The notes beneath the pieces are model-generated. The model did no database searches and had not been told where the DNA came from. It was given only the letters and a program-made list of their open reading frames with translations. DNA of 64,000 nucleotides from Candidatus Binatia bacterium (GTDB taxonomy: Bacteria; Desulfobacterota; Binatia; UBA12015): positions 124,001-188,000 of the forward strand of contig JAQWRY010000003.1 of the NCBI GenBank assembly GCA_029243485.1, written 5' to 3'. A program made the translations under genes and the position numbers. How positions within the stretch are numbered: the first letter of the stretch is position 1; each line of letters begins with the position of its first letter. This document shows positions 1 through 64,000 of the stretch, piece by piece.

Positions 1-1974
1 GAAGACGGCTTTCGGCGGGATCCTCATCTGAGGATCCCGCACGTTGCCCGAGATGTTCAGGGGGATGAAACGCCACCCGTCCTTGCCCGTCACATAGGGG
101 AGGGCGATGCCGGTCGAGAAGAGATCGCGGTTCGAGTTTGGCCCGATCCCCAGCGCGAGCTTGAGGTCGACGTCTTGGTTCGTATTGAGCGTCCCGGAAG
201 CTTGGATGCCGGCTTCCGGACCCCAAAGCCGGAGGCGATCGGAGGAGAGAATCCCCTTCCGCACGCGGAACTTCCCGCCGGAGTTCATCACGACGAGATC
301 GCGAAAGCCGGGGATCCCGGTGATGTTCGAAATCTTCTTCAAGTAGTCGGAACCCGTGACGCGCCCCTTGGTCCAGGAGATCTGGCCGTCGATCTCGACC
401 TGGTTGAGCACCGCCCGCGGGTCCGTCCCGTGCCCGGTCAGTTGCATCTCGGTTGCGAAGATTCCCGTTCTCGTACCGAACCCGCCCTGGTCTTTGAGGC
501 TAGCGGTCAGTTCCGGGATCTGCGCGTCTCGCAGAGAGATCGTGCCGGAGTATGAGAGCCCCGGCGTCGAGAGATCAACCGAGGCCAGGATTGAAAACGC
601 GCCTTTCGCGAGAAGTCCGTCGAGCTTCGGCACCTGGATCCGACTCTTTTCGAGCGTTGCGGCGCCGGCGACCGTGGACAGAATCCAAGGGTCGGCGAGC
701 AGTGTGGCCACGCGTACGTCGACGGTCATCCGGCCGTCGCCGGTATCGTAGGGCCCCAGGTCGCGGGGATTGCTCGGTGCGTACCGGCCGAGGACGGCAT
801 CGAGGTCGAGGATGTCGATGTCGATGTTGCCGTCGAGTGCGATCGTGTCGAGGAGCCGCTCGTCGGTGGTCCCAGCCATCTTCAGCCGGACCACCGCGGA
901 GGCTGTCGTTTCCGGATGGCGGCCCCAGTCGATGGGGTCGAGCAGGCCGTGCGCCTCTGCGAGCTTCACGTCGTGCAGCTTTGCCGTGCCCGAGTATCGG
1001 AAACCCTTCACGCCGAAGTCGATGTCGGCGGTCACGTCGGCGGTTCCTCCGGCGATGTCGGCATGTACGTCGGGCAAGGACAACTGAGTGCCTTCGAGTG
1101 TGGCGACCGCTTTTGCATCGGTGAACTCGAATCCCTCGTAGCGGACTCGATCCACGCGGAGTCGCGCGTTCACTCGCAAGTCTTCGAGCGGTAGGGGGCC
1201 AGGAACGTCGTCGTTGTCGGGGTTCGCGACGTTGGGCACCAGAGTGTCTACGTCGACTTCGCTCAGCGTCAGATCGGCATCGATCGCGACCGGGGTTGTC
1301 GTCATCGTACCCGATCCAGCGATCGTCGAGTGGGTGTCGGTCCCGAGCGTGATCGCGCCTTCGAGGTTGAACTTCAGGGGATTTTGGTGGGCGAGGCCCG
1401 TGAGCTCCAGTCGCTTCAGGTCGATCTCGAGTTGGAGGGGTCGGCTCGGTCTTTGGTGTTCGTCGTGAAGTTGCACCTCCGAGTCGTGAATCACGATATG
1501 GTCGAGTTCGAGTGTCGCCAGCATGTCATCGCCGGAGTCGGCCGCCTCGGGCGATGCCGACTGGGTCTCTTCGCCGGCCGCGATCGCGTCGAGGAGTCGC
1601 TGCAGGTTCGACTCCCCGTTCGGTCCGCGATGGATCGAGAGGTCGATTCCGTCCACGAACACCGTGGATATGACGATTCGCCCGTCGAGCAATTTCCGCC
1701 AGACGGGACGCACGGCCAATTCGCGGATCTGCAGGACTGCAGGATTCGCCCCGCCGGACGAGCTCGGCGCGAACACCTTCACGCCTCGGACCTCGACTCC
1801 TTCGAGCGCGAGCCCCATGCCCGAGATCTCGACCTCGATGCCGGTTCGTTCCTCGATGGAGTCCAGCACGTACCGCTCGATAATTTCCGGGCGCAGGAAC
1901 CACCAGCCTGCGGCGATGACGCCGACCACGGTCAGGGCGGCAAGGCCCAGGAGAATTCGAAAGAGTGACCGCAT
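1..1974 (-). CDS. AsmA-like periplasmic protein, C-terminus outside window
   Basis: The frame opens with ATG at 1974 and stays open for 658 codons to base 1, so the C-terminus is missing. Residues 1-6 are basic, residues about 7-25 form a single membrane anchor, and the rest is a long strand-rich chain. Blocks such as TGIEVEISGMGL (residues 44-55) and VMNSGGKFRVRKG (near residue 560) resemble the N- and C-terminal blocks of AsmA/TAM-type proteins. Members of this group are anchored in the inner membrane, reach into the periplasm, and are linked to lipid transport or outer-membrane assembly. The gene is divergent from the P450 gene. The assignment rests on pattern; a DUF748-type protein is the main alternative. 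Confidence 0.72.
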   Translation of the reverse strand, partial: MRSLFRILLGLAALTVVGVIAAGWWFLRPEIIERYVLDSIEERTGIEVEISGMGLALEGVEVRGVKVFAPSSSGGANPAVLQIRELAVRPVWRKLLDGRIVISTVFVDGIDLSIHRGPNGESNLQRLLDAIAAGEETQSASPEAADSGDDMLATLELDHIVIHDSEVQLHDEHQRPSRPLQLEIDLKRLELTGLAHQNPLKFNLEGAITLGTDTHSTIAGSGTMTTTPVAIDADLTLSEVDVDTLVPNVANPDNDDVPGPLPLEDLRVNARLRVDRVRYEGFEFTDAKAVATLEGTQLSLPDVHADIAGGTADVTADIDFGVKGFRYSGTAKLHDVKLAEAHGLLDPIDWGRHPETTASAVVRLKMAGTTDERLLDTIALDGNIDIDILDLDAVLGRYAPSNPRDLGPYDTGDGRMTVDVRVATLLADPWILSTVAGAATLEKSRIQVPKLDGLLAKGAFSILASVDLSTPGLSYSGTISLRDAQIPELTASLKDQGGFGTRTGIFATEMQLTGHGTDPRAVLNQVEIDGQISWTKGRVTGSDYLKKISNITGIPGFRDLVVMNSGGKFRVRKGILSSDRLRLWGPEAGIQASGTLNTNQDVDLKLALGIGPNSNRDLFSTGIALPYVTGKDGWRFIPLNISGNVRDPQMRIPPKAVF

Positions 1975-2035
1975 GGGACGCAGTTTCCTGCCGTCGGTCT
2001 ACTCGGCCGCCCGGGGGGGCACAACCGGGGGCGAG

Positions 2036-2044
2036 CCCCCCCCC
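2036..2044. repeat. Run of nine C
   Basis: Nine consecutive C lie 40 bases before the P450 start, next to a seven-G run at 2013-2019. The stretch can fold as GGGGG-CGAG-CCCCC. It is one of three exact nine-C runs in the window, all near the beginning of plus-strand genes. Confidence 0.6.
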
Positions 2045-2083
2045 GTCGACAGCAAGCCCGGCTCGGCGTTAGTATCGGTGCCG

Positions 2084-3256
2084 ATGACGCCCGCGCAATC
2101 CGAGCCCGCCCGCTTGTACGACCCTCTCGCACCGGATTTCGGTGACCATCTCTACGAGATCTACAGGACGCTCCGCGACGAGCATCCGGTCTACCACGAC
2201 ACGCGGCGAGACCAGTGGGCGCTCTCGCGGTTCGCGGACGTTCAGGCGGCGTTGAACGATCCGGCGACGTTCTCGTCCGAGGACACCAGCATCTCGCAGG
2301 GGCTATTGCCGATGATCCAGCAGCTCGATTCGCCACGACACGACCGGCTGCGGGCATTGGTGTCGCGCGCGTTCACGCCGAGGCGCATCGCCGAGATCGA
2401 GCCGCGCGCGCGGGCCGTCGCCATCGAGCTTCTCGACGAGTTGCGCGACACGGGGCGGGTCGATCTTCTGCGTGAGTTCGCGCGGCACCTTCCGAGCCGG
2501 GTCATCGGCGAGATGATCGGCGTGCCGGCGGATCGGATCGCGATGTTCATGGAGTTCACCGAGAAGATGATCGTCACCCCCGGGAACGCGACGTCGGGGA
2601 GTGAGGAGCATGATCGCTCTCCGGCCATCGCGATCTACGAGGAGTTCGCACGCCTCCTCGAGGAACGAAGAGCCTCCCGAAGCGACGACCTTGTGAGTGC
2701 TCTCCTCGATGCCGAGCTCGACGGCCGCGGTCTCACGCAGGAAGAGCTTCTCGGCTTCTGCTTCGTGTTGATCGTCGCCGGCAACGACACGACGACGAAC
2801 TTGATCGCGAGCGGTTCGGTGCTGCTGGCGCGCCACCCGGAGCAACGGGCGTTGCTGGTTGCCGAGCCCGAGCGAATTCCCAACGCCATCGACGAGATGC
2901 TCCGCTTCGAGACGCCGACGCAGGCTCTGCCGCGCCGGCTTACGCGAGACGTCGAGCTCCACGGCACTCGTCTCTCGGAGGGGTCGGTCGTCTCGCTGTT
3001 GTGGGGATCGGCGAACCGAGACGATCGCGAGTTTGAGAAACCGGAGCGTTTCGACATCCACCGCGAACCGAAGCGTCATCTCGCCTTCGGACACGGTGTG
3101 CACTATTGCCTCGGCGCGAACCTTGCGCGGCTGGAGGCGCGAGTCGCGTTCGAGGAGCTTCTCGCTCGCATCCCCGACTTCGAGCTCGACGGGGCCCCGG
3201 GTTGGCTCCCGTCGATCTGGGCTCGCGCGCACGACACGGTCCCGATTCGGTTCTGA
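2084..3256 (+). CDS. Cytochrome P450
   Basis: A soluble bacterial P450 of 390 residues, normal length for the class. The haem-ligand loop FGHGVHYCLG places the cysteine at residue 342. The I-helix oxygen-activation motif AGNDTT is at residues 232-237 and the ExxR motif EMLR at 271-274. It lacks a signal peptide or membrane anchor, so it should be cytoplasmic and depend on separate ferredoxin and reductase partners, which are not nearby. The frame is open further upstream, but that part overlaps the AsmA-like gene on the other strand; ATG at 2084 (MTPAQSEPARLYDPL) gives the usual N-terminus. The overall pattern is that of CYP107-like and related bacterial families; the substrate cannot be read from the sequence. 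Confidence 0.93.
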   Translation: MTPAQSEPARLYDPLAPDFGDHLYEIYRTLRDEHPVYHDTRRDQWALSRFADVQAALNDPATFSSEDTSISQGLLPMIQQLDSPRHDRLRALVSRAFTPRRIAEIEPRARAVAIELLDELRDTGRVDLLREFARHLPSRVIGEMIGVPADRIAMFMEFTEKMIVTPGNATSGSEEHDRSPAIAIYEEFARLLEERRASRSDDLVSALLDAELDGRGLTQEELLGFCFVLIVAGNDTTTNLIASGSVLLARHPEQRALLVAEPERIPNAIDEMLRFETPTQALPRRLTRDVELHGTRLSEGSVVSLLWGSANRDDREFEKPERFDIHREPKRHLAFGHGVHYCLGANLARLEARVAFEELLARIPDFELDGAPGWLPSIWARAHDTVPIRF

Positions 3257-3342
3257 GCCCGGTCTAGAGGACCGCCAGAACCTCGGTGCACGGGTCCGTC
3301 AGCGGCGGGAGCGCGATCGAATCATGCCCGACAAACCCATGC

Positions 3343-4632
3343 CTACGCCGCGTTCGCTTCGGGTTCCGTCTCGAGTCCGGGCACGGGAAACGTCTCGCAG
3401 TGCGCCTCGACCTCGGCACGGATTCGACAAAGGGTCGTCCGGTCCGATTCCTCGCGGAGCGCACGAACCATCCACCGCGCCAGAAGCACCATGTCTTCCT
3501 CCAGCATCCCCCGCGTCGTGACCGCGGGGGTGCCGATCCGGATCCCACTCGGCCGCAGCGGCGGACGGGGGTCGTCCGGGATGATCTGCTTGTTCGTCGT
3601 GATCGCGACCTCGTCCAGCACTCGCTCCGCTTCTTGCCCATCGAGGCCGAAGCTCCTGTGCGTGTCGACCACGATCATGTGGTTGTCGGTGCCGCCGGTG
3701 ACGAGCGCGATGCCCTCCTCGAGGAGCGCGCGCGCCAGCGCCCGGGCGTTCGTCAGAACCTGCGTCGCGTACTCCCGAAACGCCGGCTCGGCCGCCTTCT
3801 TCAGCGTAATCGCGGACGCGGCGATCGCGTTCATGTGCGGTCCTCCCTGCAAGCCGGGAAAGACGGACTTGTCGATGGTTCCCGCGAGCTCCTTCTTGCA
3901 CAGAACGAGGCCCGCGCGTGGTCCGCGGAGGGTCTTGTGGGTCGTCGTCGTGACGAGGTCGAAGCCCGCATCGAACGGATTGCGCATCGCACCGCCGGCG
4001 ATGAGACCGCCCACGTGGGAGACGTCGGCCATCGTGAGCGCGCCGACCTCGTCCGCGACACGGCGAAACTCCGCGTAGTCGTAGTCGCGCGGGTACGAGG
4101 TGTAACCGCACAAGACGAGCTTGGGACGTGTTTCCCGCGCGAGCCGCCGGAGCTCCGCGAAGTCGATTGCGCCCTCGTTCGTAGGGTCGGTCTTATACCG
4201 GACGAACCGGAAGATTCGGCCCATGTGGGACACGGGTGCGCCGTGCGTGAGGTGCCCGCCATGCGAGAGGTCCATCGCGAGGATCGTGTCGCCCGGGTCG
4301 AGGAGACCGAGATATGCGGCCTGGTTCATCGGGGAGCCGGAGAGCGGCTGGACGTTCGCGTGCTCGCATCGGAACAGGGCGCACGCCCGGTCCCGCGCCA
4401 GGTTCTCGATGACGTCGGTGAACTCCTGCCCGCCGTAGTAGCGGCGGCCCGGATATCCCTCGGCGTACTTGTTGGTGAGGACGGACCCGAGAGCCGCGAG
4501 AACTTCGGGGTAGGTGTAGTTTTCGGACGGAATGAGTTCGGCCCCGGCGCGCTGTCGGCGTTCCTCGCCCACGAGGGCGTCATGGATGTCTGGGTCGAAG
4601 GCGGCGAGTTGCGTGCGGAGGTCGTCCGTCAT
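3343..4632 (-). CDS. glyA: Serine hydroxymethyltransferase
   Basis: Converts serine and tetrahydrofolate to glycine and 5,10-methylene-tetrahydrofolate, with pyridoxal phosphate as cofactor. The sequence shows ELIPSENYT near the N-terminus, NKYAEGYPGRRYYGG, and the cofactor-lysine loop VTTTTHKTLRGPR, with the lysine at residue 233 when counted from ATG 4632. The length of 429 residues is typical. A second in-frame start at 4695 would add 21 residues without family resemblance, so 4632 is preferred. It is divergent from a LysR-type gene, a common arrangement in which the regulator acts on the facing gene, although that link is inferred here. Confidence 0.97.
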   Translation of the reverse strand: MTDDLRTQLAAFDPDIHDALVGEERRQRAGAELIPSENYTYPEVLAALGSVLTNKYAEGYPGRRYYGGQEFTDVIENLARDRACALFRCEHANVQPLSGSPMNQAAYLGLLDPGDTILAMDLSHGGHLTHGAPVSHMGRIFRFVRYKTDPTNEGAIDFAELRRLARETRPKLVLCGYTSYPRDYDYAEFRRVADEVGALTMADVSHVGGLIAGGAMRNPFDAGFDLVTTTTHKTLRGPRAGLVLCKKELAGTIDKSVFPGLQGGPHMNAIAASAITLKKAAEPAFREYATQVLTNARALARALLEEGIALVTGGTDNHMIVVDTHRSFGLDGQEAERVLDEVAITTNKQIIPDDPRPPLRPSGIRIGTPAVTTRGMLEEDMVLLARWMVRALREESDRTTLCRIRAEVEAHCETFPVPGLETEPEANAA

Positions 4633-4730
4633 GCGACTCAGATTGGGCGTTCGCTCGTCGGCAATCAATTTAAAAGGATTGGTAGAAGTATGCAATTTGA
4701 CTAAACAGTGAGAATCCGGAACAAAACGGT
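4633..4730. promoter_or_regulatory. Divergent glyA / LysR intergenic region
   Basis: This 98-base gap is clearly AT-richer than its surroundings (for example CAATTTAAAAGGATTGG near 4666-4682). It must hold both divergent promoters and any LysR site. No clear -35/-10 pair or dyad could be assigned by eye. Confidence 0.35.
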
Positions 4731-5648
4731 GTGCGGCTCGACCAAGTGGACCTCAACAAGCTGCAGGTCTTTTATTCCGTAGTGGAGGAAGGCGGCGTCT
4801 CGGGGGCGGGTCGTGCGCTGGGTCGCACCCCGTCCGCCGTGAGCCAATCGATCTCCGCGCTCGAGGCCTTCCTCGGCCAGAAGCTCTTCGATCGAACCGG
4901 CCAGCGGATGATCCTCACCCGAGGTGGGCAAGTGCTGCACGAGCGCTTCGGCGTGTACCAGCGGGCGCTTGCGCGGGTCGTCGCCGAGATCGCAAACGAG
5001 GAGGGCGAGGTCCGGGGGACCGTTCGTATCGGGCTGTTTCTCGGCGCGCCCCGCAAGCGGTTCGCAGCGTTCGTGTCGAGCTTCACCCGTGCTCATCCCG
5101 CGGCCGGCATCCGCGTCTTCTACGGGTCGGCGGACGACCTGGCGACGCGTCTTGCGAACAACAAGCTGGACTTCGCGTTCTCGTTTCGGCCGTCCGGTGT
5201 CTTGCCGGGGATCGACGCGACGCGCTTGTTCGAGCGGGAGCTCATTCTCGTCTCGGGCAAGAAGTATTTCGCGAAGGGCTTCGACCGCGCGGAGCTCGAG
5301 CAGGTCCCAATCGTGGACTACTACCAGGGAGATCCGCTGATCGAACGGTGGTGCCGGCGCCATCTCGGCGCCACGGCTCCTCGGCTCGACGTGAAGATGT
5401 GGGCGGCCACGACCGACCTGGTCCTCGATCTCGTTCTCGAGAACGCCGGAGCCGCCGTCCTCCCGACCGATCTGGTGGCGGAGCACTTACGCAGAGGCCG
5501 ACTCCGCCTGCTGCGTCCCGGGCGCAAGCGATTGGTCGATTATCTCTGGTTGCTCGAGCCCGCGGGCGCGTTCCGCGATGTTACGCAGGCGGCGTTTCAT
5601 GCCGCTGTCGTCGAGGCGTTTGCCGACTCAGACGGAGAGATCGGGTAG
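4731..5648 (+). CDS. LysR-family transcriptional regulator
   Basis: A 305-residue LysR-type regulator. The N-terminal helix-turn-helix is plain: LNKLQVFYSVVEEGG, then GRTPSAVSQSISALE and LGQKLFDRTGQRM within residues 8-60, followed by an effector-binding domain of two Rossmann-like halves (for example VRIGLFLGAPRKRF and LILVSGKKYF). The start is GTG at 4731, where the protein begins directly at the usual LysR N-terminus. It faces glyA across an AT-rich gap. Its 3' end overlaps the convergent acyltransferase gene by 21 bases. The effector is unknown. Confidence 0.93.
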   Translation: MRLDQVDLNKLQVFYSVVEEGGVSGAGRALGRTPSAVSQSISALEAFLGQKLFDRTGQRMILTRGGQVLHERFGVYQRALARVVAEIANEEGEVRGTVRIGLFLGAPRKRFAAFVSSFTRAHPAAGIRVFYGSADDLATRLANNKLDFAFSFRPSGVLPGIDATRLFERELILVSGKKYFAKGFDRAELEQVPIVDYYQGDPLIERWCRRHLGATAPRLDVKMWAATTDLVLDLVLENAGAAVLPTDLVAEHLRRGRLRLLRPGRKRLVDYLWLLEPAGAFRDVTQAAFHAAVVEAFADSDGEIG

Positions 5649-6686
5649 GCGCCAGCCGCGCTCGCGCAGCTGTTCGTTCCACACGAGCGCCTGGTTTCCG
5701 AGGAACACGAACGCGATCGATCCGATCATCAAGATCACGGTGTAGATCCACAGGTTGAACTCGTCGAAGAGGCCGCCCTGGCAGCCGTACAGATCGCAAG
5801 CGCCGCCGTAGCGGTAGAGGAACGCGTTGTGGGTCAGTATCTGGCCTAGGTACAGGCCGAACGAATGGCGGCCCAGCCAAGAGAGAGTCTTCTCGACCGG
5901 CTCGATCCAGTCGATCCGGCTCATCGTCCACAAGAGCACGACGGTGAGCGGGAGTTCGAGGAAGCGGTCGCCGAATCGCCACATGCCCGGCCACCACAGT
6001 CGTTGTTGCCACAAGTAGAAGGGCACCATCACGGCGAGCGAAATCAGCACCGCCTTGGGGCCGATGCGTCCGACGCGCCCGGCGAGCAGCATACCGAAGG
6101 CGACGTGGAGGAAGAATCTGGGCGGGAAGAACAGCCAGCCCGCGACGCCCAGTTCGCCGCGAATCCAGTGCGGGAACATCAACGTCAGCATCGTTGCGAC
6201 CCAGCAGATCCCCAGGAGGGTGTATCCGCCGACCCTTCGCGAGAGCCAGTGAAAGACCGGGAACAGAATCACGAACTGGATGATCAGCGTCACGAACCAG
6301 CTCGTACCGATCTGACTGAGCCACCCGATCGCGTGCCAGAACGGTAGCCCGAGCGTGAGCCGCACCATCGGCTCGGGCGGGCGCATCACGAGGATCATCA
6401 CCCACCAAACGGCGACGGTCGCGTATGCGGGAACCAGGATTCGTTTGAAGCCGCGCCAGTACCACTCGCGTGTCCGGCCGGTGCGCGTATGGCGTCGGAA
6501 CCACGTCTCGGAGTTCAGTCCGAACAGAACGAGGAAGACGGGAACGGCGTGGTAGAACAGAAGGCTCATCCACAAGGAGCCCTCGAGCGCCCAGGAATGG
6601 ATCAGCGTGACGCCGATGATCGCCCAGCCCTTGACCATGTCGATGGCCGGGATGTGCTCCGGCCGGGTAGGCGTCGGGTTCCCCAT
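5628..6686 (-). CDS. Acyltransferase-3 family membrane protein
   Basis: A 352-residue polytopic membrane protein with about ten hydrophobic segments. The start, IPAIDMVKGWAIIGVTLIH, matches the first helix of acyltransferase family 3, where an invariant histidine lies at the membrane face, and RRHTRTGRTREWYWRGFKRI is the basic loop after helix 2. The family O-acetylates or acylates sugars and peptidoglycan from the cytoplasmic side. No polysaccharide gene is adjacent, so the substrate is open. It starts 79 bases from queE, divergently, and its end overlaps the end of the LysR gene on the opposite strand. Confidence 0.85.
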   Translation of the reverse strand: MGNPTPTRPEHIPAIDMVKGWAIIGVTLIHSWALEGSLWMSLLFYHAVPVFLVLFGLNSETWFRRHTRTGRTREWYWRGFKRILVPAYATVAVWWVMILVMRPPEPMVRLTLGLPFWHAIGWLSQIGTSWFVTLIIQFVILFPVFHWLSRRVGGYTLLGICWVATMLTLMFPHWIRGELGVAGWLFFPPRFFLHVAFGMLLAGRVGRIGPKAVLISLAVMVPFYLWQQRLWWPGMWRFGDRFLELPLTVVLLWTMSRIDWIEPVEKTLSWLGRHSFGLYLGQILTHNAFLYRYGGACDLYGCQGGLFDEFNLWIYTVILMIGSIAFVFLGNQALVWNEQLRERGWRLPDLSV

Positions 6687-6765
6687 CTAGGAGGTGGTCC
6701 TTAGCGGGGCCTAGGCGCGGATGCGAGAGCCCCCGCCGCTCGCTACGCTCGGGGGGAGCCCGCCT

Positions 6766-7395
6766 GTGTATAGCGTCAAGGAAATTCTCTACACCCTGCA
6801 GGGAGAAGGCGCGCGCACCGGGCGCCCCGCCGTTTTCTGCCGCTTTTCCGGGTGTAATCTCTGGTCCGGCCGCGAGGCCGACCGGGCGGACGCCGCCTGC
6901 GACTTCTGTGATACGGACTTCGTCGGCACAGACGGGCCGGGCGGTGGGAAGTTCGCCACAGCGTCCGACCTGGCGGCTGCGATCGCTGGGACCTGGCCCG
7001 ATGTCGTCGGTAGCCAGCCCTACGTGGTTTTCACCGGGGGTGAGCCTCTCCTGCAGCTCGATGCCGCGACGGTGGCGGCCTGTAAGGAGCGTGGCTTCGA
7101 GGTTGCGGTCGAGACCAATGGCACCGTGGAGCCGCCGCCAGGCGTGGATTGGCTGACCGTGAGCCCCAAGCCCCGCTCGGAACTGCGGGTCACCCGGGGG
7201 CACGAACTCAAGCTGGTGTACCCCCACGACGTCACCCCGCAGAGCGTCGAGCACCTGGATTTCCCGTTGTTCTATCTCCAGCCGCTGGACGGGCCCGAGC
7301 GCGATGAGAACACCGCGCGGGCGATCGCCTACTGCCGCGAGAACCCGAGCTGGCGGCTGAGCGTCCAGACCCACAAAATCCTTGGGATTCCCTGA
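6766..7395 (+). CDS. queE: 7-carboxy-7-deazaguanine synthase (radical SAM)
   Basis: Makes 7-carboxy-7-deazaguanine from 6-carboxy-tetrahydropterin in queuosine synthesis. Counting from GTG 6766 the protein starts VYSVKEILYTLQGEGAR, the family's standard beginning. The cluster cysteines are C30, C45 and C48, that is CX14CX2C, the insert-bearing variant also known from Burkholderia QueE, instead of the usual radical SAM CX3CX2C. VFTGGEPLLQ is the SAM-binding GGE motif. GTG 6766 has a GGAG seven bases before it. An upstream ATG at 6721 is in frame and would add 15 unrelated residues. No other queuosine genes are in the window. Confidence 0.94.
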   Translation: MYSVKEILYTLQGEGARTGRPAVFCRFSGCNLWSGREADRADAACDFCDTDFVGTDGPGGGKFATASDLAAAIAGTWPDVVGSQPYVVFTGGEPLLQLDAATVAACKERGFEVAVETNGTVEPPPGVDWLTVSPKPRSELRVTRGHELKLVYPHDVTPQSVEHLDFPLFYLQPLDGPERDENTARAIAYCRENPSWRLSVQTHKILGIP

Positions 7396-7568
7396 GGTTT
7401 TCGGCAGGTCCGCGCCCTCGCGGATACGTGCACAGGCGATCACTCCGGGGCGGAATGGGGTCTCGTTCTACGACACCGAGCCGCCAACCTTGCTTTGCGT
7501 CTCGACGAAAGCACAGTGAGATCAGGGCTCCGGCCCCCGGTCTCGAACTTGCTTCTCTGAAGCCCACT

Positions 7569-8090
7569 ATGGCGAATTTCGAACTCAGCCTGAACGGACA
7601 CGTTGCAGCCGCCCCGGGGCGGGTGTGGGCCCACCTGGTCGACCAGGAGGCCATTCCGTGTTGGCTCGACGGCGTGAGCGCGGTCGTCATGGATGGAGAC
7701 GAGTTCCTGGTCCACTCCGGTGAGGAATTCGGGCTCGGCTGGACCTCCGGTGAAGTCGTCGAGGCCGATCCCCGGCGTCGGCTGCAGATCCGTCTGGAGA
7801 CCCCCGCGGCGAACCTCATCGAGGCTCGTGTCGATTTGACCCTCACGCCGGAGGACGGCGGGACGGTGTTCGAAATGAAAGTCGTGGGTGTTCCCAGCTT
7901 CTTCGGTGCCCTGATGCTGCCGCTGCTGCGGCTGCGGACCGAGGTCGCGATGGCGCGCGCCGTACGCGGCTTCCGCGCCGCACTCGAGGTGCGAGCGAAT
8001 CGCAAGAGCCGTCCCTTCGACAGCCCGTGCCCGGAACAGCAAGCGCCGCGCGTCCAGATGGCTCGCATGGCGGCCACCGCCGCCGTCTAG
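7569..8090 (+). CDS. SRPBCC (Bet v1-like) domain protein
   Basis: A 173-residue soluble protein starting MANFELSLNG. The pattern fits a START/SRPBCC helix-grip fold: a first strand, VWAHLVDQEAIPCWLDGV as the typical short helix pair, then GWTSGEVVEADPRRRLQIR and GGTVFEMKVVGVP, with a long C-terminal helix (LRLRTEVAMARAVRGFRAALE). Such domains bind hydrophobic ligands, including in CoxG-like and polyketide-cyclase-like proteins. The frame is open upstream to 7428, but that part has no resemblance to the fold. The role is unknown; it follows queE by 173 bases and is not obviously co-functional. Confidence 0.78.
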   Translation: MANFELSLNGHVAAAPGRVWAHLVDQEAIPCWLDGVSAVVMDGDEFLVHSGEEFGLGWTSGEVVEADPRRRLQIRLETPAANLIEARVDLTLTPEDGGTVFEMKVVGVPSFFGALMLPLLRLRTEVAMARAVRGFRAALEVRANRKSRPFDSPCPEQQAPRVQMARMAATAAV

Positions 8091-8100
8091 CGGCCGAGCG

Positions 8101-8973
8101 TTACGAGCCGACGCTCGCGCTCTTGTGCTTGTGCGCCCGGCGCTCGATCTCCTTGTTCATTCGTTTGTACGCGTACGTCTGGAACCGGCTCATTAGACCC
8201 TCGGAGAGTCGGTCTAGCCAACGGATCATCGTCCACACGAACGGCAGGACGATGATCTCGCGATTGCGTGCGACCTGATCGAGCGCCTTTGTTGCGAAGG
8301 CATCGACGTCCATGGCGCGCTTCGTGTCGACGGCCTCGGGCTCGAAAAGGGCGGCGGGGCCGCGCACGCGCCCGAACTCGCCGCCTTTCTGAAGGATCTT
8401 CGTGTTGATGACGCCAGGACAGAAGGCGCTGGCGCGGACGCCATACTCCGCGGCTTCGATGCGGAGGCTGCGCGTCAGTCCGACGACCGCGTGCTTCGTC
8501 GTTCCGTACGCGGCGAGTCCGGGGGTCGCACATTGTCCGGCCATCGACGCCGTGTTCACGATGTGCCCGAAGCCCTGTTCGATCATGCGCGGATACGCGG
8601 CGTGACAACCGTAAACGACGCCCATCACGTTGACGTCCATGATGTACCGCCAGTCGTCGAGCGTGTGCTCCTCGAACGCTCCGCCCACGCCGATCCCCGC
8701 GTTGTTAAAGAGGTAGTCGATCCGGCCGTGATCCGTCACTACCTTTGCCACGATGCGCTCGAATGCGTCCGCGTCTCGGACGTCGAGGGAGGTCGGTTCG
8801 GCCTTTCCGCCGGACGTCTGGATGTCGGCGGTCACTCGGGCGGCGGCGTCTTCCTGCCGATCGGCCAGAACCACGAGGGCGCCGCGCCGTGCGAGCTCTC
8901 GTCCCAAAGCCTCGCCGATTCCCGAGGCGCCTCCGGTGATCAGGCAGACGGCGTCCTTGTAGGTTCGAATCAT
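8101..8973 (-). CDS. Short-chain dehydrogenase/reductase
   Basis: A classical SDR of 290 residues. The NAD(P)-binding motif TGGASGIG is at residues 13-20, NNAG at 90-93, the catalytic serine at 143 (NTASMAG), and Y156 and K160 form the YxxxK pair. The acidic residue D38 after the second strand (VVLADRQ) hints at NAD rather than NADP. The last 60 residues form an extended tail with a hydrophobic-basic helix (VWTMIRWLDRLSEGLMSRF), longer than in a minimal SDR and possibly membrane-associated. It is convergent with the SRPBCC gene and divergent from the large lipoprotein gene. The substrate is unknown. Confidence 0.93.
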   Translation of the reverse strand: MIRTYKDAVCLITGGASGIGEALGRELARRGALVVLADRQEDAAARVTADIQTSGGKAEPTSLDVRDADAFERIVAKVVTDHGRIDYLFNNAGIGVGGAFEEHTLDDWRYIMDVNVMGVVYGCHAAYPRMIEQGFGHIVNTASMAGQCATPGLAAYGTTKHAVVGLTRSLRIEAAEYGVRASAFCPGVINTKILQKGGEFGRVRGPAALFEPEAVDTKRAMDVDAFATKALDQVARNREIIVLPFVWTMIRWLDRLSEGLMSRFQTYAYKRMNKEIERRAHKHKSASVGS

Positions 8974-9089
8974 GAAGGGTCCGTGGCGAATAACCCTCTG
9001 GCGATCAACCCGGAGGAGCCCGAAAGGGGCTGAACAGTCGTATCAGGAGATCACTTGTTCCCCGCCGAGCCTTGCCCATAGGATGCGAT

Positions 9090-11954
9090 ATGATCGATCG
9101 ACTCGGGAGGTTAGGAGCCGTCCTCCTCTTGGCAGCAGCGGTGTCGAGTTGTGGCGATTCGGCGCGGCCGGGGTCGGCCGGGGTTGGCCAGGACGTGTTC
9201 GGCCACGAGTTGTCCGGGCAGGTGACCGAGGCGTCGGGCACACCGATGTCCGGCGTGATGGTCACGGCGCACGACGACGCCCGGAGTCAGAGTGTTTCGG
9301 TCTACACGAGCGGCACCGGGCAGTATCGCTTCCCGGAGATCGATGCCGCCGATTACCGACTCGAAGCGCGTCGGATCGGTCATCGTTCTTCGTCTGCGGC
9401 GGCGTCGACGGTAGACGGCTCGGTCGTCGTAGACTTCGTTCTGGAGCCGACCGCCGACATTAGTGACCAGCTTCCTGCCTCGTACTTCTACGATCTCCTC
9501 GAGTGGCCGAACGAGCGCGTGCGCGGAGACTTCTCGCGCGCCTGCGCCAACTGTCACCAGATCGGCAACTCGATGTGGCGCAAAGACTGGAGCGAAGAGG
9601 AGTGGCAAGAAGTCATCGATCGAATGATCGGTTACGGCGGCGTGCCGTTCTTCGACGAGACGCGCCCGCTCCTGCTTCCGACGATTCTAAGAGCCTTTGG
9701 GCGCGACGCGCCGGCGCCGACGTTCGCTCTGCCGCCGCCGCCCACCGGGGATGCGACTCGCGTCGTCGTCCGCGAGTGGGAACTGGATCCGGAAGGCATG
9801 CCGGGGTGTCATGACCTCGAGCTGGCGGAGGATGGTCGGGTCTTTACCGTCGGTGGGATGTACTCGCTCGATCCCGCGACCGGGGAACGGGGACGGCATC
9901 CGATCCAGGGAGGTGGGCACTCGGTCGAACGCGCTCCCGACGGTGCGATGTGGATCACCGCGCCCGGCCCCGAGCAGCTCATCCGGTTCGATGTGGAGAC
10001 CGGCGAGACCACGCACTTCGACCAACCGAAGATCGGCGAGGACTTGGGTTCGTATCCCCACACGCTGCGCTTCGATGCGTCCGGGCGCATCTGGTATTCG
10101 CTGACGCGCTCGAACCACGTCGCGCGGTTCGATCCCGCGAACGAGGAGTTCGCCTACTACCGCCTGCCTGACGCCGATCCCGCCGTCAGCGGCGTCCCGA
10201 TCCCGGTGGCGTACGGCTGTGACGTCGCACCGGACCAGACGGTGTGGTTTTCGCAGTTGTTCGGGCACCAGATCGGCCGGATCGATCCCGACACCGGTGA
10301 CGTGAAGTTCTGGCGGCCGCCGTTCGACGGGCCGCGGCGCTTGCGCGTGGGTCCAGACAACATCGTTTGGGTGCCCGGATACGGAGCGTCCGTGCTCGGG
10401 CGCTTTGATCCCGCGGACGAGTCGTGGCGGGTGTTCCCGCTGCCGGCCCAACCGGGGCGCGGCGAGCTCCCGTACGCGATCGCCGTGAATCACGAGACGG
10501 GTGATGTCTGGATCACGGGATCGAACTCCGACACCCTCATCCGGTTCCGGCCGGCGACCGAGGAGTTCACGTCGTTTCACCTACCGACGCCGGTCGATTT
10601 CACCCGCGAGATCGAGTTCGACGACGACGGGAACATCTGGACCTGCACATCCAGTGGAGAGATCTCCGATGATCGGCCCGGCACGGGGAGGCTGCTGGAG
10701 CTCCAGCTGCTCGATCGGGTCGGCTCGTGCGGCGACGGTGCGATCCAACTCGGTGAGGAGTGCGACGACGGCAACGCGTTCGGTTGCGACGGCTGTGCCG
10801 CGGACTGCCGGATCGAGACCGGTTGCGGTGATGGATCCCTCTGCGGCGCCGAGCAGTGTGACGACGGCAATCTAGCGAGCTGCGACGGCTGCTCCGCGAC
10901 CTGTGAGGTCGAAGCCGGTTTTTGGTGCGGTGACGGCGTGACGAACGCCACGTGCGGTGAAGAGTGCGACCCCGCCGGGGAGCTCTGTACGCGTGACTGC
11001 CGTGTTCGCCCAGGCTGCGGTGACGGAATCCTCGATGACGGTGAGGAGTGCGACGACGCGAATCTTGGGAGCTGCGATGGTTGTTCGGAGGCCTGCATGC
11101 TCGAGACCGGGTGCGGCGACGGGACTCCGTGTGCGCCGGAAGAGTGCGACGATGGGAACGCGTTCGACTGCGACGGTTGCAATGCGATGTGTCGGGTCGA
11201 GCCGGGTGGCGTGTGTGGCGACGGGCTCGTCGATCCGGTCTGCGGCGAGGAATGCGATCCGCCCGGCTCTGGTTGCTCGTTCAGTTGCACCGTCGGCGCC
11301 TCATTGCCGCTCGGAACCCGGCACCTGACGTTTGGTGGCACCTTCCATACGTCCGCGCTTGGCATCGAGACGGCTCTCGGCGAGTTGGACGGTGTATTCG
11401 ATCTCTTCGCGGGGGCGCCGGATGCCGAGGGTCGCGCTTCGATCGGCCTCGAAGGGCCGGCGCACTACTCGGCGCCGATTCTCGGTGGAAGCTTCGGGCG
11501 CTACTGCATCCGGGTCGACTCCTGCACGGGATGGATTGATTGCGATGGCGGGAGCGCAGTCGACGTCACTGTGATTCAGGACAGCCAGGGGCCGGGCCTT
11601 CAGGGTGAGCCCGTGCGCATCACGACCGGGCTGGGTGGGGATGGCGGGTCGGGTGCGGTCCAACTCCGCTGTGTTCAAGCCTTCGCGCAGATCCAGCCGG
11701 GCGAAGGCGATGACTGTACGACCGCGGAGTACCCGGAGGCGGGAGAGGTCGTGTACACGACCGGCACCACCCAGGCATATTTCGAGAACGCTGCGCCGAA
11801 GATCGGCGCGGGCGCAATCGGCGCGACCGGTACGAACTTCGCGTGTGAGACCTGGGGTCACGAGGACGGAGAGGGCGTGCTGGCGGCGAGCTTCCTCGCA
11901 GAGGAGGATCGCCAGGCCGGCGATGTTGCGAACGTGAATCTCGTCGACGACTGA
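9090..11954 (+). CDS. Multidomain lipoprotein: carboxypeptidase-regulatory-like, haem c, beta-propeller, cysteine-rich repeats
   Basis: The start is ATG at 9090; the frame extends upstream only with a TTG. The signal peptide ends in a lipobox VSSC with C21 as the lipidated residue, so it is an exported lipoprotein. In order follow a carboxypeptidase-regulatory-like beta-sandwich (about residues 35-120), a single haem c site CANCH (C152 to H156), and a virginiamycin-B-lyase/SMP-30-like propeller (about 210-540, repeats such as DGAMWITAPGPEQLIRFD). Then come six cysteine-rich repeats (547-735) and a 220-residue C-terminal region I do not recognise. At 954 residues it is a fusion of parts normally seen separately. 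A surface or periplasmic redox or binding role is inferred; no activity can be assigned. Confidence 0.85.
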   Translation: MIDRLGRLGAVLLLAAAVSSCGDSARPGSAGVGQDVFGHELSGQVTEASGTPMSGVMVTAHDDARSQSVSVYTSGTGQYRFPEIDAADYRLEARRIGHRSSSAAASTVDGSVVVDFVLEPTADISDQLPASYFYDLLEWPNERVRGDFSRACANCHQIGNSMWRKDWSEEEWQEVIDRMIGYGGVPFFDETRPLLLPTILRAFGRDAPAPTFALPPPPTGDATRVVVREWELDPEGMPGCHDLELAEDGRVFTVGGMYSLDPATGERGRHPIQGGGHSVERAPDGAMWITAPGPEQLIRFDVETGETTHFDQPKIGEDLGSYPHTLRFDASGRIWYSLTRSNHVARFDPANEEFAYYRLPDADPAVSGVPIPVAYGCDVAPDQTVWFSQLFGHQIGRIDPDTGDVKFWRPPFDGPRRLRVGPDNIVWVPGYGASVLGRFDPADESWRVFPLPAQPGRGELPYAIAVNHETGDVWITGSNSDTLIRFRPATEEFTSFHLPTPVDFTREIEFDDDGNIWTCTSSGEISDDRPGTGRLLELQLLDRVGSCGDGAIQLGEECDDGNAFGCDGCAADCRIETGCGDGSLCGAEQCDDGNLASCDGCSATCEVEAGFWCGDGVTNATCGEECDPAGELCTRDCRVRPGCGDGILDDGEECDDANLGSCDGCSEACMLETGCGDGTPCAPEECDDGNAFDCDGCNAMCRVEPGGVCGDGLVDPVCGEECDPPGSGCSFSCTVGASLPLGTRHLTFGGTFHTSALGIETALGELDGVFDLFAGAPDAEGRASIGLEGPAHYSAPILGGSFGRYCIRVDSCTGWIDCDGGSAVDVTVIQDSQGPGLQGEPVRITTGLGGDGGSGAVQLRCVQAFAQIQPGEGDDCTTAEYPEAGEVVYTTGTTQAYFENAAPKIGAGAIGATGTNFACETWGHEDGEGVLAASFLAEEDRQAGDVANVNLVDD
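10728..11299 (+). repeat. Six cysteine-rich CGDG...EECDDGN repeats inside the lipoprotein gene
   Basis: Six tandem units of about 27-34 codons each begin CGDG and carry EECDDGN or a degenerate form (EECDPAG, EECDDAN, EECDPPG), then CDGC..C. They match the DUF4215/Myxococcus cysteine-rich repeat pattern. Full (CDGC-containing) units and shortened ones alternate irregularly, with full units at positions 1, 2, 4 and 5. Confidence 0.85.
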
Positions 11955-12001
11955 GCGGGCGTCGGTCGTGTCTGGTCTGCACTCGTGGCAGGAGTGCGGG
12001 C

Positions 12002-12476
12002 ATGAGAAGTGTTTTCGGCCTCGCCTTCGTCTTGGGTCTCTCGTTGTTCGCCGCGGATGCGGTCGGAGAGCCGGAGGCCGATCGCTCCGCCTGGGTGGGC
12101 GGTTGGAGTCTCGACAAGGCGAAGTCCCCCCCCCGACGAGATTCTCGGGGCGATGGAAGCGCCTTGGTACATGCGGTCGCTCGCAATGGCGACCAATACG
12201 CCGCTGGGTTCGCGCACCCAGACCCTCCGCGCGGACGGCAAGGACTACCCGGGAACCTACCAGCTCGATCGCAAGTTGGAGCAGAGCAGTCAGTCGGAGA
12301 AGAACCACCACTTCGTCGTCGATCGCACGACCAAACTGCCCAGCGGGAAGCAGGCGACGGTCCGCTCCGACTGGAACGTGCACAGCGACACCCTGACCAA
12401 CGAAACGAAGGTTGAGGTCGCCGGCAGCTCGCCGTTGGAGATAGGCCGCGTTTTCGAGCGAACCCCGAAGGACTAG
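12002..12476 (+). pseudogene. Secreted hypothetical protein, frameshifted at a nine-C run
   Basis: ATG at 12002 starts a clean signal peptide (VFGLAFVLGLSLFAADAVG) followed by WVGGWSLDKAKS. At the nine-C run at 12126-12134 that frame turns into low-quality sequence. The neighbouring frame then carries a convincing continuation (PPDEILGAMEAPWYMRS... to FERTPKD, stop at 12474-12476). Removing one C would join both into one protein of about 157 residues. Either the genome carries a real or phase-variable frameshift, or the run was miscounted in sequencing. The protein family is not recognised; the start WVGGWSLDKAKS resembles lipocalin-like or stress-type secreted proteins. Confidence 0.7.
12126..12134 (+). 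repeat. Run of nine C inside a coding region
   Basis: Nine consecutive C mark the exact point where the coding frame of the secreted protein shifts by one base. Eight C would keep the frame. Confidence 0.8.
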
Positions 12477-12480
12477 GGTA

Positions 12481-13425
12481 CTAGCGGAACGCCGGCATCA
12501 CTTCGGCGGCGAACAACTCGAGGGCTTCGAGGCTCGGCGTGCGGCCGAAGCTGAGCATCAGCGTGGTCGCGCCCATGTCGATCGTTTTCTGAATGCGTTC
12601 GATGCACTGCGCGGGGCGACCGGCGATGATGAGGTCGTCGCCGCCCGACAGGAAGGGGAGCTCGGCGCAGACGCGCTCGGTAGCAACGCGGGCTTCGGTC
12701 TCGGTTTCGCCGATCGCGGCGAGGAGTTGCTGTGAGATCTCGATCTCGCCCGGGTCTCGCTTGAGGGTCTCGCAGTGCTTGTGCAGGACGCCGATCTTGC
12801 GGGTCAGCAGGCTGTGAGCCCAGCCCATGTTGTTCCAGATGTCCGCGTGCTCGGCGACGATCTTGAGCAGCACCTTCTCACCGGAACCTCCGACGAGGAT
12901 CGGCGGGTGTGGGTCCTGGACCGGGCGGGGCCGGCAGTACGCGTCTTCGACGTGGAACTGCTCGCCGAAGAAGCTCACCGGCTCCTCGGTCCAGAGCTTC
13001 TTGATGACGTCGAGCGCTTCCTCGAGCTGGTGCAGTCGCGTGCCGATCGACGGGAACGAGAGGCCGTAGCTCTTGAACTCCTCTTCGTTCCAGCCGGCGC
13101 CGAGCCCGAGCGTGAAGCGCCCGTGGGAGGCGTGATCGAGCGTGGCGGCCATCTTCGCGAGAAGCGGGGGGTGGCGGAAACCGACGCAGAGCACTTGGTG
13201 ACCGAGACGAATCCGTTCCGTGGCCGACGCCAGGGCGGCCATCGCGGTCCAGCCTTCGAAGATGGGGACCGATGCGTCCGGGATACCGACGAAGTGGTCG
13301 ATCGCCCAGAGAGAGTCGAAGCCCAGCCGCTCGGCGTTTTGGGCGAACTCGACGACGTCGTCCCAGGAACTGCGGACCTGCGCCAGCGAGACGCCGAACC
13401 GAATTGGACGTTTGAAGGTACTCAT
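12481..13425 (-). CDS. Luciferase-like (LLM class) flavin oxidoreductase
   Basis: A 314-residue TIM-barrel protein of the bacterial luciferase-like family, probably F420- or FMN-dependent. Characteristic stretches are RFGVSLAQ at the start, ERLGFDSLWAIDHF, TERIRLGHQVLC, DHASHGRFTLGLGAGWNEEEF and HPPILVGGSGEKVLLKIVAEHAD. F420-type enzymes of this group commonly carry GRFTLGLGAGW, which favours F420, but the cofactor cannot be proved here. It is convergent with the frameshifted secreted gene and starts 15 bases after the stop of the His/Asp-tailed protein, so the two may be co-transcribed. The substrate is unknown. Confidence 0.9.
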   Translation of the reverse strand: MSTFKRPIRFGVSLAQVRSSWDDVVEFAQNAERLGFDSLWAIDHFVGIPDASVPIFEGWTAMAALASATERIRLGHQVLCVGFRHPPLLAKMAATLDHASHGRFTLGLGAGWNEEEFKSYGLSFPSIGTRLHQLEEALDVIKKLWTEEPVSFFGEQFHVEDAYCRPRPVQDPHPPILVGGSGEKVLLKIVAEHADIWNNMGWAHSLLTRKIGVLHKHCETLKRDPGEIEISQQLLAAIGETETEARVATERVCAELPFLSGGDDLIIAGRPAQCIERIQKTIDMGATTLMLSFGRTPSLEALELFAAEVMPAFR

Positions 13426-13440
13426 GAAGTCGTCGTCGGC

Positions 13441-13980
13441 CTAGTGGTCGTGGTCGTGATCGTGCCCGTGATGGTCGTGATCGTCCTCTGCGTCGGGCGG
13501 GTCGAGGGGGACGTCCTGCAACGGAGCCGCACGGAGGATTTCTGCAACGCTCGAGAATGCTTTTTGGAGGGTGTCGAGCCGGGCGGCCAGCCCACCGAGC
13601 CTGCGGGCGAGGAGTTCTTCGTACTCGTTCACCGCGACCTTGAGGGGCTCGGTCGCCCCGTTCTTGATCTCGCCGGAAGTCTCGAGGTTCTCGTTGATCT
13701 TGTCGGCGAGGCCATCGAGCTTCTCACCGACGGTCTCGTTCAGTCGTGAGCCGACGTGCTCGGCCCACAGGGCCTGGAAGGCGTGTGTCGCGGGCACTTC
13801 CCGGCGCAGTCCGGAGCTGAGCTGGTAGAGGCGCGAGCTGATGGCCTGGACCGTGTTCAGACCGCGGCGCGAATGGAAGGCATTGAGGCGGCACAGCTGA
13901 TCGCGCAGCTTTGCGGCTGGGGCCCCGTCCGCGAGCACCGTGAGGCATTGCTCGAATTCTTCCATCGTCAGGTTCGCCAT
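13441..13980 (-). CDS. Helical protein with His/Asp-rich C-terminal tail
   Basis: Unrecognised 179-residue protein starting MANLTMEEFEQC at ATG 13980; an upstream start at 14034 is possible. The body is almost entirely alpha-helical with heptad-like spacing (VGEKLDGLADKINENLE, LGGLAARLDTLQKAFSSVAE), suggesting a coiled-coil bundle. The last 20 residues are nearly all D and H (DHDHHGHDHDHDH), a likely metal-binding tail, as seen in some nickel or zinc chaperones. There is no signal peptide or membrane segment. It lies just upstream of the luciferase-like gene on the same strand. Function is unknown. Confidence 0.75.
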   Translation of the reverse strand: MANLTMEEFEQCLTVLADGAPAAKLRDQLCRLNAFHSRRGLNTVQAISSRLYQLSSGLRREVPATHAFQALWAEHVGSRLNETVGEKLDGLADKINENLETSGEIKNGATEPLKVAVNEYEELLARRLGGLAARLDTLQKAFSSVAEILRAAPLQDVPLDPPDAEDDHDHHGHDHDHDH

Positions 13981-14428
13981 CTTGGGTAGGTCTCCTCCCA
14001 GGGGCACGGGGCCCCCAAATCGAGACGGCAGCATACGGACCGCGGCGGGGACACGCCACTCCCCCGCGAGGCCGAAAACCGGGGCGCCTAAGGCTCCGTC
14101 CCCGAAAAAAGAGACGATTCGCGGTGCTGACCGTTCTCTCGCTCCTGTTGTCGATGCTCGTCCAGGCCCCCGAAGGGGGCGATGTGCCGGGTCGGAAGCC
14201 GGTTTGGCGAGCCCGCCACATCTATCACCTCACGAAGTTCGTCGAGCGCGACGACGGCATCGGCTTCGCCGTGAATCCCGCGTTGGCGGAGGAAGCGGGC
14301 CTCAAGGTCTTCCCCCGGCTGTTGCGGCTCGCCGACGTCGGCCGCCCTCCATACGCGGGAAGCTGATCCAGATCATGACGTTTACGAGTCGTGGCGTCCG
14401 ACAACGAGCGTCTGAGGTCGCTCCTCGA
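13981..14428. other. 448-base stretch with no firm gene
   Basis: It lies between two minus-strand genes. It holds one small plus-strand frame (14124-14366, listed separately at low confidence). The matching blocks GGGGAC near 14047 and GTCCCC near 14098 could pair but are about 45 bases apart. Nothing else was recognised. Confidence 0.5.
14124..14366 (+). CDS. Possible small exported protein
   Basis: GTG at 14124 opens an 80-codon frame. It begins with a short hydrophobic segment (LTVLSLLLSMLV) that could be a signal peptide and continues with an ordinary-looking composition (HIYHLTKFVERDDGIGFAV). No ribosome-binding site is evident, no family is recognised, and the frame ends without a distinctive C-terminus. 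It may be a chance frame or the remnant of a longer gene. Confidence 0.25.
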   Translation: MLTVLSLLLSMLVQAPEGGDVPGRKPVWRARHIYHLTKFVERDDGIGFAVNPALAEEAGLKVFPRLLRLADVGRPPYAGS

Positions 14429-16123
14429 CTAGCCGTTCATCTCGTAGGCGCCCGAGAGCGGCGCGACGTGATTCTGCCAGACCCGATCGTACCGCGCGGA
14501 GTCCACGACGGGTTTGCGCATGATGTCGCGGCACCCGTCCATCTGCCGGTCGGTGCTGCTCGGTTTGCTGAAGAGCTGGAGTGCGAATTTCGACATGTCG
14601 CGCACCATGAAGTCGAAGATCTGGTCGAGCAGGTCATCGTCGAGCTCGTAGCGCGGGGCGTTCTCGAGGAGGAGCTGGGCGTAGACGACGAGCGCGAACA
14701 TCTCGCCCATCGACAGCAGGAAGTCGACGTCCCGCATCTGCTCTGGGCCCGGAGGTGCATCTTCGAGCATGCTGCGGAAGACCTCCGTCTGCTCGAAGAA
14801 CAGGTTCACGTTCGGGAGCGAGCACCCCTCGAAAGCCTTGCGGTAATCGCTGAACTGAATCTGCGAGAGGCCCTTCGTGCTTCCCTGGTTGAATAGGAAG
14901 TCGTCGTTCCGTTCGTGGTTCTGGGTTTCGATCTCGGGATACTCCTTCGGGTCGAAAAAGAAGTTTGGCATGAACTTCACGATGAGGGCGATGTTCACGT
15001 GCACCGTGCCTTCGAGCTTCGGTAGGGCGCGGATGTCGATCGTGGCCTGCCCGAAGTACGTGTTCTTCTCGAAGCCCTTGGCGGCGATGGCGTCCCACAG
15101 GAGGTCGATCACCTGCTCGCCCTGCGTGGTGACCTTCATCTTCACCATCGGGTTGTACAGCAGGTAGCGGCGGTCCTCGGATGAGGCGGATCGCAAGTAG
15201 TCAGCGGCGCGAAGCGCGAAGAGCTTCATCGCGACGAGTCGGCTGTAGCCATCGACGAACATCTGCCGGACGTGCGCCATGTCGGTGACCGGGTTCCCGT
15301 ACAGGACACGGTTGCTCGCATGCGTGATCGCCTCGTACAGCGAGTGCGTGCAAATTCCGATCGAGGCCCAGCCGAGATTGTACTTGCCGATGTTGACCGT
15401 GTTGAGCGCGGCGTTCCAGGCGTCTCGCCCGCGGTGGAGAATGTCGGCCTCGGTGACCGGGTAGTCCTTTAGTTCGAACTCAGAGACGTAGTTCTGGCTG
15501 GCGACGACGTTCTGGACGAGTTCGTAGTTCTTGTGCTTCGGGTCCGACGCGAAGAAGACGTATTCGTCTTTGTCCGCGAAGCGGCCGAACGTCGAGACGA
15601 TCGCGGCTTTGTTGCCGTTTCCGATGTAGTACTTGCGCCCGTTCGCCCGCCAGCCGTCTCCATCGGCGGAGAGGACCATGTCGGTCGAGTAAATGTCGGC
15701 GCCGTGGGTCCGCTCGGAGAGACCGAACGCGAAGATCCCGCCCTCTTCGAGGGCCTTCGCGGCGCGCTGACGGAGCTCTTTGTTCGGTGTCATCCACAGG
15801 GGCCCGAGGCCGAGGACCGAGACCTGCCAGGTGTACCAGTACTGGAGACCGTAGAAGCCGAGGATTTCGGCGAACTCGCAGTTCCGCCACGTGTCCCAGC
15901 GGCCGTCCTCGGCGCCTTCACCGGCGGGGGTGCACATCGTCGCGAAAATCCGGTTCTCGGCGATGAACGAAAGGAAGTCGGCGTACCAGACGCGGTCGTA
16001 GTAGTCCTCGAGGAGACGGGCTTTGCCCTTGTGCTCGAAGAACGAGACGGTCTGCCGCATGACTTCGGCTGACCGTGCGTCGGGGTAGCGGTCCTTCAGG
16101 TCTCTCGGGTTCAGGAGGATCAT
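14429..16123 (-). CDS. Acyl-CoA dehydrogenase-like protein, long form
   Basis: A 564-residue acyl-CoA dehydrogenase/oxidase-type flavoprotein, about 180 residues longer than a basic acyl-CoA dehydrogenase. The middle domain has the FAD-binding run FAFGLSERTHGADIYSTDM with GRKYYIGNGNKA, and the helical domain has ASIGICTHSLYEAITHASNRVLYG and GFEKNTYFGQATIDIRALPKLEGT, the last at the place of the catalytic-loop region. The extra length lies partly before the FAD domain and in a C-terminal helical extension. This layout is common in acyl-CoA dehydrogenases of lipid-degrading bacteria. It follows the DUF3604 gene on the same strand after a 46-base gap. The substrate is unknown. Confidence 0.87.
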   Translation of the reverse strand: MILLNPRDLKDRYPDARSAEVMRQTVSFFEHKGKARLLEDYYDRVWYADFLSFIAENRIFATMCTPAGEGAEDGRWDTWRNCEFAEILGFYGLQYWYTWQVSVLGLGPLWMTPNKELRQRAAKALEEGGIFAFGLSERTHGADIYSTDMVLSADGDGWRANGRKYYIGNGNKAAIVSTFGRFADKDEYVFFASDPKHKNYELVQNVVASQNYVSEFELKDYPVTEADILHRGRDAWNAALNTVNIGKYNLGWASIGICTHSLYEAITHASNRVLYGNPVTDMAHVRQMFVDGYSRLVAMKLFALRAADYLRSASSEDRRYLLYNPMVKMKVTTQGEQVIDLLWDAIAAKGFEKNTYFGQATIDIRALPKLEGTVHVNIALIVKFMPNFFFDPKEYPEIETQNHERNDDFLFNQGSTKGLSQIQFSDYRKAFEGCSLPNVNLFFEQTEVFRSMLEDAPPGPEQMRDVDFLLSMGEMFALVVYAQLLLENAPRYELDDDLLDQIFDFMVRDMSKFALQLFSKPSSTDRQMDGCRDIMRKPVVDSARYDRVWQNHVAPLSGAYEMNG

Positions 16124-16169
16124 CCCGAATCTTTACAACGAACGAGAGCGGAGGGGGAGAGACTGATCG

Positions 16170-18389
16170 TCAGAAGTTGATGGGCGGCCGGGCGAGGAAA
16201 ATCGGAGAGGACCAGGCACGCTCGCCGGCGTCGGCGAGGCAGTCGTCCTGGTACGCGGTGGGAGGGCCGCCGAAGCAGGGGCGGACCTCGCGGCACGGGC
16301 CGTCTGACCTGTCTTCGCAGCGGAGTTGGGCACCGTTCACGGTGGGGGTCGGCTCCTGGATCGCGCGGACGTAGTACGTGGTGTCCCGACCGACGGTCTC
16401 GAACTCCTCGTCGGTGAAGCGCACGCGGCAGCCGTCCGGATCGTCGGGGCAGGAGAAGACGCGCCAGGGGTCCTCGATCAGGTTCTCGAGCGGTTCGCCT
16501 TCCCGGATCTGGGGGCGGATTCGTACGACTTCGATGCGGTCGATGCGGTGCCGCTCGTCGGAGGGCCGGTAGCACTCGCCGCGGCAGAGATGTTCGATCC
16601 GCTCCGGTCCGAGCGCGGCGATGGCATCGGGCGGGCATCCCGACTGTTGCCCGGGCGCACCGACCGCGCGGACCTCGAAGGTCGGGCTCGACGTGCGCTC
16701 GACCGACGCGCCCATGACGGCACCCGGTTCTTCTCCGGCGGGGAGGAGGTCAAACCACAGAAGCTGACGTCCGCCGCTCGTGCCGTAGACTTCCTTGCGC
16801 TCGAGTGCGTCCCAGATCGCTTCGCGGCTCCGACCGTCACTGTGCACGGCGACGAGTCCGCCGAGACCGAAGTAGGAGGCGAACCGTTCAAAGTAGGGCG
16901 TCGCCGGGATGCTCTCGATCTTCCGCGCGCGCGGTTCCGGATTCGGCGGGGGCCACGGCGGCGCGAGTTGCCCGAGGCCGGCGTCGGTCATCTCGCGTCG
17001 ATTGATCTCCTTGTAGCCGGTTCCGGGTCGAGCGGTGTGGTTGTCGCTCGACGCGAGCAACCCGAACCGAAACCGCTTCGGCGGACCCGGCCCGGAGAAG
17101 TCGCTGATCGCGAGCGCGTACTGGGTGGAGCCACCGGGGCGATGGTTGTAGGCGGGCATGTAGCAATCGGTGCACTGTCCCGCGTCGAGCCAATCTTCGA
17201 CCGTGCTGCCCGGCACGACGTGGTGCCCGGCGTCGCCGGCTTCGACGTGAAGCGCCCGCGCCTCGGCGGCACGCGTCTCGCACTCCTCGTCGCTCTCCCC
17301 CGCTCTCGAGCAGCGCTCGCGGATGATCTCGCCCGCGCGCCAGCATTCCGGAGTGTAGCCGCGCGAGGGTGGGGGACAGCGGAGCTCACCGTTCTCGTCG
17401 ATCTCGAGGGCGCGCCAGTTCCGATACTCCTCGGAGTTGCCGTGGCCGGAGAACACCTCGACCAGGTATTCGTGTTTCTCGGGGTTGGTGTGCGCGCGGA
17501 GCTGCTTGTCCCAACTGGACAGGGGTGGCGTGTAGAAACCCCAACTGTTGCCGTGTGGAATCACGACGTACGGGAATCCCCAGTCGTCGAGCTTCTCGAA
17601 CAACTCGCCCGGCGTCGGAGCGCTCTCCTGGCAGTCCGGCGGGAGATCGCGGGTCGGAACGCCCCGGGGGCAGGTCTCCAACTTGTCCCGGTCCTGGAGG
17701 AAGCGCGCAAAGTCCAGGTAGCGCTGTCGCTCGCCGCCGGGCGCGGTGGTGATCAGGAGAAGCCGCAGCGGGAGCGTGTACGGATTGAACTCGGTCGGAA
17801 ACAGCGTCTCCCGTGAGCTGATCGGGCGCATGGGGACGGCGTCGCTCGCCGTGTCGCGCAGCACGACGTTCTTGTGCCCGTAGTGCTCCTCGGGGGTAGG
17901 GCCGATCTGGGTCCACTCCCAGCCGAGGAAGCTCACGAGGTCCGGGGATGTCTCCTCTCCGGAGACGGCGTTGCACTGCTCGATGACGCTCTTGGTTTCC
18001 TGCCACTGCTTCGGCGTCAGACCTTCGGCGTGGTCATTGATCGACCAGAAGTCGAGAGCGGCGCAGTGGCGGGCGAAGTCGCAGGCGTCGGCCGGTGGGT
18101 GGGCGCCCTCGCCCTGGTACATCGGTAGACTGATCGAGTACGCGTCGAACGAGAACGTCGTGTGGACGTGGAGGTCGCCGAAGAGGATCTGCTTCGGTGC
18201 GTCGGTTCCGATCGCGCGAGCCGCCTGCCCCTCGGTCTCGATGCGCGCACGCACGATGTCGGCGGGACGCGCCGAGCGGGCGACCTCACCCGCCTCCTGC
18301 GGTGTTCCGAACCAGCCGCGACCGGCCATCGTGCCGACGATCGCCAGGAGCGCAACGAGGAGGGAGAGTCGCTTCAGCCCGCGGCGCAT
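16170..18389 (-). CDS. DUF3604 domain protein (PHP-like exported protein)
   Basis: A 739-residue protein with an N-terminal hydrophobic segment (LSLLVALLAIVGTMAG), so exported or membrane-anchored. FGDLHVHTTFSFDA and DFWSINDHAEGLTPKQW are hallmark segments of DUF3604, a relative of PHP-type metal-dependent hydrolases. Further histidines in HKNVVL and SDNHTARPG likely complete the metal site. C-rich segments (GQCTDCYMP, CSRAGESDEEC) suggest disulfides in the periplasm. The gene starts three bases after the stop of the truncated carboxymuconolactone decarboxylase-like gene. The reaction of the family is not established. Confidence 0.88.
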   Translation of the reverse strand: MRRGLKRLSLLVALLAIVGTMAGRGWFGTPQEAGEVARSARPADIVRARIETEGQAARAIGTDAPKQILFGDLHVHTTFSFDAYSISLPMYQGEGAHPPADACDFARHCAALDFWSINDHAEGLTPKQWQETKSVIEQCNAVSGEETSPDLVSFLGWEWTQIGPTPEEHYGHKNVVLRDTASDAVPMRPISSRETLFPTEFNPYTLPLRLLLITTAPGGERQRYLDFARFLQDRDKLETCPRGVPTRDLPPDCQESAPTPGELFEKLDDWGFPYVVIPHGNSWGFYTPPLSSWDKQLRAHTNPEKHEYLVEVFSGHGNSEEYRNWRALEIDENGELRCPPPSRGYTPECWRAGEIIRERCSRAGESDEECETRAAEARALHVEAGDAGHHVVPGSTVEDWLDAGQCTDCYMPAYNHRPGGSTQYALAISDFSGPGPPKRFRFGLLASSDNHTARPGTGYKEINRREMTDAGLGQLAPPWPPPNPEPRARKIESIPATPYFERFASYFGLGGLVAVHSDGRSREAIWDALERKEVYGTSGGRQLLWFDLLPAGEEPGAVMGASVERTSSPTFEVRAVGAPGQQSGCPPDAIAALGPERIEHLCRGECYRPSDERHRIDRIEVVRIRPQIREGEPLENLIEDPWRVFSCPDDPDGCRVRFTDEEFETVGRDTTYYVRAIQEPTPTVNGAQLRCEDRSDGPCREVRPCFGGPPTAYQDDCLADAGERAWSSPIFLARPPINF

Positions 18390-18392
18390 GTC

Positions 18393-18695
18393 TTAGGGGG
18401 CTTTCCCGTCGGCCGGAACTCCCAGGTCGAGTGCGACCTTACAGTGCTGCGTCCACTCGTAGACCGAGCCGGTCATCCCGCCGACCCGCATGATGAGGAG
18501 CTCGCGGAGGTGCGCGCCCACCTTGGAATCGAGCAGCAACGCGATCAGCAGGTCGTGCACCTGTTTGGCGACCTTGGGGTGGCGCAGCAGCACCCGGAAG
18601 ATCGAGAGCTTGGCCATGTACTCGCTGACGCCGACCGCCCCGCCGGCCTCGATGGACTCCCCGATCGACAGCAGGGGAATGCGCGGCTTGCCCAT
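18393..18695 (-). pseudogene. Carboxymuconolactone decarboxylase-like protein, C-terminal half missing
   Basis: Only 100 residues. The segment HLRELLIMRVGGMTGSVYEW followed by HCKVALDLGVP is the core block of CMD/AhpD-like proteins, which usually continue for another 70-90 residues with a second helical hairpin. Here the frame ends at TAA after VPADGKAP, and DUF3604 starts three bases later, leaving no space for the missing half. It could be a remnant or a shortened functional protein; the intact start and good codon pattern leave both open. AhpD-type proteins use a CxxC pair for peroxide-linked reactions; only one cysteine is present here. Confidence 0.6.
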
Positions 18696-18775
18696 GGCGG
18701 TAGTATTGCTATGCCCGGGAAATTCAGTCCAGGCGCGGAGACGGGGACTGGTTCGCCCGACAGTTCCTCGAGGTC

Positions 18776-19231
18776 TCAGCCGTTGGCGCGTCGCTGGGCG
18801 GGAGTGGTTCGTTCCCGTGCGGCCTGGCCAGGCGTCGCGGACTTCGCGCTGGGGGCTGGTTTCCCGATCGCCGCGCGTCCGTCGAAGAAGGCGCCGGCGT
18901 GCACGACGAGGTTCTTTGCCTCGATGTTGCCGAGCAGGCGGGCCGTCGCTTCGAGTTCCACGGTTCCGCTGCGGATCACGTCGCCGCGCATCGTGCCTGC
19001 GAGCACCATGTGTTGCGCACTGACGGTCGCGTGGAGCTCGGCTTTCTCGCCGATCAGCAGCAGCTTCTCGGCTCGGACCTCGCCCTTCAACTTCCCGTCG
19101 ATGCGCGCATCGCCGGGGAAGTGGATGCGACCGGAGATCGAAACACCGGCTTCGATCTGGTGCCGGAAGCGCTGTTCCCGATTTGGTTTGCCGGGGGCCG
19201 CGGCGACCGCGGTGCGCTCCAGGTCCGGCAC
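18776..19231 (-). CDS. Bactofilin (polymer-forming cytoskeletal protein)
   Basis: A 151-residue protein whose core, about residues 27-120, is a right-handed beta-helix of short repeats: SISGRIHFPGDARIDGKLKG, then LLIGEKAELHATVSA, VLAGTMRGDVIRSGTVEL and NLVVHAGAFFDG. This is the bactofilin pattern. The flanks are disordered, with a basic Pro/Ala/Thr-rich C-terminus. Bactofilins self-assemble without nucleotide and help organise cell shape or surface structures. It starts 10 bases after rplS, so the two are probably on one transcript. Confidence 0.9.
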   Translation of the reverse strand: MPDLERTAVAAAPGKPNREQRFRHQIEAGVSISGRIHFPGDARIDGKLKGEVRAEKLLLIGEKAELHATVSAQHMVLAGTMRGDVIRSGTVELEATARLLGNIEAKNLVVHAGAFFDGRAAIGKPAPSAKSATPGQAARERTTPAQRRANG

Positions 19232-19241
19232 GGAATCGACC

Positions 19242-19598
19242 TTAGTTCTGGCCGATTTCCTTGATGCGTGCCGCGCGGCCGGAAAGTTCGCGGAGGTAGT
19301 ACAACTTCGCGCGACGCACCTTGCCGCGCGTCATGACTTCGATCTTGTCGATGCGCGGAGAGTGCACCGGGAAGGTACGCTCGACGCCCACGGAGTACGA
19401 CACCTTGCGGACGGTGAACGTCTCGCGGATGCTGCCGTGCTTGCGGCGGATGCAGACGCCTTCGAAGACCTGAATACGCTCTTTCTCGCCCTCGACGACC
19501 TTGACGTGAACGCGCAGCGTGTCACCCGCCTTGAAGTCGGGGATGTCGCTACGAAGCTGTTCCGTCTCGATTGCATTGATGATGTCGCCGGCGGCCAT
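19242..19598 (-). CDS. rplS: 50S ribosomal protein L19
   Basis: A 118-residue L19, normal length. [32 protein letters not shown] and [17 protein letters not shown] are the family's conserved blocks, with the C-terminal [18 protein letters not shown] at 19598 is preceded by AGGGAG seven bases upstream; the frame extends upstream to 19685 without resemblance. In most bacteria rplS directly follows trmD. Here trmD is about 12 kb away on the same strand, and rplS is instead followed by a bactofilin gene. It needs its own promoter, probably in the AT-rich patch at 19710-19745. Confidence 0.98.
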
Positions 19599-19759
19599 GA
19601 GTACTCTCCCTGTGAATCCGACAGTACCGGCTCCGGGGAGCCGTTGTCGTCCCGTCCCTTTAACGGTTTCGGTCCGCGAACGCACAGACGGGCTAGGAAG
19701 TGCTCGGGGTTGGGAAAATTCGTAGTAAAAACAACATTATTTGGACCCGGCGGCCCGTT

Positions 19760-19800
19760 GGGGCCGGTCCCCCAGGGGGGTCCCCTCTGAGGCCGGCCCC
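19760..19800. terminator. Strong GC stem-loop between GST remnant and rplS
   Basis: GGGGCCGG (19760-19767) and CCGGCCCC (19793-19800) form a perfect eight-base stem around an inner CCCCC/GGGGGG pair. It starts ten bases after the stop of the GST remnant on the minus strand. No U-run follows directly, so termination is only a suggestion. Confidence 0.35.
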
Positions 19801-19809
19801 GAAGTCGAC

Positions 19810-20095
19810 TCAGCCGGCAGCCGCGGCTGCCTTGGCGCCGCGATCCTCCTCGATCAGCTTCTTGAACGAGGGGCGGCCGTGGATCCGCCTGACGTATGTG
19901 GCGAGCTTCGGCCAGCGCTTCGGTGATCTTGGCCTGGTCGCTCTCACGCTTGAACAAGATCGGGCCGAGCACGCGCTCCCGGAAGACGGCGGCCGTGCCG
20001 CTCACGATCCCAGTGTCGGCGAACTCTTCGATCCAGATCGCGCGGACCTTGCGAACGGACGGGGACAGGTCAACACCGGTTGCTTTGAGAGCCAT
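19810..20095 (-). pseudogene. Glutathione S-transferase remnant with internal deletion
   Basis: From ATG 20095 the frame reads VRAIWIEEFADTGIVS and FRERVLGPILFKRESDQ, typical of the first helices of a GST C-terminal domain. The GST C-terminus, RWPKLATYVRRIHGRPSFK then LIEED, is present in another frame and ends at TGA 19810-19812. At the junction (near 19915-19925) about 60 residues of the domain core are missing and the frame changes. The whole thioredoxin-like N-terminal half is also absent. This is therefore a decayed gene. It sits between rplS and the HxlR-type regulator. Confidence 0.75.
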
Positions 20096-20111
20096 CGGTT
20101 TCGCCCTTGCA

Positions 20112-20777
20112 TCATGTGCCGCTTTCCAGACTGAACTGGAAGAGGCGGGGTAGATCCTCGAGCGCAGACATGTCGCCCGAGAACTTGGCGCCTTGCTCCT
20201 CTGCCGTGGGGACAGGGAGTAGGCCGCTCATGAGTCCCATCATCGTTTGAGGCGGAGCTTCTATGGTGAGGTCGACCGGCAATGCGTCCGACACGATGTG
20301 TGTGCCGCGCTCGCCGCCTTCGAGTCGAACCGTCGCGCTGTTGCCGGCCGCCGAGGTCGACACGAGTTCCAGGCGGCGCTTGGGCGACTCTACCTTCGAG
20401 GCGAGGGCTTCGACGCCGATCTTGATCCAGTCGGGCTCCATGTGGTCGCCCTCGATGGCAGGAAGCAGCCAGCGTAGCCCCCACCGCGTGAGGTCGAGGA
20501 GGATCGGGCGGAGGGCCTCGCCGTGCTCGGTGAGTGCGTACAGCTTCGCGGGCGTCGGAGGCCCGAGCTCGCAGCGTTCGACGACACCGTGCTGTTCCAG
20601 ACGGTCGAGACGCTCGGTCAGGACGCTCGGGCTCACCCCGGGCAGGCGCCGTTTGAGGTCCGCGAAGCGCTGGGGACCGCAGATCAGCTCCCGCACGACG
20701 AGCAGGGTCCACCGTTGTCCGAGGATCTCGGTTGCCCGGGCGAGGGGGCAAAATTGGGCGTATCGGAACGAGTCCAC
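20112..20777 (-). CDS. HxlR-family transcriptional regulator
   Basis: A 221-residue regulator. Its N-terminus, FCPLARATEILGQRWTLLVV then FADLKRRLPGVSPSVLTERL and LEQHGVVER, is a clear HxlR winged helix, including the conserved cysteine at residue 10. Residues 115-215 form a sterol-carrier/SCP2-like domain (GGERGTHIVSDALPVDLTI), found in a subset of HxlR proteins and suited to binding a lipid or aromatic ligand. It is divergent from the hemerythrin gene across a 102-base AT-rich gap, its most likely operator region. The adjacent GST remnant on the same strand may once have been a target. Confidence 0.92.
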   Translation of the reverse strand: MDSFRYAQFCPLARATEILGQRWTLLVVRELICGPQRFADLKRRLPGVSPSVLTERLDRLEQHGVVERCELGPPTPAKLYALTEHGEALRPILLDLTRWGLRWLLPAIEGDHMEPDWIKIGVEALASKVESPKRRLELVSTSAAGNSATVRLEGGERGTHIVSDALPVDLTIEAPPQTMMGLMSGLLPVPTAEEQGAKFSGDMSALEDLPRLFQFSLESGT

Positions 20778-20879
20778 CGAATGGTCGTACGCTGGGAAAT
20801 ATTAAAATCAAAGTGAGAGATTCGAAAAATGTACTTCTAGAGTTTTCTCCTGGGTTCCGGTCCAGTAGGTTCACCGCTC
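20778..20879. promoter_or_regulatory. AT-rich divergent region between HxlR regulator and hemerythrin gene
   Basis: The gap includes GAAATATTAAAATCAAAG near 20797-20814, in strong contrast to the GC-rich genes on both sides. It must carry both divergent promoters. No unambiguous dyad was found by eye. Confidence 0.4.
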
Positions 20880-21371
20880 GTGGCCCGCCGACATCCGAGT
20901 CTGATCCCGCTTTCCCACGATCACCGTGAGGCGCTGGGGCTCGTCTTTCGCCTGCACAACCCCGCCCCGCCCGGCCGGGTGACAGCGATGACGCCGGTGA
21001 GCACCGCTGCCAGTCGGGCCACGGAGACGATCGAGTTCTTCAGCCGTCACCTCGAAACCCACTTCCGGGCGGAGGAGGAGGCGCTGTTTCCGTTTTTGGT
21101 TGCGCGAGCCGAGCTCGATGACGCGTCGGGCTCTCTGGTCGAGCGGCTGATCGGCGAGCACCGGCGGCTCGGCGAGCTGCGCGACGCGATCGAGGCGGCG
21201 GCGCGCGGAGCCGGCGAGCTCGAGGAGGCGCTGGTGGCCTTCGGGGATCTCCTCGAGACGCACGTCCGCACGGAGGAGCGCGAGCTGTTCGCGCGTTTTC
21301 CGGCGGATCTTCCTGAGGATGAGGCCGGGCCGGTTGCCGCGGCGATTCGCGCCGCTCTCGGGCGCGACTGA
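20880..21371 (+). CDS. Hemerythrin HHE-domain protein
   Basis: A 163-residue four-helix protein. Helix 1 carries HDHREAL, helix 2 RHLETHFRAEEEALFP, helix 3 EHRRLGELRDAIE and helix 4 LLETHVRTEERELF, giving the H...HxxxE...H...HxxxE ligand pattern of a diiron hemerythrin-like domain. It starts with GTG at 20880. Such proteins bind oxygen, nitric oxide or iron in the cytoplasm. The facing HxlR-type gene, a family often tied to redox or electrophile stress, may control it; this is inferred from divergence only. Confidence 0.9.
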   Translation: MARRHPSLIPLSHDHREALGLVFRLHNPAPPGRVTAMTPVSTAASRATETIEFFSRHLETHFRAEEEALFPFLVARAELDDASGSLVERLIGEHRRLGELRDAIEAAARGAGELEEALVAFGDLLETHVRTEERELFARFPADLPEDEAGPVAAAIRAALGRD

Positions 21372-21444
21372 ACCACACGCGAGAACGTTTCATCCTCGCT
21401 GCTGTCGGACGAACAGAAGAGCGAGCTTCCGTTCCCACTCTGGG

Positions 21445-21705
21445 ATGCCCCGCCGCGACTTCCTGCGCACCGCGGCCGGAACCGCCGCCGCATTCATGGT
21501 GCTCAATACGGTCAACGGACTGTCGAGCACGGGGAGTGCCGCGCCGCTGCCCGTGAGCGGTCAGCAGTGTGACGACCCCGAAGCGGCCGGCGAGCTCTTC
21601 TCTGCCGAGTACTTCGTGATGGACGTACAACTCCACTCTGTGGACCTCGACGACTTCCAGCGGTTGCTGGCGCACGGGGTGGGGCGGAATACGCAGTTGG
21701 TTTGA
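21445..21705 (+). pseudogene. Amidohydrolase N-terminal fragment with Tat signal
   Basis: ATG at 21445 begins MPRRDFLRTAAGTAAAFMV, a twin-arginine export signal, then a mature start ending AEYFVMDVQLHSVD. This matches the opening of Tat-exported metal-dependent amidohydrolases, where the VMDVQLH segment supplies the first metal histidines. A complete family member has several hundred residues; here the frame stops after 86. The MaoC gene on the opposite strand begins to occupy the DNA 19 bases further on. It is a truncated remnant. Confidence 0.6.
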
Positions 21706-21723
21706 GGGATGGCGTGCGGCGGC

Positions 21724-22164
21724 TCAGGTGCGTCGTGAGACGAGGAGCGTGACCTTCTGGGTGAGGACCGCGGTACCGTCTTCGCGTTCGAGTCGGTCGT
21801 CGAGGACGACGATGCCGCGATCCGGTTTGGTCTTGGAGGCGCGCTTCTCTACGCACGTTGTGACGTAGCGCAGTGGCTCGTCGGGGTAGGCCGGAGCGGG
21901 TAGCCGGAGCTCGTCCTTCCCGAGCATGCCGAGGACCGCAATGGGGTCGGTCATGTCGAAGAAGAGCCGGGTGCAGATCGCGAAGAGGTGCAGTGAGCAA
22001 AGGGTGAGTCGACCGTAGAGCGACGTGGCCGCCGCGCCCTCGTCGACGTGATAGCCCTGCGGCTCCCAACGCGTCGCGAGTCCGACTGCCTCGCTGCGGG
22101 GCGGGGTGTAGCAGCCGACCAGAATGCTCTGGTCGGCAACGAGGTCGTCGAAGTATCGTGGCAT
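21724..22164 (-). CDS. MaoC-like hot-dog dehydratase
   Basis: A 146-residue single hot-dog-fold protein. The start MPRYFDDLVADQS and the segment YHVDEGAAATSLYGRLTLCS correspond to the entry strand and the hydratase-2 helix of MaoC-like proteins; D and H of the catalytic Asp-His pair appear as HVD and SLH. The second half, LGKDELRLPAPAYPDEPLRY, fits the typical substrate-pocket strands. Such enzymes hydrate enoyl-CoA or related thioesters. It stands alone between a truncated amidohydrolase and an MBL hydrolase, both of different function. Confidence 0.75.
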   Translation of the reverse strand: MPRYFDDLVADQSILVGCYTPPRSEAVGLATRWEPQGYHVDEGAAATSLYGRLTLCSLHLFAICTRLFFDMTDPIAVLGMLGKDELRLPAPAYPDEPLRYVTTCVEKRASKTKPDRGIVVLDDRLEREDGTAVLTQKVTLLVSRRT

Positions 22165-22369
22165 GGGTTCCTAGGCTCCTCGCCCCGCGTTCCACCGCGG
22201 CGGGTGTCGCCAGTTGGCAGTGCCCACTATGCCAGTCGGAAGCGAAGCTCAACGGAAAGCTCCGGCAGGCGAACGTCGGCGCTGGAGGGCAGGAAAGCAC
22301 GAACGCGCGAGTCGTCCGCGGACACGGACGGGCGTGGCTCGTCGAGAGACGCGAACGTCGCTCCCCGCC

Positions 22370-23293
22370 CTACGCCCGCTGCCAGCGCCCTTCGGGGAGC
22401 TCCCGAACGCGTCCCGAGGCGACGAGTCGCTCGAGGTGTTGTTCGGCGGATCGTTTCTCCACCGAGTCGGCGAATGAGACGGCGTCGACCGGCCGGTACA
22501 CGAATCGGTGCTTAACGATGTCGTCCATGTCGTGTGGCTCGGCGAGGTAGTCGAGGAGCCGGCCTTCGCGGTCGGCGATCATCGCCTCGAACTTGTCGAG
22601 TCGGGCCAGGAACGCGTCCCGGCCTTTGAGGACGCCGATGTGATGGAACGTCGCGTACCAATCGGCCTCGATCTCGCGAACGCGCGCGAGGGAGTTCTCG
22701 AAGTCGACGAGGTTCGACCAGGCATCACCGTAGTAGGGGCCGAAGCTCGTGAGTTCGATGTCGGCGAGATAGATCAGTCGGCGCGGCCTGCCGGCGTCGG
22801 TCCACTCGATCTCGAAGCAGCAGTGGCCGCGGGTGTGACCGGGGGTATGCAGGACGCGGATCGTCACGCCGCCGAGGTCGAAGGTGTCTCCCTCGACATA
22901 CGTCTGTGGGTCGTCGCGCGTGACGAAGTGGAACTGGTCGACGAGCACTCCTCGAAACGGCGCCTCGATCCACGCGGGAAACCCGTAGATCGCGAGCATC
23001 GCGTCGAGCGATTTGATGCCGGGCGCGTCGAGTTCGTGGAAGTGCCACGGGACGTCGGGGAAGAGGTGATTCCCGGCCACGTGGTCTTCGTGGCAGTGGC
23101 TGTTCAGGACCCGAGCGACGCGGGGAAGCGGCCCCTCACGGCCGAGGAGGCCGAGGCTCGGATCGATGATTACGGTCTCGCGATTGCCCTCGACGAGAAG
23201 GCTGTTGCCTTCCGGGTAGCGGCCCTTTGCGGGGCCCTCGAGGAGCGTGACGGGGCCGAATAGCGGATCGCTCGCTAGAGTGCTGGCGCTCAT
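22370..23293 (-). CDS. MBL-fold metallo-hydrolase
   Basis: A 307-residue metallo-beta-lactamase-fold enzyme. The metal motif appears as LNSHCHEDHVAGN, followed by TPGHTRGHCCFE, an aspartate-bearing strand (LIYLADIELTSF), and a C-terminal histidine in TFHHIGVLKGRD. These are the five usual ligand blocks for a binuclear zinc or iron site. Long C-terminal helices (LDKFEAMIADREGRLLDYL, then a winged-helix-like tail) resemble glyoxalase-II-like and LACTB2-like proteins. It is cytoplasmic, with no signal. The substrate is unknown. It lies opposite to the ABC exporter genes across an AT-rich gap. Confidence 0.9.
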   Translation of the reverse strand: MSASTLASDPLFGPVTLLEGPAKGRYPEGNSLLVEGNRETVIIDPSLGLLGREGPLPRVARVLNSHCHEDHVAGNHLFPDVPWHFHELDAPGIKSLDAMLAIYGFPAWIEAPFRGVLVDQFHFVTRDDPQTYVEGDTFDLGGVTIRVLHTPGHTRGHCCFEIEWTDAGRPRRLIYLADIELTSFGPYYGDAWSNLVDFENSLARVREIEADWYATFHHIGVLKGRDAFLARLDKFEAMIADREGRLLDYLAEPHDMDDIVKHRFVYRPVDAVSFADSVEKRSAEQHLERLVASGRVRELPEGRWQRA

Positions 23294-23548
23294 CGATTCG
23301 AGCGTATCGATTCGGTCGGACTTTGGCGACGGGCGCCGTCCCCCTCGATCCGAAGGGAGCGGCGCCCGTCGTTCCTCAGGTAGGCGGCCATGAGTGCTTC
23401 CTTCCTCGCGCAGGCGTCTCGGGCCCGCGGTGCGGCCCCACCCAAGGGGCGCCGTTGGTTCTCAAACAACTACTATTAGTTCAGCTATCTTAAACCTATA
23501 GACTATTCCGGGTGTCCGCGGGGGCCGGGTTCGTTATTCACCAAGGCG
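23294..23548. promoter_or_regulatory. Divergent region between MBL hydrolase and ABC exporter genes
   Basis: The 255-base gap carries an AT-rich core at 23461-23512. This includes the small inverted repeat AACTA-CTAT-TAGTT (23468-23481) and TATAGA (23498-23503), a possible -10 box with TTAGTT 15 bases before it. The rest is GC-rich and featureless. Confidence 0.4.
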
Positions 23549-25429
23549 GTGCGAAGCGGGCTCGAGCGAACTTTGCAGGACCTTGGATCCCTCCCCGCGG
23601 ACCCGCCCCATCCCCTCGAGCCCATCGGCATCGAGTCCCTCTATGAGGCCCCTCGTTCGTCGATCCATCCCGACTCCGAGCTCGGCTGGTTGCGGCGCCT
23701 CTGGCCCGTCGTTGCCGGGCATCGCGGGATCTTCCTGATCGCTCTCGGATCGTCGGTCGTGAGCCTGATGTGCGGGGTCGCGGTCCCGCGCGTGATGATG
23801 GCGGCGATCGATCAGGCCCTGACGTCACGGACGATGCCTCTCGAGGGCTTCGTGCTCGCGATCGCGCTTCTCGGGCTCGCCCGTGGGGGCGCGGGGTTCA
23901 TCAGTCGCTTCTGGCTGTTCCGCGTCGCGTACGCGATCGAGAACGATTTGCGGGTGACGCTGTACGAGCACCTGAGCCGGCTCTCGTTCTCCTTCTACGA
24001 TCGGGTTCAGTCGGGACAGATCATCTCGCGCGCGAACTCAGACATCCGAACGGTTCAGATGTTTCTGACGTTCGGGCCGCTCATCTGCCTGACGATCTTC
24101 TCCTTCGTCGCGGCGATCGGCCTGATGGCGTCGATCAGCCTGCCTCTCACGATCGTTGCGATTCTTCCGCTCCCGTTCGTCGGCCTGCTCGGCGCGCGTC
24201 TCGGACGGCTCACCTTTCCGATCTCCTGGATCGTACAGGCGCGAATGGCGGACATCGCGACCACCGTTGAAGAGAACCTCTCGGGTGTCCGGGTCGTGAA
24301 GGCGTTTTCCGGCGAACGCGGGCAGATCGAAGCGATTTCGACGGCCGCTCGGAAGCTTCAGTGGATCAGCGTGCGGCAGGCGGAGGTTCAGGCGGCGCAT
24401 GCGCCGGTCATCGAAGCTATGCCACGCGTCGGCATGGCAATGGTTTTGCTCGTCGGCGGGTGGCTCACGATCGAGGGGCGCCTCACAATCGGGGCGATAG
24501 TCGCGTTCACGACCTACGTCGTCATGTTGCAGGCGCCGTTCCGCATGTTCGGCTTCTTCCTGATGATGGTGCAGCGAGCGGCCGCTTCGGCCCTGCGCAT
24601 CTACGAGGTTCTCGACGAGAAGCCGGAGATCGAGGAGCGGGCCGACGCGGAAGATCTGGTCGATCCGCAGGGCGAGGTGCTCTTCCAGAACGTCACGTTC
24701 GGATACGGAGAGAACGCTTCGGTGCTGTCGGGCTTCGATCTCGCGGTGCCGCCGGGACAGACCGTCGCCGTCGTGGGTCGAACCGGGTGTGGGAAGTCCA
24801 CGGTCGCGCGGCTCCTCGCGCGCTACTACGACGTCGACGGCGGCGCCGTTCGTATCGACGGGCACGACGTCCGCGACCTGCGGCTCGCGAGTGTGCGGGC
24901 ACATGTCGGCATCATTCCGGATGAGCCCTTTCTCTTTACGAGTTCGATCCGCGACAACATCGCGTACGCGCGGCCCGATGCCGCCGAAAAGGACGTCATC
25001 GCCGCGGCCGTCGCGGCCGACGCCGCCGAGTTCATCGAGAAGTTGCCTGACGCCTACGAGACCGTCATCGGCGAGCGAGGCTACGACCTTTCGGGTGGCC
25101 AGCGACAGCGCATCTCGATAGCGCGATCCCTACTCGCGAACCCGCGGGTCTTGATCCTGGACGACGCGACGAGCGCAGTCGACGTGCATGTCGAACAGAC
25201 GATTCACGATGCGCTCGAGGCGCTCCTCGAGGGTCGAACGACGATCGTGATCGCCCATCGCCTCTCGACGATTGCGCTCGCCGATCGCGTCGTTCTTCTC
25301 GAGGAGGGCCGGATCGTGGCCGACGGTACGCACGCGGATCTGATGCGGACGGAACCCCGGTACGCCGAGGTCCTCGCGCACTTCGGTGATGCCGAGGCGG
25401 CGAGCGAAGACGCAGAGGTGGCGCCGTGA
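23549..25429 (+). CDS. ABC exporter half-transporter A (degenerate Walker B)
   Basis: A 626-residue type IV ABC half-transporter with six membrane segments (about residues 60-340) followed by a nucleotide-binding domain. Walker A is GRTGCGKST and the signature is the standard DLSGGQRQR. The Walker B region reads LILDDATSAVD, with aspartate where the catalytic glutamate normally sits; the H-loop is VIAHRLST. This marks the degenerate half of a heterodimeric exporter. GTG at 23549 is the likely start. Its stop overlaps the next gene by four bases (GTGA), so the two proteins are made together. The substrate (lipid, drug or peptide) is open. Confidence 0.94.
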   Translation: MRSGLERTLQDLGSLPADPPHPLEPIGIESLYEAPRSSIHPDSELGWLRRLWPVVAGHRGIFLIALGSSVVSLMCGVAVPRVMMAAIDQALTSRTMPLEGFVLAIALLGLARGGAGFISRFWLFRVAYAIENDLRVTLYEHLSRLSFSFYDRVQSGQIISRANSDIRTVQMFLTFGPLICLTIFSFVAAIGLMASISLPLTIVAILPLPFVGLLGARLGRLTFPISWIVQARMADIATTVEENLSGVRVVKAFSGERGQIEAISTAARKLQWISVRQAEVQAAHAPVIEAMPRVGMAMVLLVGGWLTIEGRLTIGAIVAFTTYVVMLQAPFRMFGFFLMMVQRAAASALRIYEVLDEKPEIEERADAEDLVDPQGEVLFQNVTFGYGENASVLSGFDLAVPPGQTVAVVGRTGCGKSTVARLLARYYDVDGGAVRIDGHDVRDLRLASVRAHVGIIPDEPFLFTSSIRDNIAYARPDAAEKDVIAAAVAADAAEFIEKLPDAYETVIGERGYDLSGGQRQRISIARSLLANPRVLILDDATSAVDVHVEQTIHDALEALLEGRTTIVIAHRLSTIALADRVVLLEEGRIVADGTHADLMRTEPRYAEVLAHFGDAEAASEDAEVAP

Positions 25430-27330
25430 CGTTCGGCGGCGGTGGGTTCGCGGGGCCCCTCTTCGGGGGCCTCGGCGGGCAGGGTGGACAGAACCTGCCG
25501 TTCGCCGGCGTTCCGACCGAGCTTCAGGAGCGGGTGGACGAGATCCTCGCGGGCGAGCCGGAGCTCGTGCACGAGGAGGTGGAGTTCCGTCACGGAGAGT
25601 ACGATCGACGCCCCTTCACGTTGGGCAGATTCCTCGCTCCTCACTGGATCGCCCTCCTCGGTGCCCTGGGACTGGTCGTGCTCGAGACGCTGGCTCTCCA
25701 GTCGGGCCCGCTGCTGACCAAGGTCGCAATCGACTCGGGAATTAGGGGGGCGAGCACGCGAGTCCTTCTGGGCGTGGCGGCCCTGTACCTCGTGACGATC
25801 GGTCTTTCGATTGTGGTCAGCCGCGTTCGGATCGTGGTCACGGCGCGCGTCGGCGCCGATCTCATGGTCCGGCTTCGCGTGCGGATCTTCGCGCATCTTC
25901 AGAGGCTCTCGCTCGGTTTCTTCACCGAAGAGAAGAGCGGCGTTTTGTTCAGCCGACAGACCAGCGACCCGGTTTCGCTTGCCGCGCTCTTCCAGGAGGG
26001 GCTCGTGCAGCTGGCGGTCCAGGCGCTGACGCTCACGATCGTGACGGCGCTTCTCATCGCCCTGAACCCGTGGCTGGCGATGGTGATGCTTTTCGCGGTC
26101 GTGCCGGCGATGCTGGGAATGACGCTCTGGTTCCGGGGCGCGTCAGGGCATCGCTATCTTACCGTTCGCGATCGCATCGCGGACGTCCTGGCGCATCTCC
26201 AAGAGAGCCTCGCCGGGGTTCGCATCGTGACGGCGTTCAACCGCCGGCGGCACAACGTGATCGAGCATCGAAACGTAGTCGGTGCGTACCGCGAGGCGAA
26301 CGACGCGACGGCACAGGTGAACGCGATCTACGGGCCGGGGACCGAGATGGTTGGCATCCTCGGTCAGGCCCTGCTCTTCCTCATCGGTGGTCGCATGGTG
26401 CTGCAGGGGCAGCTGACCGTCGGCGATTTGGCGGCGTTCATCCTGTACCTCACCGCGTTTTTTGCGCCGATCCAGCAGCTCGTCCAGCTCTACACGATCT
26501 ACCAGCAGGGGACCGCGGCCGTGGTGAAGCTCCGCGAGCTTCTGGCGGAGGAGCCGTCAGTTGCCGAGACCGTGGGTGCGGGGGTTCTGCCGACGATCCA
26601 AGGAGAGATCACTCTCGAGAACGTTTGGTTCTCCTACCAGCCGGGTACGCCGGTGCTTCGGGAGATCGATCTGCGCATCCATCCCGGCGAGACGTTCGCA
26701 CTCGTGGGTGCGACGGGCTCCGGGAAGTCGACGATCGCCAAGCTGGTTGCGCGTTTCTACGACCCGGACTCGGGCGCGGTGCGGATCGACGGGCGCGACC
26801 TTCGCGAGGTGACGTTCGAGTCGCTTCGCACGCAGCTGGGCGTGGTGCCCCAGGAGGCCTTCCTCTTCGCAGGCTCGCTGCGAGACAACGTTGCGTTCGC
26901 GCGGCCGGACGCGAGCGACGAGGAAGTCGTCTCCGCCTGCCAGGCGGTTGGGATACAGGATCTGGTCGCTCGCCTACCGCACGGGATTCACACCCTGGTG
27001 CACGAACGCGGCGTCACCTTATCCGCCGGCGAGCGGCAGCTCCTGGCGCTCGCCCGCGCCTTCCTGGCCGAGCCTCGGGTTCTCGTCCTCGACGAGGCGA
27101 CCTCGAACCTGGACCTGCGGTCCGAGGCCTTGATCGAGCACGCGCTCGACGTCGTGCTCGAGGGAAGGACGGCGCTCATCATCGCCCATCGCCTCGCAAC
27201 GGCACGACGGGCGGACCGGATCGCGACCGTCCACGACGGAGAGATCGTCGAGGTCGGAACGCACGAAGAACTCGTCGCGAAGGGTGGACGCTACGCCGAG
27301 ATGTTCGCGACCTGGTCGGCGCACTACTGA
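25426..27330 (+). CDS. ABC exporter half-transporter B (canonical Walker B)
   Basis: A 634-residue partner of the preceding half-transporter, with the same layout. Walker A is GATGSGKST, and Walker B LVLDEATSNLD keeps the catalytic glutamate, but its signature is LSAGERQ instead of LSGGQ. The two proteins therefore form one normal and one degenerate ATP site, as in TM287/288- and BmrCD-type exporters. Residues 1-30 are glycine-rich (FGGGGFAGPLFGGLGG), then GVPTELQERVDEILAGEPE, a leader familiar from actinobacterial exporters of this class. It is translationally coupled to half-transporter A. Confidence 0.94.
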   Translation: MTFGGGGFAGPLFGGLGGQGGQNLPFAGVPTELQERVDEILAGEPELVHEEVEFRHGEYDRRPFTLGRFLAPHWIALLGALGLVVLETLALQSGPLLTKVAIDSGIRGASTRVLLGVAALYLVTIGLSIVVSRVRIVVTARVGADLMVRLRVRIFAHLQRLSLGFFTEEKSGVLFSRQTSDPVSLAALFQEGLVQLAVQALTLTIVTALLIALNPWLAMVMLFAVVPAMLGMTLWFRGASGHRYLTVRDRIADVLAHLQESLAGVRIVTAFNRRRHNVIEHRNVVGAYREANDATAQVNAIYGPGTEMVGILGQALLFLIGGRMVLQGQLTVGDLAAFILYLTAFFAPIQQLVQLYTIYQQGTAAVVKLRELLAEEPSVAETVGAGVLPTIQGEITLENVWFSYQPGTPVLREIDLRIHPGETFALVGATGSGKSTIAKLVARFYDPDSGAVRIDGRDLREVTFESLRTQLGVVPQEAFLFAGSLRDNVAFARPDASDEEVVSACQAVGIQDLVARLPHGIHTLVHERGVTLSAGERQLLALARAFLAEPRVLVLDEATSNLDLRSEALIEHALDVVLEGRTALIIAHRLATARRADRIATVHDGEIVEVGTHEELVAKGGRYAEMFATWSAHY

Positions 27331-27355
27331 GCGCGAATCGCCGAGCAGCGGTAGC

Positions 27356-27370
27356 GGGGGTGACGCCCCC
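27356..27370. terminator. Stem-loop between convergent genes
   Basis: GGGGGT-GAC-GCCCCC lies 26 bases after the ABC exporter stop and 20 bases before the end of the broken cysteine-rich gene on the other strand. No U-run follows, so intrinsic termination is uncertain. Confidence 0.3.
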
Positions 27371-27389
27371 GTCCGGCGAGAAATGCGGG

Positions 27390-28150
27390 CTAGTTCACGC
27401 CCCACGTGATCGTGAAGCGTTGGGAGTCCGGATCGGCGGGGTTGTAGAGCCGCACGCCCTTCACTTCCACGATGTAGCGACCGCGCGCGACACACTAGGG
27501 GCTATCAGGCTGGCGGAAGACCTTGCGACTGAAGCGCAGGCTGCCGCTGGTGCCGGTCGATGGTCCGGGCGTTCTGAAAAATGGGAACAACTGCGCCGTC
27601 CGGGCATCAAGGACGCCGCAGACGTAGCCCGTTGCGTCATCCCAGGACAGGTAGATTCGGTTGATGTCCTGGCTGGTTGGGATCAGCGGGGAGCCGACCG
27701 GGAGGCAGTGCCCCCGAGTCGTACCCGGGGGGATCGCCACGTTCGTCACGCCTTAGGTGTTCTGGCCCGCGATCACGCGCTCGGTGAGGAAACCGTCTCG
27801 ACAGCCAGGCTCTGAGTTGGTGCAGAGTCCCGTATCGAACTGGCATTGTTGGCTGCATCTCAGGATCTCGCCGCTGAAGCCGAGGCCCGCGCACGTCTGG
27901 CCGCCCAGGTCCCCGCCGTCGCATTGCTCGGGACCGCAACCGTGAACCTCGATGTTCATTCCATTGTTGGGAATCTGGCCGTTCGTGGTCGCTCCGATGG
28001 TGATGGACTCCTCGGAACTCACGCCGTTCAGTCCGATGGTGTCTCTGGTAGACGGAGCCGCCAGCAGGGTGCGGGTCTCGGTCTGTACGTCGTATCTTCC
28101 CTCGCGCGAGAGCTCGTTCGCGAAGCTCTGGAAGGCGTGGGGTATAGCCT
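27390..28150 (-). pseudogene. Cysteine-rich protein gene with two in-frame stops
   Basis: One continuous minus-strand frame runs from a stop near 28150 to TAG at 27390-27392. It contains CGPEQCDGGDLGGQTCAGLG and a following CQFDTGLC, a cysteine-rich repeat known from deltaproteobacterial surface proteins. The frame is broken by TAA at 27753-27755 and TAG at 27495-27497. Plausible coding continues in the same frame after both (INRIYLSWDDATGYVCGVL; ARGRYIVEVKGVRLYNPADP). Two different stop codons make decay more likely than recoding. No start codon with a signal peptide could be placed at its 5' end. It could be a lost relative of the cysteine-rich part of the lipoprotein at 9090. Confidence 0.65.
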
Positions 28151-28483
28151 ATTCGTCGCCTTGGCCGGTGTGGACGGCCTCGGTGCGTCGCCTTCGCGTG
28201 AGGGACACATTGACCTGGTCCTGCCGGGCCATCCCGAACGGGCCGAGGCGCTTGCAAGCGAGCTGTCGGACGCCGCGCTCATGACGAAGTCCATCCTTCC
28301 TGCGGAGCTTTGCCGGCAGGTGCGGAGGCCCCGCGGCACGTCGCGCGACTGAGCACGGACGAGCCGCGCCCGAGTCGGCGGGATACGCTTGTTCTTACGC
28401 CCGTCCGGGTTTGACGTAGCGTGCTGCACGCGATAGCCGCCAAAGGGACCGGGTTGAATGTGGATGGCCCGAAAGGGGGGGGC
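28151..28483. other. 333-base stretch without a supported gene
   Basis: Frames are open on both strands, but none shows a family pattern. A plus-strand frame ending at 28352 contains an ordinary-looking stretch (EGHIDLVLPGHPERAEALA) that overlaps the broken minus-strand gene; it was not accepted. The last 100 bases lead into the FadL-type gene. Confidence 0.4.
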
Positions 28484-29860
28484 ATGGCGAGGTTGTTCGT
28501 GTGGATTGGGAGAAGGGTCGGTGCCGGTAGCGCGCTCACGATTATGATCTTGGCCGGAGCTACTCCGGCGAACGGAGCTGGGTTGCAGTTGCTCGAGGTG
28601 AGCCCGCGACTCACCGGTACCGCGTACTCCGGAACCGCAGCGTGGGGAGCGGATGCGTCGATGGCGTACTTCAATCCCGCGGGCTTGACGCTCCTGGAGG
28701 GCGGGAGCTTCGTCGCATCGGGCTACATCATCGACCTGGACCTCGAACTCACCGCCTCGAAGGCGACCACCTGGGGACAGAACATCCCGAGCGAATCCAA
28801 CGTCGTCGATGGTGGGTCGGTCGTCGCGGTGCCGCAGTTCCACTTCGCGCAGCGGATCTCGGACGAGTGGGTCGGCTATCTGGGGGTGACGGTTCCGTTC
28901 GGCAACGACACGAACTATCCGGACGACGGCGTGACCCGATACGTCGGCACTCTTTCGGCTCTGCGCAGCATCAGTATCAACCCAGCCATCGCTTGGGAGC
29001 CCATCGAAGGTCTCTCGGTCGCGGCCGGGTTCAACGCGCAGGTCGTTCGCGCACGGATCAATCAGAAGCTCGCCGTGCCGACGCTCCCCATCATGCAGGC
29101 TTACGACATCAATTCCCGCATTTTCGCCGACGACTGGGCCTTCGGTTGGAACGTCGGAATACTCTACGAGATCACGAAGGAGGCGCGTGTCGGCGTCGCG
29201 TACCGATCGGCGATCCATCACACGCTGACAGGCTCGGTCGATCTCGACCTTCCCGAGGCTCCGGGCCTGACGCAGGGCGAGACCATCTCCGGGACGTCAC
29301 GCATGGGAATCAGCGCGCCAGGTAGCCTGATCGCGTCCGGCTTCTGGACGCCGTTCGAGTGGATCGACGTCATGGCGGATTTTCAGTGGACGCAGTGGTC
29401 GATCTTTCAGCAGCTCTCGACGCAGCTCAAGGTGCCCGATCTTCCCCCGAGCCTTTCGCAGTTGGTCGGTGGGTCGACCATCAACGATGCCGTCTATGAG
29501 GGCTTCCGGGATGGGTACCGCGGTACGATCGGCGCGCAGATTCGACCCGCCGACGGGTGGACGGTGCGTATGGGGAGCGGATTCGACGGTTCTCCGGTGA
29601 ACAACAATAACCGCACCCTGCGTTTGCCCGACGGGAATCGCGTCCTGCTGTCGTTCGGCTTCGGGTACGAGCTGTTGGACAACATGTTCTTCGACTTCGG
29701 CTGGAGTCACTTCTTCCTGTCCGACGGAACGATCGACGAGACGAACCAGACCGTCGACCAAAGTCAGATCGTCGCGACAATAGAGACGTCCGCGGACGTC
29801 TTCGGCGCGCAGTTCACTTACAACTGGAAGAACCTGCCTTGGCAGGATCTGCCGTTTTGA
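28484..29860 (+). CDS. FadL/OmpP1-type outer-membrane transport protein
   Basis: A 458-residue protein with a signal peptide ending ATPANG at about residue 31. After processing it begins AGLQLLEVSPRLTGTAYSGT and continues DASMAYFNPAGLTLL, the plug-domain NPA motif of FadL-type channels. Alternating aromatic strands follow (WVGYLGVTVPFG, GWNVGILYEITKEARVGVAY, FFDFGWSHFFLSDG). Such proteins carry hydrophobic compounds such as long-chain fatty acids across the outer membrane by lateral diffusion. ATG 28484 follows a run of eight G one base upstream. The next gene, a lipase-like lipoprotein, starts 14 bases after its stop and could supply its substrates. Confidence 0.92.
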   Translation: MARLFVWIGRRVGAGSALTIMILAGATPANGAGLQLLEVSPRLTGTAYSGTAAWGADASMAYFNPAGLTLLEGGSFVASGYIIDLDLELTASKATTWGQNIPSESNVVDGGSVVAVPQFHFAQRISDEWVGYLGVTVPFGNDTNYPDDGVTRYVGTLSALRSISINPAIAWEPIEGLSVAAGFNAQVVRARINQKLAVPTLPIMQAYDINSRIFADDWAFGWNVGILYEITKEARVGVAYRSAIHHTLTGSVDLDLPEAPGLTQGETISGTSRMGISAPGSLIASGFWTPFEWIDVMADFQWTQWSIFQQLSTQLKVPDLPPSLSQLVGGSTINDAVYEGFRDGYRGTIGAQIRPADGWTVRMGSGFDGSPVNNNNRTLRLPDGNRVLLSFGFGYELLDNMFFDFGWSHFFLSDGTIDETNQTVDQSQIVATIETSADVFGAQFTYNWKNLPWQDLPF

Positions 29861-29874
29861 GAGGAGAGCACACG

Positions 29875-31149
29875 ATGAACCTGCGTTCGATCTTGTCGGG
29901 GGCCCTTCTTTTCCTCGCGGCGTGTGGGGGCAGCTCGAACCCCGACGCGGGGAAGCCCGTCCCGAATTTCTATGACCCACCGAGCCCGTTGCCGGAGGCG
30001 GCGCCTGGATCGGTGATCCGAACCGGCGGTGTGCCGAACGCTCCGTCCGGCATTCGCGCGCAGCGGATCATGTACCACTCGCGAACGAACGAGGGCGTCG
30101 ACATCGCGACGACCGGATTGCTCGTGATGCCCGGCGGCGATCCTCCGCCGGGTGGCTTTCCGCTCGTCGCGGCGGCACACGGCACGACCGGAATCGCTCG
30201 GATCTGCGCTCCGTCGATCCGTCCGTTCTCGGCCGTGAAGATCGCTTCGAGCGACTCGTTCTACGACTTCTTCTACAAGAGCTGGGTCGATGCGGGCTTT
30301 GCCGTTGTCGGTGCCGACTATCAGGGACAGGGCGCTCCGGGGCCGTACAGCTTCCTTGTCGGCCAGGTCGAGGGTCAGAATGTGTTGGACTCGGTGCGTG
30401 CGGCACAGCGGATCGGCGGGGGTCTAATCAGCGATCAGCTGATCCTCTACGGGCACTCCCAGGGTGGAAGCTCCGCCGGCTGGGCCGCGGAGATCGCTGC
30501 GGACTACGCTCCCGAGCTGAAATCCAGCGGTGTGATCCTCGGGGCACCAGCAGCGAGCCTTTACGATCTTCTCGAACTTGCGTATCGGGGCGGTCCGGGC
30601 GCGACCCTGCCCACCGAGGCGGTGGTGTTCCTCTACCTTGCGCTGCTCTCGTACCAGGACTCGTACGCCGAGCTCGAGGCCAACGACATTGTCACCGAAC
30701 CGTACGGGACGGAAGGGCTCCCGGTCTTTCAGAACGTCTGCGCGATGACCGGCGGAGCGGCGATCGGCGTGAACCAGCTTCTGGATGCGCTCGGTCATTC
30801 ACCCCGCCTGCCGTTCAACGTGATGGATTTCTTCATCGACTTCAATGACTACCCGCAGCCCTGGCTCGATGCGATCAACCTCAACTCGCTCGGAACCGAG
30901 TCGGTCGATACGCCCATGCTCATCGTTCAGGGTTGTAAGGACACCACCATCCCCATCTCGACGAACTTCACCTACTTCAACGACGTCCTGTGCCCGGCAG
31001 GCGAGACGGTGGAGTTTACGGCGTACCCGGGGCAGACCCACTCGGGTGTGGTCACGGCAGCCACGACGGAGATGATCGATTGGGCGCAGCGGAGGCTTCG
31101 TGGTGAGAGCGCCATCAGTAATTGTGCGATCCCGCCCTCCTGTCCGTGA
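29875..31149 (+). CDS. Secretory lipase-like lipoprotein (alpha/beta hydrolase)
   Basis: A 424-residue exported alpha/beta hydrolase. The signal peptide ends in the lipobox LAAC with C17 lipidated. The nucleophile elbow YGHSQGG places the catalytic serine at residue 195; TPMLIVQGCKDTTIPIS carries the acid and TAYPGQTHSG the histidine. AHGTTG upstream supplies the oxyanion hole. The arrangement matches the secretory-lipase (LIP) family. ATG 29875 has GAGGAG eight bases before it. Together with the FadL-type porin directly upstream it suggests release and uptake of fatty acyl compounds at the cell surface; the pairing is inferred from spacing and direction. Confidence 0.9.
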   Translation: MNLRSILSGALLFLAACGGSSNPDAGKPVPNFYDPPSPLPEAAPGSVIRTGGVPNAPSGIRAQRIMYHSRTNEGVDIATTGLLVMPGGDPPPGGFPLVAAAHGTTGIARICAPSIRPFSAVKIASSDSFYDFFYKSWVDAGFAVVGADYQGQGAPGPYSFLVGQVEGQNVLDSVRAAQRIGGGLISDQLILYGHSQGGSSAGWAAEIAADYAPELKSSGVILGAPAASLYDLLELAYRGGPGATLPTEAVVFLYLALLSYQDSYAELEANDIVTEPYGTEGLPVFQNVCAMTGGAAIGVNQLLDALGHSPRLPFNVMDFFIDFNDYPQPWLDAINLNSLGTESVDTPMLIVQGCKDTTIPISTNFTYFNDVLCPAGETVEFTAYPGQTHSGVVTAATTEMIDWAQRRLRGESAISNCAIPPSCP

Positions 31150-31174
31150 GCGAGGGCTTGGGTCAGGCCGCTAG

Positions 31175-31753
31175 CTAGGTAGGTGCTTCGTGCACGCCGC
31201 GTAGTCGGTCCAGAAGGATTGCCGCGGCGGCCCGCACCGCGAGGTGGTTGTAGCTGCCGGGTCCGCGCAGGGGCTCGAGAAGCAGCTCGCAGTCAGCGAC
31301 GATCCCCGGGGAGAGTCCGTAGCCCGTCCCGAGGAGGAGGAGGACCGGCGTGTCGCCGGTCTCGATGCGGCTGCGTATTTCGGGGAACGAGTTCGTGGCC
31401 CGGTCGTGCGTGCGGGCCGACGTCGCCACGAGGATCGGGCGCTGCGTCGTCGCCTCCTCGATGTGGGCGATGATGTGGTCCAGGTCCGGGACGATTTGAA
31501 CGAGCTCCATTGCGAGTCGGCGCGACTCGTTCGACTTCGCGCCGTAGCCCTCCTGCCAGTGCCAGGCGACGCGGTCACAGAGTGCGCGAAGTCCCGTGCT
31601 GGGGTGTGCGACGAAGTAGCCGGCGATGTCGTACGTGCGTGCGGACCGGGCGATGTCGTGGATGTCGAGGTTCGTCACCGACGTCGTCACGATCGCGTCA
31701 TCGCGATTCACGACGGGGTGGTGGAGGAGCGCCAGGTAGAGCGGCGCACTCAC
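31175..31753 (-). CDS. RNA methyltransferase-like protein (TrmD-associated SPOUT family)
   Basis: A 192-residue protein starting with GTG at 31753, overlapping the trmD stop by four bases (GTGA). The start VSAPLYLALLHHPVVNRD, TSVTNLDIHDIARSARTYDI and LLLLGTGYGLSPGIV fit the small RNA-methyltransferase family that accompanies trmD in deltaproteobacteria and some Firmicutes. That family has the deep trefoil knot of SPOUT enzymes, and the LLGTGYGL block is the likely SAM-binding turn. In other genomes it lies between trmD and rplS. Here it is the last gene of the cluster, and rplS is displaced. The RNA target is not established. Confidence 0.87.
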   Translation of the reverse strand: MSAPLYLALLHHPVVNRDDAIVTTSVTNLDIHDIARSARTYDIAGYFVAHPSTGLRALCDRVAWHWQEGYGAKSNESRRLAMELVQIVPDLDHIIAHIEEATTQRPILVATSARTHDRATNSFPEIRSRIETGDTPVLLLLGTGYGLSPGIVADCELLLEPLRGPGSYNHLAVRAAAAILLDRLRGVHEAPT

Positions 31754-32439
31754 GAGGTCTTCTTCCCGCCCGGATCCTTCGTGAGGTCCGGTCGAATCCG
31801 CTCGGTCCTCTCGATCGACTGTTCTCGCCGCCACTTCTCGATTGCGGCGTGGTTGCCCGAGAGAAGGATTTCCGGGACGGCCTGGCCGCGGAAGGTCTCG
31901 GGCCGCGTGTATTGTGGATACTCGAGAAGGTCTTCGGCGAAGGACTCGCTCGTGAGCGACCCGGGGTTGCCCAAGACGCCGGGGATCAGTCGGGAGACGG
32001 CGTCGATCAGGACCAGCGCCCCGGCCTCGCCACCGGAGAGGACGTAGTCTCCGATGCACACTTCCTCGTCGATGTAGTCGTCGACGCGCTCGTCGACGCC
32101 TTCGTACCGACCGCACAGCAGGACGAGATGGGGGAGGGCGGCGAGTTCCTGGGCGCGCGCGTGGGTGAGGCGCGGTCCGCGAGCAGAGAGAAGGAGTCGT
32201 CGGGCGCCGGGCTTGGCGACGGCTTCCAGCGCAGCCACTAGGGGTTCGACCTTCATCACCATCCCGTGGCCACCGCCGTAGGGCGTATCGTCGACGGTGT
32301 GATGCTTGTTCGTCGCCCATTCCCGGATCTGATGGAGCTCGACCTCCAGGAGGCCCTTCTCGATCGCCTTGCCCAGGAGGCTCGATTCGAGAAAGCCGGT
32401 AAAGAACCCGGGGAAGAGGGTGAGGACATCGATGCGCAT
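31750..32439 (-). CDS. trmD: tRNA (guanine37-N1)-methyltransferase
   Basis: Methylates G37 next to the anticodon of tRNAs that read CNN codons, preventing frameshifts. The 229-residue sequence opens MRIDVLTLFPGFF, with YGGGHGMVMKVEPL and LCGRYEGVDERV, all strictly conserved in TrmD, and DYVLSGGEAGALVLIDAVSR forms the SAM-binding knot. It lies six bases... downstream of rimM and overlaps the next gene by four bases. Its position in ffh-rpsP-khpA-rimM-trmD is standard. Confidence 0.98.
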   Translation of the reverse strand: MRIDVLTLFPGFFTGFLESSLLGKAIEKGLLEVELHQIREWATNKHHTVDDTPYGGGHGMVMKVEPLVAALEAVAKPGARRLLLSARGPRLTHARAQELAALPHLVLLCGRYEGVDERVDDYIDEEVCIGDYVLSGGEAGALVLIDAVSRLIPGVLGNPGSLTSESFAEDLLEYPQYTRPETFRGQAVPEILLSGNHAAIEKWRREQSIERTERIRPDLTKDPGGKKTS

Positions 32440-32444
32440 GGCCG

Positions 32445-32966
32445 TCAGTCTTCGTCGAGCAGGCCGAGCGGTGGGTCAATTACCGCGAAGCCTTCAGTGA
32501 GATCGATCTCCTTCACGATCTCACCCACGACGGGGATGAGGATCTCGCGCAGTGGTCCGGCACCGAGGGACTCGAGCACCCACAGGTCGTTGTTGGGGAG
32601 CGCCATGACCTCCGTGATCTTGCCGACGGCTTCGCCGTCCACCGTTCTCACGGTGAGCCCGATCACCTCGAAGTGGTAGACCTCGCCGTCCTTGGCTTCG
32701 GGTACCGTCGACATCTCGACCGAGACCTCACTTCGAAACCACGGCTCGAGATCGTTCAAGCTGTCGATCCCGTCGAGGCCGACGAGGAAGAGCTGCTTGT
32801 AGGCCTGCACCCGCTTGACGTCGAAGCGAGTCGCATGATCCGCCGCGCGCGGCTTCAGCCAGACGGCCACACAGCCGGCGAGCGCCGGCGAGTCGGGGTT
32901 GTACGGCTTCACGCGGGCGAGCCCGCGTACACCGTGCCCGGCGACTAGCGTTCCAACCAGAAGCAA
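32445..32966 (-). CDS. rimM: Ribosome maturation factor RimM
   Basis: A 173-residue 30S maturation factor. LVGTLVAGHGVRGLARVKP is the N-terminal barrel, VYHFEVIGLTVRTVDG and PNNDLWVLESLG belong to the PRC-barrel half, and REILIPVVGEIVKEIDL is the conserved C-terminal block. The start is uncertain: TTG at 32966 is the only usable start codon directly before the conserved region, and its upstream GGAG abuts it. The gene helps assemble the 30S head around S19 and is cotranscribed with rpsP and trmD here, as in most bacteria. Confidence 0.95.
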   Translation of the reverse strand: MLLVGTLVAGHGVRGLARVKPYNPDSPALAGCVAVWLKPRAADHATRFDVKRVQAYKQLFLVGLDGIDSLNDLEPWFRSEVSVEMSTVPEAKDGEVYHFEVIGLTVRTVDGEAVGKITEVMALPNNDLWVLESLGAGPLREILIPVVGEIVKEIDLTEGFAVIDPPLGLLDED

Positions 32967-33014
32967 CTCCGGTGGCGACGCCGTCGCGCTGGGGTCCGAC
33001 TCGGTGATGCGTTT

Positions 33015-33251
33015 TTACTTGTCCTCGATGATCTCGAGGACGACCTTGCGGTTTATTCGCGACGCGGCCGCGTTCACCAGCGTGCGGATGGACTTTGCGG
33101 TACGACCCTGCTTGCCGATGATACGGCCCAGGTCTTCGACCGCGACGCGAAGCTCGATGACCGATGCGGTATCGCCCACCGTCTCTTTCACCTCTACCTT
33201 GTCGGGGTGGTTGACCAGGTGCTTTGCGAGGAGTTCGACGAGTTCCTTCAT
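33015..33251 (-). CDS. khpA: KH-domain RNA-binding protein
   Basis: A 78-residue single KH domain. The RNA-binding GxxG loop is [12 protein letters not shown], and the start [19 protein letters not shown] is the family's typical first helix. Proteins of this type act with KhpB as small-RNA and mRNA chaperones and influence cell division in Gram-positives. The place between rpsP and rimM is nearly universal. It starts four bases after the rpsP stop. Confidence 0.96.
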
Positions 33252-33255
33252 ATTT

Positions 33256-33543
33256 TCAGCCCTCGGCGGACGCCGGGGCAGGTTCCGTGTCCTTCTGGAG
33301 ACCCTTCCATCCGGCTCGTTTCATGAGTCGTAATACGGTGGGGGAAGGGTTCGCGCCCTTCCGAATCCATGCCTCGAGCTGCTCCATCTTGATGTTGATG
33401 TCGGCGGGGGTCCGGGTCGGGTCGTAGTAGCCGAGCTGCTCGAGGAAGCGCCCATCCCGGGGCTTCTCTTTGGAGGCCGCAACGATGCGGTAGAAGGGAC
33501 GCTTCTTGGTCCCATGTCTCGAAAGTCGAATTACTGCGGCCAT
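33256..33543 (-). CDS. rpsP: 30S ribosomal protein S16
   Basis: A 95-residue S16: [20 protein letters not shown], then [13 protein letters not shown] and [19 protein letters not shown] are the conserved blocks. The C-terminal tail is short and Ala/Pro/Glu-rich. It follows ffh by 70 bases and precedes khpA in the usual translation cluster. Confidence 0.98.
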
Positions 33544-33613
33544 CTCTAGTTTTCTCCGTGCCTATTTGTTCCTGTGCCTACAGGGCTTGGGGTTCTCGTA
33601 GAATCCGTAATTG

Positions 33614-34960
33614 TTAGCGCCCGCCCTGGAGCTGAGCAAGGAGGCCTCGACCGGCTCCGGAACTCAGCTTTTTCATCATTTTTCGGGTCTGCTGGTACTG
33701 CTTCAGGAACTTGTTGACCTCGGAAACGCTGGTCCCCGACCCCTTGGCGATCCGCTTACGGCGGCTGCCGTTGAGAATCAGGTGGTTTCTGCGCTCCTGG
33801 TTGGTCATCGAGTCGATGATGGCTTCGATCCGGGTGAGCTCGCCCTGGGCCCCGTCAAGCTCGCCGCCCTTGGCGAGCTTCTTCATGCCGGGGATCATCT
33901 TGAGGAGATCCCCGATCGAGCCCATTTTTTTTACGGCCCGCAGCTGATCGCGGAAATCTTCGAGCGTGAACTCGTCTTTCTTGAGCTTGCGCTGGAGCTC
34001 GAGGGCCTGCTTCTCGTCGTAGGCTTCCTCGGCCTTCTCGATCAGCGAGAGGACGTCGCCCATGCCCAGGATGCGCGAGGCGACCCGGTCGGGGTGAAAA
34101 ACCTCCAGGGTATCGAGCTTTTCGCCCATACCCACGAACAGGATGGGGCGCTCGGTGACGTGGTGGATCGAGAGCGCCGCGCCGCCGCGGGCATCGCCTT
34201 CCATCTTCGAGAGGACGACGCCGTCGAGGCCGATGCCGTCGCGGAAACCGGTGGCGACGGCGACCGCGTCCTGACCGGTCATGGCGTCGGCGACCAGCAG
34301 GGTCTGCCGGGGACGCACCGCCTCGCGGACGGCCCGGAGCTCGCCCATGAGTTCTTCGTCGATGGCGAGTCGGCCGGCGGTGTCGAAGATGACGGTGTCG
34401 AAGCCGCCCTTCTTGGCCTCTTCGATCGCTGCGGCGGCGATTTTCGCTGGAACGCCACCTTCTTCGGGGGTGTCGTAGACGCCCGCGGGCGAGCCGACCT
34501 GGCCGGCGAGGGTCTTCAGCTGCTGGATCGCAGCGGGGCGCGAGAGGTCGAGCGGCACGAGGAACGGCCGCGCCTGACGGGTCTTGATGAGGTGCGTTGC
34601 GAGCTTCGCCGACGTCGTCGTCTTACCGGAGCCCTGTAGGCCGACGAGCATGATCGTTGCGATGCCGTCGCCTGAGAGATCGAGCTTGCCGGCGGCGCCG
34701 CCCATGAGCGCCATGAGCTCTTCGTGCACGATCTTGATGAGTTGCTGATCGGGCGAGAGGCTCTGGAGAACTTCCTGGCCGATGGCGCGCTCGCGCACCT
34801 TGTCGAGGAAGGATTTGGCGACCTGGAAGTGAACGTCCGCTTCGAGAAGCGCCATGCGGACATCGCGAAGGGCCTCTTCGATATTCGCTTCGGTGAGTTT
34901 TCCTGTTCCGCGAATCTTGCGGAACACGCCCTCGAGCTTGTCGGAAAGGGAATCGAACAT
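33614..34960 (-). CDS. ffh: Signal recognition particle protein Ffh
   Basis: A 448-residue SRP54 GTPase that binds 4.5S RNA and signal sequences. The N domain is followed by the G1 loop GLQGSGKT (residues 107-114), DTAGRL, TGQDAVAVA and the methionine-rich M domain (KMIPGMKKLA, RRKRIAKGSG for RNA binding, KMMKKLSSG). Length is normal. No Shine-Dalgarno lies directly before ATG 34960. Instead, a strong GAGGAGG sits 28 bases or more upstream and serves a possible nine-codon leader frame whose TAA touches the ATG. It heads the rpsP-trmD cluster. Confidence 0.98.
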   Translation of the reverse strand: MFDSLSDKLEGVFRKIRGTGKLTEANIEEALRDVRMALLEADVHFQVAKSFLDKVRERAIGQEVLQSLSPDQQLIKIVHEELMALMGGAAGKLDLSGDGIATIMLVGLQGSGKTTTSAKLATHLIKTRQARPFLVPLDLSRPAAIQQLKTLAGQVGSPAGVYDTPEEGGVPAKIAAAAIEEAKKGGFDTVIFDTAGRLAIDEELMGELRAVREAVRPRQTLLVADAMTGQDAVAVATGFRDGIGLDGVVLSKMEGDARGGAALSIHHVTERPILFVGMGEKLDTLEVFHPDRVASRILGMGDVLSLIEKAEEAYDEKQALELQRKLKKDEFTLEDFRDQLRAVKKMGSIGDLLKMIPGMKKLAKGGELDGAQGELTRIEAIIDSMTNQERRNHLILNGSRRKRIAKGSGTSVSEVNKFLKQYQQTRKMMKKLSSGAGRGLLAQLQGGR

Positions 34961-34987
34961 TTAGGTCGAAGCGAGGGTCGCACCCAA
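34961..34987 (-). CDS. Possible leader peptide before ffh
   Basis: TTG at 34987 follows GAGGAGG with six bases between. It opens eight codons (MGATLAST) and a TAA that is immediately followed by the ffh ATG, in the same frame. Since ffh has no ribosome-binding site of its own, translation may enter here and restart. It is inferred from spacing alone. Confidence 0.35.
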   Translation of the reverse strand: MGATLAST

Positions 34988-35013
34988 CCCGCACCTCCTC
35001 CAGCGACGAGTAA

Positions 35014-35042
35014 ACGGTACTGGCGGCCCGAAACGTTGTCAA
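35014..35042 (-). promoter_or_regulatory. Sigma-70-like promoter for ffh
   Basis: On the minus strand TTGACA (35042-35037) is followed after 17 bases by TACCGT (35019-35014). The -35 box is perfect and the spacing ideal. It lies about 55 bases before the ffh start and after the end of the preceding gene. Confidence 0.6.
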
Positions 35043-35122
35043 TTCAACATCTTGTGCCTTGCCCGACATCCGTCGTACGGGCGTTCGAGCCAATCCGAGG
35101 GGCTCGGAGCTAGGGACGTTCC

Positions 35123-35713
35123 TTAATCTCGGGGGTTTCTTTTATCGTCACTTCGGTGGCGATTTTGTCGGGGGATCTTCGTTGGTTCGTCTTGATCTCC
35201 CCTGGGCGGAGGAGCTTCTGCTGATTTCGGCCGGGCCGGGGGAGTCGCTGTCGGGTCGGTGCGATCCTCGGCGAGGGGGTAGGGGCCGGTCACGTCCTTG
35301 GCGAACGTGACGGGTTCCGGGTCGCTCGGGGCGGCCTGGGTGTCGACAACGATTCCGAGGAGGTCGCGCGTGCCGTCTCCGGCATCGTCCGTCCAGGCGA
35401 TCAGGTACTGCTCGTCGTTCGCGGCCACGACGAGATCCGCGCGGTTTGCGTGCTCGTCCAACAGAACCACGCCCCCTGGGTCGAGGACTTCGCCGTCCAT
35501 GCCGACCCGCGCGACCTGGAGTCGGCTCGGCGAACCGGGGGCATCCAGCCAGGCGACGAGATACTGAGAAAGCGTCGAGGCGACGGCGGCTTCGCCTTGG
35601 CCCGAGCCGTCGCCCGGTTCGAACGCGTTGGCTTGGATCTCGACCAAACGAGGGGGCTTATGCGCGGGACGTATCGCGCTGAGTGCGGTCGATGGTGGGA
35701 GAAGCACGAGCAT
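35123..35713 (-). CDS. Hypothetical protein, possibly exported
   Basis: Unrecognised 196-residue protein with ATG at 35713. A weak hydrophobic start (MLVLLPPSTALSAIR) could be a short signal peptide. The middle shows two copies of a beta-type repeat, QYLVAWLDAPGSPSRLQVAR and QYLIAWTDDAGDGTRDLLGI, each followed by V(D)..., a pattern found in secreted proteins with tandem YLVAW repeats that are much longer. The last 60 residues are disordered, rich in P, R, K and D. It lies between the groEL terminator and the ffh promoter, so it probably has its own promoter. It may be a shortened member of its family. Confidence 0.6.
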   Translation of the reverse strand: MLVLLPPSTALSAIRPAHKPPRLVEIQANAFEPGDGSGQGEAAVASTLSQYLVAWLDAPGSPSRLQVARVGMDGEVLDPGGVVLLDEHANRADLVVAANDEQYLIAWTDDAGDGTRDLLGIVVDTQAAPSDPEPVTFAKDVTGPYPLAEDRTDPTATPPARPKSAEAPPPRGDQDEPTKIPRQNRHRSDDKRNPRD

Positions 35714-35762
35714 CGAGATTCCCGTGGCTGCGAGCTCGATCTCCTGGAGCCCCGGAACGAAA

Positions 35763-35794
35763 AAGGGGCGCGAGGATTTTTCCTCGCGCCCCTT
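35763..35794 (-). terminator. Intrinsic terminator of groES-groEL
   Basis: A perfect 14-base stem, AAGGGGCGCGAGGA (35763-35776) and its complement (35781-35794), encloses a four-base loop. On the minus strand it is followed by a short T run. It begins 29 bases after the groEL stop. Confidence 0.85.
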
Positions 35795-35822
35795 CGTACT
35801 TCACTGCGAAGTGAAGGACGGC

Positions 35823-37794
<1,972 letters not shown>

Positions 37795-37913
37795 TTGTAC
37801 GTCCCTCTCCTTTCGCTCCCCAACCTAGGGAATCCCTGAACTACTCGATCGAATTGTCTTTGTTTTGGCGACGTGGAGATGGACACCCACCACGTCGATG
37901 GAATCGGCCAGCG

Positions 37914-37940
37914 ATTTAATCACGGGTTCCGAACTGTCAA
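37914..37940 (-). promoter_or_regulatory. Promoter for groES-groEL
   Basis: On the minus strand TTGACA (37940-37935) is followed after 15 bases by TTAAAT (37919-37914), or after 16 by TAAATC. It lies about 120 bases before groES in a non-coding gap. No CIRCE dyad and no convincing sigma-32 pair were found. GGGATTCCC at 37827-37835 is a small near-dyad of unknown meaning in the leader. Confidence 0.5.
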
Positions 37941-37969
37941 GGCGGAACTCGCGGGAATCGTCGGTTCCG

Positions 37970-38140
37970 TCAGCGCATGCGCCGTTGGTCCTGCTCGACC
38001 CCCCGGTCGAGGTGCCTCGCCAGCGACTTCTTGACCTGTGCGAGTGCGATGCGTTCGTTGCGCACCTTCCCCCCGTCCTTTTTGAGGACGTCGAGGGCCC
38101 GGTGGGCAAGATGGGAGGATGCTGCTTCGCTCAGTGTCAT
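37970..38140 (-). CDS. Small DUF507-like protein, short form
   Basis: A 56-residue frame from ATG 38140 to TGA 37970-37972, seven bases after its neighbour ends. MTLSEAASSHLAHRALDVLK and LAQVKKSLARHLDRGVEQDQ resemble the first half of DUF507 proteins; the second half of the domain is missing. The pairing of two DUF507 genes is usual in deltaproteobacteria. Its function is unknown. The frame is too short for many gene callers, but pattern and tight spacing support it. Confidence 0.6.
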   Translation of the reverse strand: MTLSEAASSHLAHRALDVLKKDGGKVRNERIALAQVKKSLARHLDRGVEQDQRRMR

Positions 38141-38147
38141 CGCTGAT

Positions 38148-38435
38148 TCAGGCCGGGAAGCCGCGTTCTTCGGCGAGCTTCTCCTTGATTTTCCGGACGA
38201 TCATTCGTCGGTCGAGGCCGAGTCCTTCACGTCCTGCCGCCTTCAAGTGTTGATCTGCCGTTCGCTCCGCGTCCCGCTCGAGTTCGTCCGCGGCTTTGAA
38301 ATAAGCCTCGAACTCGACGACCAGAGCTTTCTCTGCCGCTTCGTGACTCGTACCGAGTTCGATCGCGTCGGCTCGAACGAGCTCGTCGACGACCGCTCTC
38401 GCCACTGCCTGGAGCTGTGATTGGGAGATCCCCAC
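38148..38435 (-). CDS. DUF507 family protein
   Basis: A 95-residue all-helical protein starting with GTG at 38435 (MGISQSQLQAVARAVVDEL) and ending MIVRKIKEKLAEERGFPA, the standard C-terminus of DUF507 proteins. The family has no established function, although its two copies usually lie together. It is upstream of the short-form copy and of groES on the same strand, but the groES promoter between them suggests separate control. Confidence 0.75.
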   Translation of the reverse strand: MGISQSQLQAVARAVVDELVRADAIELGTSHEAAEKALVVEFEAYFKAADELERDAERTADQHLKAAGREGLGLDRRMIVRKIKEKLAEERGFPA

Positions 38436-38707
38436 CGGAAGCTTCGGTAATCCAACTGCGAGCTACCAAACCGGGTGTTCCGTTTGCAAGGCGTCGGGAA
38501 ATCGGGACATTCGCAAGAGGGGATGGGAGTCATGGAGGAGGAGTTCTCGGCTGGGGCCGCGGCAGTGCCCGAGGCCTGGTGGGGCGGCGCCGCCGGCGCG
38601 CCGCACAGAGCACAGTTTCGCCTGTTCTTCGCCGGCCTGCCGGCCCGCAGAGCCCTCGTGGGACGCTTCTGTCCGGGTCCCGGGCTCCGAGCGGGGAGGG
38701 GATAGGC

Positions 38708-39823
38708 GTGGGCCGGGTCGAGCAGGTGTTGGCGGAAGGCGTGGACCAGGGCGCCTATCCGGGGGCGGTCCTGGTGGTGAGCCGGGCCGGCAGGGTCGAG
38801 ATGGAGACGGCCGTCGGGACGCGGACCGGCGAGGCGGGCTCCGAGCCGATTCAGGCCGAGACCGTCTTCGACCTGGCCTCCCTGACCAAGCCGCTCGCGA
38901 CGACGCTCGCCTTCCTCGTGCTCGTGAAGCAGGGCCGGTTGTCCTTCGATGACCGGTTCACGCGCTTCTTCCACAACTTCGGGGTGCACCAGAAGACCCA
39001 CGTCACGTTCCGCCACCTGCTCACGCACTCCTCGGGCCTCGTCGCGCATCGGCTGTTCTACAAAGAGGCGTCGAAGCTCGCGCGGGCCCGCCTCAACTTC
39101 ATAGGCAGCCGCGAGGCCAAGGAGTGGGTCTTCGAACAGATCCACCGCGACAAGCTTCAGCAGCCGCCCGGCGAGAAGGCGGTGTACAGCGATCTCGGCT
39201 TCATGTTGCTCGGGCAGGCGATCGAGACGATCAGCGGTCTGCCGCTCGACCGATTCTGCCAGCGTTATCTCTTCGGTCCGGCCGGGCTTCGGGCGATGTC
39301 GTTCATCGACCTGTCGCAGGTGCGGGGGCAACGCCTGGCGCCCGTGGCGGAGCTCATCGCGCCCACGCAGAAGTGTCCGTGGCGCAAGCGGGTGCTCTGC
39401 GGCGAAGTCGACGACGAGAACTGCTGGGCGATGGGAGGCGTCGCGGGGCACGCCGGTTTGTTCGGCGCCGCGCGCGACGTGGATTCGTTGGCACGTCTCA
39501 CGCTCGATGCATCGCTCGGCGAAAACGACTTCCTGCCGCAGGAGCTCGCGCGGCAGATGTGGGAGATCGATACGGCGGTGCCGGGTTCCACGCGCACTCT
39601 GGGTTGGGACACGCCGTCGCCGGAAGGCTCGTCGGCGGGAACGAAGGTCTCGGAACAGACGGTGGGACATCTAGGGTTCACCGGGACGTCGCTGTGGATC
39701 GATCGGCCTCGACGCTTGTCGATCACGTTGCTCACCAATCGCGTTCACCCGTCGCGCGACAACGATCGGATCCGTGAGTTCCGTCCGCGAATCCACGATG
39801 CGGTGCTAGAAACGTTCGGATGA
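38708..39823 (+). CDS. Serine hydrolase of the beta-lactamase/PBP family
   Basis: A 371-residue class C beta-lactamase-like enzyme. The nucleophile motif SLTK is at residues 58-61, the YxN-type motif reads YSD (KAVYSDLGFMLLG), and the third motif is HLG (TVGHLGFTG). GTG 38708 follows GGGGAGGGG by six bases and starts directly at the family's N-terminus; no signal peptide is present, so it may be cytoplasmic. Members include esterases, D-aminopeptidases and peptidoglycan hydrolases. Its stop overlaps mpl by four bases, which hints at a role in murein-peptide recycling, but that is context only. Confidence 0.92.
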   Translation: MGRVEQVLAEGVDQGAYPGAVLVVSRAGRVEMETAVGTRTGEAGSEPIQAETVFDLASLTKPLATTLAFLVLVKQGRLSFDDRFTRFFHNFGVHQKTHVTFRHLLTHSSGLVAHRLFYKEASKLARARLNFIGSREAKEWVFEQIHRDKLQQPPGEKAVYSDLGFMLLGQAIETISGLPLDRFCQRYLFGPAGLRAMSFIDLSQVRGQRLAPVAELIAPTQKCPWRKRVLCGEVDDENCWAMGGVAGHAGLFGAARDVDSLARLTLDASLGENDFLPQELARQMWEIDTAVPGSTRTLGWDTPSPEGSSAGTKVSEQTVGHLGFTGTSLWIDRPRRLSITLLTNRVHPSRDNDRIREFRPRIHDAVLETFG

Positions 39824-41220
39824 GCAGCCGATCGATCCACATGACGGCCATCGGGGGTGTCGGGATGACTTCGTTGGCGGGTCTCCTGGTCGCTCTCGGG
39901 CATCGCGTGCGCGGTTCCGACTTGGAGGTCTACCCGCCGGCGAGCGACCAACTCGCGGCCCTCGGCGTGCCGGTTGCCAAGGGGTACGCGGCGAAAAACC
40001 TCTCTCCGCGCCCGGATCTTCTCGTGATGGGCAATGCGATTCGCGCCGACAATCCCGAGGCGGTCGAGGCGCGCCGGCGCGGCATCCCCACGCTTTCGAT
40101 GCCGGAGGCGCTGGAAACCCTCCTGCTCCCGTCGCGGACACCGCTCGTCATCGCCGGTACTCATGGGAAGACGACGACGTCGAGCTTCCTTGCGTGGGTG
40201 CTCGAGACCGCGGGCCGCAATCCCGGTTGGTTCATCGGTGGCGCGCCGCTGGATCTCCCTGCGGGGTATCGCCTCGGGGAGGGGGCGGCGTTCGTTCTCG
40301 AAGGGGACGAGTATGATTCGGCCTACTTCGACAAGGGGCCGAAATTCCTCCACTACCGACCGGCGGGCGTCGTGCTGACATCGGTCGAGTTCGACCACGC
40401 GGACATCTACCGCGATCTCGACCATGTGAAGTCGAGCTTTGCGCGACTGTTGGCGCTCCTACCCGACGGCGCGCCGCTCGCCGTGTCCGCGGAGTTTCCG
40501 CACGCACTCGCGGTCGCTCGAGATTCGGGGCGAGAGTTTCTCACGTTCGCCGCACCAGGCGAGGCGGACTGGAGTGCGGTCGATCTTTCCGATGGGCCCG
40601 GCGGTCTGCAATTCCTCGCGCGCGGACCGGATGAAGAGTTCGCGCTCACCAGTCCGCTCCTCGGTCGGATGAATGCGCGCAACATCCTCGGCGTGGCGGT
40701 TCTCGCTCGGAAGTTCGGCGTGCCGGTGGAGGCGATTCAGCGCGCGACGAAGACGTTCCACGGGGTCCGTCGTCGTCAACAACTCGTTCTCGATGGCGAG
40801 GTCACGTTGATCGACGACTTCGCGCACCATCCGACTGCGATCGAGGGTACGCTCACCGCCGTGCGTGATCGTTACCCCGGTCGTCGCGTGTGGGCGCTCT
40901 TCGATCCTCGCTCGAATACGACGCGACGCCGCATCTTCCAGGATCAGATCGCCGATGCGTTGGCGCAAGCCGACGTCGTGGTCTTCGGACCCGTGCATCG
41001 CGCCGAACTGCTCGACGAGGACGATCGGTTCTCTCCGCCGGAAGCATGCGCTCGGATCGCGGGGAAAGGTCGAACCGCGGATGCCGCGGTGGACCACGAC
41101 GACCTTGCGCAGCGAGTGCTTTCCGGCGCACGCCCGGGCGACGTCGTAGCGGTTCTATCCAACGGCGCGTTCGGAGGGGTTCTCGAGAAGATCCGGACCG
41201 GCCTCGAGAAGAAGTTTTGA
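39820..41220 (+). CDS. mpl: UDP-MurNAc:L-Ala-gamma-D-Glu-meso-DAP ligase
   Basis: Joins recycled murein tripeptide to UDP-MurNAc in peptidoglycan recycling. The 466-residue Mur-ligase has the N-terminal MTAIGGVGMTSLAGLLV, the ATP loop AGTHGKTT (residues 112-119), and the Mpl-specific VLEGDEYDSAYFDKGPKF and TSVEFDHADIYRDLDHVKS. The C-terminal domain carries DDFAHHPTAIEGTL and DPRSNTTRRRIF. It is coupled to the serine hydrolase upstream. An AT-rich patch with an inverted repeat begins eight bases after its stop. Confidence 0.97.
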   Translation: MSSRSIHMTAIGGVGMTSLAGLLVALGHRVRGSDLEVYPPASDQLAALGVPVAKGYAAKNLSPRPDLLVMGNAIRADNPEAVEARRRGIPTLSMPEALETLLLPSRTPLVIAGTHGKTTTSSFLAWVLETAGRNPGWFIGGAPLDLPAGYRLGEGAAFVLEGDEYDSAYFDKGPKFLHYRPAGVVLTSVEFDHADIYRDLDHVKSSFARLLALLPDGAPLAVSAEFPHALAVARDSGREFLTFAAPGEADWSAVDLSDGPGGLQFLARGPDEEFALTSPLLGRMNARNILGVAVLARKFGVPVEAIQRATKTFHGVRRRQQLVLDGEVTLIDDFAHHPTAIEGTLTAVRDRYPGRRVWALFDPRSNTTRRRIFQDQIADALAQADVVVFGPVHRAELLDEDDRFSPPEACARIAGKGRTADAAVDHDDLAQRVLSGARPGDVVAVLSNGAFGGVLEKIRTGLEKKF

Positions 41221-41228
41221 CGCTATAG

Positions 41229-41280
41229 ATTTTGTAGAACAAAAAAGATTTATATTACAAAGAATAGTGGTCTACAAAAT
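41229..41280. repeat. Perfect 10-base inverted repeat in an AT-rich island
   Basis: ATTTTGTAGA (41229-41238) and its exact complement TCTACAAAAT (41271-41280) are 32 bases apart. The enclosed DNA is AT-rich (AAAAAAGATTTATATTAC), unlike anything nearby. It lies just after mpl and 33 bases before a small frame with a good ribosome-binding site, so it could be an operator/promoter region or the scar of a mobile element. Confidence 0.7.
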
Positions 41281-41312
41281 GCCCTGGGAGATAGCTCACA
41301 GGAGAGACCACC

Positions 41313-41435
41313 ATGCATTTCTTCGGATCCGCGGCAGTCGCAGCACGGGGCATCCTCGCTTCCGCACCGGTCCTGGCCGTTCTGGGGGCCGGCGCTCCGT
41401 GCGAATCGTTCGAAAAGAAACACGGCCACCCCTGA
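41313..41435 (+). CDS. Possible 40-residue exported peptide
   Basis: ATG 41313 follows AGGAGAG with seven bases between, a strong ribosome-binding site, and lies downstream of the AT-rich island. The peptide has a signal-like hydrophobic core (ILASAPVLAVLGAGAP) and a basic end (ESFEKKHGHP). It may be a genuine short peptide or the intact beginning of a gene whose remainder has decayed, since broken coding sequence follows immediately. Confidence 0.4.
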   Translation: MHFFGSAAVAARGILASAPVLAVLGAGAPCESFEKKHGHP

Positions 41436-41998
41436 TTGGCGGAGGATTCATCCGAGGGGAAGGTTACCTGGCTCGCCAGCATCGCCGAGGGGCTCGCCGA
41501 GAGGCAGCTGGAAGAGTTCGCTCTGGCGCGCGCGTACTTCGATGAGGTCGGGCTTCTCCTGGGAACGGATGCGGATCGCGCGGCAGAGGCGCGCAGCGCA
41601 CTCGCGGTCGCTTACGCCGGCGGCGACGAGCGCTTCGTGTTGCAGCCGGCTCTGCGGTGGCGCGTGACGGCGGCCGGCGACCTGCGGTTCATGTACCCTC
41701 GTTCTTCTGCGGCCTGCGCACGTCGCAGGAGAATTTCGACACCGAGGAGGCGTTCACGATCGCCCGTGTCTGGACGGACGCGGCTACGGGCACCTAGCAC
41801 GAGTATCAGGATCTGGTCCGTCGGCAGTTCGCTCTGACCGGTCGAGGCCGCGTGTTCGACAGCCTCCGCAAGAACCTCGAGGCGATCCAGGGCCTCGCCT
41901 GTCTTCAGTGGGGCGAGGAGGAGGAGAAAGCCACCTTCTCGCTCAAGGAGCGCCTCGCCGAGGGCATCGAGTTCTTCCTGTGCGCGGCCCGCGCCTGA
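41436..41998 (+). pseudogene. Broken gene of unknown family
   Basis: A frame from TTG 41436 (EGLAERQLEEFALARAYFDE) has coding character to about 41700. There the coding pattern moves to another frame (FFCGLRTSQENFDTEEAFTI), is cut by TAG at 41795-41797, and continues (RRQFALTGRGRVFDSLRKNL; KERLAEGIEFFLCAARA) to TGA 41996-41998. One frameshift plus one in-frame stop indicate decay. No family is recognised. Confidence 0.5.
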
Positions 41999-42044
41999 TC
42001 GACTCCGCTCGCGCCGGCCGGGCGTTGACCGATTCGGGCCTCTG

Positions 42045-42310
42045 TTGGACGCCATGCTCGACAACATGTCGGGCGGAAGGCTGATTCTCGGACTGGGTCG
42101 GGGTCTGGGTCGCGTGGAGTTCGAAGGGTTCGGTGTCGACATGAACACGAGTCGCACGCGCTTCGTCGAGTACGCGGAGATGCTGCTCCGTGGGCTGGAA
42201 GACGGATTCCTGGAGTACGACGGCGAGTACCTAAAGCAGGAACGACGCGAGATTCGTCCGAGGCCCTTCAAGTCGTGCCGTCGGTCGCGCACGCCTGACG
42301 GCGCAGCTCG
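42045..42310 (+). pseudogene. Fragment of a luciferase-like (LLM) oxidoreductase
   Basis: The stretch DNMSGGRLILGLGRGLGRVE then FEGFGVDMNTSRTRFVEYAE and EIRPRPFKS is an internal piece of LLM-class flavin enzymes. About 100 residues before it and about 200 after it are missing, so it cannot be functional. Homology ends near 42275, just before the 3' end of the lytic transglycosylase gene on the other strand. Confidence 0.7.
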
Positions 42311-42313
42311 TTC

Positions 42314-44332
42314 TCAGAACAACCGGACCGGCGTGACGCCGGGCTTCCCGTAGAGGCCTCGGTAGATCCGGTAGTTCTCCAGGACCTTCTTCACGTAGCC
42401 GCGGGTTTCGCGGTACGAGATCAGCTCCACGAACTCGTCTCCACGCAAGCGGCCGTTCTGGTCGAGCCAGCGATTCGCGGGGCGCGGGCCGGCGTTATAC
42501 GCCGCGATTGCCGGGATCGCGCGTCCGTCGAAACGGTCGAGCATTTTGCGGAAGTAGCGGGCCCCCAAGTCGATGTTGACCTCGGGATCCCAGAGCTCCC
42601 ATCTCTTCATCGTGCGCCCGGTCATCGCACTCGCGGTGCTGGGGAGGAGCTGCATCACACCCTGAGCGTCCGCCGGTGAGGCGATGCGCTCGTCGAACAT
42701 GCTCTCCTGGCGAGCGATCGACGCGAGAAGCAGGGGGTCGATGCCGTACTTTCGGCCGGCTTTCTGGAAGGCGGGCCAATGCGCGAGAGGTCGTAGCTTC
42801 TGGTCGAGGCCGGAGACGCCTTGGCTCCGCAGCCGGGCGGCGAGACGGATCACCTGCCGGTGTGCGCCGAGGGACTCGTACTCGCGCAGGAGAAGCGCGC
42901 TAGGTCCGGCCGCGTTCCGCGCACCTGCCAACTCCCGCATCGCGTCGTCGCGAAATCCGAGGTCGCGTAGGAGTCGGGCACGCTCCAGATGGTTGCGCGC
43001 CGCGGTGGGCACTGTCGCTGCGGAGACGGGGCGAGGAGAGGGCCCGGCCCCGTTGTCGAATCGCTCTGGTACGCCGAGCCACCAGGTGTAGTAGCTGCGC
43101 GGTGATCGCGCTCCGAGTCGCGCGTACGCAGCCTTTGCGTCGTCCGACCGTCCGGCGGCCGCGAGAGCGCGCCCCGACCAATACAGCGCATCGTCGCGCC
43201 CGCTGATCCGCCGCCAGGCAGCGGCCGCGCCGGCGGCGTCGCCGTTTCGGTACCGAACGAAGCCGGCGCGCCAGGCGCTTTCTTCGGCGACCTTGGAGTT
43301 CGGGTAGCGGCCGGCAATCGTCTCGTAGTGCCGCGCGGCCTCGGACGCGGCCCCACGTGCCTCGTCGATCCGACCGAGTGCATAGAGCGCCTCTGGTGCT
43401 TGCGCGTGCCTGGGGAAGCGTTCGGCGAGTCGTCGGAAGTCGCGCGCGGCGGCCTCGTTCCGATCCGCGTTCCACTCGATCCGGGCCCGCTCGGCGAGCG
43501 CTTGAGCGGCGGCATCCGGATCGCCCGAGGCGGCGGCCTTCCCGTACGCGGCGGTCGCTTCACGCGACCGGCCCGCGCTCTTCAGGATCCGTGCCCTGAG
43601 GAGAAGTGCCTTCCCGGAGGAGGCCTTGCCGAGCGCGGCGAGGGCCGCGTCCGGACGGCCCTCCTTCAGGCGAGCGGACGCGACCTTCTCCGAGAACTGA
43701 GCGGAGCTCATGCCGAGCACTTTCGGGCCCTTGGCCTCCAGGCCTTCGCGGACGACGGTCGCGGCGCGGCCGACGTCGCCCGGTCGGCCGGCGAGTTCCA
43801 GGGTGAGGGAGTACGCTTCGCGCGGGCGGCCGAGGGCTTCCAGGGCGCGGGCCTTACCCAGCATCGCGCGACTCCGGCTCTTGCTCTCCCAGGCGCGTAT
43901 GGCGGTGTCGAAATAGCGCAGAGCCTGCTTCGGGTTCCGTCGTTTCAGCTCGATCTCGCCGCGCTCGGTGGCCGCGGAACTGACCCACACGCTTCGGTGG
44001 TGGTCGCGCAGGAGCGTGTCGAGGTTGCGGACCGCGCCGGCGGTGTCGCCGTTCTGAGCCGCGAGATGGCCGGCCCAGTAAAGTCCGTGGTCCGCGAGTT
44101 CGGGCACCACGACGACAGTCCGCTCGAAGGCCCGGCGCGCGGCCGTGGTGCGTCCGGCGTCCATGTCGATGCGGCCCTGCCTGAAGACCGCCGCTCGAGT
44201 GATTGCCGGCCTCGGATCGTCCGCGGCGTCCGCCGGCGGTGGGAGCTGGGTTGCGAACACGAAGAGAACGGCCAGCGCGACCGTGCGTGTTCCGTTCCCT
44301 TCTGTTCGCCGAGTTCCGGCGCGCGCGATCAG
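42314..44332 (-). CDS. Soluble lytic murein transglycosylase (Slt-like)
   Basis: About 672 residues. A signal peptide (TVALAVLFVFATQL ending PADA) is followed by a long helical TPR-like solenoid rich in A, R and L (for example AAYGKAAASGDPDAAAQALA), then a C-terminal goose-type lysozyme domain. That domain contains ASIARQESMFDERIASPADA with the catalytic glutamate, GVMQLLPSTA and AIAAYNAGPRPA. It cleaves peptidoglycan strands in the periplasm. The start is doubtful: no ATG or GTG lies before the signal peptide in frame. CTG 44332 overlaps the stop of a 39-residue frame as CTGA and would fit translational coupling; TTG 44518 would put 80 odd residues before the signal. Confidence 0.88.
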   Translation of the reverse strand: MIARAGTRRTEGNGTRTVALAVLFVFATQLPPPADAADDPRPAITRAAVFRQGRIDMDAGRTTAARRAFERTVVVVPELADHGLYWAGHLAAQNGDTAGAVRNLDTLLRDHHRSVWVSSAATERGEIELKRRNPKQALRYFDTAIRAWESKSRSRAMLGKARALEALGRPREAYSLTLELAGRPGDVGRAATVVREGLEAKGPKVLGMSSAQFSEKVASARLKEGRPDAALAALGKASSGKALLLRARILKSAGRSREATAAYGKAAASGDPDAAAQALAERARIEWNADRNEAAARDFRRLAERFPRHAQAPEALYALGRIDEARGAASEAARHYETIAGRYPNSKVAEESAWRAGFVRYRNGDAAGAAAAWRRISGRDDALYWSGRALAAAGRSDDAKAAYARLGARSPRSYYTWWLGVPERFDNGAGPSPRPVSAATVPTAARNHLERARLLRDLGFRDDAMRELAGARNAAGPSALLLREYESLGAHRQVIRLAARLRSQGVSGLDQKLRPLAHWPAFQKAGRKYGIDPLLLASIARQESMFDERIASPADAQGVMQLLPSTASAMTGRTMKRWELWDPEVNIDLGARYFRKMLDRFDGRAIPAIAAYNAGPRPANRWLDQNGRLRGDEFVELISYRETRGYVKKVLENYRIYRGLYGKPGVTPVRLF

Positions 44333-44448
44333 GACGCCGCCTTTGCGTGGGTATTCGGCTTGCCCGTTTCGACCCCGGCGATTCGCGCGAGTTTCTTGTG
44401 GACGAAGTACAAGACACTGTCCTTTTGCCTGACCTGGGTTGCCAGCAT
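44329..44448 (-). CDS. 39-residue peptide upstream of the transglycosylase
   Basis: ATG 44448 is preceded by GGAGG with seven bases between, the best ribosome-binding site in this stretch. The peptide (VRQKDSVLYFVHKKLARI in its first half) is basic and not hydrophobic enough to cross the membrane. Its TGA lies at 44331-44329 and overlaps the proposed CTG start of the transglycosylase gene. It may act as a coupling leader or be a small protein of its own. No family is recognised. Confidence 0.5.
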   Translation of the reverse strand: MLATQVRQKDSVLYFVHKKLARIAGVETGKPNTHAKAAS

Positions 44449-44529
44449 TGCTTCGCCTCCGGTCCGCATTGGTTCGGCGGATATTCGAAAATATCGACGG
44501 GCCCGTGCTGAGTGTCAAACGGTCATCGG

Positions 44530-45618
44530 TCAGGTTGCTCGTTTCGGTACAGGTTGCCCCGCTCGTCTCGCCTGTCGTCGCGCGAGGCGGCGGTCCCGGA
44601 GCTCGGTCGCGAGGTGTCGCAGGTCGGCGACGCGATCGGATTCGTCTACGATCTCGACGCCGAGGATCGTCTCCACGAGGTCCTCGAGGGTGACGAGCCC
44701 GCTCATGCCCCCGAACTCGTCGACGGCCATGGCGACGTGTTCACCCTCGTCCAGGAAGTGCCGCAAGGCGCGTGCGAGTGTCGCGCTGTCCGGGATGAAT
44801 GTGACGTCGCGCATGAACTCGGTCAGCGGTGTCTCGGGTGCCGCCCCGCGGGCCGCGGCCAGCAGAGCTTCTCGCTGAACGCAGTACCCCTTCACGCGGT
44901 CGCGATCCTCTGCGAACAACGGAATACGCGAGACGGAGCTCGTCTCAGTGTGCTCGACGAGTTCGCCGAGGGTCGACGTGGTCGGGAGCATGATGACCAC
45001 GGTGCGCGGAGTCATCACGTCTTCGACTTTGATCTGCTCGAGCTCGAGTACGTTCTCGAAGACCTGGGATTCCTGCATTTCGATCGCGCCCTCGCGCGCC
45101 GCCATCCCGACCAGCGCGGTGAGCTCGCTGCGTGAGATCGGCGGTGTGCCGCCCGGAGCGATCAGCCGGGTGAGGAAGCGGGTCAGATACAGGATGGGGG
45201 CGAGGGCAAAGGTGAGAATCCCGATGGTTCGGCCGACGAAGTTGACAAGGTGCGCGGCGTAGACGGTCCCAAGGGTCTTCGGGATGATCTCGGTGCAGAT
45301 CAGGACGAGGATCGTGAGGACACCCGAGAAGATCCCGACCCGGGCGCTGCCGAAGACCCGGGCGGCCTGCGCACCCGCTAGTGCCGCGCCGAGGGTCTGC
45401 GCAATCGTGTTCATGGTGAGAACGGCCGAAATCGCGTCGTCGATTCGGTGGCGCTTCAGGTCCAGGAGCAGAATCGCCCCCTGGCTACCCGAATTTGCCC
45501 GGGACTCGATGTCCGAGATCCGAACCGAGAGCAGGGTGGCTTCCAGCAGCGAGGCCAGGAACGACACGGTGAGCGCCGTCCCCACATAGAGGACGAGCAG
45601 CCAGGCGTCGGCGCTCAT
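44530..45618 (-). CDS. CNNM/CBS-domain membrane protein (CorC/HlyC-like)
   Basis: A 362-residue protein with an N-terminal CNNM transmembrane domain of three or four segments (AWLLVLYVGTALTVSFLASL, then LTILVLICTEIIPKTLGTVY) and a CBS pair (about residues 200-330: VEDVMTPRTVVIMLPTTSTL and DEFGGMSGLVTLEDLVETIL). The family is tied to magnesium efflux or homeostasis. The start MSADAW at 45618 is chosen because the preceding open frame lies over the histidine kinase gene. The C-terminus is basic and probably disordered. It precedes the 39-residue peptide and transglycosylase genes on the same strand. Confidence 0.92.
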   Translation of the reverse strand: MSADAWLLVLYVGTALTVSFLASLLEATLLSVRISDIESRANSGSQGAILLLDLKRHRIDDAISAVLTMNTIAQTLGAALAGAQAARVFGSARVGIFSGVLTILVLICTEIIPKTLGTVYAAHLVNFVGRTIGILTFALAPILYLTRFLTRLIAPGGTPPISRSELTALVGMAAREGAIEMQESQVFENVLELEQIKVEDVMTPRTVVIMLPTTSTLGELVEHTETSSVSRIPLFAEDRDRVKGYCVQREALLAAARGAAPETPLTEFMRDVTFIPDSATLARALRHFLDEGEHVAMAVDEFGGMSGLVTLEDLVETILGVEIVDESDRVADLRHLATELRDRRLARRQARRAGQPVPKRAT

Positions 45619-45712
45619 CCGGTCTCCCGAGTCGGATCCATCTCCGGCTCGGGAAGTATCATGAGATACTGGAACGCGGCCACCGGATCTGGCTAGTCTG
45701 GCGGTGGGACGG

Positions 45713-45721
45713 CCCCCCCCC
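45713..45721 (+). repeat. Run of nine C before the histidine kinase start
   Basis: Nine C end five bases before ATG 45727, exactly where the ribosome-binding spacer would be. A change in run length would alter the distance to the start codon. Confidence 0.6.
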
Positions 45722-45726
45722 TTCCG

Positions 45727-47586
45727 ATGAGCACTCCAGATCCCGGACACAACGCCCAGTTGCCCGCCGACCCCGTCGGCCCGCGGGCGATCCGCGCGGC
45801 CTACCGAGCGGCGAATGCCGACCTGCTGCGCCAGCGGATCGACATGGGCGTGGCCCTCTTCTCGCTGACCGGGTTCGCACTGCTGTTCCAGGAGTGGGCG
45901 GCCTACCAGGAGCAGGCCGAGTCGGTCGGGCTGATTTTCGCGGGGCAGGTCCTGATCTGCGTCGCGGCGCTGTCTCTTGCCAGATGGCAGCGCGTGCGGG
46001 AGAGGCTTCCGGCGATCGGCGCGCTCCTCGCGTCGGCAATCGTGGGGACGGTTTTTGTGGAGGACGTGCTCCTCGGGTTGTCGCCGGAAGTGATCACCAT
46101 CGGTCTGGTTTCGATCCTGTCGTGCACGGCGGCGCTCTTCCCGTGGGGATGGCGGGCGCAATGCGTGGTCAGTGGGGTCTGCGTGCTCGGGCTCGTCGGC
46201 GTCGAGGTGCTGGGGTTGGTGGAGCCGGTGGGAGCGCATGCATATGCGGGCCTGATGACGGTCGCCGCCGCGACGGTCGCGGGTGCCCTGCTGGTCGGCC
46301 GCTACCGCTTTGCGGCTTTCCAGCGTGCGGCGGGTCTCGAGCGGGTCTCCCGCGCCAATCGCGAGGAGGCGGACATCGCGGCGGCCCTGGTCGAGGTCGG
46401 CCACACTCTCGCCGCCGTCGTCGGAAATCCCGATGTCTTCGACCGCGTGAATCGTCTCATCGCGGAGCTGCTCGGTTGTGACTGGAGTGGGACCGTGACC
46501 CTGGATCCGGAACGCCGGGTGTATCGGGTCGTCGGCTTGCACGGTGTGTCTGCAGAGATTCGGGAGCAGGCCGAATCGATGGAGTTTCCTGAGGAGAGCT
46601 TCCCATTGCTCCGGAAGCTCGAAGACGGCGGCATGGTCGAGGTTCAGGACGCCTCGGCGAACGGCCTGGTGCCGGCCGCCTTCTTCGAGAAGTTTCGCGT
46701 GTCCGCAGCACTCGCGGCTCCGATCGTGCTCGGCGGGGAGGTCGTAGGCGTGGTGACGAACGGTTACGCCGAGCAGCGTGGGCCTTTCAGCCGCAGGCAT
46801 CGACGCATTACGGCCGGGATCGCACAGGCGACGGCGATCGCGGTCGAGAATCAACGTCTCTTTAACGATCTGACGCGCGCGAACCGCGTGAAGAGCGATT
46901 TCGTTTCGACGATGTCGCACGAGCTGCGTACGCCGGTGAACGTTATGCTCGGCTTCGCGCGCGTGTTGGAGGAGGGCGACGCGGGGGAACTCTCGGGCGA
47001 GCAGCGCGACATCGTCCGGCGCATTCGCCGCAGTGGCCTTCGGCTCGGTGAACTCGTCGACGCGATTCTCGACCTGAGCAAGCTCGAGTCGAGCGCCGAA
47101 CGCGTGAAGCTCGATTGGGTCGAGCTCGATTCCTTCCTCGCCGATCTCGAAGAAGAGTTCGCTGCCGAGGCTGAGGAAGCGGCCGTGCATCTAGAATGGC
47201 AGAACCTTCTGGACGGCCGACGTATCCTCACGGAAGAGCGTTGCTTGAAGACGATTCTCCGCCACCTCGTGAGGAACGCGGTGAAGTTCGCCCCGCGCGG
47301 AGAGGTTCGGGTCGAGATCGCGCAATCGGCGGCCTCGCTCGTCCTGATAGTCAGTGACTCGGGGATCGGCATCGCACCGGAGGACGTGGAGTCGATCTTC
47401 CAGGAATTCCACCAGATCGATGCGACCGACTCGCGCGAGTTTGGCGGGGTCGGTCTCGGCCTCCACATCGTTCACCGACTGGTCGAGCGCTTGGGGGGCT
47501 CGGTCGCGGTCGTGAGCGAGCCCGGGCGCGGGTCCGACTTCACTGTCGAGATTCCCGCGCAATTCGCCCGCGCGCGGGGGGCTTGA
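45727..47586 (+). CDS. Membrane GAF-domain sensor histidine kinase
   Basis: A 619-residue sensor kinase. Six membrane segments lie within residues 40-192, a GAF domain at about 215-375, then HisKA with FVSTMSHELRTPVNVMLG (phospho-acceptor H398), and the HATPase domain with NAVKFAPRGEV, DSGIGIAPEDV and GVGLGLHIVHRL. It has no receiver domain and no response regulator gene beside it, so it is an orphan here. The signal it senses is unknown. ATG 45727 sits after a nine-C run. It is divergent from the CBS-domain gene. Confidence 0.94.
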   Translation: MSTPDPGHNAQLPADPVGPRAIRAAYRAANADLLRQRIDMGVALFSLTGFALLFQEWAAYQEQAESVGLIFAGQVLICVAALSLARWQRVRERLPAIGALLASAIVGTVFVEDVLLGLSPEVITIGLVSILSCTAALFPWGWRAQCVVSGVCVLGLVGVEVLGLVEPVGAHAYAGLMTVAAATVAGALLVGRYRFAAFQRAAGLERVSRANREEADIAAALVEVGHTLAAVVGNPDVFDRVNRLIAELLGCDWSGTVTLDPERRVYRVVGLHGVSAEIREQAESMEFPEESFPLLRKLEDGGMVEVQDASANGLVPAAFFEKFRVSAALAAPIVLGGEVVGVVTNGYAEQRGPFSRRHRRITAGIAQATAIAVENQRLFNDLTRANRVKSDFVSTMSHELRTPVNVMLGFARVLEEGDAGELSGEQRDIVRRIRRSGLRLGELVDAILDLSKLESSAERVKLDWVELDSFLADLEEEFAAEAEEAAVHLEWQNLLDGRRILTEERCLKTILRHLVRNAVKFAPRGEVRVEIAQSAASLVLIVSDSGIGIAPEDVESIFQEFHQIDATDSREFGGVGLGLHIVHRLVERLGGSVAVVSEPGRGSDFTVEIPAQFARARGA

Positions 47587-47588
47587 GC

Positions 47589-47607
47589 CGCCCCCTTTTG
47601 TGGGGCG
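47589..47607 (+). terminator. Short stem-loop after the histidine kinase gene
   Basis: CGCCCC-CTTTTGT-GGGGCG begins three bases after the kinase stop. A U-run is absent, so it is only a candidate terminator between the kinase and the tRNA. Confidence 0.35.
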
Positions 47608-47640
47608 TCGGCCCCTGTTAGCCATAGGTCTCCACTTCGG

Positions 47641-47714
47641 GGTCGCATAGCTCAGTTGGTTAGAGCGCCCGCTTCACATGCGGGAGGTCCGGGGTTCAAA
47701 TCCCTGTGCGACCA
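47641..47714 (+). tRNA. tRNA-Val (anticodon CAC)
   Basis: All arms pair: acceptor GGTCGCA with TGCGACC, D stem GCTC/GAGC, anticodon stem CCCGC/GCGGG around loop TTCACAT, and T arm with GGTTCAAATCC. The anticodon CAC at 47675-47677 reads GUG. The discriminator is A; the CCA end is not encoded. A search by eye found no second copy of its 3' end in the window. Confidence 0.96.
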
Positions 47715-47821
47715 CTTCCGAAGCGCCTGGGCAGACGCGGTCGGGTCTGCTGTGCCGGCCCGGCCGCCGCTCAAGCCCGGCCCCCGGTCCTGCCGATCCT
47801 CCCTCCAGCGGGGAGGTCATC

Positions 47822-48100
47822 ATGAAGTGGATCATTGGAATGGCGGTCATCGCGGGCCTGTTGTGGCTCGGCGGAGACCGGGTAAACGAGCTCCTCGCGT
47901 CGGGTCGGGAGTCCGCCGGAAGCCTCACGGCCCCCATCCACGGGCTGGCGAAGACGGTCGACCAGACTCGGGAGCGCGTCGACGAGACGAATCGGAAGAT
48001 AGAGGCGCTGTCGGGCCAGGCGGCCACCGCATCGGCCGGGAGCGCCGCGTCGGCGTACGGCGCGCAGGCGCGTCGGGACCTGGACGCGCTCACTCGCTGA
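47822..48100 (+). CDS. Small membrane-anchored coiled-coil protein
   Basis: A 92-residue protein with one N-terminal membrane segment (WIIGMAVIAGLLWLGG, residues 3-18) followed by a helical heptad-rich region (TVDQTRERVDETNRKIEAL) and an Ala/Ser-rich tail. ATG 47822 has GGGAGG five bases upstream. It resembles small membrane-tethered helical proteins of no known function. It lies between tRNA-Val and the polysaccharide export operon on the same strand. Confidence 0.7.
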   Translation: MKWIIGMAVIAGLLWLGGDRVNELLASGRESAGSLTAPIHGLAKTVDQTRERVDETNRKIEALSGQAATASAGSAASAYGAQARRDLDALTR

Positions 48101-48151
48101 GCCGGTTCGTTTCCCCTGAGCCGGGGGATTTGCTAGCGCGCCAAGGACCTC

Positions 48152-48937
48152 ATGCTGGACGGCCTTTGGCGTTACCGAACATTCATCGCGAGCATGGTCC
48201 GACGCGAGTTCCAGGCTCGCTACCTGGGCTCGGCGCTCGGCTCCTTGTGGTCGGTGCTGAATCCGCTCGCGATGATCTTCATTTACACGGTCATCTTCGG
48301 GCAGGTGATGCGCGCCCGTTTGCCCGGCGTCGAAGACGGAACCAGCTACGGGATCTTCCTGTGCGCCGGGCTGCTGCCCTGGAACATGTTCGTCGAGACT
48401 CTGCAGCGCGGCACCAACGTTTTCGTCGACCAGGGGAACCTCCTGAAGAAGATGACGTTCCCGCGGGCGTCTCTGCCGATCATCGTGGTTGCCTCGGCGT
48501 TGGTGAACTTCGCGATCATCTTCGGACTGCTGCTCTTCGTGATGTTGGTGCTCGGACGCTTCCCCGGCTGGCCGCTACTCGGGCTCGTACCGCTTCTCTT
48601 CTTGCAGCAGATGATCGCTGTGGGCATCGGCGTCGGGCTCGGTGTTTTGAACGTGTTCTTCCGCGACGTCGGACAGGCAGTGGGGATCCTTCTTCAGTTC
48701 TGGTTCTGGTTCACGCCGATCATCTACCCGCTCTCGATCCTCGGTGAGCGCCTCCAGTTCCTGGTCCGGCTGAATCCGATGACGGCGTTCGTGGACGCCT
48801 ACCAGGGTATCCTTCTGTACGATCGCTCTCCGGACTGGCTCTCGTTTCTTCCGCACCTGGTACTCGCGTGCCTGGCCCTGGCGTTAGGACGGAAGATCTT
48901 CCGACGCCTCGCCGGCGAGATGACGGACTACCTCTGA
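48152..48937 (+). CDS. ABC-2 polysaccharide exporter permease 1 (Wzm-like)
   Basis: A 261-residue ABC-2-type permease with six membrane segments. FIASMVRREFQARYLGSALG and WSVLNPLAMIFIYTVIFGQV are the hallmark N-terminal blocks of Wzm/TagG-like permeases, and FWFWFTPIIYPLS, NPMTAFVDAYQGIL the C-terminal ones. It should move a lipid-linked glycan across the inner membrane with its ATPase partner, whose start overlaps this stop by one base (TGATG). First gene of a coupled operon. Confidence 0.94.
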   Translation: MLDGLWRYRTFIASMVRREFQARYLGSALGSLWSVLNPLAMIFIYTVIFGQVMRARLPGVEDGTSYGIFLCAGLLPWNMFVETLQRGTNVFVDQGNLLKKMTFPRASLPIIVVASALVNFAIIFGLLLFVMLVLGRFPGWPLLGLVPLLFLQQMIAVGIGVGLGVLNVFFRDVGQAVGILLQFWFWFTPIIYPLSILGERLQFLVRLNPMTAFVDAYQGILLYDRSPDWLSFLPHLVLACLALALGRKIFRRLAGEMTDYL

Positions 48938-50175
48938 TGGGACGCATCGTCGCACGAGGCCTCGGGAAGAAGTTTCGGATCTACCGGCGCTCCCGCGATC
49001 AGCTGTTGGAGTGGATGTCGCGCGGCGGCAAGACCCTCCACCGGGAAGACTGGGTGCTTCGGGACATCGACTTCGAAGTGAACGAAGGCGAATCCGTCGG
49101 CATCATCGGAATGAACGGAGCGGGGAAGAGCACGCTCCTGCGAATCCTCACGGGAACGACGCTGGCGAGCGAGGGCTCGTTCGAGGTCTCTGGTCGGGTC
49201 GCCGCGTTGCTGGAGTTGGGGCTCGGGATCCACCCCGAGTTCGATGGGTGGCAGAATGCGGGGCTCGCGTGCCGACTCCTCGGCGTGGAAGAGCACGACA
49301 TCCCGAAGGTCCTTCCCTGGGTGCAGGAGTTTTCCGAGCTCGGCAGCCACATGGATCAGCCGGTCCGAACCTACTCGACGGGGATGCAGGTCCGGTTGGC
49401 CTTCAGTGCGGCGACGGCCGTTCGTCCCGATGTCCTGATGGTCGACGAAGCTCTCTCCGTCGGCGATGCTTACTTTCAGCACAAGTCGATGAGCCGCATC
49501 CGCGCGTTCCGGGAGGAGGGTACGACGCTTCTGTTCGTGACCCACGATCCGGGAGCGGTGAAATCGCTCTGCGACCGCGCGCTGCTCCTGGAGGCGGGTC
49601 GGCTCGTGCTGGATGACGCACCCGACGCGGTCTTTGACTACTACAACGCGCGCATCGCGCAACGTGAGAAAGACGCGGAGATCGAGCAGCACAAGGACTC
49701 CGAAGGCCGTTCGGTTACGCGCTCGGGTACGCGAGAAGCCGAGTTGGTGTCAGTCACAGTCGAAGACGGCGAGGGCCGGCCCGCGCGCCTCTTCCGCGTC
49801 GGTGCGGCCGCGACGATCCGTTGCCGAATCAAGCTGAACGCTGCGATGGACTGTCCGACCGTCGGCTTCGTGATTCGGGATCGACTCGGCTCCGATGTGT
49901 TCGGGTCCAATACGTTCCACCTGGATGTCGGAGGGGCCGTCGGTGAGGCCGGCGAGCTGTTTGAGGCGGAATTCCGCACCGTGATGCACCTGGGGCCTGG
50001 CACGTACTCCCTGAGCGTCGCGCTACATCGCGATCATGTACACGTCGAGTCGAACTACGATTGGTGGGATCGCGCGGCGTTGATCGAAGTCGTGCCCGGG
50101 GAGAATGCGCCGTTCACCGGACTGGCCGCGCTTCCCATTGAGGGCACGGTTCGACGTCGCCCGTCCGGGGATTGA
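48937..50175 (+). CDS. ABC exporter ATPase 1 with glycan-recognition domain (Wzt-like)
   Basis: A 412-residue ATPase. Walker A is GMNGAGKST (residues 58-66), the signature is the Wzt-type YSTGMQVRLAF, and Walker B is VLMVDEALSVGD. After about residue 250 comes a Wzt C-terminal beta-sandwich (TREAELVSVTVEDGEGRPAR, DHVHVESNYDWWDRAALIEV), which in O-antigen systems recognises the modified end of the chain before export. A termination or capping enzyme would be expected; none is obvious next to it. Confidence 0.94.
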   Translation: MGRIVARGLGKKFRIYRRSRDQLLEWMSRGGKTLHREDWVLRDIDFEVNEGESVGIIGMNGAGKSTLLRILTGTTLASEGSFEVSGRVAALLELGLGIHPEFDGWQNAGLACRLLGVEEHDIPKVLPWVQEFSELGSHMDQPVRTYSTGMQVRLAFSAATAVRPDVLMVDEALSVGDAYFQHKSMSRIRAFREEGTTLLFVTHDPGAVKSLCDRALLLEAGRLVLDDAPDAVFDYYNARIAQREKDAEIEQHKDSEGRSVTRSGTREAELVSVTVEDGEGRPARLFRVGAAATIRCRIKLNAAMDCPTVGFVIRDRLGSDVFGSNTFHLDVGGAVGEAGELFEAEFRTVMHLGPGTYSLSVALHRDHVHVESNYDWWDRAALIEVVPGENAPFTGLAALPIEGTVRRRPSGD

Positions 50176-50177
50176 GC

Positions 50178-51149
50178 GTGGCCGCTCGCGTCTCGGTCAC
50201 GCTCGTCACGTTCGACAGCGCAGAGGACCTGCCGCGTTGTCTCGACGCGCTCGCCGCGCAGACGCAGGCGCCGGCGGAAGTCATCGTCGTGGACAACGCG
50301 TCGTCCGACGGGAGCGCGGGTGTCGCTGAGCGCCACGCGGTGGTGACGCGTGTGGAGCGGAATACCGACAATCGTGGGTTCGCCGCGGGGCAGAATCAGG
50401 CGCTCGGGCACGCGGGCGGGGACTGGGTCCTCGTCTTGAATCCCGACGTGACGCTCGGGCCGGGGTTTCTCGAGGCGCTCGGAGAGCACTTCGAGGCGCC
50501 GCCCGCGCTCGGAACGCTCTGTGGCAAGCTTCTGCGGGCCGAACCAGACGGCTCTCCGCGGACGCCCCCGACGCTCGACTCCGCCGGGGTCGTGTTCGAG
50601 CGCTCCTTTCGCCACCTGGATCGGGGTTCCGAGGCGCGCGACGACGGCCAGTTCGATCGGCTCGAGCCTGTTTTCGGGGCTACAGGCGCCGCCGCCTGCT
50701 ACCGACGCGACATGATCGAGGATGTTTCCATCGAAGGTGAGTTCTTCGACGAGGCGTTCTTCGCATACCGCGAGGACGCGGACCTGGCGTGGCGGGCGCA
50801 GCTCCTCGGATGGGACTGTCTTTACGTTCCGAAGGCGGTCGGGTATCACGTTCGCCGTGTTCTGCCGGCGAATCGTCGTGGGGTGGCAGCTGTTCTCAAC
50901 CGCCATTCCGTCAAGAACCGGTTCCTGATGCGGATCAAGAACGCGGACAGTGCCGTGATCCTTCGTTGCGGAGCTCGGGGCGTCGCTCGCGATCTGCTGG
51001 TGCTCGGCGGTTGCCTCACGACGGAGTGGAGTTCTCTGCCGGCCTTCATGGACGTGGCGCGACTCTGGCCGCGTGCGCGCCGGCAGCGGAAGGTCATCCA
51101 GGCGCGCCGTCGGCGGGATCCGTCCGTGGTCGCGGGGTGGTTTACGTGA
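50178..51149 (+). CDS. Family 2 glycosyltransferase
   Basis: A 323-residue GT-A fold enzyme. VSVTLVTFDSAEDLPRCLDA and VIVVDNASSDGSAG form the nucleotide-sugar site, NPDVTLGPGFLEAL the metal-binding loop and EAFFAYREDADLAWRA the catalytic-base region, as in rhamnosyltransferase-like proteins. The start is GTG 50178, two bases after the ATPase stop; TTG 50172 in frame is an alternative. It overlaps the next permease by four bases. It probably adds a sugar to the exported glycan. Confidence 0.9.
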   Translation: MAARVSVTLVTFDSAEDLPRCLDALAAQTQAPAEVIVVDNASSDGSAGVAERHAVVTRVERNTDNRGFAAGQNQALGHAGGDWVLVLNPDVTLGPGFLEALGEHFEAPPALGTLCGKLLRAEPDGSPRTPPTLDSAGVVFERSFRHLDRGSEARDDGQFDRLEPVFGATGAAACYRRDMIEDVSIEGEFFDEAFFAYREDADLAWRAQLLGWDCLYVPKAVGYHVRRVLPANRRGVAAVLNRHSVKNRFLMRIKNADSAVILRCGARGVARDLLVLGGCLTTEWSSLPAFMDVARLWPRARRQRKVIQARRRRDPSVVAGWFT

Positions 51150-51970
51150 CGCCGGCGAGCGGTACCTCGGCGCCCCGCAGCACGCCTGTGCTGGGCTCTC
51201 GCCAGGAGCACCTGCGGACGTTGTCGATCGCCTGGCAGCTCGCGCGCTTGGACCTGGTTCGTCGCTACACCGCGACGATGTTGGGCCTCGCGTGGGCGGT
51301 TCTTTCGCCTCTGCTGATGGCCGCGGTCATCGGGCTCGTATTCGCACGGTTGTTCGGCGTGGAACTGCGGACCTTCCTGCCCTACCTCTTCTTGAACCTG
51401 ACCCTCTGGGGATTCTTCATCGCGTGTCTCGACGGTGGCGCGATCTCTTTTCTCGCGGCCGAAGGCTACATCAAGCAGGTCCCGCGCGTATCGCTCTTCA
51501 CGTACCCGTTGCGGATGATCTTCGCGGCTTTCGTCACGCTGCTCCTGGGTCTCGTGGCCGCCGCGCTCGTCTCACTCGTGTTCGGCGGCCGGATCAGCCC
51601 GGCCTGGTTTTACATCCTGCCCGGGCTCGTCGCGTGGTTCCTCTTCGGGTTCTCGATCGCTTGCGTGTCTGGTGTCTTCAACACCGCCGTACGTGACTTT
51701 CAGTACATCCAGTCCGTAGGCATCCAGGCGCTCTTCTACGCCACGCCGGTCATGTTCCCCGCGGATCTCCTCGTGAGCCACGGCCTCTCGTGGATGCTGA
51801 CGTACAACCCGATCTACCACCTGATGGTCCTGGTGCGCGTGCCGATGTTGGTCAATCAGGTCCCGGCGGCGCCGCACTACGTCGCCTCGATCGCGACCCT
51901 CGTCGTTTCTTTGTCGGCGGCGTACTTCGCCGTGAAGCGAGCGCGACCTCGCCTGGTGTTCTGGCTGTGA
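51146..51970 (+). CDS. ABC-2 polysaccharide exporter permease 2 (Wzm-like)
   Basis: A second 274-residue ABC-2 permease, distinct from permease 1. ARLDLVRRYTATMLGLAWAV is the typical N-terminal helix, then six membrane segments (LLMAAVIGLVFARLFG, FFIACLDGG, and NPIYHLMVLVRVPMLVNQVP at the end). GTG 51146 overlaps the glycosyltransferase stop by four bases. Two full permease/ATPase pairs in one operon are unusual. Confidence 0.9.
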   Translation: MTPASGTSAPRSTPVLGSRQEHLRTLSIAWQLARLDLVRRYTATMLGLAWAVLSPLLMAAVIGLVFARLFGVELRTFLPYLFLNLTLWGFFIACLDGGAISFLAAEGYIKQVPRVSLFTYPLRMIFAAFVTLLLGLVAAALVSLVFGGRISPAWFYILPGLVAWFLFGFSIACVSGVFNTAVRDFQYIQSVGIQALFYATPVMFPADLLVSHGLSWMLTYNPIYHLMVLVRVPMLVNQVPAAPHYVASIATLVVSLSAAYFAVKRARPRLVFWL

Positions 51971-52689
51971 TCCGCCTCGAGGACATCTCGCTCACGTTCC
52001 CTGGCCAGGGGGCGCAGAGCCTGCGCGAGAAGTTCACGTCTCTCGTGCGGTCCTCGGCCAAGGTGCCCGATCGCGGTTCCGTGACCGCCCTGCGCGAGGT
52101 GAACATCGACATCCGCTACGGACAGCGGGTCGGCGTGATTGGCTTGAACGGTGCGGGCAAGACGACCCTGCTGAAGGTGATGTGCGGGATCTATCCGGTG
52201 ACGTCTGGTCGGTTGACGGTCGAAGGGGATATCGCGTGCCTCTTCGAGATCGCGACCGGGTTCGAGATGGAGGCGACCGGCTGGGAGAACATCATCACCC
52301 GCGGCCTTCTCGTCGGTCTCACCCGCCGTGAGATCCGCGACCGTACGCAGGAGATCGCGGACTTCACCGAGCTTGGCGCGGCGCTCGACCGGCCGGTGAA
52401 GACGTACTCGGCCGGCATGTTCATCCGGCTCGCCTTCGCGGTGTCGACCTCGATTCTGCCGGATGTGCTGCTCCTCGACGAAGTTGTCGCCGCCGGGGAC
52501 CAGCACTTTCAGGACAAGGCGACACGTCGCCTGCAGCAGATGGTGGAGCACGCATCTATCCTGGTTCTGGTCAGCCATTCCATGGATACGATCCTCACGA
52601 ACTGCACCCGGGTAGTCTGGATCGAAGCCGGTCGTGTCCGGATGGATGGACCCGCGGAAGAGGTCGTCCAGGCTTACACGGCGGAATGA
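51967..52689 (+). CDS. ABC exporter ATPase 2 (short Wzt-like)
   Basis: A 240-residue ATPase without the C-terminal glycan-binding domain. Walker A is GLNGAGKTT, the signature TYSAGMFIRLAF, and Walker B VLLLDEVVAAGD. GTG 51967 overlaps permease 2 by four bases. Its short form is that of Wzt proteins in systems with no end-recognition step, or of TagH-like ATPases. Together with permease 2 it makes a second, independent exporter. Confidence 0.93.
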   Translation: MIRLEDISLTFPGQGAQSLREKFTSLVRSSAKVPDRGSVTALREVNIDIRYGQRVGVIGLNGAGKTTLLKVMCGIYPVTSGRLTVEGDIACLFEIATGFEMEATGWENIITRGLLVGLTRREIRDRTQEIADFTELGAALDRPVKTYSAGMFIRLAFAVSTSILPDVLLLDEVVAAGDQHFQDKATRRLQQMVEHASILVLVSHSMDTILTNCTRVVWIEAGRVRMDGPAEEVVQAYTAE

Positions 52690-52692
52690 AGG

Positions 52693-53874
52693 TCAGCCCG
52701 GGCGAAGCCGCCCCGTGAGGCGGCCGATGACGCGCTCGGTGAACCGGACCGGTCCGTAGACGGCGAGGCGGTCCAGCGCGTGCCAGAACGCTCCCGTGCG
52801 CAGGTGGACCTGCTCGGGCCAGCACTCGGGCGCGCGGTGTGCGAGGAGGGGCTTGAGTGTGGTGCTCCAGTGGGGCACGAGGGCTCCGACCGAGAAGCGT
52901 GCCTCGACATCGAGGTAGGCGGCATGGCCGAGTCGCTCGCGCAGAGCGCGCTCGGAGAGCAAGCGAGCGATGGCGTCGTGCCAGGCCGCCGGCTCATTGG
53001 GGCAAAGCAGCCCGGTTGCCCCGTCGCGCACGATGTCTCCGTTGGGCGGCACCCCCGAGTAGATGCCGGCGACGCCGAGGGAGCCGTATTCCAGGTACTT
53101 GTTCCAGTACTTGAAGCGGTGGAAGTCGCTCTCGGGCAGGGGCGCGAGCCCGATCGAAAGCTCGAGCGCGAGGGCTCGCCGGCGCCACGTACCGAAGTCG
53201 CTCTCGAAGGGGTGGCGGAGGGCGCCGAGGTCGGCCGCAACTTTCGGATCCGCGCCGCAGAAGACGAACTCGATGTTCTGCCCCTGCTCGCGCTTCAGCT
53301 GGCGGAGGACGTCTCCGAGCAGCTCGTCGATGTACGGTCCGTGATCCACACTGCCGAGAAAACCGATGCGAACGGGTTCGCCGTCCGGCCTGGGAACGGT
53401 CTCTCCAGGGAGTCGGGCCGGGCGTGGTTGGAGGACCCGCACCGCACGCCCTCCGTGCCGCGCGTCGAGCTCTTCTCGTAGTCGGTCACTGCAGACGAGG
53501 ACGTCGTCCGCTTCGCGGACCAGGAAGGCAACGTTCTCGCGTACCTCGGCGGACGTGAAGAAATAGCCGCTCCGTGCGCTATCCGGCACCCGTTCGAGAT
53601 CGTCGTCGAGGTAGGTTGCGACGCGCTTTCCTAGGCGTCGCGCCTCGGTCAGGAGGCGACGCTCGGCGGGCGATGCGCCGCGCACCAGGATCACTGTGTC
53701 GGCCCACGCCACGTCGTGCGTCGAGGGCGACACGCTCGACCCGGTTCGGAACTCGCAGAGGCGGCTTTTCGCCCCGAGACCCTCAAACACGGTGTGGACC
53801 CCCAGTACGGCGGACGGGATCGGTGCTTCGCAGAGCGCGAGAATACGGGCGGGTCTGGCTTTGGTGGACGGCAT
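52693..53874 (-). CDS. Family 4-like glycosyltransferase
   Basis: A 393-residue GT-B fold protein. The N-terminal half has a short nucleotide-fold (ARILALCEAPIPSAVLGVHT). The C-terminal half has GEPVRIGFLGSVDHGPYIDE, NKYLEYGSLGVAGIYSGVPP and ATGLLCPNEPAAWHDAI, the EX7E-type donor site of GT4-like enzymes. ATG 53874 is preferred to GTG 53895. It is convergent with the export operon, three bases from its end, so it belongs to the same locus but to a different transcript. Confidence 0.85.
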   Translation of the reverse strand: MPSTKARPARILALCEAPIPSAVLGVHTVFEGLGAKSRLCEFRTGSSVSPSTHDVAWADTVILVRGASPAERRLLTEARRLGKRVATYLDDDLERVPDSARSGYFFTSAEVRENVAFLVREADDVLVCSDRLREELDARHGGRAVRVLQPRPARLPGETVPRPDGEPVRIGFLGSVDHGPYIDELLGDVLRQLKREQGQNIEFVFCGADPKVAADLGALRHPFESDFGTWRRRALALELSIGLAPLPESDFHRFKYWNKYLEYGSLGVAGIYSGVPPNGDIVRDGATGLLCPNEPAAWHDAIARLLSERALRERLGHAAYLDVEARFSVGALVPHWSTTLKPLLAHRAPECWPEQVHLRTGAFWHALDRLAVYGPVRFTERVIGRLTGRLRPG

Positions 53875-53925
53875 CGAGGGGGCTCGGGCTTGCACTAGGC
53901 TGCACCGGGTCTCTACACAAGCGCG

Positions 53926-54711
53926 GTGCCGAGACGCATCCTCTCCTGGAACGTGAATGGAATCCGCGCCTGCGTGGACAAGGGTTTTCTCGACTGGCTA
54001 TGTCGCTCGAAGGCTGATGTGGTCGGCCTGCAGGAGACGCGAGTCAGCGAGGAGAAGCTTCCACCGGGGCTCCGTCGGCAGCGCCGCTTCCCGAGCTTCT
54101 CGCTCTCGGAGGCGACGTCGAAAAAGGGCTACAGCGGCGTCGGGCTTTTCTCGCGCGAAGAGCCCGTTTCTCTGACGACGGAGCTCGCCCGCCCGCGATT
54201 CGATCGCGAGGGTCGGTTTCAGCTCGCTCGATTCGACGATCTGCTCGTCGCGAACGTCTACTTCCCGAACGGAAACGGGAAGGACCGCGACAACAGCCGG
54301 GTGCCCTACAAGCTCTCTTTCACGCGGCGAGTGTTCGACCTCGTCGACGAGGCGCGCGCAGCGACGGGCCTGCCTGCGGTCATCATGGGGGATTTCAATA
54401 CAGCTCCCGACGAGATCGATCTCGCCCGTCCGAAGGGCAACAAGAAGACGAGTGGCTTTCTTCCTGAGGAGCGCAAGGCGCTCGCGAAGTGTCTGAAGCG
54501 TGGGTACGTCGACACGTTCCGCGCGCTTCACCCCGAAGAGGTTCGGTACTCCTGGTGGAGCAGTCGCTTCGGTGTGCGAGCGAAAAACATCGGGTGGCGG
54601 ATCGATCTCCTCGTCGTGTCCGAGGATCTGATGCCACGAGTGAAGCGCGCGTTCATCCTCACCGACGTTGTGGGCTCCGACCACTGTCCGATCGGGATCG
54701 ACTTGGATTAG
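53926..54711 (+). CDS. xth: Exodeoxyribonuclease III
   Basis: A 261-residue AP endonuclease/3'-exonuclease. WNVNGIRACVDKGF, VGLQETRVSEEKL, ANVYFPNGN, IMGDFNTAPDEID and SDHCPIGIDLD are the family's metal and catalytic blocks. It repairs abasic sites in DNA. The start is GTG 53926. It is divergent from the glycosyltransferase gene across a 51-base gap. Confidence 0.96.
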   Translation: MPRRILSWNVNGIRACVDKGFLDWLCRSKADVVGLQETRVSEEKLPPGLRRQRRFPSFSLSEATSKKGYSGVGLFSREEPVSLTTELARPRFDREGRFQLARFDDLLVANVYFPNGNGKDRDNSRVPYKLSFTRRVFDLVDEARAATGLPAVIMGDFNTAPDEIDLARPKGNKKTSGFLPEERKALAKCLKRGYVDTFRALHPEEVRYSWWSSRFGVRAKNIGWRIDLLVVSEDLMPRVKRAFILTDVVGSDHCPIGIDLD

Positions 54712-54745
54712 TGGCGCGCCGCCAGATGCGATAGGCAAGGCGGCG

Positions 54746-55906
54746 GTGGACCACTTCAGTCGAATTCGCGACCAGGTCGCGATCGTCGGTATCGGGCAGC
54801 TGCCGTTCGCGAAGGATCTCGGCCGACCGATCTCCGACACTGCAATCGAGGCGAGTCAGAGCGCTCTCGACGACGCCGGGCTCGCCGCCGAGGACGTCGA
54901 CGGGATCGTCATGTACGAGCTCGAGAAGACCCATGAGGTGACGATCGCTCGTGGGCTCGGTGTTTCGAACCTGCAGTGGTGGGACAAGATCACCTACGGA
55001 GGGGGCGCCTCGTGCGCGACGATTCTGCACGCCGCCGCGGCGATCGCTTGCGGAGCCGCGACCACCGTCCTCTGCCTTCGCGCCCGCAATAGGGGGAGTA
55101 AGGCCGCGCGGCCGTGGGCGCAGGAGCGCGAACTCGTCACCGACGACAAGGCGTTGCACGTTCCCTGGGGCCTCATTCGGCCCGTCGACGTCATCGGGAT
55201 GTGGGCTCATCGCCACATGTTGGTCCACGGGACCACGCGCGAGCAGCTCGGTAACGTGGCGATTGCGGCTCGTAAGCATGCGAACCGTAACCCTCACGCG
55301 ATGATGCACGACCGGCCGCTCGACATGGAGACCTATCTTGGGGGCCGCGTGATCGGGTATCCGCTCACTCTGTACGATTGCTGTCTCGAAACCGACGGTG
55401 CCCTCGCGTGCGTCGTCACGACGAAGGAGCGCGCCCGGGACCTTCGACAGAAGCCGGCATGGGTCCACTCGGGTGCGCAGGCGAGTGGTCCCAACCCGGT
55501 TCACCTCGCGAACTACAACACGCCCGAGATGGAGACGACTGCCGTTCCGTGCGCGCGTCAGCTGTGGGATCGGTCGGACCTGAAGCCGAAGGACATGGAC
55601 TGCGCGCAGATCTACGACGCGTTCACGCCGCTGGTGATTCTCGGTCTCGAGGACTACGGATTCTGCGAGCGAGGTGAGGGCGGAAGCTTCACCGAAGAGG
55701 GACGGATCGAGCTCGGCGGCGCGCTGCCCGTGCTCACCTCCGGAGGGGGCCTCAGCGAGGCGTACACCCATGGATTCAATCTGCTTCTCGAAGCCGTACG
55801 TCAGGTGCGCGGAACATCGACTGCGCAGGTCGATGGATGTCAGTCGGTTCTCGTGACGGGCGCGTCGGGCGTCGCCACGAGCGCCCTGGTGGTGCGAGGC
55901 GACTGA
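54746..55906 (+). CDS. Thiolase-like lipid-transfer family protein
   Basis: A 386-residue thiolase-fold protein of the SCP-x-like group. VAIVGIGQLPFAKDLGRPIS, ALDDAGLAAEDVDGIVMYEL, and TYGGGASCATILHAAAAIAC (with the cysteine at the nucleophile place) are in the N-terminal half; GGALPVLTSGGGLSEAYTHG is at the C-terminus. Such proteins cleave or form C-C bonds in side-chain degradation, and they work with a DUF35 OB-fold partner, here the next gene, overlapped by one base. The start is GTG 54746. Confidence 0.9.
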   Translation: MDHFSRIRDQVAIVGIGQLPFAKDLGRPISDTAIEASQSALDDAGLAAEDVDGIVMYELEKTHEVTIARGLGVSNLQWWDKITYGGGASCATILHAAAAIACGAATTVLCLRARNRGSKAARPWAQERELVTDDKALHVPWGLIRPVDVIGMWAHRHMLVHGTTREQLGNVAIAARKHANRNPHAMMHDRPLDMETYLGGRVIGYPLTLYDCCLETDGALACVVTTKERARDLRQKPAWVHSGAQASGPNPVHLANYNTPEMETTAVPCARQLWDRSDLKPKDMDCAQIYDAFTPLVILGLEDYGFCERGEGGSFTEEGRIELGGALPVLTSGGGLSEAYTHGFNLLLEAVRQVRGTSTAQVDGCQSVLVTGASGVATSALVVRGD

Positions 55907-56310
55907 TGCTCCATCCGGACTATCCACTTCCCGACGTCGAGCACCCGGTCACGGCACCGTTCTGGGTCGGCTGTCGCGAACGAAAGCTGATGATCCAACG
56001 TGACGAGGAGACGGGGGCGTACCATTGGCCGCCGAAGCCGGCCTACTGGAAGGGCGATCGCTTGCGCTGGGTCGAGACATCCGGGCGGGGCGAAGTCTAC
56101 AGCTGGGTCATCGGGAGTGAGCCCTTCCTCCCCGCGTTCGAGCACTTGCTGCCCTTGATCATGGTCGTCACCGAGCTGGAGGAGGGCCCCCGGCTGGTCG
56201 GTTACATGGTTTCTTGTACCGTCGAAGAGATGCGTCTCGGACTGCCGGTCCAGGTCGTCTACGAGCCCCTCACGGCCGAAGTGACTTTGCCCGTGTGGGC
56301 GCCGCGCTAG
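55906..56310 (+). CDS. OB-fold acyl-CoA-binding protein (DUF35)
   Basis: A 134-residue OB-fold protein. VTAPFWVGCRERKLMIQRDE is the usual rubredoxin-like N-terminal part, but the zinc cysteines are not present as a set (only one C). EVYSWVIGSEPFLPAFEHLL and RLVGYMVSCTVEEMRLGLPV are the OB core. It binds acyl-CoA for the thiolase-like partner upstream and is coupled to it by TGATG. Confidence 0.87.
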   Translation: MLHPDYPLPDVEHPVTAPFWVGCRERKLMIQRDEETGAYHWPPKPAYWKGDRLRWVETSGRGEVYSWVIGSEPFLPAFEHLLPLIMVVTELEEGPRLVGYMVSCTVEEMRLGLPVQVVYEPLTAEVTLPVWAPR

Positions 56311-56376
56311 CGGCTTGCTTCCGGATCTCCCGATGGGTTTGCAACTTTCCTCGAAGTCGAGTTTTTCGGTGTTCGG

Positions 56377-58254
56377 ATGAAGGCGGCGAGCATCAGCTAC
56401 CGGGTGGCGGACTTCCTGCGACGTCATCCCCCGTTCGAGTGGATGGGGGAGGAAGAACTGGTCGTTCTCGCCGGGACCGGCCGGGTTCGGTTCCACGAAG
56501 CCCTGGAGGTGCTCCACGACGCCGGTGAGGTTCGTCAGTCGCAGTTCTCCGTGATCCAGCAAGGGACGGTTGAGATCCTCGACGACGAGGGGGTCCTGCA
56601 CGATCTTCTCGGGCCCGGCGACATCGTCGGGATCGGTTCGAGCGAGCGCCATCGCTATCTGGCGCGAACGGCGTCCGACGTCCTGGTCTACATGTTCCCG
56701 CGCGAAGCGGTTCGCCCGCTGCTGGAACGGCATGCGCGTGCGCGTCGCTACCTCGAGACGGTTTTCTCGCTGGCGGACGAGGGACGCGCGGGAGGGCCCG
56801 GATCGCTCGGGCCTTCGGACTTCTGGCTTGATGCCCTGCTGCCCGAGGAACGGGCGCAGTGTGAAGCGGCCGTCTGCCGCGCGGACGAATCTGTGGCTGC
56901 GGTTGCGGGCCGAATGACGGCTGAGGGTCTGTCTGCGGTCGCGGTGCTGGACGGAGATGGCCGCTTGCTCGGAGTGGTTCGCGACGCCGACTTTCGCGCG
57001 CGTGTCGCAACCGGCAACCTCTTGCCGACAGGCGAGATCGGGGCACTGCTCTCGCCGGCGGCCGCGGGGCTCGCGGCCGCCGATCACGGGCAGCCGGTCG
57101 GAGCTTACTGGCGGCGGATGCTGCGCGCCGGGGTTTCGACGCTTCCGCTCGCGGCATCGCCGTCGGGCGATGTCGTCGGTGTTCTCACCGAGAACGACCT
57201 TGCCGTCGATCTGGGGGGTGACCCGCTCGTTCCAATTCTACGAATCGGGCGCGCGCGCAGCCTCGATCAGGTTCGCGTGTTCCGCCGTGCGGCCGAAACG
57301 GCGATCGAACGTCTGCTGACCAACCGGCGGTCGGCGCCCTGGGCGGTCGAGGCGGCGGGCGCACTCGACGTGGCCACGTGCCGGTGGGTCGTGGGCCGTG
57401 CCGAGGCGGATCTCGGGGCGGCGGCCCGAGCCGCGGAGCGGTGCTGGGTGTTGCTCGGCGCGGCGGGGCGGCGAGAACGATTTGGCTCGATGCCGATGGG
57501 CGTCGGATTGATTTGGAGGGGCGAGCCCGACGACACCGTTCGCATGGGGCGGCTCGCCGACCGGGTCGGTGCGCAGCTCACGGAGCTCGGCATCCAGCTC
57601 GCGTTCCACATGCTCCCGTCCGGCAGCGGCATCCCGACGCACGGGACTTTGGACCAATGGAAGGCCGCCTACGAAGGCTGGGTCCACGACCCGATCGGGA
57701 CCGGCATGTATAAGGCGCTCGGTTTCTTCGACGTGCTCTTCGTTGCCGGAGAGCAGAAGCTTCAGGAGCAGGTTCTGGCGCATTTCCGTCGAGCGGTCGC
57801 GACGGACGAGACGTTCCTGCCACTGGCCGCCAACGACTCGATGGCGCACATGCCTCCGCTCACGTTTTTCCGCGGACAGGTGGTCGACAAGGCGGGGGAA
57901 CGAACGGAACTCCTGGATCTCGAGAACTGCGCGGTCCGCCCGCTCACCGACATCGCCCGCGTCTTCGCGCTGCAGGAGGGAAGCGACGGAGACTGCGATA
58001 CCGCGGGGCGACTGCGGGCCGTTGCCGACGGGCGCTCCGAGAACGAGGAGCTGTTCCGGCGTTCGGCGGAAGCGGCGGAACTCGCCCTTCTCCAACGGGC
58101 TCGGGTGGCGTACGCCCATCCGGAGGATCGGTCGGAGATCCGCCCGGAGGCACTTCTCAAGGTAGAGCGCGAGCTTCTGAAGTCGTGTTTCCGAACGATC
58201 CTCTCCCTGCTCGAGCGTACCGCGCACCATTTTGGATTCCCGGCGCCGCGATGA
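56377..58254 (+). CDS. DUF294-type protein: cNMP-binding, CBS pair, degenerate nucleotidyltransferase
   Basis: A 625-residue protein with an N-terminal cyclic-nucleotide-binding-like domain (about 10-140), a CBS pair (about 160-285: VAVLDGDGRLLGVVRDADFR), a DUF294 nucleotidyltransferase-like domain (about 290-450) and its C-terminal helical domain (LTDIARVFALQEG). In active relatives the transferase site reads GSxGRxEQ, then DQDN. Here it is GAAGRRER (361-368) followed by FGSMPMGVGLI, with no aspartates, so catalysis is improbable. It overlaps the exonuclease gene by four bases; DUF294 and exonuclease genes often travel together. Confidence 0.9.
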   Translation: MKAASISYRVADFLRRHPPFEWMGEEELVVLAGTGRVRFHEALEVLHDAGEVRQSQFSVIQQGTVEILDDEGVLHDLLGPGDIVGIGSSERHRYLARTASDVLVYMFPREAVRPLLERHARARRYLETVFSLADEGRAGGPGSLGPSDFWLDALLPEERAQCEAAVCRADESVAAVAGRMTAEGLSAVAVLDGDGRLLGVVRDADFRARVATGNLLPTGEIGALLSPAAAGLAAADHGQPVGAYWRRMLRAGVSTLPLAASPSGDVVGVLTENDLAVDLGGDPLVPILRIGRARSLDQVRVFRRAAETAIERLLTNRRSAPWAVEAAGALDVATCRWVVGRAEADLGAAARAAERCWVLLGAAGRRERFGSMPMGVGLIWRGEPDDTVRMGRLADRVGAQLTELGIQLAFHMLPSGSGIPTHGTLDQWKAAYEGWVHDPIGTGMYKALGFFDVLFVAGEQKLQEQVLAHFRRAVATDETFLPLAANDSMAHMPPLTFFRGQVVDKAGERTELLDLENCAVRPLTDIARVFALQEGSDGDCDTAGRLRAVADGRSENEELFRRSAEAAELALLQRARVAYAHPEDRSEIRPEALLKVERELLKSCFRTILSLLERTAHHFGFPAPR

Positions 58255-58928
58255 GTACGTCGACCCGGCCGGCGGAGATTCTCCGGTACGACGAAGGGTT
58301 CGGCCGAAGCTGGAGCGACGATGCGTCCTCGGACGACATCCGCTTCGTCGTGCTCGATTGCGAGACGACCGGGCTCGATCCCCGAAAGGACCGCCTGATC
58401 ACCATCGGCGCGGTCGGGCTCCACCGCGGGGAGATCGTGCTCGAAGATGCCTTCGAGGCGATGCTCAAGATCGACCACAATCTCTCCGCCGTCACCGTGC
58501 ACGGCATTACCCGGGATGCGGCGCGGGATGGACAGGACGAGCCCGACGCCCTGCTCGCGTTCCTCGACTACCTCCGCGATGGAGTGATCGTCGGGCATCA
58601 TATCGGACACGACATTGGGACGCTCGACGTGGCGCTCGATCGGCATTTCGGCGCGAAACTCCTCAACCGTTGGATCGACACGATGGATCTGACGCTGCTC
58701 CTCGAACGCGGAGGCGCCTTCGGCGAGGACGAGCCCATGCGGAGCTTCTCTCTGGACGCGCTCTGCGAGCGATTCGAAGTGAAGCCCTACGGTCGGCACA
58801 CGGCCCCCGGCGATGCGCTCCTCACTGCGCTGGTCTTCTTGAAGTTGCTGCGGGTCGCGGCGCGCAACGGGCGCGGCGCCCTGGCGGCTCTCTGTGAGCG
58901 CGCACCCGTCGTCGACCCGGAGGCGTGA
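58251..58928 (+). CDS. DEDDh 3'-5' exonuclease (DnaQ-like)
   Basis: A 225-residue exonuclease of the DnaQ/PolC-epsilon type. VVLDCETTGLDPRKDRL contains the first Asp-Glu pair, VGHHIGHDIGTLDVAL the third acidic residue, and RHTAPGDALLTALVF the His-Asp pair of the DEDDh class. It is coupled to the DUF294-type gene by ATGA. In other proteobacteria similar pairs are known, without an agreed function; the substrate could be DNA, RNA or a nucleotide. Confidence 0.9.
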   Translation: MSTSTRPAEILRYDEGFGRSWSDDASSDDIRFVVLDCETTGLDPRKDRLITIGAVGLHRGEIVLEDAFEAMLKIDHNLSAVTVHGITRDAARDGQDEPDALLAFLDYLRDGVIVGHHIGHDIGTLDVALDRHFGAKLLNRWIDTMDLTLLLERGGAFGEDEPMRSFSLDALCERFEVKPYGRHTAPGDALLTALVFLKLLRVAARNGRGALAALCERAPVVDPEA

Positions 58929-59285
58929 AGCGCCTGTTGCGGCCTCGCCAAGCCGCGTGTCGCGATTGCGACGGCAAGGTGGGCGGGTGCGTCGAAAGTC
59001 GAGGGAGACCTATGCCCGGGCCTGGCGCACCGCTTGCTGGGCAGAGGACAATGAAAGGAGCGGTTCTCCGGAACCGGAAGACTCAGGCTCAGTTTCGAGG
59101 AGACCCTCACGGTATCGTGGCGTGTCTGCCCGGCGATCGCGTTGGTCGCGATAGGCCTCTGGTTCTGTGTTCGTGGGCCTTTATCGTGCCCTCCCCTCGG
59201 AGATGCTCGAGACGTCGACGATGATCGCGGCCCTGCGTGATGGCGTCGTCCGCCAGGCGGCCTCCGCGAACGCGGCCGAACGTAG
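58929..59285. other. 357-base stretch without a supported gene
   Basis: It contains a frame beginning MKGAVLRNRKTQAQF at 59051, like the start of zinc alcohol dehydrogenases (MKAAVLR...) but without a continuation. A short frame also ends ALRDGVVRQAASANAAERS at about 59290. Both may be remnants; neither is accepted as a gene. Confidence 0.4.
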
Positions 59286-60497
59286 CTAGACGATTCCGTC
59301 GCGTTCGAGTGCGTCGATCGCAGCGGGACCGAGATCGAGGAGCTCGGCGAGGACCTCGCGGTTGTGCTCGCCGAGCTTCGGCGCCGGCCTGGGAGGACTC
59401 CCGTCGGGATGGTCTCGGTCGGCGGGGTCGCGGAGCTGGATCGGACTGCCGAGTGCCTGCACGGTGCCGCGCTCCTCGACGTCGACCGGCCGCAGCACGC
59501 CCTGCTCGACGTTGTAGGGATCGTCCACGGCTTCTGCGAGAGACCGAACCGGGGCACACGGGATTCCACCGCTCTCGAGCAGATCCAGAAGCTCGGCGCG
59601 GTGTTTGTTCCGCGTCCAGGCGCCCACGCGCTCTTCGATCCAATCGCGGTTCGCGCCTCGGGCGGGTGCTTGGCGAAAGGACTCATTGCCCGACAGCGCC
59701 TCATCTCCGCAGATCTCGCAGAATTTCGCCCACTGTGCGTCGGTGACGCACATGATCGTGAGCCAGCCGTCGGACGCCTCGAAGGCGGCGTAGGGTGCCG
59801 AACCCGGCACGGCGTGGCGGTTCCCAACGCGTCCCGGATCGGTGCCGGTCTGCAGGTACGGCGACGCGTACGACATGAGCGCGGGGAACGTCGCGTCGAG
59901 CATCGCCACCTCGACGGGTCGCCCGCGTCCGGTCTGGTCGCGGTCTCGAAGCGCCAGCAGGATCGCCCCGAAAAGATGGGAGGCACCGAGCATGTCGGCG
60001 AGGGTCGCGCCTGCTTTCACTGGAGGCTGGTCGGGAAAGCCGGTCATGGCCATGTGGCCCGAGACGGCTTGGATGGTGAAGTCCATCGCTGCGAGGCCCG
60101 CGTATGGGCTGCCGCTGCGGTAGCCCCGGCCCGATGCGAGGATCAGGCGTGGGTTGTGCGATTCGAGCACGTCCCAGGTGAGGCGGAGATCCCGCAGCAC
60201 ATCCTCCCGGAAGTTCTCCACGACGACGTCGGCCTTCTGCACGAGTTGCAGGAAGATCTCGCGTCCTCGTTCGCTCTTGAGGTCGAGCGTCATGCCGCGC
60301 TTGTCGACGTTCAGCATGAGGAACGAGTAGCTGCCGCCGGGTGGGGAAATGTCATGGCGCCGCAGAATCTCGCCGCCGGGCGGCTCGATCTTGATGACAT
60401 CGGCGCCTTGTGCGGCCAGCAGCAGGCCGCAGTAAGGCCCGTTGTAGACCTGGCCGAGTTCGAGCACCCGAAGGCCGGAGAGGGGTTGTGCGTTCAC
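59286..60497 (-). CDS. Family III (CaiB/BaiF) CoA-transferase
   Basis: A 403-residue formyl-CoA-type transferase. LSGLRVLELGQVYNGPYCGL then DVIKIEPPGGEILRR and AGLAAMDFTIQAVSG, with the catalytic aspartate in MDF, are family marks; KAGATLADMLGASHLFGAIL follows. It moves CoA between carboxylic acids. GTG 60497 overlaps the stop of a small frame by four bases (GTGA). It is the last gene of a minus-strand operon with an acyl-CoA dehydrogenase. Confidence 0.94.
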   Translation of the reverse strand: MNAQPLSGLRVLELGQVYNGPYCGLLLAAQGADVIKIEPPGGEILRRHDISPPGGSYSFLMLNVDKRGMTLDLKSERGREIFLQLVQKADVVVENFREDVLRDLRLTWDVLESHNPRLILASGRGYRSGSPYAGLAAMDFTIQAVSGHMAMTGFPDQPPVKAGATLADMLGASHLFGAILLALRDRDQTGRGRPVEVAMLDATFPALMSYASPYLQTGTDPGRVGNRHAVPGSAPYAAFEASDGWLTIMCVTDAQWAKFCEICGDEALSGNESFRQAPARGANRDWIEERVGAWTRNKHRAELLDLLESGGIPCAPVRSLAEAVDDPYNVEQGVLRPVDVEERGTVQALGSPIQLRDPADRDHPDGSPPRPAPKLGEHNREVLAELLDLGPAAIDALERDGIV

Positions 60498-60601
60498 GCG
60501 GCCTCCGAGTCGACCCGCCGTAGTTCCGGCGGCGCGAAGAAGGTCGCGACGACGACGAGGAAGGCGCCGAATCCGAATCCCGAGGAGAGCGTGCCGAGCA
60601 A
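60494..60601 (-). CDS. Possible 35-residue membrane peptide
   Basis: TTG 60601 opens a 36-codon frame ending TGA 60496-60494, overlapping the CoA-transferase start as GTGA. It encodes one hydrophobic helix (SSGFGFGAFLVVVATFF) and an acidic-basic tail. It lies in the same frame as the preceding membrane-protein gene, separated only by that gene's TAG at 60608-60610. It could therefore be a coupled small protein or the rest of a gene cut by a nonsense change. Confidence 0.45.
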   Translation of the reverse strand: MLGTLSSGFGFGAFLVVVATFFAPPELRRVDSEAA

Positions 60602-60607
60602 GAGAGC

Positions 60608-61402
60608 CTAGTCCCGCGCGCGTGAAGCGAAGATGCGCTGGCGGCGGCCGGAGCGGGAGAGGGACCGGAACAAGAACCCGCGGAAGAGCATCGCCCAGAC
60701 GACCAGCACGCTCGCGAGCGCGGTCGCGACGAGGGTCTGGACGATCCCACCGAACGGCAGCCAGGTCGCGACGGCGCCTATCACGAGATCGAGGCCGTTT
60801 TGAACGCCGAGCTTCGACATCACCAGGAACCCGATTTGCAGGTCGATCAGGAAGAACGGCGCCATCAGAATCGCCACTGGGAGGAGCCACTCCAGGAGGT
60901 TGTCGCGCGTGAACTGCACGGCGTCTTGGAGAAGCGGCATGCCATCGTTGTGGCCTTGATAGATCAGCTCGGGGATCGGATTGAATACGATGAAGATACC
61001 GGTGTTCACCGCGACCATGAGCCAGACCATGTTCGGGTTCTGCGAGACGATCATGCCGAGTAGGAGCCGAACGATCCAGAACATGAAGAAGACCGTGATG
61101 AGCCGACTGAAGTAACGCCCGAACGTCTGGCTGAGCTCGCTCATCTGGACGCGCTGGTGGGCGACCGCCTCGCCGAGGATCGCGAGGAACGAAGAGGCGC
61201 ACGCGGCGACGGCGAGGAAGACGAGAAGGCCGCCCGCGAAACCGAGGTTCATCGCGACGGTCGTCACGAGCTGGAGTACGATCGTGTACGTAGGGACGAG
61301 GCCGACGATCCAGATGTGTCGCACGAGCGAGGTCGTGCTTTGTCGGAGCGCGTCGGCGTAGAGTCCGAGCGTCGCGCGGACTAGTAGATTTAGGTCGCTC
61401 AT
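60608..61402 (-). CDS. Polytopic membrane protein in acyl-CoA operon
   Basis: A 264-residue membrane protein with about six hydrophobic segments (VGLVPTYTIVLQLVTTVA, LLVFLAVAACASSFLAILG, LITVFFMFWIVRLLLGMIV, PVAILMAPFFLIDL). No family is recognised with certainty; the layout resembles YIP1-like or DUF4013-type membrane proteins. ATG 61402 overlaps the acyl-CoA dehydrogenase stop by four bases (ATGA). Its place between two acyl-CoA enzymes suggests a link with lipid metabolism or transport, but this is context only. Confidence 0.8.
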   Translation of the reverse strand: MSDLNLLVRATLGLYADALRQSTTSLVRHIWIVGLVPTYTIVLQLVTTVAMNLGFAGGLLVFLAVAACASSFLAILGEAVAHQRVQMSELSQTFGRYFSRLITVFFMFWIVRLLLGMIVSQNPNMVWLMVAVNTGIFIVFNPIPELIYQGHNDGMPLLQDAVQFTRDNLLEWLLPVAILMAPFFLIDLQIGFLVMSKLGVQNGLDLVIGAVATWLPFGGIVQTLVATALASVLVVWAMLFRGFLFRSLSRSGRRQRIFASRARD

Positions 61403-62583
61403 CTGTCGGCCAGCGATCGTGTCAAGTCGCGCGTGAGGTTCTTCTGGTGTGACTCCAGGGTGCCGCCGCCGATCTCGAGCAGCTTCGCGTCCCGCAGGAG
61501 CCGCTCGACTGTGAACTCCGTGCAGTAGCCCCAACCGCCGAGGACCTGCATCGCGTTGTCCGCGATCTCCTTGCCGACCGGCGCTGCGAAGAGCTTTGCT
61601 GCGTCCGTGCCGATCCGGTTCCGCTTGCCCTCCCCGACGTCGCGCGCGACGCGGTACACCAACGTGCGCGCGGCCTCAGCCTTGGCGTAGGAATCGGCGA
61701 CGTAGCGCTGAATCTGTCCGAACTCCGCGATCGGCTTCCCGAACGCCTCCCGGTCGACGCTGTAGCGGGCCATGATTGCGAGACACCGGTCGGCGATTCC
61801 GACGCTCATCGCGGCGAGACAGATGCGCTCGATCTCGAGGTTTCGCATCATGTGCGTCATGCCGCCGCCCTCGGCGCCGAGAAGGTTGTCGGCCGGCACG
61901 GCGCACTCTTCGAAGATCAGTTCCGCCATCGGGGATCCGCGCATGCCCATCTTGTCGATCGACGGGCCGACGGAGAAACCGGGTCGATCTTTTTCGACGA
62001 CGAACGCTGTGATGCGATCTTGGACCTTCGCGTACACGAGAAAGTAGTCCGCATCGGGAGCGTTCGTGATGAATGTTTTACGGCCCTGCAGCACGTAGTC
62101 GTCGCCGCGGCGCTCCGCGGTGGTCTTCATGCCGAGGACGTCGGTGCCGGCGCTGGGCTCAGTCATACCCATCGCGCCAATCTGTTTCGCGGAAAGAACG
62201 CCTGGAAGGAAGCGGGCCCGTTGGTCGGCGTTCGCCGAGTGATAGAAATTGTTCACGAACAGGATCGCGTGTGCGAGGAGTGCGAGGGTGAATCCGGGGT
62301 CGCTCTTCGAGAGCTCGTGATGGACGATCACCGCGGCGGTCGCATCGAGACCGCCGCCGCCGTCCTCGGACGGGATGGTCATGCCGAGCAGTCCGAGCTC
62401 GCCCGCGCGTCGCATGAGCGCGACGTTCAGGCTGCCCTCCCGGTCATGGTTGCCAGCCTGCGGCTCGACTTCGCCGGCAGTGAAGTCGCGGGTGAGGTCC
62501 TGGAGCATCCGGTGCTCTTCGCTGGGGAGTTCGGGTTCGATCTGTCCGGGAAGGGTGTCCATGAGGGGTTCGGAAGCGGCCAT
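61399..62583 (-). CDS. Acyl-CoA dehydrogenase, isovaleryl-CoA dehydrogenase-like
   Basis: A 394-residue flavoprotein. IGAMGMTEPSAGTDVLGMKT binds FAD and substrate, and YVLQGRKTFITNAPDADYFL and MQVLGGWGYCTEFTVERLLR are conserved. The loop that is YEGT in most members is LEIGGGT, as in isovaleryl-CoA dehydrogenase, where the catalytic glutamate instead comes from a helix corresponding here to NLEIERICLAA. Branched short-chain acyl-CoA is therefore a reasonable guess. ATG 62583 begins MAASEPLMD. First gene of the operon. Confidence 0.94.
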   Translation of the reverse strand: MAASEPLMDTLPGQIEPELPSEEHRMLQDLTRDFTAGEVEPQAGNHDREGSLNVALMRRAGELGLLGMTIPSEDGGGGLDATAAVIVHHELSKSDPGFTLALLAHAILFVNNFYHSANADQRARFLPGVLSAKQIGAMGMTEPSAGTDVLGMKTTAERRGDDYVLQGRKTFITNAPDADYFLVYAKVQDRITAFVVEKDRPGFSVGPSIDKMGMRGSPMAELIFEECAVPADNLLGAEGGGMTHMMRNLEIERICLAAMSVGIADRCLAIMARYSVDREAFGKPIAEFGQIQRYVADSYAKAEAARTLVYRVARDVGEGKRNRIGTDAAKLFAAPVGKEIADNAMQVLGGWGYCTEFTVERLLRDAKLLEIGGGTLESHQKNLTRDLTRSLADR

Positions 62584-62656
62584 GATCAGGGATCGTCGCG
62601 CTTTTTCGGGGCTTTCGCCAGTGCCCCGTCTCGGACTTTCCTCTAAACAGCGACTC

Positions 62657-62944
62657 ATGGACTGGACGCAGATCCCCGAGAGCGAGAACGTCGTCGAGTT
62701 GGCCGCGGTCGTAGGCGAGGCCGAGTTCGTCCTCGAGTTCACCGAAGCTGTGCGTGGCTGGTTCCGGCTAAGCGTGTTCTGTGACCACCGTTCCGCCGAT
62801 CCGGCCGCGCGCTACTTCGCCCGGGCGGTCGAGAAGGACGATCCCGGAATCCAGGCACTCGCGAACGCGTCGACCGCCGAGGACGCGGCCACGCTCTGCA
62901 TCCGCGAGGCGGGCACATCGCTCCGCCGCGCTCGTGGTCGCTGA
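62657..62944 (+). CDS. Small hypothetical protein
   Basis: A 95-residue soluble acidic protein starting MDWTQIPESENVVELAAVV. The middle (FVLEFTEAVRGWFRLSVFC, then RSADPAARYFARAVEKDDPG) suggests an alpha/beta fold. The C-terminus is basic. No family is recognised. It is divergent from the acyl-CoA dehydrogenase gene across 73 bases and convergent with the pectinacetylesterase-like gene, seven bases from its stop. Confidence 0.65.
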   Translation: MDWTQIPESENVVELAAVVGEAEFVLEFTEAVRGWFRLSVFCDHRSADPAARYFARAVEKDDPGIQALANASTAEDAATLCIREAGTSLRRARGR

Positions 62945-62951
62945 GCGGTCT

Positions 62952-64000
62952 CTACTCGACTACGCTCTCCCACGACGAGGAGCCGTCGAGGAAGTCGCGC
63001 GTCCATTCGAGGAGTGAGACACCGTTCACGGTCTGGGTGTAGAACTCCGAGCCGAGGAGCACCGTGTGCGTCGTGCCCTTGGGGAAGAACCGCTCGAAAC
63101 GGCCCGGCCAACTCGCCGCGAGCTCGCCGCTCACCGACAGGATCAAGTCCCGGTATTTTGGGCCGCTCAGATCGATGAAGAAGCTGATGACGCTGTCTTC
63201 CTGGTACGAGTAGAGCGCGGTGCGGAGTGTCGGATCTCGCTCGAACGCCCATTCCGTGAGGAAGCTGTACTGCGTGTCGCACTTGGTGCAGCTCTCCGGG
63301 ACGAGGCGGGTGAAGTTCCAGTTCTTGACGCGGTTCTGAATGTCTTCGGAGGCGCCGATGTTCTGCACGCCGGGACCCGAGTCGTTGTAGACGAGAATCG
63401 GAGTCTCGGGCAGTGCCACGCGGACCGCTCCGTAGCCCGCATAGGTTCCGTAGCCGCCGGCGCTGCTTCCGGCGATGACGACGCGCGACGGGTTCGGGAA
63501 GTTGTTCGTGAGTGCATCCACCGCGACCGACAGGTTTCTGAAGCCATGGTGGTAGGTGCGGATGCCGTCGTAGTCCACGGTCGCGTCTCCGGTGAACACC
63601 GAGCCGTCGCAGTACGGGACGTACACGATGTCGAAGTCGGCAAATGGGTTGCGCGAGTCGCTGGTGTCGATGATGCCAGTTTGAGCCGGGCCGTTGGCGG
63701 TCTTGAGTGCAGTATTCGCGGCATGGCACGTGGCGTAGTCCCAGCAGGCGCCGCCGCCTTGGAGATAGAGGAGGGCTTCGTCGGAGGCTCCCTCGCGGAC
63801 GCTCACCTGGAACTCGTCGCCGACGAGGCAGATCGCGCCCTCTTCGGCTGCGTCGAAGAAGTAGTGCGTCCACGCCCCGTCCTCGACCACGCGGCTCGGC
63901 TCCTGCGTGCCGAGGTACTCTGCGAACCCGGTCTCGCGGAGCTCGTCGACCGCGCGGCGGGGGCTGAGCGAGTCGCCGCCTCCGTTCGGCGTGTTTCCGC
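62952..64000 (-). CDS. Pectinacetylesterase-like hydrolase, N-terminus outside window
   Basis: The frame is open from the right edge to the stop at 62952, giving about 349 residues; the N-terminus, probably with a signal peptide, is missing. LLYLQGGGACWDYATCH is the oxyanion block and VVIAGSSAGGYGTYAGYG the nucleophile elbow with its serine, both typical of the pectinacetylesterase family; the histidine is probably in FPKGTTHTVLLGSEF. Several cysteines suggest export. In bacteria outside plant habitats its natural ester is unclear. Confidence 0.87.
   Translation of the reverse strand, partial: GNTPNGGGDSLSPRRAVDELRETGFAEYLGTQEPSRVVEDGAWTHYFFDAAEEGAICLVGDEFQVSVREGASDEALLYLQGGGACWDYATCHAANTALKTANGPAQTGIIDTSDSRNPFADFDIVYVPYCDGSVFTGDATVDYDGIRTYHHGFRNLSVAVDALTNNFPNPSRVVIAGSSAGGYGTYAGYGAVRVALPETPILVYNDSGPGVQNIGASEDIQNRVKNWNFTRLVPESCTKCDTQYSFLTEWAFERDPTLRTALYSYQEDSVISFFIDLSGPKYRDLILSVSGELAASWPGRFERFFPKGTTHTVLLGSEFYTQTVNGVSLLEWTRDFLDGSSSWESVVE

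Follow-up and report, generated by a model that had tools for sequence, protein, structure and literature searches.

Two ABC-2 glycan exporters of different type and one glycosyltransferase in a conserved gene block of a Binatia lineage

In the 64,000-nucleotide stretch of Candidatus Binatia DNA analyzed here (the window), two complete ABC-2 exporters of different type, each a permease and an ATPase (P1-A1, pair 1, and P2-A2, pair 2), flank a single family 2 glycosyltransferase (GT2), and the best reading of their distribution among relatives is that the five genes are inherited as one unit. We give about an even chance to the interpretation that this unit combines an exporter for a capped O-antigen with a cap-independent exporter for a second glycan and one glycosyltransferase; within it, the substrates of both pairs, the assignment of partner genes in trans, the role of GT2 and co-transcription are what we infer from the comparisons below, and the genes themselves, with their intactness, conservation, purifying selection, separate ancestry and cap-site residues, are what those comparisons show.

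Layout and inheritance of the block

The overlapping arrangement described in an earlier sequence-only reading holds in its coordinates and its overlaps. The five genes, all intact, span positions 48152-52689, with junctions that overlap by 1-4 bases and one gap of 2 bases (Table 1). A1 begins 1 base inside the end of P1, and P2 overlaps GT2, as A2 overlaps P2, by 4 bases; the gap follows A1 if GT2 starts at GTG 50178, and the alternative start, TTG 50172, would turn it into a 4-base overlap. This tight spacing is not a constant feature: in relatives the corresponding distances range from -13 to +147 bases. In that comparison some A1 genes were labeled A2, and the reverse, at loci with a single one of the two ATPases (L067, L068, L071 and L076). 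The five genes are presumably co-transcribed; no promoter-like site was found at the block, and its terminator-like sites number 5, against 3.8 (sd 1.8) in shuffled sequence. The small ORF directly upstream of P1 was left out of the unit, and of 12 other loci with the block or part of it only two, L064 and L065 from the genus of the window, have a relative of this ORF. The convergent GT4-type gene beyond A2 is a possible partner: in 7 of 12 other loci carrying the block whole or in part, the sequence fetched includes a relative, which overlaps A2 at the nearest and is about 5.4 kb away at the farthest, several of the remaining 5 being short contigs.

Table 1. Features of the block and its immediate neighbors (positions in the window)
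Feature	Positions	Strand	Start and evidence
Small ORF, 92 aa, hydrophobic N-terminus, directly upstream of P1	47822..48100	+	translation
P1, ABC-2 permease (Wzm type), 261 aa	48152..48937	+	ATG; PF01061 90.9 bits
A1, ABC ATPase with C-terminal carbohydrate-binding domain (Wzt type), 412 aa	48937..50175	+	ATG; PF00005 and PF14524
Wzt_C domain of A1, residues 261-398	49717..50130	+	PF14524 117.4 bits
GT2, family 2 glycosyltransferase, 323 aa	50178..51149	+	GTG; PF00535 (Glycos_transf_2) 82.7 bits
P2, ABC-2 permease, galactan-exporter-like, 274 aa	51146..51970	+	GTG; PF01061 43.9 bits
A2, ABC ATPase without carbohydrate-binding domain, 240 aa	51967..52689	+	GTG; only PF00005 (ABC_tran)
Convergent GT4-type glycosyltransferase	52693..53874	-	PF00534

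The block is whole in 8 of 14 family genomes, cut by contig ends in 4 and absent from 2, and a half-kept block was seen in these genomes only at contig ends. Every one of the six genus codes of the family has the five-gene order, whole or so cut, amid flanking genes that vary; the gene calls for this comparison lack L077 and miss some genes and starts. All five genes have dN/dS values of 0.07-0.25, pointing to purifying selection. Among 58 relatives, with 38 candidates scored per genome, orthologues of GT2 (59-80% identity) were confined to the block, and within the family the branching orders of P1-A1 and P2-A2 broadly agree. The order that the sequence-only reading proposed to seek in other genomes thus recurs in family relatives, and its suggestion of a functional link between the pairs gains from their retention among changing neighbors; its interpretation as a whole is partly supported. 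One locus (L091) consists of P1-A1-GT2 and P2 up to residue 104, and a contig of G002 begins at P2 residue 106; the former may be the missing piece of the G002 block, the two ends having no overlap.

The 6.5 Mb genome has nine ABC2_membrane matches, eight of them above cut-off, from which about 0.017 same-strand pairs this close would be expected by chance, and because the order also recurs in relatives the arrangement is not a chance one. The further ABC2_membrane matches could be taken to favor an operon of convenience in which two unrelated exporters are transcribed together though nothing links their functions, but persistence of the five-gene order in all six genus codes while its flanks change makes this decidedly improbable.

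Pair 1 and its partner genes

Pair 1 looks like an Aquifex-type Wzm/Wzt and, to judge from its sequence, would be well placed as an exporter of methyl-capped O-antigen. Its matches to PF01061, PF00005 and PF14524 are all above cut-offs. The best solved relative of P1 is 6m96_B (127.6 bits, against 53.7 for 9qfx_A), A1 aligns with 8dku_A over residues 9-409 (E 3.6e-76), and these entries, with 7k2t, we take to be Aquifex Wzm/Wzt, which fits the residue numbering. P1 nests in a permease clade most of whose members were seen in O-antigen-type loci. Scores against models for other exporters were low, P1 reaching 49.3 bits with the capsule exporter KpsM (NF050053, cut-off 300) and A1 178.3 of 538 and 162.3 of 320 bits with TagH (NF010065 and NF010066).

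Pair 1 shares with the Aquifex aeolicus exporter both the permease and an ATPase with a C-terminal carbohydrate-binding domain, and the likeness extends to the cap site. Passages of one report on Aquifex Wzt name N313, A348, H350, H355 and W362 as cap-site residues (PMC9445017), and this N, A, H, H, W set is invariant in 12 of 12 A1 sequences. Elsewhere A1 has Ser or Thr for Thr346 and Thr or Val for Val380, and the position of Leu300 varies. Unlike Aquifex Wzt, all 12 have Asn in place of Tyr233, which in Aquifex contacts the second and third sugars, and so the chain may differ from that of Aquifex. Pair 1 also differs from the Aquifex system in that no cap enzyme adjoins it and a second exporter and GT2 lie in the same operon. 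Two other Wzt_C ATPases of the same genome keep only A348 of the five residues; seven A1 relatives outside the family, a count that leaves out G057, have all five in 5 cases, four in G261 and none in G302. The cap site is thus not universal within the exporter clade of pair 1. For uncultured bacteria, these residues amount to a concrete and testable substrate prediction: P1-A1 would export a lipid-linked O-antigen, the growing end of which is closed by an O-methyl cap, and the carbohydrate-binding domain of A1 would grip the cap and license the finished chain, as in Aquifex Wzm/Wzt.

Neither a methyltransferase nor any other cap enzyme was found within the block. At eight P1-A1 loci outside the family there are GT4-type matches in all 8, gmd near in 6 and a methyltransferase adjoining A1 in 5, with no methyltransferase match found in the other three (L110, L111 and L112). 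In G159 there are, besides, a gene for an initiating sugar-phosphate transferase and one of the O-antigen-ligase family. At E 1e-12, all 12 block-bearing family genomes have a methyltransferase of the G159 type and neither of the 2 block-less ones does, a pattern from 14 genomes uncorrected for kinship. It belongs to a conserved module with two GT4 genes at a separate locus (C86 in the window's genome) in 11 of the 12, the rows of G002, G011 and G057 in one of the analyses behind this count being in a wrong frame and discounted; in G004 and G012 the search covered the methyltransferase of the module and neither GT4x nor GT4y. The family methyltransferases share only 29-44% identity with that of G159, and enzymes of their class are common. 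The methyltransferase that adds the cap would act in trans from the C86 locus, together with the two GT4 enzymes, and GDP-deoxyhexose would come from a third locus (C32), where gmd and a second dehydratase-family gene are found. The C32 genes were considered as a full O-antigen locus and rejected as such, their neighbors being LptD, Mur-ligase-like, trp and GT2-family genes and a T2SS ATPase. LpxC is present in 12 of 14 family genomes, on C7 in that of the window, which also has 5 matches to Wzy_C, a Pfam family that alone does not tell ligase from polymerase. How an exporter finds a glycan made from genes elsewhere is a further question that this lineage offers a means to test.

Pair 2, the glycosyltransferase and the distinctness of the pairs

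Pair 2 is a Wzm/Wzt without carbohydrate-binding domain in the wide sense, an ABC-2 permease and an ATPase that ends after its ATPase domain. The best solved relatives are 9qfx_A for P2 and 9qhw_C and 9qfx_C (197 bits) for A2, and 9qfx we take to be mycobacterial. The galactan exporter Wzm/Wzt (RfbD/RfbE; NF050108 and NF050109) is accordingly nearest among solved systems, and the carbohydrate-binding domain is absent from A2 as it is from the RfbD/RfbE type. In contrast to that exporter, pair 2 falls far under both curated cut-offs (P2 126.3 bits with NF050109, cut-off 380; A2 232.6 bits with NF050108, cut-off 400), and no match to UDP-galactopyranose mutase, GLF, was found in the window's genome (G000, 97.5% complete); GLF is above cut-off in 2 of 14 family genomes. 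On these scores and the missing GLF, identification of pair 2 as a true galactan exporter, its best NCBIfam match, was rejected. A2 scored 166.4 of 538 and 150.6 of 320 bits with the TagH models NF010065 and NF010066, and nothing was found that identifies a substrate or biosynthesis partner for the pair. In the favored interpretation P2-A2 would export a second lipid-linked glycan by a cap-independent route, with export coupled to synthesis.

For GT2 the most likely role is the addition of an early or adaptor sugar in the pair 1 pathway, since its closest relative outside the family, 46% identical over full length, is in the O-antigen-type locus of G159 alongside P1-A1. A role as GlfT1, by mycobacterial analogy, was rejected: its match to NF050113 covers residues 8-89 and scores 24.8 bits, against a cut-off of 330, and the best full-length relative sits in the O-antigen-type locus. 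The structural model of GT2 has a mean pLDDT of 66.5, and Foldseek leads from it to a generic GT-A fold with no specificity.

The two pairs are old and distinct. P1 and P2 are 28% identical, A1 and A2 35%, and in the permease tree, which includes one gene twice (L015 is L077), a fully supported branch separates the two permease groups. The 12 A1 and 11 A2 sequences inspected all retain intact ATPase motifs. This divergence, the supported branch, the intact motifs and the low dN/dS leave next to no probability that either pair arose from the other by recent duplication and is decaying, the finding that the sequence-only reading had named as fatal to its case; the phylogeny it called for places P1 and P2 in separate supported clades. 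Its recognition of two complete exporters of different type agrees with these results, with the nearest solved relatives and with the Pfam domains, ABC2_membrane in P1 and P2, ABC_tran with Wzt_C in A1 and ABC_tran alone in A2; so too does its assignment of a glycan-recognition domain to the first ATPase only.

Two export strategies in one block

Cap-dependent and cap-independent export are presented as two strategies in passages of a study of Klebsiella, where the O1/O2 exporter is without the binding module and the O3/O5/O12 exporters have it (PMC11231755). The two strategies match the two pairs here, but in the Klebsiella account they are split between serotypes, and here both are in one block; a search of the open-access literature found no description of both exporter types in one operon. 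With both known ABC export logics under one operon, there is a natural test of why a cell needs both.

The pairs might instead serve two glycoforms of one polymer, pair 1 passing capped chains only and pair 2, with no selectivity domain, those that are uncapped or differently ended. Passages on Klebsiella tell of a domain-less exporter that in an engineered strain could also export the chain of another serotype (PMC11231755) and that, being unspecific, handles two O1 glycoforms (PMC10629545); separate biosynthesis genes were not seen beside pair 2. Prototypes with the module, on the other hand, are described there as exporting only terminated chains (PMC11231755), and a P2-A2 relative in L114 stands within its own sugar cluster. 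We regard this alternative as rather improbable.

A two-part path to one composite glycan, in which pair 1 exports the capped main chain and pair 2 a second lipid-linked chain or linker for joining in the periplasm, is also unlikely in our estimate. It would agree with a block half-kept only at contig ends in 14 family genomes and with the broadly shared branching order of the pairs, and passages on mycobacterial arabinogalactan, a glycan completed after Wzm-Wzt export, supply a precedent (PMC10951656). No periplasmic transferase linked to the block was seen, however, and simple co-regulation would equally give strict co-inheritance. At a similarly low probability, the block could be conceived as an assembly line of two exporters, one that checks caps and one that does not depend on them, which share GT2 and move two lipid-linked components of a single envelope glycan for joining beyond the inner membrane; this, if true, would explain why the pairs were not found apart in the family.

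The same gene arrangement was also sought beyond the family. Among 44 relatives from other families of the class, inspection by eye found no place where P1-like and P2-like matches adjoin, and at the eight P1-A1 loci outside the family no further permease resembling P1 or P2 lies next to the pair. Two single-gene searches of 297 phylum genomes, which are not a census of tandem exporters, detected relatives of P1 in 10 other genomes (E 1e-55) and of P2 in 1 other (E 1e-30). A contig scan with the P2 alignment returned 13 loci, 8 of them the family block or its pieces and 5 with P2 relatives of 29-37% identity, and no P1 match was found in the fetched stretch of these 5 (that of L094 ends just after P2). 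On contig C297 of G025 two P1-like pieces, one a 91-aa open frame, lie 1.9 kb apart at the contig end, and in L116 a single weak P1-like match stands about 7 kb from P1-A1.

The five-gene block and its two exporter types

Two complete exporters of differing type had been proposed from the sequence alone to lie in a single run, and five intact genes bear this out: a first permease and ATPase (P1-A1, pair 1), a glycosyltransferase (GT2) and a second permease and ATPase (P2-A2, pair 2), with the Wzt_C carbohydrate-binding domain on A1 and none on A2. The host genome, G000, comprises 6.5 Mb in 88 contigs. For a small ORF upstream of the block a start at 47822 is more likely than one at 47678, since the latter would overlap a tRNA gene. 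Downstream, on the opposite strand, are a GT4-type glycosyltransferase gene and then thiolase, nuclease and acyl-CoA function genes among others.

Features of the block, with pairwise dN/dS (simple counting method) against the orthologues of two family genomes
Feature	Position	Strand	Remark	dN/dS vs G001	dN/dS vs G003
tRNA-Val (CAC)	47641-47715		just upstream of block		
P1, ABC-2 permease	48152-48937	+	intact	0.11	0.25
A1, ABC ATPase with Wzt_C domain	48937-50175	+	intact	0.07	0.20
GT2, family 2 glycosyltransferase	50178-51149	+	intact	0.11	0.23
P2, ABC-2 permease	51146-51970	+	intact	0.08	0.24
A2, ABC ATPase without Wzt_C domain	51967-52689	+	intact	0.10	0.21

A search for the same gene order elsewhere, suggested along with that proposal, covered a family sample of 14 genomes (G000 and 13 others), and the order is complete in G000, G001, G003, G005, G007, G008, G010 and G011. 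In G013 a contig end truncates the start of P1, and in G006 the block is divided between two contigs. The G009 contig stops within GT2, with no P2 orthologue found elsewhere in that genome, and the G002 contig begins within P2, with no P1 orthologue found elsewhere in that one. Among the 14, the block is absent from G004 (97% complete) and G012 (63% complete). Its neighbors are in part common within and between genera and overall different, so the block is retained while its surroundings change; the intergenic spacing inside it is not fixed, ranging from -13 to +147 bases across genomes.

A 3.3 kb contig (JAUIME010000668.1) with P1-A1-GT2 and the beginning of P2 ends, without overlap, where the G002 contig starts in P2, and may be the missing piece of that genome. 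Genome G025, from another family of the class, has two P1-like pieces on the same strand 1.9 kb apart at a contig end (C297:5-715 and 2599-2856), the second a 91-amino-acid open frame; either a further case of exporter doubling or an artefact of assembly may account for them.

In a permease tree of 52 rows (51 distinct) a fully supported branch sets 17 P2-like rows apart from the remaining 35, in keeping with the two types first distinguished by inspection. All 10 P2 orthologues fall in one starred clade, placed among relatives of Bacillota, Pseudomonadota, G286 and G017, and the 10 P1 orthologues (support 92/85, unstarred) lie inside a starred 19-member clade that also includes permeases of other families of the phylum. 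Within the family both branches have broadly the same genus order, with the placement of genus g2 differing between them (G009 in P1, G013 in P2). Co-inheritance of both pairs says that the two exporters are employed jointly in one way or another, without specifying how.

The possibility that one pair is a recent, decaying duplicate of the other is rejected: identity is 28% between P1 and P2 and 35% between A1 and A2, the permease clades are separate, dN/dS is 0.07-0.25 throughout, and every one of the 12 A1 and 11 A2 rows examined retains its Walker A, signature, Walker B and H-loop motifs.

Pair 1 and a methyl cap probably supplied in trans

By sequence, the solved structures nearest A1 (8dku/7k2t, aligned over the whole length) and P1 (6m96) are of what we take to be Aquifex aeolicus Wzm/Wzt. 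According to the Aquifex paper, the carbohydrate-binding domain binds a 3-O-methyl cap, the sugar being held by Asn313 and His350, with Leu300, Thr346, Ala348 and Trp362 as the methyl pocket and His355 contacting the second sugar (PMC9445017); its residue numbers match the structure chain with an offset of one. In an alignment of 12 A1 sequences (11 from the family and that of G057) the cap-site N, A, H, H and W do not vary. At the Aquifex positions Thr346 and Val380 the sequences have Ser or Thr and Thr or Val, respectively; Leu300 is variable, and Tyr233 is Asn in all 12. All five residues are present in 5/7 more distant A1 relatives in the phylum, Cys replaces His350 in that of G261, and that of G302 keeps none. 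Two further Wzt_C ATPases on one G000 contig (C43) keep only the Ala. The cap site thus marks the exporter type rather than the fold, with some clade members lacking it.

P1-A1 relatives outside the family were read in eight loci (L075 of G057, L108-L113 and L116). Six of the stretches include a gmd-family gene (L075, L108, L109, L110, L112, L116), in five an L075-type methyltransferase adjoins A1 (L075, L108, L109, L113, L116), and GT4-type matches occur in all; no second exporter permease was found beside P1 in any of the eight. L108 also carries an initiating sugar-phosphate transferase, an O-antigen-ligase-family protein and a rhamnosyltransferase-like GT4. Loci for ABC-dependent O-antigens are usually laid out in this way. 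Downstream of P1-A1, L111:15845-16363 (26%) and L116:17572-17970 (33%) match the C-terminal part of A1 and not the ATPase, possibly representing a separate carbohydrate-binding module.

No capping enzyme is present within the block. The methyltransferase of outside genome G159 was searched for in 18 genomes, 14 of the family and four outside, and gave matches (E 1e-12 or better) in 12/12 block-bearing versus 0/2 block-less family genomes, and in 4/4 outside genomes, the query source among them. A conserved methyltransferase-GT4-GT4 module is complete in G000 (contig C86), G002, G005, G006, G008, G009, G010 and G011; in G001, G003 and G013 its methyltransferase is seen, the remainder being truncated by a contig end or lying past it, and G007 (88% complete) has only a different paralogue. 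The module or its methyltransferase thus occurs in 11/12 block-bearing genomes, with no methyltransferase match in either block-less one, a split of probability 3/91 by simple arithmetic that ignores kinship and counts the incomplete G012. This co-occurrence is therefore no more than supportive. Distinct from the C86 module is a second arrangement, of a related methyltransferase with a GT2 and a GT4 (L142:9272-12167 on G000 contig C52, and L144 of G007).

Another G000 contig, C32, carries gmd together with a further member of its dehydratase family (L115:9675-11706) in a run that also includes LptD, a Mur-ligase-like gene, trp genes and GT2-family genes, and would place sugar-nucleotide supply next to LPS outer-membrane assembly. 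On our reading, an ancestral gmd-Wzm-Wzt-methyltransferase-GT4 locus has been split up in the family, and its exporter is now inherited alongside GT2 and pair 2.

GT2, pair 2 and the glycans exported

GT2 orthologues (59-80% identity) are present in 10/14 family genomes, G000 included, and among 58 relatives occur only within the block; other matches there at E 1e-30 have 34-38% identity. Outside the family the best match observed (46%, full length) is in G159, which lies outside the 58 and was reached via P1, and because its locus also holds P1-A1, GT2 may be linked by descent to the pathway of pair 1 rather than pair 2. Just upstream of the pair 2 relative in G286, too, are two GT2-family genes, more distantly related (33% and 31%), and so the tie is only suggestive.

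The nearest solved relatives of P2 (9qfx_A, 75.9 bits singly and 118.2 with a profile) and A2 (9qhw_C/9qfx_C, 197 bits), presumably mycobacterial, are named as RfbE-type and O-antigen transport proteins, and pair 2 is predicted to work as an exporter without a carbohydrate-binding domain. In the Klebsiella prototype without the domain, export is reported to be coupled to chain extension and the exporter to be permissive (PMC11231755).

The NCBIfam galactan exporter models score below cut-off (P2 126.3 against 380 bits, A2 232.6 against 400), and a galactofuranose mutase, above cut-off in 2/14 family genomes, has no match in G000; pair 2 is therefore not classed as a galactan exporter.

Most likely, pair 1 would export an O-antigen that is synthesized in trans and bears a methyl cap, and pair 2 a second glycan by a cap-independent route, though the family showed no recognizable biosynthesis gene particular to pair 2. 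Two main rivals, which the shared inheritance of the pairs would also fit, are a single composite glycan whose two parts are exported separately, and a single polymer in a capped and an uncapped form. Each exporter taken singly is of a known kind; what may be new is the arrangement, no description of both kinds with GT2 in one conserved operon having been found in the accessible portions of the open-access literature searched.

A sulfotransferase-domain gene is convergent with and adjoins A2 in two loci (L066:5272-6024 and L072:1615-2376), and a related ORF is in L068, all three loci belonging to genera g3 and g4; in the genera of L066 and L072 this may point to a sulfated glycan.
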